DNA of 34,192 bases from Bacteroidia bacterium. GTDB lineage: Bacteria; Bacteroidota; Bacteroidia; Flavobacteriales; Flavobacteriaceae. The stretch's first letter is position 1; each line of letters begins with the position of its first letter. The position numbers and the translations under genes were made by a program. Positions 1-34,192 of the stretch are shown here, piece by piece. The notes under the pieces are model-generated. The model was not told the origin of the DNA. It saw only the letters and a program-made list of their open reading frames with translations, and did no database searches. Location: the NCBI GenBank assembly GCA_030429455.1, contig JAUIFC010000021.1, positions 1 to 34,192 on the forward strand. The letters are read 5' to 3'.

Positions 1-3000
1 GGTATAACCGACGATATTGATTCTGATCCTGCAGACCCCTGTCTACCCGTTCAATCTGCCGGTTATACGGGATTTGAAGCAAGCAATACGATTTGGCAGG
101 CAGCCGACTGTGATGGCGATGGTTTAACAAATAATGAAGAAGCTATCTGTGGTAGCGACCCTTATGATATTTCAAGTTTTTGCACAAATACAAATTTTAC
201 TTTGGCACCTAATGGAATGACCTGTTTATGCCCTGCTGCTGCAGAAGGAGAATCAGGGACACTACTAATTAATGGAGTTCCGAAGACATTTACCAAGCGC
301 ACTAAAGCAGATTTTGAAATACTTATAACAGTAGATCAAAACGATCCACAAATTGCTTTGACTTGTACCAGTGGTATTACTGATTTGTCAGGATTGTTTA
401 ATGAAGCAGATTCATTTAACCAGGATATTTCCAGTTGGGATACCTCTGCTGTTACCAGTATGGCATCTATGTTTTCAGGTGCGACTTCCTTTAACCAGGA
501 TATTTCCAGTTGGGAGACTATTAATGTTACAAATATGACAGGAATGTTTGCAGGTGCCTCTTCATTTAATCAGGATATTTCTACTTGGGATACGTCAAGT
601 GTTACAAATATGAATTTAATGTTTTTTGGTGCAACTTCCTTTAACCAGGATATTTCTAGTTGGTGCGTGCCATTAATTTCTACTGAACCAAATGGTTTTG
701 CAGATGGTTCGCCATTGAATAATTTATCCGATAATAAACCTGCTTGGGGAACGTGTCCTGATACCGACGGAGATGGTATAGCCGACGATATTGATTCTGA
801 TCCTGCAGACCCCTGTCTACCCGTTCAATCTGCCGGTTATACGGGATTTGAAGCAAGCAATACGATTTGGCAGGCAGCCGACTGTGATGGTGATGGAGAC
901 AGTAATAGCGATGAGTTTATTTGTGGCAGCGATCCTTATGATAATACGAGCATAGCCATTTGTGACAATACAGATTTTACATTGGCTCCTAATGGCATAA
1001 CCTGCTTATGTCCGGACGCAGCCGTTGGAGATTCAGGTACGTTATTGATTAACGGAATTTCAAAAACATTTACCAAGCGCACTAAAGCAGATCTTGAAAT
1101 ACTTATAGCAGCAGATCAAAACGATCCACAAATTGCTTTGACTTGTACCAGCGGTATTACTGATATGTCAGGATTGTTTAATGAAGCAGATTCATTTAAC
1201 CAGGATATTTCTACTTGGGATACGTCAAGTGTTACATATATGGATTTTATGTTTTGGGGTGCAAATTCCTTTAACCAGGATATTTCCAGTTGGGACACTA
1301 TTAATGTTACAAATATGGCAGGAATGTTTGCAGGTTCTTCATTTAATCAGGATATTTCTACTTGGGAAACGTCAAGTGTTACAAATATGGAAAGAATGTT
1401 TGCTGGTGTAACTTCCTTTAATCAGGATATTTCCGGATGGGATACTTTTAATGTTACAGATATGACATCAATGTTTGTTGATGCATATTCATTTAATCAA
1501 CCACTTAATAATTGGAACACTTCAAATGTAACCTCTATGGATTTCATGTTTGCATCTGCAACTTCATTTAATCAGCCACTTAATAATTGGGATACTTCTA
1601 ATGTAACCTCTATGGATTATATGTTTTTTGATGCCTCTTCATTTAATCAGGATATTTCTAGTTGGTGCGTGCCATTAATTTATTTTGAACCAAATGGTTT
1701 TGCATTTGGTTCGCCATTGAATAATTTATCCGATAATAAACCTGCTTGGGGAACGTGTCCTGATACCGACGGAGATGGTATAACCGACGATATTGATTCT
1801 GATCCCAATGATGCTTGTTTACCGATACAATCCTCAGGATATACTGGTTATGATGCCAGTAATGCTACTTGGCAAGCAGCCGATTGTGATGGTGATGGAG
1901 ACAATAATAGCGATGAGGATATTTGTGGCAGCGATCCTTATGATTCATTGTCTTCGTGTCCTGATACCGACGGAGATGGTGTTCCTGATTATGATGATAC
2001 TTCTCCTACAGATGCCTGTCTGCCCTTACAACTCGTCGGTTATACCGGTTATGATAGCATTAACACCACATGGCAAGCAGCCGATTGCGATGGTGATGGA
2101 GACAGTAATAGTGATGAGGATAGTTGTGGCAGCGATCCTTATGATTCATTGTCTTCGTGTACTTCAGACACTGATGGTGATGGTATTTTTGATGTAAGTG
2201 ATTCGAATCCTACAGATGCCTGTCTGCCCGTACAATCGGCAGGATGGAATGAATATAATGCTAGCAATTCTATATGGCAGATAGCAGATTGTGATGGTGA
2301 TGGTTTTACTAACATAGATGAGGTATCTTGTGAAAGTGACCCTTACGAAATTTCAAGTATACCTAGTTGTGAGAACTCAAATTTTACATTGGCTCCTAAT
2401 GGTGTCACTTGTTTATGTCCTGATGCCTCTCTTGGAGAAAATGGGTTATTGTTTATAAATGGTGAGCCAAAAATTTTCACTAAACGTACTAAAGCAGAGC
2501 TCCAAACACTTATTGCAACAGATGCAAATAATCCTCAGATAGCACAGACGTGTACAAGTGGTATTACAGATATGTCAGGATTGTTCTCAAATGCGACTTC
2601 TTTTAATCAGGATATTTCTACTTGGGATACGTCAAGTGTTACAAATATGGCAGGTATGTTTGTTGGTGCAACAACATTTAACCAACCTCTAGACTATTGG
2701 AACACTTCAAGTGTAAATACTATGATTAATATGTTTGCTAATGCATCTTCTTTTAATCAGGATATTTCTACTTGGGATACGTCAAGTGTTACAAATATGG
2801 CAGGTATGTTTAGTGGTGCAACAACATTTAACCAACCTCTAGACTATTGGAACACTTCAAGTGTAAATAATATGTATGATATGTTTGCTAACGCATCTTC
2901 TTTTAATCAAAACATTTCGAGTTGGAACACTTCAAGTGTTACGGTTATGATAGGAATGTTTAGAGGTGCCTCTTTATTTAATCAGGATATTTCTGGATGG

Positions 3001-3624
3001 AATACTTCTGGCATTACTAATATGTATGAGTTATTTAGCCTCGCATCTGCTTTTAATCAGGATATTTCAAGTTGGGACACCTCTAGCGTTACAAATATGA
3101 GTCGTACTTTCAACGGCGCAACATCATTTAACCAGCCACTTGATAATTGGAACACGAGTAATGTAACAGATATGAGTCAAACTTTTCAAGGTGCGAATGC
3201 ATATAATCAACCACTTAATAGTTGGAATACCGCTAACGTGACGTCTATGAAAACTATGTTTGCCGAGGCCACATCATTTAATCAGGATATTTCTGGTTGG
3301 AATACTTTTAATGTTACAGATATGGAAGGTATGTTTAGTATTGCAACAGCATTTAACCAACCCCTTAACAATTGGAATACTTCAAATGTTTCAAATATGA
3401 TTGGTATGTTTGCTGGAGCATCTTCATTTAATCAACCGCTTGATAATTGGGATACTTCAAGTGTTTCGAACATGGTTGCCATGTTCTGGAATTCCACAAA
3501 CTTTCAGCAGGATATTTCCGGTTGGTGCGTACCTTTGATTGCTTCAGAACCAGGTAGTTTTGCACAAGGTTCTGCTCTTGATGGATTACCCAATAATAAA
3601 CCTGTTTGGGGTACGTGTCCATAA
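1..3624 (+). CDS. BspA-like (DUF285) / thrombospondin-3 repeat surface protein, 5' end outside window
   Basis: The reading frame is open from base 1, so this is the 3' part of a longer gene; the ATG at 202 is internal. The protein alternates two modules. One is a run of ~25-residue DUF285 repeats (pattern [21 protein letters not shown]); I count 4, 7 and 13 repeats in three successive blocks. The other is a calcium-binding thrombospondin-3-like segment ([15 protein letters not shown]...) with paired cysteines. Each DUF285 block opens with a conserved FTKRTKA segment and closes with a WCVPL...WGTCP cap. The protein stops exactly at a WGTCP cap, where other blocks run on into DTDGDG. No T9SS C-terminal domain or sortase-like signal is visible at the end, which is odd for a secreted flavobacterial repeat protein. 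Role probably extracellular adhesion or surface structure, inferred from the family only. Confidence 0.88.
2598..2897 (+). repeat. Two near-identical 150-bp tandem units inside the BspA-like gene
   Basis: The segment 2598-2747 is repeated at 2748-2897 with only a handful of substitutions. Each unit encodes two DUF285 repeats (a QDIS-type and a QPLD-type). The in-frame 150-bp period points to recent unequal recombination that lengthened the repeat domain. A second near-identical pair is the thrombospondin-3 segment at 1-120 and 775-894. Confidence 0.85.
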
Positions 3625-3685
3625 AATTATATGTTTTGTGTATTATAAGGGTGTAGTATAGATAATTTTATTTAACTTGTAATCG

Positions 3686-3717
3686 GGTGATTTTGCATGG
3701 TCGAAATCACCTTTTTT
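3686..3717 (+). terminator. Intrinsic terminator of the BspA-like gene
   Basis: A perfect 8-bp stem (GGTGATTT at 3686-3693, AAATCACC at 3704-3711) with a 10-nt loop is followed at once by six T. It lies about 60 bp after the stop codon of the repeat protein. Confidence 0.9.
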
Positions 3718-3771
3718 ATGCGATGTGAATTAATTTGGTATAAATCTTCAAAAATAGTTTTAACTTTAGTA

Positions 3772-4051
3772 GGGTCTGCTGAAAAAGGCTGTCATATGCC
3801 AGATTTAAGGCGACAAGACGCAGATGTATTATAATACTTCAAGTCGAAGGCAACGAAAAAGATGGCATGCGACGGACTAACACAAATCAAGTTTAGAATT
3901 TGTTTATTTGTAAGATATATAAATCCAAGTGACGCAATTAAATTAGTGCAAGAAAACATTCTGACTTTTATTGAAAAACCTTGCACTTATTCGTTTGTTG
4001 TGACTAGTCATCTATTGCGAATTCTATAAACACGTGTTTTTCAGCAGACCC
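3772..4051 (+). mobile_element. MITE copy 1 (280 bp, 15-bp TIRs, TA duplication)
   Basis: The ends are perfect 15-bp inverted repeats (GGGTCTGCTGAAAAA and its complement) flanked by TA at 3770-3771 and 4052-4053. Two further full copies lie at 7083-7371 and 22898-23188, and a degraded end at 33424-33448. Inside are smaller inverted repeats: GTCATATGCCA with TGGCATGCGAC (9 of 11 match), and GTGCAAG with CTTGCAC. No transposase is encoded, so the element is non-autonomous and would depend on an IS elsewhere. TA duplication fits IS630-like or some IS5-like elements; the parent family is not determined here. A 64-codon antisense frame inside (3792-3986) is not kept open in the other copies and is not a gene. 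Confidence 0.85.
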
Positions 4052-4201
4052 TAAGTAGGCTTAAATTTATACTAGACTAAACTTCTTAAACACTTCAATT
4101 ACAGCATTTAACAAAGATGACGTAAAGATGTCATAGACTTGGCGCAAGTGTCAGAAGAGGTTGTATTTAATTTTGTCGATGAATTATTAAATACAAAACA
4201 C

Positions 4202-5563
4202 ATGAAAAAAATAGTCTATCTCTTTATATTCAATTTGATTTCAATATTGAATTATAGCCAAACTATTGAGTCACAAATTGACTCTATTTTATCTAAAACT
4301 TACGCAAAAAATGACCCTGGCATTGTAGCGCTTGTTGCAAAAAATGAAAATATTATTTATCGAAATGCGCTTGGACAGTCTAATCTGGAAATGGACATGC
4401 CCATGAAACCAGAGAATGTCTTTCAAATAGGCTCTATAACCAAACAATTTACAGCGATTGCCATATTAATGCTTGAAGAACAAGGAAAATTAAGTATCAA
4501 AGACCCCGTTTCGAAATATCTACCAGAGTATGGCAAAATTGGAAAAGACATGAGCATTCAGCATTTGTTAAGTCATACCTCAGGCATCAACAACAGAACG
4601 CCAGTTGGCGGTGCAAATTTTATTTCGCGAACAGATATGACTTCTAGAGAACTTTTTGAGTACTTTAAAGATGAACCATTAGTGTTTCAACCCGGAGAGA
4701 GTTTTAAATACAGCAATGCGGGATACATTCTATTAGGTCTTATTATTGAAATAGTCTCAGAACAATCGTATGAAGAGTTTATAGAAACCAATATTTTTAA
4801 CAGCTTAGGCATGGATGCGTCCTACTTTGGAAGTCACAGCGAAATCATTAAAAACAGAGCACAAGGTTATAAGAAAACCCAAAACTTCTATGAAAATGCA
4901 GAATATATGAGCTTAACACTGCCATTTTCTGCTGGCTCGATTATGACTACAGCAGACGATTTATTCACCTGGCATAAGGCTTTATATGCACATACACTTC
5001 TAAGCGCTTCAAGTTTTAAGAAGGCAATCACACCTACGGTGTTGAATAATGGGAAAACAATTCCATATGGTTATGGTTTTAGAATAGCTCATCTGGGAGA
5101 ATCCTCGGTAATTGCTCATGGTGGCAATACAAAAGGCTTTTCTTCAATGGCCATGTATTTGCCCGAGGAAGACATTTATATGGTCTTATTATCGAATTGT
5201 AATTGCAAAAAGATTTCCAATACAGCTAAAAAAATTGCCATGTTATTTGCCATGACAAAACAGGTTTCGGATACAGATTCTACTTCATATTTAAGTGTTT
5301 CTCAAGACATCCTTAAAGAATATATTGGTGAATATGAGGTGAAAAAAGATGTATATTTAAAAATTGGCCTTGACGACTCAAACCAATTCTATTTATTAGC
5401 GCCTGGGCAAACCCAAAAAATCTCACTCTTTGCAAAGTCCGAAAATACTTTTGTGATGAAGGTTTCAAATGCAACACTTACCTTTAACAGAAATGACAAA
5501 AACAAGGTCTTCAGTTTAACAATGCATCAATCTGGTCGAAGTATTAACGCTCTAAAAAAGTAA
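4202..5563 (+). CDS. Secreted serine hydrolase of the beta-lactamase / class C family
   Basis: A 453-aa protein with an N-terminal signal peptide (MKKIVYLFIFNLISILNYSQ). The class C beta-lactamase/D-aminopeptidase fold is marked by the catalytic SxxK tetrad (S78-I-T-K81 in GSITK), Y170-S-N172 and the third-box equivalent H306-G-G308. A ~100-residue C-terminal extension follows the catalytic domain. It probably hydrolyses peptides, D-amino-acid peptides or esters in the periplasm; the substrate cannot be read from the sequence. I chose the ATG at 4202 over the in-frame TTG at 4139 because it places a signal peptide at the N-terminus. It is the first gene of a tight cluster, with the next gene starting 1 bp after the stop codon. 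Confidence 0.85.
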   Translation: MKKIVYLFIFNLISILNYSQTIESQIDSILSKTYAKNDPGIVALVAKNENIIYRNALGQSNLEMDMPMKPENVFQIGSITKQFTAIAILMLEEQGKLSIKDPVSKYLPEYGKIGKDMSIQHLLSHTSGINNRTPVGGANFISRTDMTSRELFEYFKDEPLVFQPGESFKYSNAGYILLGLIIEIVSEQSYEEFIETNIFNSLGMDASYFGSHSEIIKNRAQGYKKTQNFYENAEYMSLTLPFSAGSIMTTADDLFTWHKALYAHTLLSASSFKKAITPTVLNNGKTIPYGYGFRIAHLGESSVIAHGGNTKGFSSMAMYLPEEDIYMVLLSNCNCKKISNTAKKIAMLFAMTKQVSDTDSTSYLSVSQDILKEYIGEYEVKKDVYLKIGLDDSNQFYLLAPGQTQKISLFAKSENTFVMKVSNATLTFNRNDKNKVFSLTMHQSGRSINALKK

Positions 5564-5564
5564 C

Positions 5565-6056
5565 ATGAACAACACCGAAGTAGCATCAGAAAAGAAGAGT
5601 TCAATTATTTGGCAAGCACTTCAGATCATAAAAATACCTGTAATGATATCTTGGCTCATCACAGCATTAAGATTTGTATTGGAATTGGTTAAAATACCAG
5701 AACATTTTATTTTCTTTATTGGCTTATTATGGTTCACATTAGGTTGTTCTATTTATTGGCCCATAAAATTTCATTCCAAAAAACAATTTTATCTCCTGTT
5801 CATCTTAGCCTTATTGATTTTCTCTCCTCTTTCAAGAATTCCCGTAGCCCTGGCTTGGTGGATTGATACTTATTGGCAATTAGGCACGCATTATGGGTTT
5901 TATTTTGATACTTTTGGTCAAGTCCTATGGAATCAAGTATTTTATGGAACTCTTGTACAAATAATTCCAGGAGCTATAATAGGAGCTCTGACATTTGCCA
6001 TCATCACACAAAAAAATAAATCAAAGTTGAAAAACAAAACTATATCAAATGGATAA
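5565..6056 (+). CDS. Four-helix integral membrane protein of unknown function
   Basis: A 163-aa protein with about four hydrophobic segments (roughly residues 25-45, 47-67, 76-98 and 125-150) between a charged N-terminus and a Lys-rich C-terminus. I do not recognise a family. It starts 1 bp after the serine hydrolase stop and overlaps the next gene by 8 bp, so it is almost certainly translated from the same mRNA and may work with the hydrolase or the regulator at the inner membrane. Confidence 0.75.
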   Translation: MNNTEVASEKKSSIIWQALQIIKIPVMISWLITALRFVLELVKIPEHFIFFIGLLWFTLGCSIYWPIKFHSKKQFYLLFILALLIFSPLSRIPVALAWWIDTYWQLGTHYGFYFDTFGQVLWNQVFYGTLVQIIPGAIIGALTFAIITQKNKSKLKNKTISNG

Positions 6057-6621
6057 AAGTGTATTTGGAAACCGAATAAAAGAACTAAGAAACAAAAGAG
6101 GCATGTCTCAAGAGTTTTTAGCCGAAGAATCAGGACTTAGCTTACGAACTATCCAAAGGGTAGAAAAAGGGGAATCCAACCCAACAGGAGATTCACTTAA
6201 AAAACTAGCGAATGCCTTGAATGTCAATCCTGACGAACTCATTGATTGGACAATCAAAGAAGACAAAAAATACCTTAATTACCTTAACATGTCTGCGCTA
6301 ACATTTCTGTTTTTTCCAATATTAGGAATACTAATTCCTTTCATACTTTGGATTCCAAAAAAGGGGAAAGTCCAGCATCTCGATCAGATAGCCAAAAGTT
6401 TAATCAACTTTCAAATCACCTGGACCATGTTATTGTGTCTAACGCCTGTTGTATTGTATGTCATTTCCAAAATTGAACTTATAGAAAATATGACTCATAG
6501 AAGTTTAATTATTTCCATCGTTATTCTATACGTTTTTAATTTGATGTCTATTTTAGTCAATTCGGCTCGTATCATCAAAGGAAAAAAAGCCTTATATTTT
6601 CCACAACTAAAATTGTTGTAA
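6049..6621 (+). CDS. XRE-family regulator fused to a DUF4870-like membrane domain
   Basis: A 190-aa protein. Residues ~5-65 form a Cro/C1-type helix-turn-helix (FGNRIKELRNKRGMSQEFLA...SLRTIQRVEKGESNPT). After it come three hydrophobic segments with the DUF4870-like pattern FPILGILIPFILWIPKK...HLDQIAKSLINFQI. This HTH-plus-membrane design is common in Bacteroidota and implies a membrane-tethered DNA-binding protein. The start lies 8 bp inside the preceding gene. It likely regulates its own cluster; its signal is unknown. Confidence 0.85.
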   Translation: MDKSVFGNRIKELRNKRGMSQEFLAEESGLSLRTIQRVEKGESNPTGDSLKKLANALNVNPDELIDWTIKEDKKYLNYLNMSALTFLFFPILGILIPFILWIPKKGKVQHLDQIAKSLINFQITWTMLLCLTPVVLYVISKIELIENMTHRSLIISIVILYVFNLMSILVNSARIIKGKKALYFPQLKLL

Positions 6622-6639
6622 CTAAAGCACAATCCGAAT

Positions 6640-7038
6640 ATGGCAAAAGTTTTGAATTTCGTTTTATTATTTGCTCTCCTTCTACAGTCGTGTCATTCAA
6701 CAAAACAAGAAGTTGAAAGTCATCAAACACCGAAAAAAAGAGATACACTTTCTAAGCTAAAACAGAGTATGTCTAGTCTTATTGAAGACAAATTGATTGA
6801 AGAAGGCTATGACATCGGGATTGTAAAATATGTAGAGAATTCTGATTGTCCTTATGTGATATATAATGAAAATTCAAAAGTTCAGTTCGACCCGATTAAT
6901 TTTGATAGTACTGAATTTGCTTCGTTTAAAAGCAACGACTTAAAAGTTTATTTTAAATACAGACCACTTCGAAGGATGAACAGGTGCAATGAAGCTTCGC
7001 CGATTGAATTGGTATCCATTAAAAAAAGGGAAGATTAA
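6640..7038 (+). CDS. Small predicted lipoprotein
   Basis: A 132-aa protein with a type II signal peptide: a hydrophobic stretch (VLNFVLLFALLLQ) ending in the lipobox LQSC, with Cys18 as the predicted lipidated residue. The mature part is charged, has no recognised domain, and carries two further cysteines in SDCPY and RCNE. It follows the XRE/DUF4870 gene by 18 bp and closes the cluster, since a terminator hairpin starts within its last codons. Confidence 0.7.
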   Translation: MAKVLNFVLLFALLLQSCHSTKQEVESHQTPKKRDTLSKLKQSMSSLIEDKLIEEGYDIGIVKYVENSDCPYVIYNENSKVQFDPINFDSTEFASFKSNDLKVYFKYRPLRRMNRCNEASPIELVSIKKRED

Positions 7039-7051
7039 GACTTCCCTTTTT
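7023..7051 (+). terminator. Intrinsic terminator overlapping the lipoprotein stop codon
   Basis: GGGAAG (7028-7033) pairs with CTTCCC (7041-7046), extended by five A-T pairs on each side, with the TAA stop codon in the loop. The flanking A and T runs make it potentially active in both directions. Confidence 0.88.
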
Positions 7052-7082
7052 GATGGTTTCTTTTTAAAGACAGTATTATTTA

Positions 7083-7371
7083 GGGTCTGCTAAAAAAGTC
7101 TGTCGTATGCCAGATTCAAGGCGACAAGACGCAGATGTATTATCATACTTCAAGTCGAAGGCAACGAAGAAGATGGTAGGCGACTGGCTAACATAAACCA
7201 AATTAGAACTTGTTGATTAATAATTTTTAGCAAGACATATAAATTCAAGAGACGTAATTAAATTGGTGCAAGAAAATATTCTGATTTCTATTGAAAAACC
7301 TTGCACTTATTCGTTTGTTAAAACTTGGCATCCATTATAAAATATATAAATATGTGTTTTTCAGTAGACCC
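7083..7371 (+). mobile_element. MITE copy 2 (289 bp), abutting a stop codon
   Basis: Same element and orientation as the copy at 3772, with TIRs GGGTCTGCTAAAAAA and TTTTTCAGTAGACCC and TA at 7081-7082 and 7372-7373. Its last base supplies the G of the TAG stop codon of the T9SS protein on the minus strand. It sits between convergent genes. Confidence 0.85.
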
Positions 7372-10358
7372 TATTTGACTATTAATTTCCCGGTACTAAA
7401 ACTGTTTCCTCTGCCAACTTTCACGATATAAGTTCCTTTTGAAGCATAAGACATGTCCAAGTTATAAATGTATTTGCCATCGTCGTCTTTAGAAACAACG
7501 CTATACACCAATTGTTGCCCTAACATGTTAAATAAATTGAATGATAAATCTGCTGTTTCCGAAGCTGTTAGAATGATATCGAATTGATTATTAGGTTTAG
7601 AAACAATACGTAAATCCGAGTTTTCTAATTCAAAATTGTTCACAGACAAAGATGTATCGATAATAGTTACACTCATGTCTACGGTATTACCAAATATCAA
7701 ATCGTCACATGGATTGTTCAATACCGAATTGCTGTCTGGGCGAAAGCCTCTGATCCTTAGGATATGTGTTCCTAAGTTGGCATCAGTTGGTATGGTAACA
7801 GAAAACGGCTGATCTGTATTTGCAGGGCCAAAGGGCACAATAAAGGTGTCCAGAATTTGCTCTCCTGGATCTGTAAAATCCCCATTGTCGTTAAAATCTA
7901 TCCACATGGAAAAATGCTGTTCGGCAATAAAACCTGTTTGAAGGATGCCATTATGAGTATTACTTCCAAACGCCCTGTCTAAATCGGTGATTTGGTCGGT
8001 ATAATCTTCGTACCCGTCAGAACATTGTACAGGATTTATAGCGATAGTACCAAATTGTAACATGGATAAACCATCTCCAGCAGTACAATTGCTTAATGGT
8101 TGGCACAAGTCGTTAGACACATCGACAGAAAAACAATCGTTAGAGGTGTCTTGGTCGCTGGTCAGAGCAGTACAGGCTTGAATGTTATAAGTTTGGGCGA
8201 CAGCAGAAACATCTGCGGTTTGGGTAAAAGAATAAGATATTGAACCAGAAGCAGGAACGGTTGCGGTAACCGTTTCGGTAACCATATTTGTGCCGTTAAC
8301 GGTGTAGGTCACATCAAATCCTGTTTGATCATCTAAACCAAGATTTTCTATGGTTACTGTGACAATTTCATTGCCTAGAGTTACGCCAGATACTGGAGAG
8401 GAAATTGCCGTAATGGCTAAATCGTCACTGAGTAAATGTGTGATGTTGTCCGAGATACAATCGTTTGTCGTGTCTTCATCGATGCCATAACTTGTACAAG
8501 CTGTTATCGCATAAACTTGTCCATCCGTTGAAAAATCTGCTGTTGTAGCAAAAGTAAATTGCGTTGAAGTTCCTGTAGGCAATGTTCCTGTAAAAGTTTC
8601 AGTCACTAAAGTTCCGCCATCAATTTGATAGGTCACGTCAAATCCTGAGGCGTCATTTTCTCCAAAATTAAAAAGCGTAACCGTGATGGTTTCAGCGGAT
8701 GATAAATCGTCATCAATCGGCGCATCAATACTTATCACACCAACATCGTCATTGTTATTTGGTGCCAGTTGAAAGACACCACAAAAATTCTTTCTGCCGT
8801 TTCGCATCAATTCATTCACAAACCAGAATTTTTTATCGTCGGCTGGATCAAGATCAATCTTGCTGTAATCACCATAACGTAAACCTGGAATATCGGCATC
8901 GCCAGCCATGATGACACCTTCGGCAACATCCATTACACCTGTGCCAGAAGCAGCAGCCAACTGTCCAGTGTAATAGGAACCTACTCTAACCGTAGTTGGC
9001 GTTGTAGGACCGGACATAGAGGTATAACCCATGCCTATATTTCCTTGTACATCCATGATCAGACTGGCATTCCAAGCGTGTCTGCCATCAGGCGCGGTGT
9101 AAGTGCCTTCTTGATAAATTGTCCAAGGTTGCCCTTCTGCAGTTTGCCGTAATTCGTACCACCGTATACCAGCAAGCTCACCCGAACTCCCATCGGTATC
9201 GACAACAAAATTAAAAAGTGCTGAATTATAGGTTGGAAATGCCCTAAACTGCGCTTGATTCATAACAGTCCATTGCAGTGCATCGATATCTTGTCCACCA
9301 GGTTGTGTAAGGTTGTCAAACGCACCACCATCGAATGTTGAGATGAAAGGCGTTACGGTTCCATCGGAAACGCCAGTATTATCTACGCCTAATCTTGTTG
9401 GCGCAGTGACAAGAGAGTTTGCCGTATTTGTCCAATCCATGGTGACGTTCCAAAATTTAATGTGATCATCTTGCGAAACACTTGCCCAACTGTCGTCTGC
9501 CATGTAGATCATGGTAGCTGGACCAGTTACTGTAGAGTTGTGACTTAAATTTAAAAATTGCGGCGAATCAAAGCCTCCCGGATCCTGCCATCCAGGTACG
9601 GTAAAGGACACTAACTGTGCATTTGGGTCTCCTTGCAACATCAGTTTACGTTCATAAACATGAAACGTACCACTTGTATTATCAGTCATGTAATACCCGT
9701 CGTGCCATACCGACAGTTTCTGGTAATCCACAACCTGCGAATAGCTATACACCGTCCAACTGTCGTTTACAGGATCAGGACCTGTCGATACCGCAATTTG
9801 AGCTCCAGCACCTAAAAACGAAATCACCCAACGGTCTGCGGCATTATCGTAAGAAGCGGTCAAATCACAACATCCGCCGTTAGGAAAAATAGAAGGATTA
9901 GGCGTCAAAAGAGGGGTTAATGGATTTCCACTTTTGTCAAAAATTCTAAAAGCTGTATTGGTCACCGCAAAATAATGATTAGGACCAACGGCGCCAGCTG
10001 GATCTGTGGGTTGAGAATTTGAAGCTGCGGTTTCAAAAACCAATTCTGGTAAACTGTTAGGATTTTTTTGGGCTTGCTGCTGTAAGAGCACTAAAGGATC
10101 ATTGCCTGTGGAACCTTTTCCCGGAACAACCGTTTTATTCTTGTGCCTCAATTTTCCTCTGCCATCTTCCATAGGTTTTGTTTCTAGCAAGTTGGCTTCT
10201 GGCAAAATATTTATTCTCGAAGCTAGTGAAGGCACAACATCTACCGAAGTAGGTTGCAAAACTTGAAATGGCCTTCCAGGATTTTGCTGTGCATAGAAAC
10301 TTTCAAGACCAAAAAGGAACGCACAAAGCGCAAAGACAAGTATTTTTTTAGATGACAT
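7371..10358 (-). CDS. T9SS-secreted protein with CARDB-like and GEVED domains
   Basis: A 995-aa protein with a signal peptide (MSSKKILVFALCAFLFGLESFYA). The N-terminal ~500 residues (from DPAGAVGPNHYFAVTN) resemble the beta-propeller-like region of flavobacterial exoproteins. Two consecutive Ig-like CARDB repeats follow (DVGVISIDAPI... and DLAITAISSPV...), then a GEVED domain (SMWIDFNDNGDFTDPGEQIL), and a C-terminal type A T9SS sorting domain (NNFELENSDLRI...) ending KLIVK. It is therefore exported, crosses the outer membrane by T9SS and is likely surface-attached or released. The stop codon TAG is formed by two bases of the TA target plus the terminal G of the MITE, so the insertion preserved the native C-terminus exactly. 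Enzymatic function is not evident. Confidence 0.88.
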   Translation of the reverse strand: MSSKKILVFALCAFLFGLESFYAQQNPGRPFQVLQPTSVDVVPSLASRINILPEANLLETKPMEDGRGKLRHKNKTVVPGKGSTGNDPLVLLQQQAQKNPNSLPELVFETAASNSQPTDPAGAVGPNHYFAVTNTAFRIFDKSGNPLTPLLTPNPSIFPNGGCCDLTASYDNAADRWVISFLGAGAQIAVSTGPDPVNDSWTVYSYSQVVDYQKLSVWHDGYYMTDNTSGTFHVYERKLMLQGDPNAQLVSFTVPGWQDPGGFDSPQFLNLSHNSTVTGPATMIYMADDSWASVSQDDHIKFWNVTMDWTNTANSLVTAPTRLGVDNTGVSDGTVTPFISTFDGGAFDNLTQPGGQDIDALQWTVMNQAQFRAFPTYNSALFNFVVDTDGSSGELAGIRWYELRQTAEGQPWTIYQEGTYTAPDGRHAWNASLIMDVQGNIGMGYTSMSGPTTPTTVRVGSYYTGQLAAASGTGVMDVAEGVIMAGDADIPGLRYGDYSKIDLDPADDKKFWFVNELMRNGRKNFCGVFQLAPNNNDDVGVISIDAPIDDDLSSAETITVTLFNFGENDASGFDVTYQIDGGTLVTETFTGTLPTGTSTQFTFATTADFSTDGQVYAITACTSYGIDEDTTNDCISDNITHLLSDDLAITAISSPVSGVTLGNEIVTVTIENLGLDDQTGFDVTYTVNGTNMVTETVTATVPASGSISYSFTQTADVSAVAQTYNIQACTALTSDQDTSNDCFSVDVSNDLCQPLSNCTAGDGLSMLQFGTIAINPVQCSDGYEDYTDQITDLDRAFGSNTHNGILQTGFIAEQHFSMWIDFNDNGDFTDPGEQILDTFIVPFGPANTDQPFSVTIPTDANLGTHILRIRGFRPDSNSVLNNPCDDLIFGNTVDMSVTIIDTSLSVNNFELENSDLRIVSKPNNQFDIILTASETADLSFNLFNMLGQQLVYSVVSKDDDGKYIYNLDMSYASKGTYIVKVGRGNSFSTGKLIVK

Positions 10359-10417
10359 AAAGTAAATGCTTAAATAGTTAACTGAGTTTTAGTTTGAATA
10401 CTCTAAATTCTTCAGCA

Positions 10418-10425
10418 CAAATATA
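10418..10425 (-). promoter_or_regulatory. -7 box of the T9SS gene
   Basis: On the minus strand the sequence reads TATATTTG, a full match to the Bacteroidota -7 element TAnnTTTG, about 60 bp upstream of the ATG. No clear -33 TTG lies at the usual spacing. The rest of the 412-bp divergent gap (10359-10770) shows no gene or repeat. Confidence 0.5.
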
Positions 10426-10746
10426 TGAGATTTATGATTAGGAATTTGGATTTAATTCAAGATGTGTTTTATGGCATTTTCAGGATTGGTTGAATAAGAC
10501 AGGTGTCTTTAATGGTAGTTGAGGATTAAAATTCCAGCTTAAAAATCGAGACATTTGGGTATGAAAAATGCGTTTTACATATTTTGAATTTTTGTAAAAG
10601 GAACTTACCGATAGGGAAAATGTATTGAAAGAGTTTTTTTTGTGCGACAAGCATTAAACCACTATGAGGTTTTCATATGAGAATGACTGCTGTCATGATT
10701 TGATGGATTCCCGTCTTTACATTAACGTTTAACACACTTTTTTTGC

Positions 10747-10754
10747 TAAATTTG
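10747..10754 (+). promoter_or_regulatory. -7 box of the WYL regulator gene
   Basis: TAAATTTG matches TAnnTTTG and lies 16 bp upstream of the WYL ATG. Unlike the four downstream promoters of the island, it lacks the ATGCAG-type palindrome, so the regulator seems not to be controlled by that operator. Confidence 0.6.
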
Positions 10755-10770
10755 AAGTCAACCTATCTTT

Positions 10771-11772
10771 ATGCCAACTAACCGCCACGCCCAGATACGA
10801 TATAATATTTTAGATAAGTGTTTTAGTAACTTTTCGAGATTGTACGCTTATGATGATCTTTTAGAAGAAGTCAATACAGTCTTGTATGATTTGGGTACAG
10901 AAGGCATACAACTCAGACAACTCCAATATGATATTGAGCACATGAAATCTACTGAAGGATGGGAAATTGAGTTTGAAAGTGGGTTAAAAAAAGGCAGAAA
11001 AAAAGCCTTTCGTTATAATGATAAAGACTTTAGCATCGCAAACCATCCCTTGAATGTTAATGATACAGATCAGTTACAAACGACTTTGGCTATTCTTTCA
11101 AGATATAAACATCGCGAAGAATTTTCATGGTTGGAAGAATTGATTCCCAGAATGCAACAGGCTTTTGACTTGGTAGCCGAAGGTGAGAATAGCATAATGA
11201 GTTATCAGGAAAACACCTATTTAAAAGGTAAAGAATACATAGGCGTTTTATTTAATTTGATTGTCAAACAAAAACAGATCCAACTCACCTACCAACCCTA
11301 TAATAAGCCAAAAGAAGTTTTTAGAGTATATCCCCAACATTTAAAACAATTCAATAACCGCTGGTTTTTATTTGCTTATAATTCAGAAGTTGAATCAATA
11401 TATAATTTTCCTCTGGATAGGATTTTAGACATTGAAGAGCTATCCAATTCCTTTGAAACTTTGGACATCAACTGGATAGATTATTTTGATGATATTGTTG
11501 GTGTCACAAAAACAGAAGATGGTCAAGTTGAAAAAGTTGTATTAAAGTTTAGTGAGCATCGGATTAATTATGTGCTGACCAAACCACTTCATGGTTCGCA
11601 AAGGCCTTATAAAGCAGATGAAAGTGGCACGAGTATTATGATTGAAGTCATCCCAAACCGTGAGTTATACCAACTCATCTTATCTTTTGGCGCTGATGTG
11701 ATTGTGATCCAGCCAGAGCATATAAGAGAAGAAATCAAAACTATAATCAATGCAATGAAAGATAATTATTAG
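10771..11772 (+). CDS. WYL-domain transcriptional regulator
   Basis: A 333-aa protein with an N-terminal winged-helix region (residues ~5-75, AQIRYNILDKCFSNFSRLYAYDDLL) and a central WYL domain (residues ~155-240, including LTYQPYNKPKEVFRVYPQHLKQFNNRWFLFAYN), then a C-terminal extension typical of WYL regulators. Proteins of this type control many phage-defence islands (BrxR and CapW are examples) and are thought to sense a nucleic-acid or nucleotide ligand through the WYL domain. It is the first gene of the island. The palindrome found at four promoters downstream is the obvious candidate for its binding site; the first copy begins 1 bp after its stop codon. That pairing is inference from position. 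Confidence 0.9.
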   Translation: MPTNRHAQIRYNILDKCFSNFSRLYAYDDLLEEVNTVLYDLGTEGIQLRQLQYDIEHMKSTEGWEIEFESGLKKGRKKAFRYNDKDFSIANHPLNVNDTDQLQTTLAILSRYKHREEFSWLEELIPRMQQAFDLVAEGENSIMSYQENTYLKGKEYIGVLFNLIVKQKQIQLTYQPYNKPKEVFRVYPQHLKQFNNRWFLFAYNSEVESIYNFPLDRILDIEELSNSFETLDINWIDYFDDIVGVTKTEDGQVEKVVLKFSEHRINYVLTKPLHGSQRPYKADESGTSIMIEVIPNRELYQLILSFGADVIVIQPEHIREEIKTIINAMKDNY

Positions 11773-11773
11773 T

Positions 11774-11808
11774 ATGCAGATAGAGTGCGTAAGTTTGGTA
11801 CATATTTG
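11774..11808 (+). promoter_or_regulatory. Operator/promoter A of the island
   Basis: Palindrome variant ATGCAGATAGAGTGCGT (11774-11790), 10 bp, then CATATTTG (11801-11808) followed by CA. It begins just after the WYL stop codon. It is the most diverged of the four copies, with mismatches in the right arm. Confidence 0.7.
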
Positions 11809-11832
11809 CATGAACAAACAAAAAAACTGATC

Positions 11833-12210
11833 ATGTTACCAAAAAAATCAATTAACATTTACCCAAAAAATGAAACAAATGTAGAAGCTCTGTTGGAATT
11901 CTATTTTAAAGACTTAAATGTTAGTTTTGATGGTGTTATAGATTTTCTTCTTGTTGAAAACAAACGCTTAGAGCTAAATCAAATCGAATTCATTTGCAGG
12001 AAAATAGTGGATGCATATCCAAATATTTTTAGGGTTAAATTGAATGGAATAATACACCTTAGAAATCTATTTAAATATGCCATTGATGCTCTTACTGTTA
12101 ATGAGTTTAGATGGAAAGGAAGCAGAAATCGTAATATGATAACAAAAGAGTTCAGAGATTTTGTAAAGTCAACTGAGGTTGATATAAGTTTTCTAGAAAA
12201 AAATAATTAA
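11833..12210 (+). CDS. Hypothetical protein, first gene of unit A
   Basis: A 125-aa protein with no family I recognise. It appears soluble and helical, with a basic C-terminal region (RWKGSRNRNMITKEFRDF). The in-frame GTG at 11785 lies inside the operator and upstream of the -7 box, so it cannot be in the transcript; I chose the ATG at 11833, about 25 bp after the box. The next gene starts 10 bp after its stop, so the two are probably one unit. The operator suggests co-expression with the retron and helicase units. Confidence 0.65.
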   Translation: MLPKKSINIYPKNETNVEALLEFYFKDLNVSFDGVIDFLLVENKRLELNQIEFICRKIVDAYPNIFRVKLNGIIHLRNLFKYAIDALTVNEFRWKGSRNRNMITKEFRDFVKSTEVDISFLEKNN

Positions 12211-12220
12211 ACTTAGAATT

Positions 12221-12607
12221 ATGGGTGTTTATAATCAAATAAGTTATTACAAGGCCTCTAGATCAAGACTTTTAAGTGATTACTTTAAAGAGGAATGGTC
12301 TAGTGTCGGGAGAGTTGTTTTTGAAAACCCGCCTTTTGAAGGTTTAGTTCTTAAATTGTGGGAAGATGTAATTTATATTGAATATCATAGAAGTATAAAT
12401 AAAGTATTTAGTAAGGATATTAAATCTAGGGTAAGAGCTTTTGAAAAAAGACTTTTTAACAGCATCCAATGTGAAATTTCAGATAAATGGATATGTATTA
12501 CACCAATAAAGAGGAATGACTTTCCTGACACAATAGAAGGAATGAAACTTAGAGCTGAACACTATGTATTTTTAGCAATTTTAAGTCTAGATTGCTTTAA
12601 AAATTAA
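12221..12607 (+). CDS. Hypothetical protein, second gene of unit A
   Basis: A 128-aa protein of unknown family. It is aromatic-rich and mixed alpha/beta by eye (LVLKLWEDVIYIEYHRSINKVF, then a C-terminal helix EGMKLRAEHYVFLAILSLDC). There is no signal peptide or membrane segment, so it is likely cytoplasmic. It ends 6 bp before operator B. With its upstream partner it could be a two-component accessory or toxin-antitoxin-like pair; nothing in the sequence proves this. Confidence 0.65.
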   Translation: MGVYNQISYYKASRSRLLSDYFKEEWSSVGRVVFENPPFEGLVLKLWEDVIYIEYHRSINKVFSKDIKSRVRAFEKRLFNSIQCEISDKWICITPIKRNDFPDTIEGMKLRAEHYVFLAILSLDCFKN

Positions 12608-12613
12608 AATACC

Positions 12614-12648
12614 ATGCAGATACACTGCATAAAAGCAAATTAGATTTG
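12614..12648 (+). promoter_or_regulatory. Operator/promoter B, retron promoter
   Basis: Perfect palindrome ATGCAG-ATACA-CTGCAT (12614-12630), 10 bp, then TAGATTTG (12641-12648) followed by CA. The expected transcription start, about 7 nt after the box, falls at the first bases of the retron a1 arm (12656). The -33 position is occupied by the palindrome rather than by a TTG. Confidence 0.82.
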
Positions 12649-12655
12649 CACTGTT

Positions 12656-12908
12656 CTTTGAAATACCTGCCAGAAGATATTGATCCGTGGGTGCTGGTCC
12701 CTTTTCATAGGGACAATGATCGGCATTTTCTCCCGGCCTTGGTTGGGATGAATGTCACTTAGGCATTATGCTCAGTTCTGTCATTGATCTTAGTATTAAT
12801 AATATGAATTTGTCATTGATGTATTATAAGTGATTAATAGGTATTGAATTTCAATTGTAATGATTGAAATATTCATACATAAAGAGTATCAGGCAGGTAT
12901 TTTCAAAG
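12656..12908 (+). ncRNA. Retron msr-msd non-coding RNA
   Basis: A 16-nt arm CTTTGAAATACCTGCC (12656-12671) is complementary to GGCAGGTATTTTCAAAG (12892-12908) with one bulged T. These are the a1 and a2 repeats that close a retron RNA. Between them are an msr-like hairpin GTCCCT/AGGGAC (12697-12702 and 12709-12714), a stem built on TCCC/GGGA near 12731-12748, a long-range stem TCACTTA/TAAGTGA (12755-12761 and 12827-12833) and a stem around 12846-12875. G12673, just after a1, is a possible branching guanosine. The RNA lies directly before a reverse transcriptase with retron motifs. Exact msr/msd borders cannot be set by eye. Confidence 0.82.
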
Positions 12909-12926
12909 TTCTTAAAAACTTTAAAG

Positions 12927-14117
12927 ATGAAAATTGAACAAGCACATATCGACCAAATAAGGAAGCAATTTGAAGAATTGCAAAGCAAAGAAGACTTAGT
13001 GAAGCTTTTAAATGACGCTAAGTATATGCTTTATGGTGAGGAGTGTAAGCCTGTTCAATTGAAATCATTGACATACTACGCGAATCCCGAAATCTGCAAA
13101 AAACGTTACCAGACATTTATGATCAAGAAGAAATCCGGTACAGACCGTACTATCAATGCTCCTGTAAAAGGATTGAAATCAATATTGCGACCACTAAATT
13201 TTGTATTGCAGTGTATTTACGAACCCCATGAAGCAGCAACTGGATTTGTAAAAGATAAGTCTATTGTAGATAATGCAAAAAAACACGTTGGGCATCATTA
13301 TGTCCTTAACCTGGACTTAAAAGACTTCTTTCATTCGTTTGAACGCAATAGGGTAAAAATGGGTTTTATTTACGAGCCTTTCAACCTTGGCGGAGGCAAA
13401 GAACCATTAGCTTTTTTACTGGCAAGTTTGTGTACTCATCCGTTTGAAATTGACGGAGAAGTAAAAACCGTACTTCCGCAAGGCAGTCCAACATCACCGA
13501 CTATAACTAATATTCTATGCAAGAAACTTGACCGTAGGTTAAATGGATTGGCAAACAGATATGGAGCAACATTCACTCGGTACGCTGACGATATTACTTT
13601 TTCCTCACCACACAACATCTATAATGACGAAGCATTCAACAAGGAATTGAAACGAATCATTGAGGAAGATCAGGATTTGGCTATCAATCCTAAAAAGACA
13701 CGATTACAAAAAACAGCCTACCGTCAGGAAACCACGGGATTAATTGTAAATGAAAAGGTGAATGTTCGAAAGAGATATGTAAAGCAAATCCGGATGTGGT
13801 TGTACTACTGGGAAAAGTACGGTTATGAAAAAGCGAAACAGATATTTAAACGGGATTATATTTCCGACAAAGGGCATGTGAAAAATATGAATGCTGATTT
13901 AGTCAATGTGTTGGATGGGAAATTGGAGTTTTTGAAAATGATAAAGGGTGCTCAGGACTCAACCTATAAAGGGTTGAAGATTCGGTTTGATAAATTGACA
14001 GGGGTTAAATACAAACAAAATTTTAAAAAAGTTGATTTAGAGAGTGTGGTAAACACGATATTGAGCAAAGGGCTAGACGAAGGTATTAGTCTCTATGATC
14101 GATTTAAAAAACAATAA
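12927..14117 (+). CDS. Retron reverse transcriptase
   Basis: A 396-aa protein that would copy part of the adjacent msd RNA into branched msDNA. Retron hallmarks are visible in order: NAKKH (116-120, the NAxxH motif), the NLDLKDFFHSF segment with D130 (128-138), LPQGSPTSP (183-191), the catalytic YADD (219-222), NPKKT (254-258), and TTGLIVN (269-275) in the place of the retron VTG motif. A group-II-like thumb segment (GKLEFLKMIKG) follows. An in-frame TTG at 12864 would put the a2 arm inside the coding region; the ATG at 12927, 18 bp after a2, fits retron architecture better. The accessory gene begins 3 bp after the stop codon. Confidence 0.93.
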   Translation: MKIEQAHIDQIRKQFEELQSKEDLVKLLNDAKYMLYGEECKPVQLKSLTYYANPEICKKRYQTFMIKKKSGTDRTINAPVKGLKSILRPLNFVLQCIYEPHEAATGFVKDKSIVDNAKKHVGHHYVLNLDLKDFFHSFERNRVKMGFIYEPFNLGGGKEPLAFLLASLCTHPFEIDGEVKTVLPQGSPTSPTITNILCKKLDRRLNGLANRYGATFTRYADDITFSSPHNIYNDEAFNKELKRIIEEDQDLAINPKKTRLQKTAYRQETTGLIVNEKVNVRKRYVKQIRMWLYYWEKYGYEKAKQIFKRDYISDKGHVKNMNADLVNVLDGKLEFLKMIKGAQDSTYKGLKIRFDKLTGVKYKQNFKKVDLESVVNTILSKGLDEGISLYDRFKKQ

Positions 14118-14120
14118 AAA

Positions 14121-15005
14121 ATGAAAGATAAGGAAAAACTCAAAAAGCTTGTTCAAATCATTGGTGATCTTTTGAAAGAAGAAGAAAACGAATGGTTAAC
14201 GGACGAAATATTGAAGGTCATTGGCGAAGCTAATCCAGTCGAAGAAATGGCTAAACATTCCCTTATCCAAAACATCCATGAATATTGTGTTGAACAAAAA
14301 ATTGATAAACAGTCAAAAGAATTCTATGATTCATTCCCAATAGCTGAAATTAAAGATCAACTTATATTGGATTACAAAAAAATGGAACATGAAAGAAGAC
14401 GGGATGATTTTGAAAACTTTTGTCTATGTATGTACCAGCAGATTGAAAATATTACCAATTTTCTTTTTGAGAAGAATATTAAAAGTGTTTGGAACGCAGA
14501 GAAACATAAGATAGCTGTTAAATCATTTTTTGACAGAACTAAGAGGAAATATGTGATTCCAAATACAGGAGGAACCTCATTAGAGCAATTAGTTTTTCAG
14601 GGGACTGACACATCAAAATGGTTCGCAAACAGAAAATTTCGAGCCGTACTATTTTTCTTTTATTACAAAAAGAATGTAACTAGAGATGACTATGAATTCA
14701 ATTCAATCTATTTCACTCATCAAGAGATTTATCAGATGAGAAATCAAAATCACAGAGGAAGTAATCCAACAACTTATCAACAAAAAACATTAGATAAAAT
14801 AAAAGGGAACGAATCAAGGTTCTTTTTTAAATTCTACGGATTCCTTCAAGACTTTGTCAATCAAATAGAGTCATCATACTCCACAAAATCAAAAAGTGGA
14901 AATAAGAATAAGAAATCAGGCAAAACCAAATCTCAAATAAACACCATCGGTGCAAGTAACCCTGAATTAGAAAAATTGAAGCAACAGATGAAGAAAAATG
15001 AATAG
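14121..15005 (+). CDS. Retron-associated accessory/effector protein, possibly HEPN-like
   Basis: A 294-aa soluble protein starting 3 bp after the reverse transcriptase stop, so it is the likely effector of the retron. Residues ~1-90 are charged and helical. A helix FENFCLCMYQQIENITNFLFE (97-117) is followed by RTKRKYVIP (139-147) and a helix ending in MRNQNHRG (206-213). The helix-with-Glu plus later Arg-Asn-x-x-His order resembles HEPN ribonucleases, but the spacing is R-x3-H and not the usual R-x4-6-H, so the assignment is weak. The C-terminus (~255-275) is a Lys/Ser-rich linker. The last base of its stop codon is the first base of operator C. The retron type cannot be named from sequence alone. 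Confidence 0.7.
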   Translation: MKDKEKLKKLVQIIGDLLKEEENEWLTDEILKVIGEANPVEEMAKHSLIQNIHEYCVEQKIDKQSKEFYDSFPIAEIKDQLILDYKKMEHERRRDDFENFCLCMYQQIENITNFLFEKNIKSVWNAEKHKIAVKSFFDRTKRKYVIPNTGGTSLEQLVFQGTDTSKWFANRKFRAVLFFFYYKKNVTRDDYEFNSIYFTHQEIYQMRNQNHRGSNPTTYQQKTLDKIKGNESRFFFKFYGFLQDFVNQIESSYSTKSKSGNKNKKSGKTKSQINTIGASNPELEKLKQQMKKNE

Positions 15006-15039
15006 TGCAGATACACTGCATCTGTTATTATAACCTTTG
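15005..15039 (+). promoter_or_regulatory. Operator/promoter C, helicase unit
   Basis: GTGCAG-ATACA-CTGCAT (15005-15021), 10 bp, then AACCTTTG (15032-15039) followed by CA. The palindrome overlaps the stop codon of the preceding gene by one base. The helicase ATG is 17 bp after the box. Confidence 0.8.
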
Positions 15040-15056
15040 CATGAAATAAAAAAGTA

Positions 15057-17183
15057 ATGAAAATCTTTAACCATTTCCAACATATCAATCTCACTCAAGA
15101 CCAACACAAAGCTTTGGAAGGGCTTTCTAGATTTTTAGAAAGCGATGATCGGATTTTTATCCTACAGGGATATGCGGGAAGTGGTAAAACTACATTGCTA
15201 AAAGGTTTGATTCAGTACCTTTTAGAGCTTAAAAAAGCATTCGATGTAATGGCACCAACGGGTCGAGCAGCTAAAATCCTTAAGGACAAAACTAGTTTCG
15301 GCCAGACCATTCATAGAACAATATACAATTTTAAGGAGCTGCAAACCTTACAGGATAAGAACAATAAAGACGACCATTCTTTTCACTATCTATTTCCTAT
15401 TGATCTCAATGATTTTGATGACAAAATTCTCATCATAGATGAGGCTTCCATGATATCAAGTAGAGAATCAAAAAACGAAATCTTCTCTTTTGGAACAGAT
15501 GTTTTACTTGATGATTTATTGACTTATAGCAGAGTGCCACACTCTAATAATAAAATAATTTTTGTTGGTGACCCGGCCCAGCTCCCGCCGGTTGGAGATA
15601 ATACCTCAAAAGCTTTAATGCCAAAATATTTTTTAGATTTAGGCATCAAAACCCAACATGTTATTTTAGAACAAGTCGTCAGACAAAAAGAAAATAATAT
15701 TCTCAAGAATGCTGCTAAAATAAGAACATTAATTTCTTCAGATAAAAGAAGTGAATTGAAATTGGATTATGATCAGGATTCATTTATTAAAAGTCAAAGT
15801 GAGAATCTAGCACAACAATACTATGAAAAATTTCCAATTCCCGAAATTGGTGATAGTGTAATTATAGCGTTCAGTAATGCTCAATGCCTAAATTATAATA
15901 GAGCTGTTAGAACTAAAATATTCCCTAATCATGACCATGTAACAAGCGGTGATTTATTGATTATTACTCATAATAATTACCACACCTACGGCTTTGATTT
16001 AATGAATGGTGAGATGGTTAAAGTTATGAAAGCAAGTCAGAGTATCATTCCAAGAAAAAATATACCTGTTTACGAAACTGTAAATGGAAAAAGAATAAAA
16101 AAACACATCACATTACACTTTAGAAAAATACTAATCAGAGTTGAAAATCACTCAGAAGAATTAGAGTGTTTAATCATAGATTCTTTACTGAATTCTCCGC
16201 ATAGAGACCTTACAATTTCAGAAATGAAAGCTTTATACATAGATTTTGTGATGCGCTTTCAAAGTGAACAAGCAAGAAGAAAAGAAAATGGATTAACTTT
16301 TTATAGAGTTGGTTCATCTCAATTTAAAGACCAGCTAAAAACAGATAAATATTTCAATGCCCTTAGGGTTAAGTATGGTTATGCTATAACCTGTCATAAG
16401 GCTCAAGGTGGTGAGTGGTTAACTACTTTTGTCGATTATTATGGTAGGACCAGCCTAAAAGAAGACCCCTTAAGATGGTCATATACGGCCACCACACGTG
16501 CAATCGAAAGATGTTATGCGGCGAATGCCCCTAACGTCAATTTTTTATCAAGCTTTAATATAGGTGATATAAAACCATTAACAAATATACCTCAAAATGT
16601 ATTAGCCCTTAATAATATACCAGTTTCACCATTTCATTCAGCAGATCAGCATAGGGCAAAAAGTTTGAAATATTGGGAAATAAATGAGAAAATAGAGCAT
16701 ACACAATTTCAAATTGAGTCTGTAAATAGCTTTGGCGGTTTTCAGGAGCGATACACGATTTCTTTTCTCGATGAAAAAGAAGAGTTTGATGCTTATCATA
16801 ATGGTGCCGGACTATTTAAAAAATTCACAGCAGTTCATCCAGATAGAAATGATTGGCAAAAGGAAGTTTTAGAATTACTTAACAAGACATATCACATTAC
16901 CTTTAATATTGATTATAATCCTTCATACAACTTTTTAGAAAGACTATATGGCTTGGTTCAGTCATTATGTTCTGATGTTGGTATTACTATAACAAATATT
17001 GAAGAGAGGCGAGCAAGCTACTTTGTTAACTATTACCTTAAGACCGATGTAAAATGTGCTTTGATTCAATTTTATTTCAATGGTCGGGAACAGCTCACCA
17101 GAGCTTTACCAAAATCAACAGAAGGTAATGAGGATGAAAAATTAAATCTATTAATCTCAAAACTTCAAGCTTATGTCATTTAA
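15057..17183 (+). CDS. RecD-like superfamily 1 DNA helicase with extra C-terminal domain
   Basis: A 708-aa ATP-dependent helicase of the RecD/Pif1/Dda group. Visible motifs are the Q-motif-like LTQDQHKAL (12-20), Walker A GYAGSGKTT (38-46), APTGRAA (66-72), Walker B LIIDEAS (125-131), motif III GDPAQLPPVG (171-180), the arginine-containing VVRQ (207-210), YAITCHKAQGGEW (442-454) and YTATTRA (476-482). Residues ~530-708 have no helicase motif and form an extra domain I do not recognise. The gene is led by operator C and overlaps the TPR gene by 11 bp, so the two are translationally coupled. Helicases of this group paired with TPR/S1-like proteins occur in predicted bacterial conflict systems; that link is inference. 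Confidence 0.9.
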   Translation: MKIFNHFQHINLTQDQHKALEGLSRFLESDDRIFILQGYAGSGKTTLLKGLIQYLLELKKAFDVMAPTGRAAKILKDKTSFGQTIHRTIYNFKELQTLQDKNNKDDHSFHYLFPIDLNDFDDKILIIDEASMISSRESKNEIFSFGTDVLLDDLLTYSRVPHSNNKIIFVGDPAQLPPVGDNTSKALMPKYFLDLGIKTQHVILEQVVRQKENNILKNAAKIRTLISSDKRSELKLDYDQDSFIKSQSENLAQQYYEKFPIPEIGDSVIIAFSNAQCLNYNRAVRTKIFPNHDHVTSGDLLIITHNNYHTYGFDLMNGEMVKVMKASQSIIPRKNIPVYETVNGKRIKKHITLHFRKILIRVENHSEELECLIIDSLLNSPHRDLTISEMKALYIDFVMRFQSEQARRKENGLTFYRVGSSQFKDQLKTDKYFNALRVKYGYAITCHKAQGGEWLTTFVDYYGRTSLKEDPLRWSYTATTRAIERCYAANAPNVNFLSSFNIGDIKPLTNIPQNVLALNNIPVSPFHSADQHRAKSLKYWEINEKIEHTQFQIESVNSFGGFQERYTISFLDEKEEFDAYHNGAGLFKKFTAVHPDRNDWQKEVLELLNKTYHITFNIDYNPSYNFLERLYGLVQSLCSDVGITITNIEERRASYFVNYYLKTDVKCALIQFYFNGREQLTRALPKSTEGNEDEKLNLLISKLQAYVI

Positions 17184-17949
17184 AGAAATCAACGAACTTA
17201 GAAGAGACAATAAACTAGATGAAGCTTTAGAAAAGGCAATCCAAGCATTAGAATCTGATGCCGAAAATATTTGGAATAAAAGAGCAGCCTCATGGGTATA
17301 TTATGAATATCTCAAAAAGTATTCTGAACATAACTCATTTGATGCATTTAAGGCTATTCTTCTAAAATTAAAAGAACTTCAACTTCCTGAAGATGAAAAA
17401 ATGGTATTTGATAATTCAGCCTGGCAAATTGGGAGGTTAATTTATAATTTACAAAAGCAAGACCCCGTAAGTTATTCAAAGATTAATGAGGTCTTTGATA
17501 TTATAAAAGAATTTCATTTTACAAAACCATCTGAATCTTATTCCTTCATTTACAAGGCTTTTCACAAAGGATACCAGAACTGGTCTAAATATCTGGAATT
17601 TGCAGATTGGTGGAATTTCGAAAATTTTCGCCAAGAAGATTATCAAAGTGAAGAATACAATGGCAGAGCGATGATGCCTTTAGCAGAAAAAGCCTTCATA
17701 GCTTATGCAAAGAAACTTTTAGAAGGTGAGCCATTAGATGCTTATGGTCAGCGAAGAGATATTGACAAGGATAGAATTAGATCATTCCTTCCGTTACTTG
17801 ATGAATTGATTGAACAGTATCCATACTTTAAATATTCATCATTTTACAAAGCAAAATTATTATTAGCATTGGGTGACGATAAAAATGTACTGTCTGCATT
17901 TTTGCCATTTGCTAGACAAAAACGAAATGATTTTGGGTATGGGATGTGA
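17173..17949 (+). CDS. TPR-like protein, N-terminal part of a split gene
   Basis: A 258-aa frame of helical TPR-like repeats, beginning INELRRDNKLDEALEKAIQALESDAENIWNKRAASWVYYEY, with aromatic-rich helices after it. It overlaps the helicase by 11 bp. It ends RQKRNDFGYGM-stop, a sudden break in the middle of a helical repeat. Adding one T in the TTTT run at 17931-17934 gives DFWVWDVM and joins smoothly to the next frame, which carries on the same helical repeats. I therefore read 17173-18689 as one ~505-residue TPR plus cold-shock/S1-like protein split by a -1 event: sequencing error, mutation, or programmed frameshifting. Confidence 0.75.
   Translation: MSFKEINELRRDNKLDEALEKAIQALESDAENIWNKRAASWVYYEYLKKYSEHNSFDAFKAILLKLKELQLPEDEKMVFDNSAWQIGRLIYNLQKQDPVSYSKINEVFDIIKEFHFTKPSESYSFIYKAFHKGYQNWSKYLEFADWWNFENFRQEDYQSEEYNGRAMMPLAEKAFIAYAKKLLEGEPLDAYGQRRDIDKDRIRSFLPLLDELIEQYPYFKYSSFYKAKLLLALGDDKNVLSAFLPFARQKRNDFGYGM
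17931..17934 (+). other. Apparent -1 frameshift site (TTTT)
   Basis: The P-site codon TTT (17932-17934) can slip back one base onto an identical TTT, after which the reading is TGG GTA TGG GAT GTG ATG, in frame with the downstream coding part. The zero frame ends at TGA 17947-17949, which overlaps a GTG (17946) and an ATG (17949) start. Confidence 0.65.
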
Positions 17950-18689
17950 TGTCTGAAATATTTGAAGATAATCAAGAAACAAAATTTTCTTGCTTTTGTA
18001 AAGCACTAAGTCTTAAATCTCCGGAAGACTTTCTAGTCAAAATAAGGCAAAAATTCGCAGGCCTATTAATTGCAAAAGAAATGTATAACGAAGCAAAATA
18101 TGAGATTAAGAAAGTCATAGACACAAGAAATAAACACGGTTGGAATTTACCTCCAATTATAAATCAATGGGTCAGTCAAGAATGGTATATAAAAGCAACT
18201 GAAAAAGATAATAAGACTTTATATAGAACCCATAAAACAAAAGCAGAAGAGATTTTATACCAAGATATTCAGGAAGACATTGTTGCTGTAGAGTTTGTTA
18301 ACAGCAATAAAAAAATACTCAACTTTATAATTAATAAAGATAAACATGGCTTTTTTAAATACCCTAGTCAATTGGATAATCCAAAGGTTGGGGATATATT
18401 AAAGGTAAGATTTAATAAATTCAGTATAAATAGTATTTCAAAAATATACACAGCTAGAAAAATTAGTTCCGATACTGCAATTGAAGCCATAAAGTCATTT
18501 GAGGGATGGTTTGAAAGAATACCAAACAAGAACTTTGGATTTGTGGATGATATTTTTATCAATTCAGAGGTTATTAATAAATATAATTTAGACGATAGTC
18601 AAATGTTAAAAGGTAAAGCCGTATTATCTTATGATAAAAGTAAAGAAAAATATGGCTGGAAATGTTTTGAAGTCAGCAAATCTTCTTAG
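17946..18689 (+). CDS. TPR/cold-shock (S1-like) protein, C-terminal part of a split gene
   Basis: A 247-aa frame starting at GTG 17946 or ATG 17949, overlapping the stop of the previous frame. The first ~70 residues continue helical repeats (LLIAKEMYNEAKYEIKKVIDTR). Two OB-type segments follow: residues ~98-160 (EDIVAVEFVNSNKKILNFII...GDILKVRF) and residues ~178-247, which resemble a cold-shock/S1 domain (FEGWFERIPNKNFGFVDDIF...KGKAVLSYDK). Such domains bind single-stranded nucleic acid. It is probably the second half of one TPR-S1-like partner of the RecD-like helicase. If truly separate, the start-stop overlap would couple it to the upstream frame. Operator D begins directly after its stop codon. 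Confidence 0.75.
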   Translation: MMSEIFEDNQETKFSCFCKALSLKSPEDFLVKIRQKFAGLLIAKEMYNEAKYEIKKVIDTRNKHGWNLPPIINQWVSQEWYIKATEKDNKTLYRTHKTKAEEILYQDIQEDIVAVEFVNSNKKILNFIINKDKHGFFKYPSQLDNPKVGDILKVRFNKFSINSISKIYTARKISSDTAIEAIKSFEGWFERIPNKNFGFVDDIFINSEVINKYNLDDSQMLKGKAVLSYDKSKEKYGWKCFEVSKSS

Positions 18690-18724
18690 ATGCAAATACA
18701 CTGCACACCTCTATCTCATCTTTG
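18690..18724 (+). promoter_or_regulatory. Operator/promoter D, DUF3127 unit
   Basis: ATGCAA-ATACA-CTGCAC (18690-18706), 10 bp, then CATCTTTG (18717-18724) followed by CA. It starts immediately after the preceding stop codon, and the DUF3127 ATG lies 23 bp after the box. Confidence 0.78.
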
Positions 18725-18747
18725 CACAATAATTAAAATAAAACAAC

Positions 18748-19110
18748 ATGGAACTCACAGGAAAAATACGATTAATAGAAGACACCCAAACCTTTAAAAA
18801 CGATTTCAAAAAGCGAAATTTAGTGTTGACTACGGAGGATAGATATCCTCAGTATATTTCTATTGAGTTTTTAAATGATAATACAGCAGTGCTAGATGGC
18901 TTTCAGCCAGAAGATGAGGTTAAGATAGGTATAAACATCCGAGGCAGAGAATGGGTTAACCCACAAGGTGAAACCAAATTTTTTAACTCTATAGTCGGTT
19001 GGCGAATAGAAAAGATAAAAACAGAAAAAACTACAGTACCCGAAGCTACAGTGCCAGACCATGATTTTGATCTGGATGTTGAAGACGATGATGATGGGTT
19101 GCCGTTTTAG
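18748..19110 (+). CDS. DUF3127 protein with SSB-like acidic tail
   Basis: A 120-aa Bacteroidota-type DUF3127 protein, a predicted OB-fold (MELTGKIRLIEDTQTF...KKRNLVLTTEDRYPQYISIEF...VKIGINIRGREW). The C-terminus is strongly acidic and ends DDDDGLPF, closely resembling the DDDIPF tip by which single-stranded DNA-binding proteins recruit partner enzymes. It therefore likely binds ssDNA, or substitutes for SSB, and could dock the nearby helicase. It is the first gene of unit D. DUF3127 genes also occur in phages and mobile elements. Confidence 0.85.
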   Translation: MELTGKIRLIEDTQTFKNDFKKRNLVLTTEDRYPQYISIEFLNDNTAVLDGFQPEDEVKIGINIRGREWVNPQGETKFFNSIVGWRIEKIKTEKTTVPEATVPDHDFDLDVEDDDDGLPF

Positions 19111-19134
19111 ACCTAAACTTTATTTTAATACTAG

Positions 19135-20097
19135 ATGAAAACACTTGAACAAGTCTTACATGCTATTAAAACATTAGATTTTAATGCACTAGTTTTATTA
19201 CTTGATCATAACAAATCCTATATGGATGTTCCAAAAAGTCTATTTCTTGAACGTTTAGAGGAAAGTATAATGGAACAATTAGGCAAAGACTTTAAAGGAT
19301 TTGATAGAGTAATTAAAGGAATTTGTAGCTCATGTAACAAAGGTTGTGATGCCTATAGTTTTCAATCTAAAGGCTATCCGTCGTTAAATTTGTTTTTTGA
19401 AATGCAAAAAGATGAAATCAACGATATATACCTGTGTTGTCATCTCATTCATGATGATGCAACTGAAGAGTTTATTGATTTTTTCTTTTACAAAGAGGAA
19501 ACAGAACGTTTTATTCCAACAGAAAGATATTTGTTTGATAAACAAAGGGCAGATCAAGCTGTTGAAGAATTTAATAAAATGACCAAAGACAAATATGTTG
19601 CCATAGAAAATCTATTCTATTGGAATGAAAAATTTAAAGATTTAACAGACGCTTTTGGTTGGCATCATGGCTATCATCCGTATAAGTATTTAGTTGAATT
19701 TGATTCAATATGTCGAGATATATGTGATTTTGTAGAACTGTATGAAACCGTGAATACAGCTAAAAAAGCCATGCGAGAATACAAAAAAATAGCCAACGAA
19801 AAAGACCTTGTCGTATGGTTATTTAAATACCAGAGGAGTTTGGTGTACGATAAATTTGAAGGGATAGGGGATTGGATGAAAACAGGTTTTTTAAAGTTTA
19901 AATTGATTCCTGACTTAATTGTAGATTGTACAGAATGTATGGATGCTTTTGAGTTTAGTTTAGTATTTACAAAGGAGCGTTACAGGCTTAAAGTGAAATA
20001 TCAACGAGAAGGTGAAGACTATGATGGAATTATGTACGATTTAAAAACTTACTTAAGGTTTCGTAACAAGTATCTAGATATTTTACCTTCAGATTAG
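19135..20097 (+). CDS. Hypothetical protein with a CxxCxxxC motif, last gene of the island
   Basis: A 320-aa cytoplasmic protein I cannot assign. Visible features are GICSSCNKGCDAYSF (about residues 63-77), whose C-x2-C-x3-C could bind a metal together with the later CC pair in YLCCHLIHDD; an aromatic central segment (FGWHHGYHPYKYLVEFD); and a charged C-terminal half. It starts 24 bp after the DUF3127 stop, so it is in the unit led by operator D. Being co-expressed with an SSB-like protein makes a nucleic-acid-related role plausible, no more. Confidence 0.6.
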   Translation: MKTLEQVLHAIKTLDFNALVLLLDHNKSYMDVPKSLFLERLEESIMEQLGKDFKGFDRVIKGICSSCNKGCDAYSFQSKGYPSLNLFFEMQKDEINDIYLCCHLIHDDATEEFIDFFFYKEETERFIPTERYLFDKQRADQAVEEFNKMTKDKYVAIENLFYWNEKFKDLTDAFGWHHGYHPYKYLVEFDSICRDICDFVELYETVNTAKKAMREYKKIANEKDLVVWLFKYQRSLVYDKFEGIGDWMKTGFLKFKLIPDLIVDCTECMDAFEFSLVFTKERYRLKVKYQREGEDYDGIMYDLKTYLRFRNKYLDILPSD

Positions 20098-20521
20098 CCC
20101 GCTATTATAGATTTAATAATAGTAAAAAAATACCTCAAACAATAAAATAATATCTATGACCTACAGCGAAAATTCACAAAGTTTGTTACAATAAAGATAT
20201 AAGGAATGGAGTAATCCTATTGCCTTAATTTCAGTATTGAAAAATATTATTGATGATAAATTTAATTGCTGAATTCATAAAAAGAAAAAAATTAACTCTC
20301 CCAGATAATTTGAATAAATTTTAGATGCCAAACCTCCAACAACTCTTCAACCAAATTCACCTTTACAGACAGGGATTATTAAAAGTTGCTTAATAAGTGA
20401 GGATATCAGCGATATTACAGTATACGAACAAAAGAAGCAGGTATTTATATTTATAAGAGACTGTAAATTGAACTCTGTAAAACCCTAAAATGGCCCAATT
20501 TCACCTTAAAATTCCATACAT
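20098..20521 (+). other. Gap at the right edge of the island
   Basis: A hairpin CTATTAT/ATAATAG (20102-20108 and 20116-20122) just after the last stop codon may end transcription, though no T-run follows. An open frame without a start codon (20318-20488, 56 codons, ending KLNSVKP) may be a gene remnant; I do not recognise it. No integrase, tRNA or direct-repeat attachment site was found. Confidence 0.4.
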
Positions 20522-20527
20522 TTGAGC

Positions 20528-21040
20528 ATGAAAAAAATCTTTATTTTACTTTCGATTATTTCGGTAGGCTTAAACTGTGTCGCTCAAGACATTCCAGCGT
20601 CATTTTTAGGAAATTATAAAGGGGAATTGCAAATTTATGCGCCACAATTGGTCAATACATTGGACATGGAATTCGAAGTTTCCAAAACAGATACAATAGG
20701 GAGATACAATTACATTTTGACCTACCATGCAGAACCGCAATCGGATATTAGAAACTATAAACTCATTGCCAAGGACAGCTTGAAAAGTGTATTTACCTTA
20801 GATGAAAATAACGGCATTAAAATTCCTACAACATACATTAACAACACCTTACAATCCTTCTTCAAAGTACAACACAGCTTATTAACCATAAAAATTGCGT
20901 TTAAAAACAATGCTGCCGATTTTGAAATCAGTATGGCAAACACAAAGCAAGTCGATTCTACTCAAACCTACGACGGCCAATTTAAAGTAGAAGGTTTTCC
21001 TATAGGCACCTATCAGATTGCTAAACTTAAAAAGCAATAA
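20528..21040 (+). CDS. Secreted hypothetical protein
   Basis: A 170-aa protein with a signal peptide (MKKIFILLSIISVGLNCVAQ) and a beta-rich mature domain beginning DIPASFLGNYKGELQIY, resembling small lipocalin-like or fatty-acid-binding-like periplasmic proteins of flavobacteria. The ATG at 20528 is preferred over the TTG at 20522. A perfect -7 box TACATTTG lies at 20517-20524, only 3 bp before the ATG. If that is the real promoter, the mRNA would be leaderless or nearly so; otherwise the box is fortuitous. Confidence 0.7.
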   Translation: MKKIFILLSIISVGLNCVAQDIPASFLGNYKGELQIYAPQLVNTLDMEFEVSKTDTIGRYNYILTYHAEPQSDIRNYKLIAKDSLKSVFTLDENNGIKIPTTYINNTLQSFFKVQHSLLTIKIAFKNNAADFEISMANTKQVDSTQTYDGQFKVEGFPIGTYQIAKLKKQ

Positions 21041-21155
21041 GGCCGTTAAGGCGATAAGTTTTATTATAAAAGGTATAAACACGTAATTATGTCAGTGTTT
21101 TACGGACATGGACTAAAATTTGATTTTAGAAAATTAAATTTTTAAAAAAATTCTT

Positions 21156-21842
21156 ATGGTTTACATTCTTATGATAGGAATATTTTTAGCGAGCATGATT
21201 GTAAGTCAAACGCTAAGAGCTAAGGTAAAAAAATATTCACAAATACGATTAGAAAATGGCATGACTGGCGCACAAATTGCAGCCAAAATGCTCTCAGATC
21301 ACGGCATATACGATGTTCAAGTTATTTCTACTCCAGGTAGATTAACAGACCATTACGACCCCAAGAAAAAAACAGTAAACTTAAGCGAAAGTGTTTACAA
21401 TCAGCGGCATGCTGCAGCTGCAGCTGTTGCGGCTCATGAAGTTGGACATGCGGTACAACATGCAAAAGCTTACAAATGGCTAACCATGAGAAGTGATTTG
21501 GTGCCATTCGTGAGTGTTGCCTCAAATTATAGCCAATGGGTCATTTTTGGAGGAATTATGCTTATGGGTGTTGTTTCCGCGGGATTGGGTCAAATGGTAC
21601 TTTTGGCAGGGATCATCATGTTTGCTTTAGGAACTCTATTTAGTTTTGTAACTTTACCGGTCGAATACGATGCCAGCAATAGAGCTTTAGCGTGGTTAAA
21701 GAATAATGCTATTGTCACTGCTGATGAATATAGACATGCTGAAGACAGTCTGAAATGGGCAGCTAGAACCTATGTTGTAGCAGCCATTGGCTCTTTAGCA
21801 ACATTGTTATATTACATCATGGTATTTTTAAGAAGAGAATAA
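21156..21842 (+). CDS. YugP-type membrane zinc metallopeptidase
   Basis: A 228-aa protein of the neutral zinc metallopeptidase family (YugP-like, PF04298). The zinc site HEVGH (H94-E95-x-x-H98) lies in VAAHEVGHAVQH. One membrane segment is at the N-terminus (residues ~1-18), two follow the active site (~120-165), and one is at the C-terminus (~205-225). It probably cleaves membrane or membrane-proximal proteins at the cytoplasmic membrane. The following hemE starts 3 bp after the stop codon, so the two are cotranscribed. Confidence 0.88.
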   Translation: MVYILMIGIFLASMIVSQTLRAKVKKYSQIRLENGMTGAQIAAKMLSDHGIYDVQVISTPGRLTDHYDPKKKTVNLSESVYNQRHAAAAAVAAHEVGHAVQHAKAYKWLTMRSDLVPFVSVASNYSQWVIFGGIMLMGVVSAGLGQMVLLAGIIMFALGTLFSFVTLPVEYDASNRALAWLKNNAIVTADEYRHAEDSLKWAARTYVVAAIGSLATLLYYIMVFLRRE

Positions 21843-21845
21843 TTT

Positions 21846-22886
21846 ATGTTAAAGAACGATTTATTTCTCCGTGCGTTAAATGGAGAAACAGTAGAACGGC
21901 CACCAGTATGGATGATGCGTCAGGCAGGACGCTATCTTCCTGACTTTATGAAACTTAAAGAAAAATACGATTTCTTTACACGTTGTCAAACCCCAGAGTT
22001 GGCCACCGAAATAACCGTTATGCCGATTGACCAAGTTGGAGTAGATGCCGCCATTTTGTTTAGCGATATCCTAGTGGTTCCTCAAGCCATGGATATTGAC
22101 GTGGAGATGAAAGCTGGTGTTGGGCCTTGGTTGCCAAAACCGACCAACTCCGAAGAGCGCATTTTAGAAGTTCAAGTTCCAGATGTTTATGAACGCTTAA
22201 ATTATGTTTTTGAGGCCATAAAACTGACAAAACAAGAACTAAATGACAGAGTGCCGCTAATTGGCTTCGCAGGTTCGCCTTGGACTATATTTTGCTATTG
22301 TGTGCAGGGTCAAGGATCTAAAAATTTTGATAAAGCAAAAGCCATGTGTTTTTCTAGACCGGACTTGGCGCATAACTTATTACAAAAAATTACAGACACA
22401 ACTATCGCTTACCTAAAGGCAAAAGTGGAAGCGGGTGTCAATGCCGTTCAGGTTTTTGATTCTTGGGGCGGCATGTTATCTCCTATAGATTACCAAGAGT
22501 TCTCGTGGCAATACATTCAACAAATTATTGATGCATTAAAGGAAGATATCCCAGTTATTGCTTTTGGTAAAGGTTGCTGGTTTGCGTTAGAAAAAATGTC
22601 AACATCTGGTGCTGCGGCTTTGGGTGTCGATTGGACGTGTTCTCCTCAAACCGCACGAAAATTGACAAACAGCAGCATAACACTTCAAGGTAATTTTGAT
22701 CCGTCACGCCTGTTATCTCCTCCAAAGGTGATTACAAAAATGGTTCATCAGATGATAGACGAGTTTGGGAAAGACAAATATGTTGCCAATTTAGGTCATG
22801 GTATTTTACCAAATATTCCAGTGCCTCACGCCCAAGCATTTGTCGATGCGGTGAAAAGTTATGAAGAGAAAAAAATTATGTTCTAA
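21846..22886 (+). CDS. hemE: Uroporphyrinogen decarboxylase
   Basis: A 346-aa enzyme that removes four carboxyl groups from uroporphyrinogen III to give coproporphyrinogen III in haem synthesis. The signature [16 protein letters not shown] near the N-terminus contains the substrate-binding arginines, and [28 protein letters not shown] and LGHGILPN are characteristic. Length is normal for the family. It is cytoplasmic. It lies 3 bp after the YugP peptidase gene; its downstream region is occupied by MITE copy 3. Confidence 0.96.
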
Positions 22887-22897
22887 ATTAATAGTTA

Positions 22898-23188
22898 GGG
22901 TCTGCTGAAAAAGTCTGTCGTATGCCAGATTCAAGGCGACAAGACGCAGATGTATTATCATACTTCAAGTCGAAGGCAACGAAGAAGATCGCATGCGACA
23001 GACTAACATAAATCTAGTTTAGAACCTGATTAGTAATAATTTTTAGTAAGAACTATAAATCCTAGTGACCTAAATTAAATTGGTGCAAGAAAATATTCTG
23101 ATTTTTATTGAAAAACCTTGCATTTATTCGTTTGTTGTAACTTTTCATACATTGTAAAACATGTAATGATGTGTTTTTCAGTAGACCC
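22898..23188 (+). mobile_element. MITE copy 3 (291 bp) between hemE and fbp
   Basis: Same element and orientation as the copies at 3772 and 7083; TIRs GGGTCTGCTGAAAAA and TTTTTCAGTAGACCC (14 of 15 paired), TA at 22896-22897 and 23189-23190. It lies between convergent genes and its last base supplies the G of the fbp TAG stop codon. Confidence 0.86.
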
Positions 23189-24189
23189 TACTTAGACATA
23201 AACTCCTCAGCTTTTTCAACCATCTTTTTGCTTCCACAGAAGAAAGGCACACGTTCGTGTAGCTCTGTGGGTTGTATATCCATAATGCGCTGAAAACCAT
23301 CACTTGCTTTTCCTCCAGCTTGTTCGACGATAAAAGCCATTGGATTACATTCGTACAGGAGTCTTAATTTTCCATTTTCGGCTTTAGAGCTTTTTGGATA
23401 CATGTAAATTCCTCCTTTAATCATGTTACGGTGGATGTCCGAAACGAGCGAACCAATATACCTAGAGGTGTAAGGCCGATCGCCTTCTTCCTCTTGGCAG
23501 TACTTGATGTATTTTTTTACACCAATTGGAAAATGGATATAATTCCCTTCGTTCACTGAATAGATGCGGCCTGATTCAGGAAATTGCATATTTGGATGCG
23601 AAAGGTAATACGTGCCGATGGCAGGATTGAGTGTAAAGCCGTTTACACCATGACCAGTAGTATAAACCAACATCGTTGAGGTCCCGTAAATGATATATCC
23701 TGCCGCTACTTGTTGATGTCCTGGTTGCAAAAAGTCCTTTAATTGTACAGGTTCTCCGGCAGGTGTGATGCGTCTGTAAATCGAAAAAATTGTTCCTACC
23801 GAAACATTAACATCTATATTGGAGCTGCCATCCAAAGGATCCATTAATACGACATATTTGTTGTCATGATTTTCGTTATGGCCTTTAACCGTTATAAAAT
23901 CGTCTTCTTCTTCAGAGGCAATGCCACAAACAATTTCTCTATTAATCAAGGTTTCAATAAACAATTCGTTGGCAAGAACATCAAGCTTTTGTTGGTCTTC
24001 ACCTTGAACATTTGTTTCGCCGTAGGCGCCAGTAATATCGACCAAGCCGGCTTTATTCACCTCATGATTCACCACTTTTGCAGCTAGTCGAATAGAATTT
24101 ATAAGTCGAGAAAGTTCTCCAGACGAATACTGAAATGTTTTTTGGTTTTCGATAATGTATTCTCCGAGGGTTTGGTGTGGTTGTGTCAT
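23188..24189 (-). CDS. fbp: Fructose-1,6-bisphosphatase, class I
   Basis: A 333-aa enzyme of gluconeogenesis that removes the C1 phosphate from fructose 1,6-bisphosphate. The metal-binding signature [19 protein letters not shown] is present, as are [10 protein letters not shown] and the C-terminal substrate segment [25 protein letters not shown]. Length and layout are standard. The stop codon TAG is made from the TA target and the terminal G of the MITE; the C-terminus (AEEFMSK) looks native. Confidence 0.96.
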
Positions 24190-24211
24190 GACGAAATCGA
24201 TGTAGTTTTTA

Positions 24212-24219
24212 CAAAGCTA
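24212..24219 (-). promoter_or_regulatory. -7 box of fbp
   Basis: On the minus strand the sequence is TAGCTTTG, a full match to TAnnTTTG, 22 bp upstream of the fbp ATG. The -33 region is AT-rich without a clean TTG. Confidence 0.55.
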
Positions 24220-24286
24220 AAAAAAGTTAATAAAACGTTATAAATTATCTAATGTTAATTCGTCATGATATGACCAATCTCATATC

Positions 24287-24294
24287 TATTTTTG
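24287..24294 (+). promoter_or_regulatory. -7 box of the GNAT-led operon
   Basis: TATTTTTG matches TAnnTTTG and is 23 bp upstream of the acetyltransferase ATG. It would drive the four-gene operon ending at 28302. Confidence 0.5.
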
Positions 24295-24317
24295 CCTTTA
24301 CCTCTTAATTCGATCGT

Positions 24318-24788
24318 ATGGAATATAAAATTCGTTTTGCACAATCTTCCGATGCCGATGATATCATGAGCTTGATTCAAGAATTGGCAGACTTTGAAAA
24401 GGAACCTGATGCAGTAATCATCAATGCAGAATACCTGTCGGTACATGGGTTTGGCGAAAACCCTGCTTTTCGTTGTTTTCTTGCAGAAGATGAGAACAAC
24501 AACATTTTAGGCATGGCGTTGTTTTACCACAGATTTTCCACTTGGAAAGGGCTAACCTTTCATTTGGAAGATTTAATTGTCAAACAACAGTATAGAAAAC
24601 TGGGCGTAGGAAAAGCTCTTTTCGAAGCATTTCTCAATCATGCAAAGGAGAAAAAGGTAAACCGTGCAGAATGGGTCGTTTTGGATTGGAACACAAACGC
24701 TATAGAGTTTTATAAATCCTACAATGCAACAATTTTGGACGATTGGAAAACAGTCCAAATGGATAAAGAAACGATAGAAAATTTATAA
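24318..24788 (+). CDS. GNAT N-acetyltransferase, diamine acetyltransferase-like
   Basis: A 156-aa GCN5-type acetyltransferase. The acetyl-CoA pyrophosphate loop is visible as QYRKLGVGKALF (Q/RxxGxG/A type), preceded by FSTWKGLTFHLEDLIV, which closely resembles the spermidine/spermine and thialysine acetyltransferase branch. The likely reaction is acetylation of a polyamine or a lysine-like amine with acetyl-CoA; the exact substrate is not determined. First gene of an operon, with the aspartate kinase 8 bp downstream. Confidence 0.85.
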   Translation: MEYKIRFAQSSDADDIMSLIQELADFEKEPDAVIINAEYLSVHGFGENPAFRCFLAEDENNNILGMALFYHRFSTWKGLTFHLEDLIVKQQYRKLGVGKALFEAFLNHAKEKKVNRAEWVVLDWNTNAIEFYKSYNATILDDWKTVQMDKETIENL

Positions 24789-24796
24789 GTTGACAA

Positions 24797-26053
24797 ATGC
24801 ACGTATATAAATTTGGTGGTGCGTCGGTTAAAGATGCAAAAGGCGTAAGAAATGTGGCCAAAGTCATTCGGTTAATGGGCGAAAAAAACAAGTTGATTGT
24901 TATTTCTGCCATGGGAAAAACGACCAATGCTTTAGAAAAAATTATTGAATTATACTTTAGCAAGGATGAAAACCTAACATTTGAAGTTGAAAACTTAAGA
25001 CAATTTCATCATCAAATTTTAGCCGATCTTTTCAACAATCCACACCATCCTTCGTACACAAAAGTAAATTACTTTTTTGACGAATTAAGCATTTTTTTAA
25101 GACGAAACAAATCTCCAAACTACGATTTTGTTTACGATCAAGTGGTGGCTTTTGGAGAGCTTATAAGCACGAGCATTGTTAGTCTGTATCTTCAAGAAGA
25201 AGGCATTGATAATGTGTGGCACGATTGCCGTAATCTTATTCATACCGACAACACCTACAGAGACGCCGATGTCCATTGGGAACAAACGCAACACAACATC
25301 AATGCGCATATCAATACAGACGAGCTAAACATCACACAAGGATTTATCGGTTCGGATGGTAATAATTTTACGACCACTTTAGGACGTGAAGGCAGCGATT
25401 ATACTGCAGGAATATTTGCCTATTGTCTTAATGCCGAAGGGGTTACAATATGGAAAGATGTTCCAGGTGTGCTCAATGGCGATCCAAATGTGTTTGAAAA
25501 CACGACCTTATTAAACCAAATTTCATACGAAGAAGCGATAGAATTGGCATTTTTCGGGGCGTCTGTAATTCATCCAAAAACGCTTCAACCTTTAAAGCAA
25601 AAAGAAATACCACTGTACGTCAAGTCGTTTTATGACCCAAAATCTCCAGGGACATGTGTAAAAAAAGGCGAAGCCATTCAACCTGAAATTCCCTGTTATA
25701 TTGTGAAAAACAACTTGATCCTATTGTCTCTGTCCAGTTTGGATTTTTCATTTTTTGTTGAAGAAAATATCAGCGAAATTTTTTCTTTGTTTCATAAATA
25801 CCAAATTAAAGTCGACCTGATACAAAATTCTGCCATTAGTTTTTCCGTTTGTATTGATAACAAATTTAAAAATGCAGAAAAGCTCATAGAGTTGCTGAAA
25901 GCAAAATTTAAAGTCAACTACCATAAAAACATCACACTTTTGACCATTCGGCATTACAATGAAAATGTATTGAAGGAGTTGACCAAAGACAAGCATATCC
26001 TGTTAAAACAATTTACAAAACAAACTGCTCAAGTTGTTATCAAACCAATTTAG
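24797..26053 (+). CDS. Aspartate kinase
   Basis: A 418-aa monofunctional kinase phosphorylating aspartate, the first step to lysine, threonine and methionine. The N-terminal signature is KFGGASVKDAKGVRNVA; LGREGSDYTAGIFA and VTIWKDVPGVLNGDPN form the nucleotide and substrate site, followed by EAIELAFFGASVIHPKTLQPL. Residues ~310-418 are a diverged regulatory (ACT-like) region (IPCYIVKNNLILLSLSSLDFSFFVEENI). Many flavobacteria also carry a fused ThrA-type enzyme, so this may be a second isozyme; I leave the symbol blank. Confidence 0.88.
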   Translation: MHVYKFGGASVKDAKGVRNVAKVIRLMGEKNKLIVISAMGKTTNALEKIIELYFSKDENLTFEVENLRQFHHQILADLFNNPHHPSYTKVNYFFDELSIFLRRNKSPNYDFVYDQVVAFGELISTSIVSLYLQEEGIDNVWHDCRNLIHTDNTYRDADVHWEQTQHNINAHINTDELNITQGFIGSDGNNFTTTLGREGSDYTAGIFAYCLNAEGVTIWKDVPGVLNGDPNVFENTTLLNQISYEEAIELAFFGASVIHPKTLQPLKQKEIPLYVKSFYDPKSPGTCVKKGEAIQPEIPCYIVKNNLILLSLSSLDFSFFVEENISEIFSLFHKYQIKVDLIQNSAISFSVCIDNKFKNAEKLIELLKAKFKVNYHKNITLLTIRHYNENVLKELTKDKHILLKQFTKQTAQVVIKPI

Positions 26054-26096
26054 TAATTTGTTTATATTTACATTGTTTTTGTAAACGTTTAAGACT

Positions 26097-27902
26097 ATGC
26101 CTATACTTAATGCCAATGATGTCGCTCAAGGTTTAAATTTGAATAAATTTGGCCCTTTTGGTAAATTGTTTGGGCATGCTTTTTTGCAAGCTTCTCGATT
26201 AAGCAGACTTAATAAAATTTATGACCGCTATAAGCATCTTGAGGCTTTAGACTTTATAGATGCCTTGTTATTAGAGCTAAATATTTCTTTTGAAATTCCC
26301 GAAAAAGACTTCAAACGTATTCCAAAACAAGGAAGTTTTATTTGTATTTCAAATCATCCATTAGGCGCTGTAGATGGAATCATTTTGATTAAACTCATGC
26401 TCGAAGCGCGAGAAGATTTTAAGATTATTGCCAATTTTTTACTGCAACGCTTGGACCCTTTGGCACCTAAAATTATGCCTGTAAATCCGTTTGAAGACCG
26501 GCAAGAAGTCAAATCGAGTTTTGTAGGCATTAAGCAGGCTTTGCAACATGTTAGAGATGGCCACCCTCTAGGCATATTCCCAGCTGGAGAAGTTTCTACC
26601 CACAAAGAAGAAAAAAGTATTGTGGACAAACCTTGGACAGACGAAGCTGTTAAGCTTATTAAAAAAGCTAAAGTTCCTGTAGTGCCCGTTTACTTTCACG
26701 CCAAAAACAGTGGCATGTTTTACAGATTGGCATCTTTGAATGATAATTTAAGAACGGCTAAGTTGCCTAGCGAAATGCTTTCGCAAAAAGCAAGACGAAT
26801 TATTGTAAGAATTGGCAACCCGATAAATGTTCAAGACCAGTCGGAATTCAAAGATTTAGACACGTATAAAGCCTTTTTAAGAAAGAAAACTTACATGCTT
26901 TCCAGCAGTTTTGAAAAAACTAAACTTATAAAGCGTATTCCAAAACAAATCAAAATTCCTTTACAAAACAGAGCGAGAAAAATTGTTTCAGAAAGTTCTA
27001 AACAGCTCTTAATTAAAGAGATTGAAGCTTGCAGGGCACAAAACAAAACCTTACTTAAAAATAAAAACTACGAAGTGTTTTTAGCACGTCGCTCGCTTAT
27101 TCCAAATATTGTAAGAGAGATTGGTAGATTAAGAGAAATCACCTTCAGGTCTATTGGCGAAGGCACCAACAAACCCATAGACTTAGACGAATACGATTAC
27201 CATTACCACCACATGTTTTTATGGGACAATGAAGCCAAAATCATTGCGGGTGCTTACAGAATGGGCTTAGGCGTAAATATCTACAAACAGCATGGTATTG
27301 AAGGTTTTTACTTAAGTGAACTCTTTAAATTTGAGCCCGAAGCGCATAAAATGATGAGTAAATCCATAGAAATGGGTAGGGCGTTTATCATCGAAAGCTA
27401 TCAGCAGAAACCTATGCCATTGTTTTTGTTATGGAAAGGGATTGTGCACTGTACATTGCGATTTCCAGACCATAAATATCTCATCGGAGGCGTAAGCATA
27501 AGTAATAAATTTTCGAATTTTTCGAAATCACTCATGATCGAGTTTATGAAATCGAATTACTACGATCCTTATGTCGCCCAATACATTCAGCCTAAAAAGG
27601 ATTTCAAAGTTCAATTAAAAGATGCCGACAAAGATTTTGTTTTCGATGCTACAAAAGCCGACCTTAATAAGTTTGACAAATTGATAGAAGAGCTTGAAAG
27701 CGAAAATCTTAGACTCCCTGTTCTTATCAAAAAGTACATCAAGCAAAATGCAAAAGTTGTTGCCTTTAATGTCGATCCTCATTTTAACAATGCTGTGGAT
27801 GGATTGATGTATATCAGAATTAAGGACTTACCAGAAAAAACGGTAAAACCTGTTTTAGAGGAATTTCAAGCAGAACTCGAAGCACAACAAAAAAACAAAT
27901 AA
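26097..27902 (+). CDS. olsF: OlsF-type bifunctional ornithine-lipid acyltransferase
   Basis: A 601-aa two-domain enzyme. Residues ~60-260 are a PlsC-like acyltransferase with NHPLGAVD (86-93, the HX4D catalytic motif) and FPAGEVS (161-167). Residues ~320-530 are a hemolysin/OlsB-like GNAT domain (FLARRSLIPNIVREIGRLRE, EGFYLSELFKF, EMGRAFI). This order matches OlsF, in which the C-terminal domain N-acylates ornithine and the N-terminal domain O-acylates the product to form the aminolipid of the outer membrane. The N-terminal domain is of the putative-hemolysin type. Fourth-position tail residues ~530-601 are charged. It is 43 bp after the kinase and 1 bp before the HIT gene. Confidence 0.82.
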   Translation: MPILNANDVAQGLNLNKFGPFGKLFGHAFLQASRLSRLNKIYDRYKHLEALDFIDALLLELNISFEIPEKDFKRIPKQGSFICISNHPLGAVDGIILIKLMLEAREDFKIIANFLLQRLDPLAPKIMPVNPFEDRQEVKSSFVGIKQALQHVRDGHPLGIFPAGEVSTHKEEKSIVDKPWTDEAVKLIKKAKVPVVPVYFHAKNSGMFYRLASLNDNLRTAKLPSEMLSQKARRIIVRIGNPINVQDQSEFKDLDTYKAFLRKKTYMLSSSFEKTKLIKRIPKQIKIPLQNRARKIVSESSKQLLIKEIEACRAQNKTLLKNKNYEVFLARRSLIPNIVREIGRLREITFRSIGEGTNKPIDLDEYDYHYHHMFLWDNEAKIIAGAYRMGLGVNIYKQHGIEGFYLSELFKFEPEAHKMMSKSIEMGRAFIIESYQQKPMPLFLLWKGIVHCTLRFPDHKYLIGGVSISNKFSNFSKSLMIEFMKSNYYDPYVAQYIQPKKDFKVQLKDADKDFVFDATKADLNKFDKLIEELESENLRLPVLIKKYIKQNAKVVAFNVDPHFNNAVDGLMYIRIKDLPEKTVKPVLEEFQAELEAQQKNK

Positions 27903-27903
27903 A

Positions 27904-28302
27904 ATGGCTAGTATATTTACCAAAATTATCAATGGAGAAATCCCAAGCTATAAAGTTGCTGAAACTGAAGATTTCATAGCTTTTTTCGATATCAATCCCA
28001 ATGCTGTCGGGCATACGTTGTGTGTGCCAAAAAAGGAAGTAAATAAGATTTTCGATTTGGACGAAGACACTTACATGCACCTCATGGCTTTTTCCAGAAA
28101 AGTAGCTTTGGCTTTGAGGCAAGTGGTGGAATGCGAACGCATTGGCGTGTCGGTAATTGGTATCGAAGTTCCGCATGTTCACGTACATTTAATTCCTCTA
28201 AATTCTATGAAAGATATGACATTTCAGCATAAAGTGTCTGTGTCTTCAGAACAATTTACAGCTTTGGCAGAACAAGTTTCAGAAGTGTATCAAAACCTTT
28301 AA
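27904..28302 (+). CDS. HIT-family nucleotide hydrolase/transferase
   Basis: A 132-aa histidine-triad protein: the catalytic H91-V-H93-V-H95 lies in VPHVHVHLIPL, and the N-terminal signature is SIFTKIINGEIPSYKVAE. Hint-like HIT proteins hydrolyse adenosine phosphoramidates in the cytoplasm. The start codon follows the OlsF-like stop by 1 bp. The family usually has this length. Confidence 0.93.
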   Translation: MASIFTKIINGEIPSYKVAETEDFIAFFDINPNAVGHTLCVPKKEVNKIFDLDEDTYMHLMAFSRKVALALRQVVECERIGVSVIGIEVPHVHVHLIPLNSMKDMTFQHKVSVSSEQFTALAEQVSEVYQNL

Positions 28303-28355
28303 AATCATTTTCAACTTAGGTCTTTTTAGTTTTATAACTCGTTTTGAAAGAATCA

Positions 28356-28670
28356 GAATAATGAACAAGGAACGCTGATTTAATAATGATGAAGTGAAAT
28401 TAAAAAAATTCATAAATCTAAAATCGTTAATCGATAATCATCTAATCAGAATACTGAACAAGGAACGCTGATTTAAGAATGATGAAGTGAAATTAATAAA
28501 TCATAAATCACAAATGACAAATCATAAATCTAAAATCGTTAATCGATATTGATCTAATCAGAATACCGAACAAGGAACCCTGATATTTGAATGATGAAGT
28601 CAAACTACTAAATCATAAATCATAAATCACAAATCACAAATCATAAATCTTAAGTCGGTGTTCGGAATTC
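28356..28670. repeat. Array of three ~98-112 bp palindrome-ended repeats
   Basis: Units begin at 28356, 28449 and 28561. Each starts near GAATACCGAACAAGGAACGC and ends near TCGGTATTCGATATTC; the first 11 bases (GAATACCGAAC) are the inverse complement of the end (GTTCGGTATTC). The middle contains short AAATCATAAATCAC runs of varying number, which account for the length differences. Same family as 29418-29506 and 31921-32279. The array lies between the convergent HIT and DUF6705-like genes. Confidence 0.85.
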
Positions 28671-28712
28671 AATCAATTAACTGGTATTTGAGATTTTACA
28701 GTAAACTATTTA

Positions 28713-28750
28713 AAAAGAAACCCCTCCAAAACCTTCAACGGCCTTGGAGG
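28713..28750 (-). terminator. Terminator of the first DUF6705-like gene
   Basis: CCTCCAA (28723-28729) pairs with TTGGAGG (28744-28750); on the minus strand the stem is followed by a T-rich tract (TTTCTTTTT). The same hairpin occurs after the paralogue at 29567-29605. Confidence 0.85.
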
Positions 28751-28759
28751 AGATAAAAA

Positions 28760-29359
28760 TTATTGTTTTGTAAGCGTAACTTCTGTCGCTTTAGTCGTAG
28801 GAAGAATATGTATGTTTCCTAAAGGACAATCATCCATAATGAGGTCACTATCCGGCAGTATCCAAAAGGTTAAAGTATTGCTGTTAATATAATCGATAAA
28901 AGCTGTCCCTTTTTGATTACATTGAGCTTGCAAGCCTGCATAACTGGCATAATACCTTGTTGTCGTTTCACCAAAAAACTTACCGTCCATGTGATCCCTA
29001 TAATCATCAAACATATCAAGTGTATTTATCAATATGTTACCATTATCTTCTTCGATCTTATATTTAATTAAGAGTTCATCGTAGGCAATTCTATATCCTA
29101 CCTTTTGCTCTAAAATACTGATATTAAGCCTAAGAGTTTTGTTGTCATACGAACCCGTCCAAGTTCCTACAAATTTATCGAGATGGTTGTTGACATCTTT
29201 AAAGTAATTGACATCACTGAGTTTTAAATTATCGTCTGTCTTGTAATTGTAGTATTCTTCTAAAGGGACTACACCCGCTATTTGAAAGTTTTGAGCATTA
29301 ATGCTACAAACACCAAATAAAAAAACTATTAAAAAATAAAATGATGAATTACACTGCAT
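28760..29359 (-). CDS. DUF6705-like secreted protein, paralogue 1
   Basis: A 199-aa protein with a signal peptide (MQCNSSFYFLIVFLFGVCSINAQ) and a beta-rich mature domain: YFKDVNNHLDKFVGTWTGSYDNKTLRL, ending DDCPLGNIHILPTTKATEVTLTKQ. It is clearly homologous along its length to 29615-30208 and resembles the flavobacterial DUF6705 family; no function is known to me. Two cysteines in QCNQKG and DDCP are shared by both paralogues. I prefer the ATG at 29359 over 29383 because it puts the signal peptide at the start. A -7-like TATTTTTG (minus strand, 29363-29370) abuts this ATG. Confidence 0.72.
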   Translation of the reverse strand: MQCNSSFYFLIVFLFGVCSINAQNFQIAGVVPLEEYYNYKTDDNLKLSDVNYFKDVNNHLDKFVGTWTGSYDNKTLRLNISILEQKVGYRIAYDELLIKYKIEEDNGNILINTLDMFDDYRDHMDGKFFGETTTRYYASYAGLQAQCNQKGTAFIDYINSNTLTFWILPDSDLIMDDCPLGNIHILPTTKATEVTLTKQ

Positions 29360-29417
29360 ATACAAAAATAATACGCCATGCAATACTATGCAAAAACATA
29401 AGCGATTATAATATTGA

Positions 29418-29506
29418 GAAATACGAACAAGGAACGCTGATTTATGAATAATGAAGTCAAACTAAAAATTCACAAATCTAAAATCGTTAATCGGTATTCG
29501 GTATTC
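29418..29506. repeat. Single copy of the palindrome-ended repeat
   Basis: One unit (GAAATACGAACAAGG... to ...TCGGTATTCGGTATTC), 89 bp, between the two DUF6705-like paralogues. Confidence 0.8.
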
Positions 29507-29566
29507 ATCTTATTAACTGATAAGTGAAGTTTAACGACAAACTGATTTTAAAAGAAACCCTTCTTT

Positions 29567-29605
29567 TAAAAGAAACCCCTCCAAAACCATCAACAGCCTT
29601 GGAGG
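29567..29605 (-). terminator. Terminator of the second DUF6705-like gene
   Basis: CCTCCAA (29578-29584) pairs with TTGGAGG (29599-29605), followed on the minus strand by TTTCTTTTAAAAG. It is near-identical to the terminator at 28713-28750, so gene and terminator appear to have been duplicated together. Confidence 0.82.
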
Positions 29606-29614
29606 AGATAAATA

Positions 29615-30208
29615 CTATTGTTTGGTGAGTATTACAGCCATTGCCTCGCTGGTTGGTAAAATATGGATATTGCCTTCGGGGCAGTCGTTGGGAATGATTT
29701 CGCCACTAAATGGTTTGATCCAGAACTTCAAAGTGGTATTATCAACTATTTCAAGATAAGCCCAACCTTTTTGATTACAGCTAGATTCTAAGCCAGCGTA
29801 CCATGCTTTATACAGGTTGAATTCTTCTGCAAATGATAAACCCTTTACATGTTTAGAGTAATTGTCAAACATGCCCAATGTATTTACCAAAACTTCACCT
29901 TGGTTATCAACTAGACTATACTTAATTAACAAAATGTCTTTGTAATACCCTATGCTTTCGCTTTTTACCAATTTTGAAATTTCAAGAGTTAAATTCTTAT
30001 TATCATAGCTGCCTTGCCATTGCCCAAGATAAGGGTCTAATCTGTTGTTAGTGTCTTTGAAGTAATCACCATCACTGATGTTTAAACCAGTATTGGGAGT
30101 TGTATATTCCAGCAAATCATCCAAAGATTTTAAGCTGGCATCTTGAAAATCATTTTGACTATAAATTGAGTTTATAGCCAATAGGAATATAAATACTATA
30201 TTTTTCAT
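29615..30208 (-). CDS. DUF6705-like secreted protein, paralogue 2
   Basis: A 197-aa protein with a signal peptide (MKNIVFIFLLAINSIYSQ) and the mature motif NISDGDYFKDTNNRLDPYLGQWQGSYDNKNL, ending NDCPEGNIHILPTSEAMAVILTKQ. It is a paralogue of 28760-29359. An upstream in-frame start at 30289 would overlap the preceding gene; the ATG at 30208 follows that gene's stop by 4 bp and restores the signal peptide. It is probably cotranscribed with the JAB-like lipoprotein, which may be its functional partner. Confidence 0.75.
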   Translation of the reverse strand: MKNIVFIFLLAINSIYSQNDFQDASLKSLDDLLEYTTPNTGLNISDGDYFKDTNNRLDPYLGQWQGSYDNKNLTLEISKLVKSESIGYYKDILLIKYSLVDNQGEVLVNTLGMFDNYSKHVKGLSFAEEFNLYKAWYAGLESSCNQKGWAYLEIVDNTTLKFWIKPFSGEIIPNDCPEGNIHILPTSEAMAVILTKQ

Positions 30209-30212
30209 AATT

Positions 30213-31661
30213 TTAATTGTTACAATTTGTTTTAGGAGTTGATAATTGTCCGGTACTATTATTAATTTCTTGAAAAGACTCATCCTCAATGTTTAATTTG
30301 TAGATTTTAAAATTGTTGTTTTTAAGTTCTAATTCTATATACATTAAAAAAGCTTTGAGTGGATTATTTGTGTACTTTTCTAAATATTCTACATATATGG
30401 CATTTGCGGCGTCTATATTGTTTATCAAATTTATTGTGGAGAAATGTCCACTGTACTTTAAACTATAAAGTGTTCCATTCAATACAATATTACCATATAC
30501 TTTCTCTAAAGGGACACCTTGCAACTGAGCGGTATTAGCCATATTTAATACTTGATTTATATCGCTTGGTGACCAGAAATTGGTAGTGTGCGTATGTGTA
30601 TAACCAAAAGTTAAATGTTCCATACCCTTTAAGCTATAATTCCCGTATTGTGTTAAGTCATAAAATGTACCATTATGTCGTTGGGCAAATCCTGTTTCTC
30701 CACTATTATTTAGATTTAGAAGAAAATCGTTGTATTTATTATTATAACTTTGATTACCCTGTTGTTTTAATTGATCAAGCAGGCCTTGGCATATATCTTT
30801 AACACAAGCACATTCAGAATTTCTATTATAACCGTCAGGACAAGGGTCGTAACAATTCCCCTTACATTTTACTTGGTTTGCCTTAGGACATGGCTCTTCA
30901 TTCATACTATTAGCCCCTGCGGCAGGCTGTTCACTGTCTGTTGGATTTGATGGTGCTTGTAAACCTCCACCGCCGCCATCATCATGTTCTATTTCAGGTA
31001 AAAAAATTATAGTGATTCCAGCACTTAATCCGCCACTACCTGGAGCAGTTATGGTCACCTCAGGTCCACAAATTACCCAATCATCAGGGTCACTAGACTC
31101 AACACAAGGACCATCATTTCCTTCGCCAGGACTATTTCCTCCATTTTTGTTGATTGTGCTGGCACTGTAATTAAGAATATTAATTGGATTTTGCACACCA
31201 GTAAAGTCATAATAATTCGTGAAAATATTGTCCTCAACATCCCAGGCAGAGAGCACCTCTCCATTTAAATCGGTAATAACAGCTCTACCCCAAAAGGCCA
31301 TGTCTGTCGATTGGTCGTTGGCAAACATATGGTAAACTACGGTTTCCAAGTTGCCGTCTATTTCAATTGAAAATAATCGAGAATACGCATCTGGTAGCGT
31401 CGTTATGACCGGTGTTACCGTAATTTGTGCATTCGAATATATCAAAGGTATACTATCCGTAAACTGGAAGTAAGGTGTTATCCAGTTGGCAGATTTATTT
31501 TGGTTCTTTTTTTTAAAGTCTATCGAGACTTCCTTAGCATCTACTGTTCTTAAACTCATAGCAGCTTCGTCTTCCAGTTTGTCTATCCCGTCAGGTTCCT
31601 GACAACTGAAAACGAACAAAAGGCATACCATGAACGAATAGGATTTTATGTATTTTTTCAT
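30213..31661 (-). CDS. Lipoprotein with possible JAB-like C-terminal domain
   Basis: A 482-aa lipoprotein with a type II signal (lipobox FSC20). Residues ~40-165 are a beta-rich N-terminal domain, followed by a Gly/Asp/Pro-rich linker (~172-255) with GGGGG and a Cys-rich segment (~258-291, nine cysteines). The C-terminal ~190 residues contain GYTHTHTTNFWSPSDI (353-368), an H-x-H...S-x-D arrangement like JAB/JAMM metalloproteases (H356, H358, D367). A lipidated, linker-bearing protein with a C-terminal enzymatic-looking domain recalls flavobacterial polymorphic exoproteins; this is inference. The downstream paralogue 2 gene follows after 4 bp. Confidence 0.68.
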   Translation of the reverse strand: MKKYIKSYSFMVCLLFVFSCQEPDGIDKLEDEAAMSLRTVDAKEVSIDFKKKNQNKSANWITPYFQFTDSIPLIYSNAQITVTPVITTLPDAYSRLFSIEIDGNLETVVYHMFANDQSTDMAFWGRAVITDLNGEVLSAWDVEDNIFTNYYDFTGVQNPINILNYSASTINKNGGNSPGEGNDGPCVESSDPDDWVICGPEVTITAPGSGGLSAGITIIFLPEIEHDDGGGGGLQAPSNPTDSEQPAAGANSMNEEPCPKANQVKCKGNCYDPCPDGYNRNSECACVKDICQGLLDQLKQQGNQSYNNKYNDFLLNLNNSGETGFAQRHNGTFYDLTQYGNYSLKGMEHLTFGYTHTHTTNFWSPSDINQVLNMANTAQLQGVPLEKVYGNIVLNGTLYSLKYSGHFSTINLINNIDAANAIYVEYLEKYTNNPLKAFLMYIELELKNNNFKIYKLNIEDESFQEINNSTGQLSTPKTNCNN

Positions 31662-31766
31662 TATAAATTGATATTTAGTTTTTATTTAATCTTAAGTCTG
31701 TCATCTTGAAATCTATACCTAAGTAAAACCAAATATTAAAAATGCTAATCTAAGTTTGTAGCTTGT

Positions 31767-31815
31767 AACTTGAAACTTGAAACTTGAAACTTGAAACTTG
31801 AAACTTGAAACTTGA
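31767..31815. repeat. Seven tandem copies of the heptamer AACTTGA
   Basis: Exact array of seven 7-bp units, upstream of the lipoprotein gene. As a non-coding variable-number repeat it could alter in copy number; its distance (~105 bp) from the lipoprotein ATG leaves room for a promoter effect, but none is shown. Positions 31676-31920 otherwise hold no gene. Confidence 0.92.
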
Positions 31816-31920
31816 AATATATAAAATCATAGTACCAAAATTATATAAAATACGTGAAAAGTGGAATAAAACTTAAAGAAAAATACATTCAGTAAAATCT
31901 TTGAGCAATCCTAGTGTTTT

Positions 31921-32279
31921 CAATGCCGAACAAGGAACGCTGATGTTTGAATGATGAAGTGAAATTAAGCATTCATAAATCTAAAATCGTTAATCGGTGT
32001 TCGATATTCATCTGATCAGAATAACGAACAAGCAAAGCTGATATTTGAATGATGAAGTCAAACTACTAAATCGTAAATCTTAAATCGTTAATCGGTGTTC
32101 GGTATTCATTTAATCAGAATACTGAACAAGGAACGCTGATATTTGAATGATGAAGTGAAATTAAAAAATTCATAAATCTTAAATCGTTAATCGGTGTTCG
32201 ATATTCATTTAATCAGAATACTGAACAAGGAACGCTGATATTTGAATGATGAAGTGAAATTAAGCATTCATAAATCTAC
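31921..32279. repeat. Four-unit 98-bp tandem array ending at the TSUP stop codon
   Basis: Units begin at 31921, 32019, 32117 and 32216, giving a strict 98-99 bp period. The last unit is cut short at CATAAATCTAC, directly against the stop codon of the permease gene at 32280. Same family as 28356-28670. Confidence 0.88.
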
Positions 32280-33047
32280 TTATATGTAATGGCCCAAAAA
32301 CAACTTTGCGATCGCTAGCAGCATAACCACAATCAAGGTATAATATGCCACTTGATTAGCATATTTGTTATGGCTTGCAAAACGTGCCGTCAAAAAGCCA
32401 CCTAGCGTTTGGCCAATCGCCATGATACCACCTATTTTCCAATCTATCAGCCCTTGGAAGTGAAAAAGAGCAATGACCAAAAGCGTATACACAGCAATTA
32501 CAAATCCTTTGATGGCATTGCTTTCGATTATGTTTACCCGCATGCCTAAGACCATAATGATAAGAAAAAAAACACCCATTCCCATTTGAATGAATCCACC
32601 GTAAAAGCCTAAGGCAAATAATAACGGGATATAGACGTACCATTTTGGTTTAAAGCTTGTATCAGTTGCTCTTAACCAACGTTTGGGTTTAACCAAAATA
32701 GCAAAAAACATAAAAACCATCATAAATTTAAACACCGCTTTAAACTGCTCATTGCTCACATTTATGGCTAAAACACCTCCAGCAATGGCACCAATTATAA
32801 TTGGGAGGATATAATGTTTATGTTTTGAAACATTCAGCTTTTTGTTGTTAAAAAAAACGACCGAAGCAATCGTAGATTGAGTAAATATCCCAATCCGATT
32901 CGTTCCATTGGCTACATTAGGTGGTAAACCCAGAACTTCTGTCAGAATTGTTAAAGTAATAGCACTTCCATTACCTGCTAAAGTGTTGATGGCGCCTGCT
33001 ACAAAAGCACCGATAATCGCAATGAGATAGGTTTGAAGTTCTGTCAC
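32280..33047 (-). CDS. TSUP (TauE/SafE) family permease
   Basis: A 255-aa integral membrane protein with about eight hydrophobic segments arranged in two halves. The N-terminal pattern AIIGAFVAGAINTLAGNGSAITLTIL is typical of TauE/SafE permeases, and the second half carries GFYGGFIQMGMGVFFLI. Members export or import sulfonates, sulfite or related organosulfur anions; the substrate here is unknown. The stop codon abuts a 98-bp repeat array. Confidence 0.9.
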   Translation of the reverse strand: MTELQTYLIAIIGAFVAGAINTLAGNGSAITLTILTEVLGLPPNVANGTNRIGIFTQSTIASVVFFNNKKLNVSKHKHYILPIIIGAIAGGVLAINVSNEQFKAVFKFMMVFMFFAILVKPKRWLRATDTSFKPKWYVYIPLLFALGFYGGFIQMGMGVFFLIIMVLGMRVNIIESNAIKGFVIAVYTLLVIALFHFQGLIDWKIGGIMAIGQTLGGFLTARFASHNKYANQVAYYTLIVVMLLAIAKLFLGHYI

Positions 33048-33336
33048 TTTATTCTAATACATTTACAATGATACTCAAATTAAATTTGCACAAGACAGAT
33101 AGGTGATAAAGCTATTCTTAAAACTCTTTTGATGAATTTAAAAAGCACATCAACCACAGAAAGCAATTTAAGTTTCAAAATCCCAAAAACTCCTTTGTGC
33201 CTATGCATCCATTTTAAAATAAATAAATAATGTGAGTTTGATAAATATTTTGGTTATAAAATACAGAATATCAATGTTTTGCCTATGCCATGCTAATAGC
33301 GTAGTCGAAGCCATACAAAAATTAAAGATAAAAAAG

Positions 33337-33361
33337 CACCCTTCGGACTGCGCTAAGGGTG
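33337..33361. repeat. REP-like hairpin
   Basis: CACCCTT (33337-33343) pairs with AAGGGTG (33355-33361) around an 11-nt loop. The sequence resembles a widespread flavobacterial palindromic repeat of the CACCCTTCGACTGCGCT type. With A's before and few T's after, it is a weak terminator at best. Confidence 0.55.
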
Positions 33362-33423
33362 ACAAAATTCTATAATGCTAATATAATTATGAGATTATCA
33401 ATATTATAATAATCGAACTCAGG

Positions 33424-33448
33424 TAAATATGTATTTTTCAACAGACCC
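33424..33448 (+). mobile_element. Degraded right end of the MITE
   Basis: AAATATGTATTTTTCAACAG followed by ACCC and TA matches the right end of MITE copy 2 at 22 of 25 positions. The rest of the element is not recognisable upstream. Confidence 0.6.
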
Positions 33449-33470
33449 TAATTAGTTATAAGATGACCCG

Positions 33471-34097
33471 TCAAGGCTCAATGGCATAAACACAGATAAA
33501 ATCTTCAACATCGAAAAAGTGCAAGAGATAGTCCGTTTTTTTCTCATGATAAGTCACTGTTGCAGAAGTAGTAAATGCATTAAAATCAAAGTCGAATACA
33601 AAAATATCATGCAAAAACAATAAACCTTGTTTGCCATATAATTTGTATAAAGCTTCTTTGGCGCCCCAAACTATGGTTAATTTTCGAATCAGGTCCTCTT
33701 CTCCCAATTGTTTATACTCTTCTATTGGTGTAAATTTAGAGGCTATTTTTTTTATTTTTGACCGTTGTTTTTCAACATCAACACCTACTTTTTTATCGCT
33801 TACAATTACAGTTGTAAACTGAAAGCTATGTGAAATAGAAATGTGCTGCCCATTTATAAGATGAGGTTTTCCATATTCATCATAAAGCAAATCAAAATCA
33901 GTGTAACCACATTCATGCAATAGGTGTCGAATACTTAAAAATGCTTTTCGATGCATTTCAGACTTCATCCTATCAAATTTTGATTGGCAATAGTCCGAAA
34001 GTTGAATTCCTTGTGCCAATTCTGTTTCAGTCTCAGTTACTTTCCAAATAAGAAGTTGAGAGTTGGCATCAATTTTAATTCTTTTATAACTGGAAAT
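33471..34097 (-). CDS. 4'-phosphopantetheinyl transferase
   Basis: A Sfp-type enzyme that transfers phosphopantetheine from CoA to acyl-carrier proteins. Motifs: HISISHS, VGVDVEK (GxDxE metal site) and WGAKEALYKLYG (WxxKEAxxK). The frame has a TTG at 34019, but homologous-looking sequence continues upstream (YKRIKIDANSQLLIWKVTETETELAQ), matching the usual N-terminus of flavobacterial members, back to an ATT codon at 34097. I give the longer form (208 aa). No ATG, GTG or TTG exists before the TGA at 34119-34121, so the start is either ATT, the internal TTG at 34019, or a mutated or misread ATG. Confidence 0.82.
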   Translation of the reverse strand: MSSYKRIKIDANSQLLIWKVTETETELAQGIQLSDYCQSKFDRMKSEMHRKAFLSIRHLLHECGYTDFDLLYDEYGKPHLINGQHISISHSFQFTTVIVSDKKVGVDVEKQRSKIKKIASKFTPIEEYKQLGEEDLIRKLTIVWGAKEALYKLYGKQGLLFLHDIFVFDFDFNAFTTSATVTYHEKKTDYLLHFFDVEDFICVYAIEP

Positions 34098-34192
34098 ATA
34101 AATTATGAAAATTGGAGAAAATCAACTAGTATTTAGAATAGTGTTTTCAAAGTTTTAGAAAATATAATTCTTTTCTGGAACACTTAAAATTA

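Follow-up and report, generated by a model that had tools for sequence, protein, structure and literature searches.

Four gene units stacked behind a gene for a WYL-domain protein each open with the same palindrome, which raises the question of whether this protein governs them all and, if so, whether it switches them on or off. The window analyzed here is the whole 34,192-nt stretch of Flavobacteriaceae DNA, which is contig G000:C39 of a 4.1 Mb genome.

Operators and cassettes of the island

The original prediction had placed four palindromes in this island, each followed by 10 bp and a −7 box ending in TTTGCA, and all four pairs were confirmed at their positions: in four of four sites, 10 bases separate the 17-mer palindrome from its nAnnTTTGCA box. 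The putative promoter elements, with starts predicted from the box position given in the accessible part of PMC9723704, are the following.

11774–11790, + strand: operator 1, ATGCAGATAGAGTGCGT, 1 nt past the WYL stop codon (ends 11772), 3 mismatches to the consensus
11801–11810, + strand: −7 box 1, CATATTTGCA, predicted start near 11813
12614–12630, + strand: operator 2, ATGCAGATACACTGCAT, 6 nt past the stop codon ending at 12607, 0 mismatches
12641–12650, + strand: −7 box 2, TAGATTTGCA, predicted start 12653
15005–15021, + strand: operator 3, GTGCAGATACACTGCAT, sharing one base with the stop codon ending at 15005, 1 mismatch
15032–15041, + strand: −7 box 3, AACCTTTGCA
18690–18706, + strand: operator 4, ATGCAAATACACTGCAC, 0 nt past the stop codon ending at 18689, 2 mismatches
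18717–18726, + strand: −7 box 4, CATCTTTGCA

Distances of 1, 6, 0 (with the one-base overlap) and 0 nt thus bear out that each site lies within a few bases of the upstream stop codon. TTTGCA is common to all boxes; the full −7 consensus TAnnTTTG occurs only at 12641, the other three having the A without the preceding T (nAnnTTTG). Operator 1 is the weakest of the four, its second half being TGCG. Matches to the consensus with up to 3 mismatches were restricted to these four sites in the window, and 100 shuffles of it yielded a mean of 0.10 matches, none reaching 4. A relaxed scan of both strands of the whole window (one mismatch or none among the eight TGCA bases, and TTTG at an offset of 30 nt from the initial T) recovered the same four phased sites and no others, none of them at the WYL gene's own promoter, in agreement with the absence originally noted there and in the rest of the window. 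A fifth site in the same phase lies elsewhere in the genome (G000:C62:30441), 211 nt before a contig end, where it precedes a very short ORF.

The genes and the predicted RNA of the island are arranged as follows.

10771–11772, + strand: regulator with WYL and WCX domains, 333 aa (Pfam WYL and WCX; AlphaFold; Foldseek best match DriD)
11833–12210, + strand: cassette 1 gene A, 125 aa, no family (one weak PADLOC match, E 0.0064)
12221–12607, + strand: cassette 1 gene B, 128 aa, no family (distant relative in locus L083, 29% identity)
12653–12908, + strand: predicted retron msr-msd RNA (8-leader alignment, fold z-score)
12927–14117, + strand: retron-type reverse transcriptase (RT), 396 aa (RVT_1; PADLOC retron RT models, best RT-Protease_XI, 2e-99)
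14121–15005, + strand: retron-associated protein of unknown family, 294 aa (RT-adjoining relatives in L164 and L173)
15057–17183, + strand: TOTE-type helicase (PDC-M16A, TBP-TOTE), 708 aa (domain and PADLOC matches)
17173–17949, + strand: PDC-M16B, N-terminal part
17949–18689, + strand: PDC-M16B, C-terminal part (DUF7017 end, S1CSD-TOTE domains), out of frame with the N-terminal part
18748–19110, + strand: DUF3127 protein, 120 aa (three copies detected in this genome)
19135–20097, + strand: ORF of 320 aa, no family, 3' of the DUF3127 gene

This layout supports the reading of the island as a series of operator-led cassettes. At E 0.01, gene A matched nothing in Pfam or NCBIfam. The RT encoded between 12614 and 15005 belongs to the retron clade as judged by PADLOC models, the NCBIfam retron models being matched below their cut-offs; the best models are those of types XI/XII, and the 396 aa protein spans no more than their RT part. 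No family was found for its 294 aa neighbour in Pfam, NCBIfam or PADLOC; L164, which holds one of the relatives, is the same contig as L075. Positions 15057–18689 carry the TOTE features, namely a TBP-TOTE helicase and an S1CSD-TOTE partner, the latter out of frame. The two aligned parts of PDC-M16B lie 14 nt apart in different frames in the window, whereas in the nine loci where both were found they share one frame, 15 or 33 nt apart, with an open intervening stretch devoid of internal stops; decay and sequencing error are indistinguishable as causes of the split. An operator-led DUF3127 gene also occurs in L153, and the 320 aa ORF probably belongs, by inference, to the same unit as the DUF3127 gene. 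Its assignment to a small ORF family led by operators was discarded: among 72 sequences only an ORF of L120 matched (E 9e-7), and a profile of seven operator-led ORFs, that of L120 included, matched nothing.

A fixed palindrome-box phase around WYL relatives

An alignment of 22 WYL sequences (A1) yielded 80 genome loci, the best 80 of 524 relatives, which together with 6 loci from viral contigs make a set of 86 (1.42 Mb). As best relatives these loci are not independent, and several share contigs with the family genome sample used below. Across this set, TGCA-N7-TGCA occurred 132 times, as compared with 11–43 occurrences for spacers of 2–6 and 8–14, and in 91 site orientations the offset of TTTG from the palindrome's first base was exactly 30 nt. 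Offsets of 43, 19 and 31 nt came next, with 11, 7 and 6 cases, and the 44 offsets other than 30 averaged 2.1; the 11 TTTG at offset 43 remain unexplained. Five Markov shuffles of the 86 loci produced 0, 0, 0, 0 and 2 phased sites. The 91 phased orientations, comprising 87 different 34-mers, are accounted for by 87 distinct palindromes, four of them phased both ways (L152, L168, L172, L182), while 45 of the 132 palindromes are unphased.

The search itself imposes the eight TGCA bases and TTTG, but not the flanking signal. In the box-oriented logo, R precedes and mostly Y follows the palindrome, the core is asymmetric (GATnnA), and the box has A at its second position in 89% and T at its first in 69% of cases. 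The sequence between palindrome and box varies, and their distance is constant. At least one phased site was present in 65 of the 86 loci (21 lack an exact one), again with reference to the best 80 of 524 relatives plus the 6 viral loci. In this same selection, a site mapped from 30 nt before to 60 nt after the WYL stop codon in 26 loci and up to 250 nt upstream of the WYL gene, facing a divergent gene, in 33; one or the other placement was found in 55 of 86 loci, which had been fetched by the WYL protein alone. Other phased sites precede cassettes kilobases away from the WYL gene.

Operator cores specific to individual loci were not detected. Using one orientation per palindrome and only pairs with at least 4 spacer differences, 25 within-locus pairs outside the window had a mean core difference of 3.64 vs 3.87 upon permutation, 370 of 2000 permutations being as low. 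Inclusion of the window's four sites (31 pairs) gave 3.23 vs 3.82 and 13 of 2000 permutations, which is not independent evidence because those sites were noticed for their likeness.

Co-occurrence of the motif with the WYL group

We scanned 299 genomes of the family with the strict pattern RTGCA-N7-TGCAY-N11-ANNTTTG, which returned 47 matches in 30 genomes and 4 matches for the reversed control; in a separate scan, the reversed pattern gave 1 match vs 35 real ones. The WYL group was delimited at 213 bits or more (35–100% identity; 21 genomes), the next score being 186. The motif was present in 16 of these 21 genomes vs 14 of the 278 others (Fisher p 1.8e-14), and an alternative cut at 35% identity, which admits three genomes more, left this outcome standing (17/24 vs 13/275, p 1.4e-14). 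A WYL gene of this group is located no more than 20 kb from 26 of the 47 sites, and three further sites, added post hoc to make 29, are equally near a more distantly related WYL gene. The remaining 18 include three in the window's own genome (on C62, C63 and C164), those on C63 and C164 being pattern matches only. Five of the 21 WYL-group genomes lack a strict match; in three of them (L081, L086, L087) a one-mismatch version follows the WYL stop codon directly and in the right phase. The related-genome scan for motif-WYL co-occurrence, which the original prediction had put forward as a check, therefore came out positive, and both this association and the 55 of 86 loci with a WYL-adjacent site uphold a palindrome-box regulon linked to the WYL gene.

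The predicted retron RNA start as a ruler

In Flavobacterium psychrophilum, TAnnTTTG occupies −12 to −5, according to the portion of PMC9723704 available, by which the second promoter of the window would start at 12653. When 8 selected leaders are aligned, the invariant G-T-T-C-T-T-T columns begin with this nucleotide, and the a1 repeat starting there can pair with an a2 repeat at about 12892–12908. Most retron leaders begin with GTTCTTTGAA and end with the complementary repeat before the RT gene. In 13 of 14 retrons (13 loci plus the window), the first RNA repeat begins 4–7 nt downstream of the TTTG belonging to the closest operator; the exception is L135, at 40 nt, and in L170 another operator is present farther upstream. 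For the window leader, the fold z-score is −3.85; Rfam at its gathering threshold detected no RNA in the window. The msr-msd element with its a1/a2 inverted repeat upstream of the RT gene is supported by sequence and predicted fold only. On the strength of the repeat position, the predicted start at 12653 and the fold, operator 2 very likely drives the putative retron RNA itself, which would tie its transcription to a likely DNA-damage sensor.

A sister clade with another half-site

Seventeen loci encoding WYL proteins of 30–34% identity were scanned for any dyad near the WYL gene. In 8 of them, YRCGCAA...TTGCGYR dyads lie upstream of the gene and face away from it. In L089, L095, L098, L099, L105 and L107 the centre of the dyad precedes TTTG by exactly 23 nt, which is the phase of the TGCA sites; of the other two, L103 has the centre at 24 nt and L100 has no TTTG. 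Considering all dyads in the scan, offset 23 was scored eight times, offset 30 four times and others once or twice; two of the eight offset-23 cases are the TGCA-type site of L101 and one AT-rich dyad. The eight WYL proteins with YRCGCAA dyads form one clade (support 0.99). The divergent genes encode RtcB (L089, L098, L107), RlaP (L105) and DUF6331 (L095); the search for them found only a 66 aa ORF in L103 and none in L100, and L099 begins too close to the end of its contig. The WYL gene of L099 is the second one in the genome that contains the window. The half-site thus follows the regulator clade, whereas the geometry is unchanged, and this argues that the WYL protein itself does the binding.

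Cargo behind the operators

The genes led by the phased sites were catalogued in the 86 loci (best 80 of 524 relatives plus 6 viral), with families that can overlap within one protein. Among the 91 site orientations, 16 have no ORF in range, 3 lead to the WYL gene and 72 lead to 70 different first ORFs. These contain N6_Mtase (21), RVT_1 (12), Eco57I (11), HATPase_c (9), HsdM_N (8), DUF2130 (7), AAA_30 helicase (6, with TBP-TOTE in 4), HIRAN (5), AAA_15 (2), BrxA (1) and DUF3127 (1), and PADLOC assigned 21 to type I methyltransferases and 13 to retron RTs. Type I methylases, retrons, TOTE helicases and BrxA are thus among the operator-led first genes. Relatives of two window proteins were searched in 126 loci, that is, the 86 plus 40 from the family sample, some contigs being counted twice. 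Those of the window RT occur in 22 loci, 15 of which have an operator 238–313 nt upstream, and those of the TOTE helicase in 20, with an operator 16–68 nt upstream in 11, one mismatch being allowed.

Fold of the WYL protein

The AlphaFold model of the WYL protein (mean pLDDT 85.3, pTM 0.53) predicts, in one chain, a wHTH, a three-helix linker, a WYL barrel and WCX, with helices 96–110, 121–131 and 155–166 between the wHTH and the barrel and a pLDDT below 50 at residues 136–149. Foldseek ranked DriD first (8.2e-13), then PafBC, CapW and BrxR. The whole-chain TM-score to DriD is just 0.45–0.48; the best structural fit is that of the WYL-WCX part (0.75 by target length, to 9cu3). A profile sequence search likewise returned DriD and PafBC first, at about 4e-5. 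Residue R217 is conserved and matches R214 of PafB, and the equivalent of PafB R211 is Ala or Pro in the aligned sequences; in PafB, both arginines are needed for ssDNA binding.

Activation or repression

With the box at −12 to −5, as placed in the part of PMC9723704 at hand, the palindrome spans −38 to −24 with its centre at −31, over the −33 region. The DriD-like feature of a site over this region at one constant box distance is hence present, on a comparative site assignment without binding data. TTG occurs at gap 17 before the box in 11% and at gap 18 in 5% of 81 operator promoters, and a −33 element is therefore not excluded in all of them. Loss of this element was also considered as proof of activation and rejected. 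TTG at gap 19 is found in 7.6% of 131 background promoters vs 0 of 81 operator promoters, a weak contrast, and one that arises in part by necessity, the stretch being taken up by the palindrome. In F. johnsoniae a −33 motif was not identified, as far as the accessible text of PMC7366714 goes.

We consider it probable that the protein is a DriD-like WYL activator of stacked defence cassettes, with binding, activation and the ssDNA signal all inferred; the constant geometry and the linkage to the WYL gene are established. The four palindromes would be operators of the upstream-encoded WYL protein, and each palindrome plus −7 box at the fixed 10 bp would make a promoter without a recognisable −33 element. 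The WYL domain would bind a signal, most likely ssDNA arising from phage attack or DNA damage, whereupon the dimer would sit on TGCA-N7-TGCA over the −33 region and hold RNA polymerase in a DriD-like manner. One regulator could in this way switch on the two-gene cassette, the retron with its RNA, the TOTE system and the DUF3127 gene. Regulation by the WYL protein is strongly supported, from sequence comparison and in the absence of binding data; activation is likely, by inference; support for the ssDNA signal is weaker, since R217 is conserved but an equivalent of R211 is absent.

The original prediction had left the sign of regulation undecided. We favour activation, without binding or expression data, because site geometry and protein architecture parallel DriD, unlike CapW and BrxR; both lines of evidence point this way and neither demonstrates it. 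Among the alternatives, a repressor of the CapW/BrxR type, with the WYL protein covering the promoters and releasing them on signal binding, survives best, although we deem it unlikely. CapW and BrxR repress defence operons through palindromes, per the available parts of PMC9122588 and PMC9122601, and Foldseek finds both. The operators overlap the promoters, which makes steric blocking possible. Counting against the activator, some sites between the WYL gene and its divergent neighbour could also block the WYL promoter, and four palindromes are phased both ways. Against the repressor, the spacing to the box is exact to the base, the core has an orientation and the operator occupies −38 to −24 across 91 site orientations, whereas CapW/BrxR-type sites lie over the −10 element or downstream, as described in the sections of those papers within our reach; the fold search, moreover, places DriD and PafBC above CapW and BrxR.

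Regulation by some other factor, for instance of the Crp/Fnr type, encoded elsewhere and with the WYL gene as a mere neighbour, would fit the 5 of 21 WYL-group genomes without the strict motif and the 14 of 278 others with it. This is improbable in view of the WYL-adjacent sites in 55 of 86 WYL-fetched loci (best 80 of 524 plus 6 viral), the one-mismatch sites after the WYL stop codon in three of the five misses and the swap of half-site at unchanged phase in the sister clade. More doubtful still is the notion that the palindromes serve, like attC or attI, as recombination or insertion sites for cassette build-up: every window site does lie at a cassette border and the cargo is diverse, but no integrase family was found among the ten proteins scanned at 10771–20097, the palindrome-box distance is constant while the sequence varies, and WYL-divergent promoters keep the same phase. 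Chance or general AT-rich promoter features can be practically dismissed, even with TTTG being the common −7 element of this phylum (PMC9723704 and PMC7366714, both in the parts available), given 0–2 phased sites in five shuffles vs 91 and reversed controls of 1 vs 35 and 4 vs 47.

Implications

For the activator that we prefer, the recurrence of the WYL gene with a two-part tag in Bacteroidota suggests one DNA-damage-type switch for stacked anti-phage systems. The joint switching of several defence systems in one island is a largely open question, and a readable code of operator, fixed distance and −7 box allows the genes under one regulator to be predicted in many Bacteroidota. Whether this amounts to a phylum-wide plug-in promoter code hangs in the balance: a DriD-like WYL activator would replace the −33 element, so that cassettes with operator and −7 box join an ssDNA-triggered regulon, devoted to defence in one WYL group and to RNA repair (RtcB, RlaP) in the sister clade with its own half-site. 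If that were true, the operator would be a tag for finding unknown defence genes.

Comparison with known systems

WYL regulators of defence and DriD-type activation are already known. Searches of the open literature, most subscription papers and bioRxiv being outside the scope, yielded no publication that describes this motif or a WYL regulon controlling defence genes in Bacteroidota, nor one on the combination, in which an operator code serves stacked cassettes across the phylum. CapK/CapS share DNA-damage-linked control of diverse immune operons, but consist of a kinase and a STAS-like repressor with no WYL activator, as reported in the accessible part of PMC13373217. CapW and BrxR resemble the window protein as WYL regulators of phage defence loci that bind palindromes; both are repressors, though, with the palindromes overlapping −10 in CapW and the first repeat between promoter and gene in BrxR, which has two sites in the island studied. 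These statements, and the absence of the string 'Bacteroid' from the main texts, hold for the portions of PMC9122588 and PMC9122601 that were available. The mycobacterial PafBC and SiwR are WYL activators that act near −26/−35 in response to genotoxic stress; PafBC differs in being a heterodimer that does not bind DNA in the absence of polymerase, and SiwR in being described as controlling one adjacent operon (PMC11804915 and PMC10693628, as far as accessible). The nearest relative in kind is DriD of Caulobacter crescentus, which has the same domain order. Its sites, following the part of PMC12340889 at our disposal, keep a constant distance to −10, overlap with −35, show asymmetric binding and belong to poor promoters, and it drives a divergent operon rather than driD itself; each of these features has a parallel or candidate parallel at the WYL sites. 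DriD nonetheless comes from another phylum, is about 15% identical to the window protein and, in the same source, targets DNA-damage and division genes, whereas the putative targets in the window are defence cassettes.

Genes behind the operator

Across 86 loci (the best 80 of 524 relatives of the WYL regulator plus six from viral contigs), DUF2130 recurred as the first gene behind the operator, accounting for 7 of 70 first ORFs. This makes DUF2130 a candidate defence family; the loci, assigned from the look of the translations, are L110, L111, L115, L121, L140, L155 and L158. In the same 86 loci, TTTG occurred 43 nt from the palindrome 11 times, a count well above those at all other offsets except 30. 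The TOTE partner gene is broken into two frames in the window (17173-18689), unlike in nine relatives, where a single open frame holds both parts.

The retron RNA and the DUF3127 copies of the window's genome (G000) map as follows.

Window 12653-12908: predicted retron RNA, unassigned, flanked by the a1 and a2 repeats; as many as 13 further loci have related leaders
Window 18751: DUF3127, under operator 4
G000:C201:80780: DUF3127, second copy
G000:C79:3512: DUF3127, third copy

The predicted retron RNA interval matched no Rfam family at gathering threshold. In loci around the best 80 of 524 WYL relatives, reverse transcriptases 72-83% identical to that of the window were encoded on contigs L163, L170 and L175, which bear the labels Ignavibacterium, archaeon and Atribacteria; either misbinned contigs or wide transfer could account for this.

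Operators outside the window

A lone fifth operator with its -7 box was located at G000:C62:30441, near a contig end. The ORF behind it spans just 23 codons or so, consistent with either an assembly gap or a decayed cassette.

In the sister WYL clade, a CGCA-type palindrome precedes the WYL genes of L089, L095, L098, L099, L105 and L107, in the same phase as the TGCA sites. Wherever the divergent gene was readable in these loci, it encoded RtcB, RlaP or DUF6331. If WYL proteins do control RNA repair in Bacteroidota, that would count as a separate finding.
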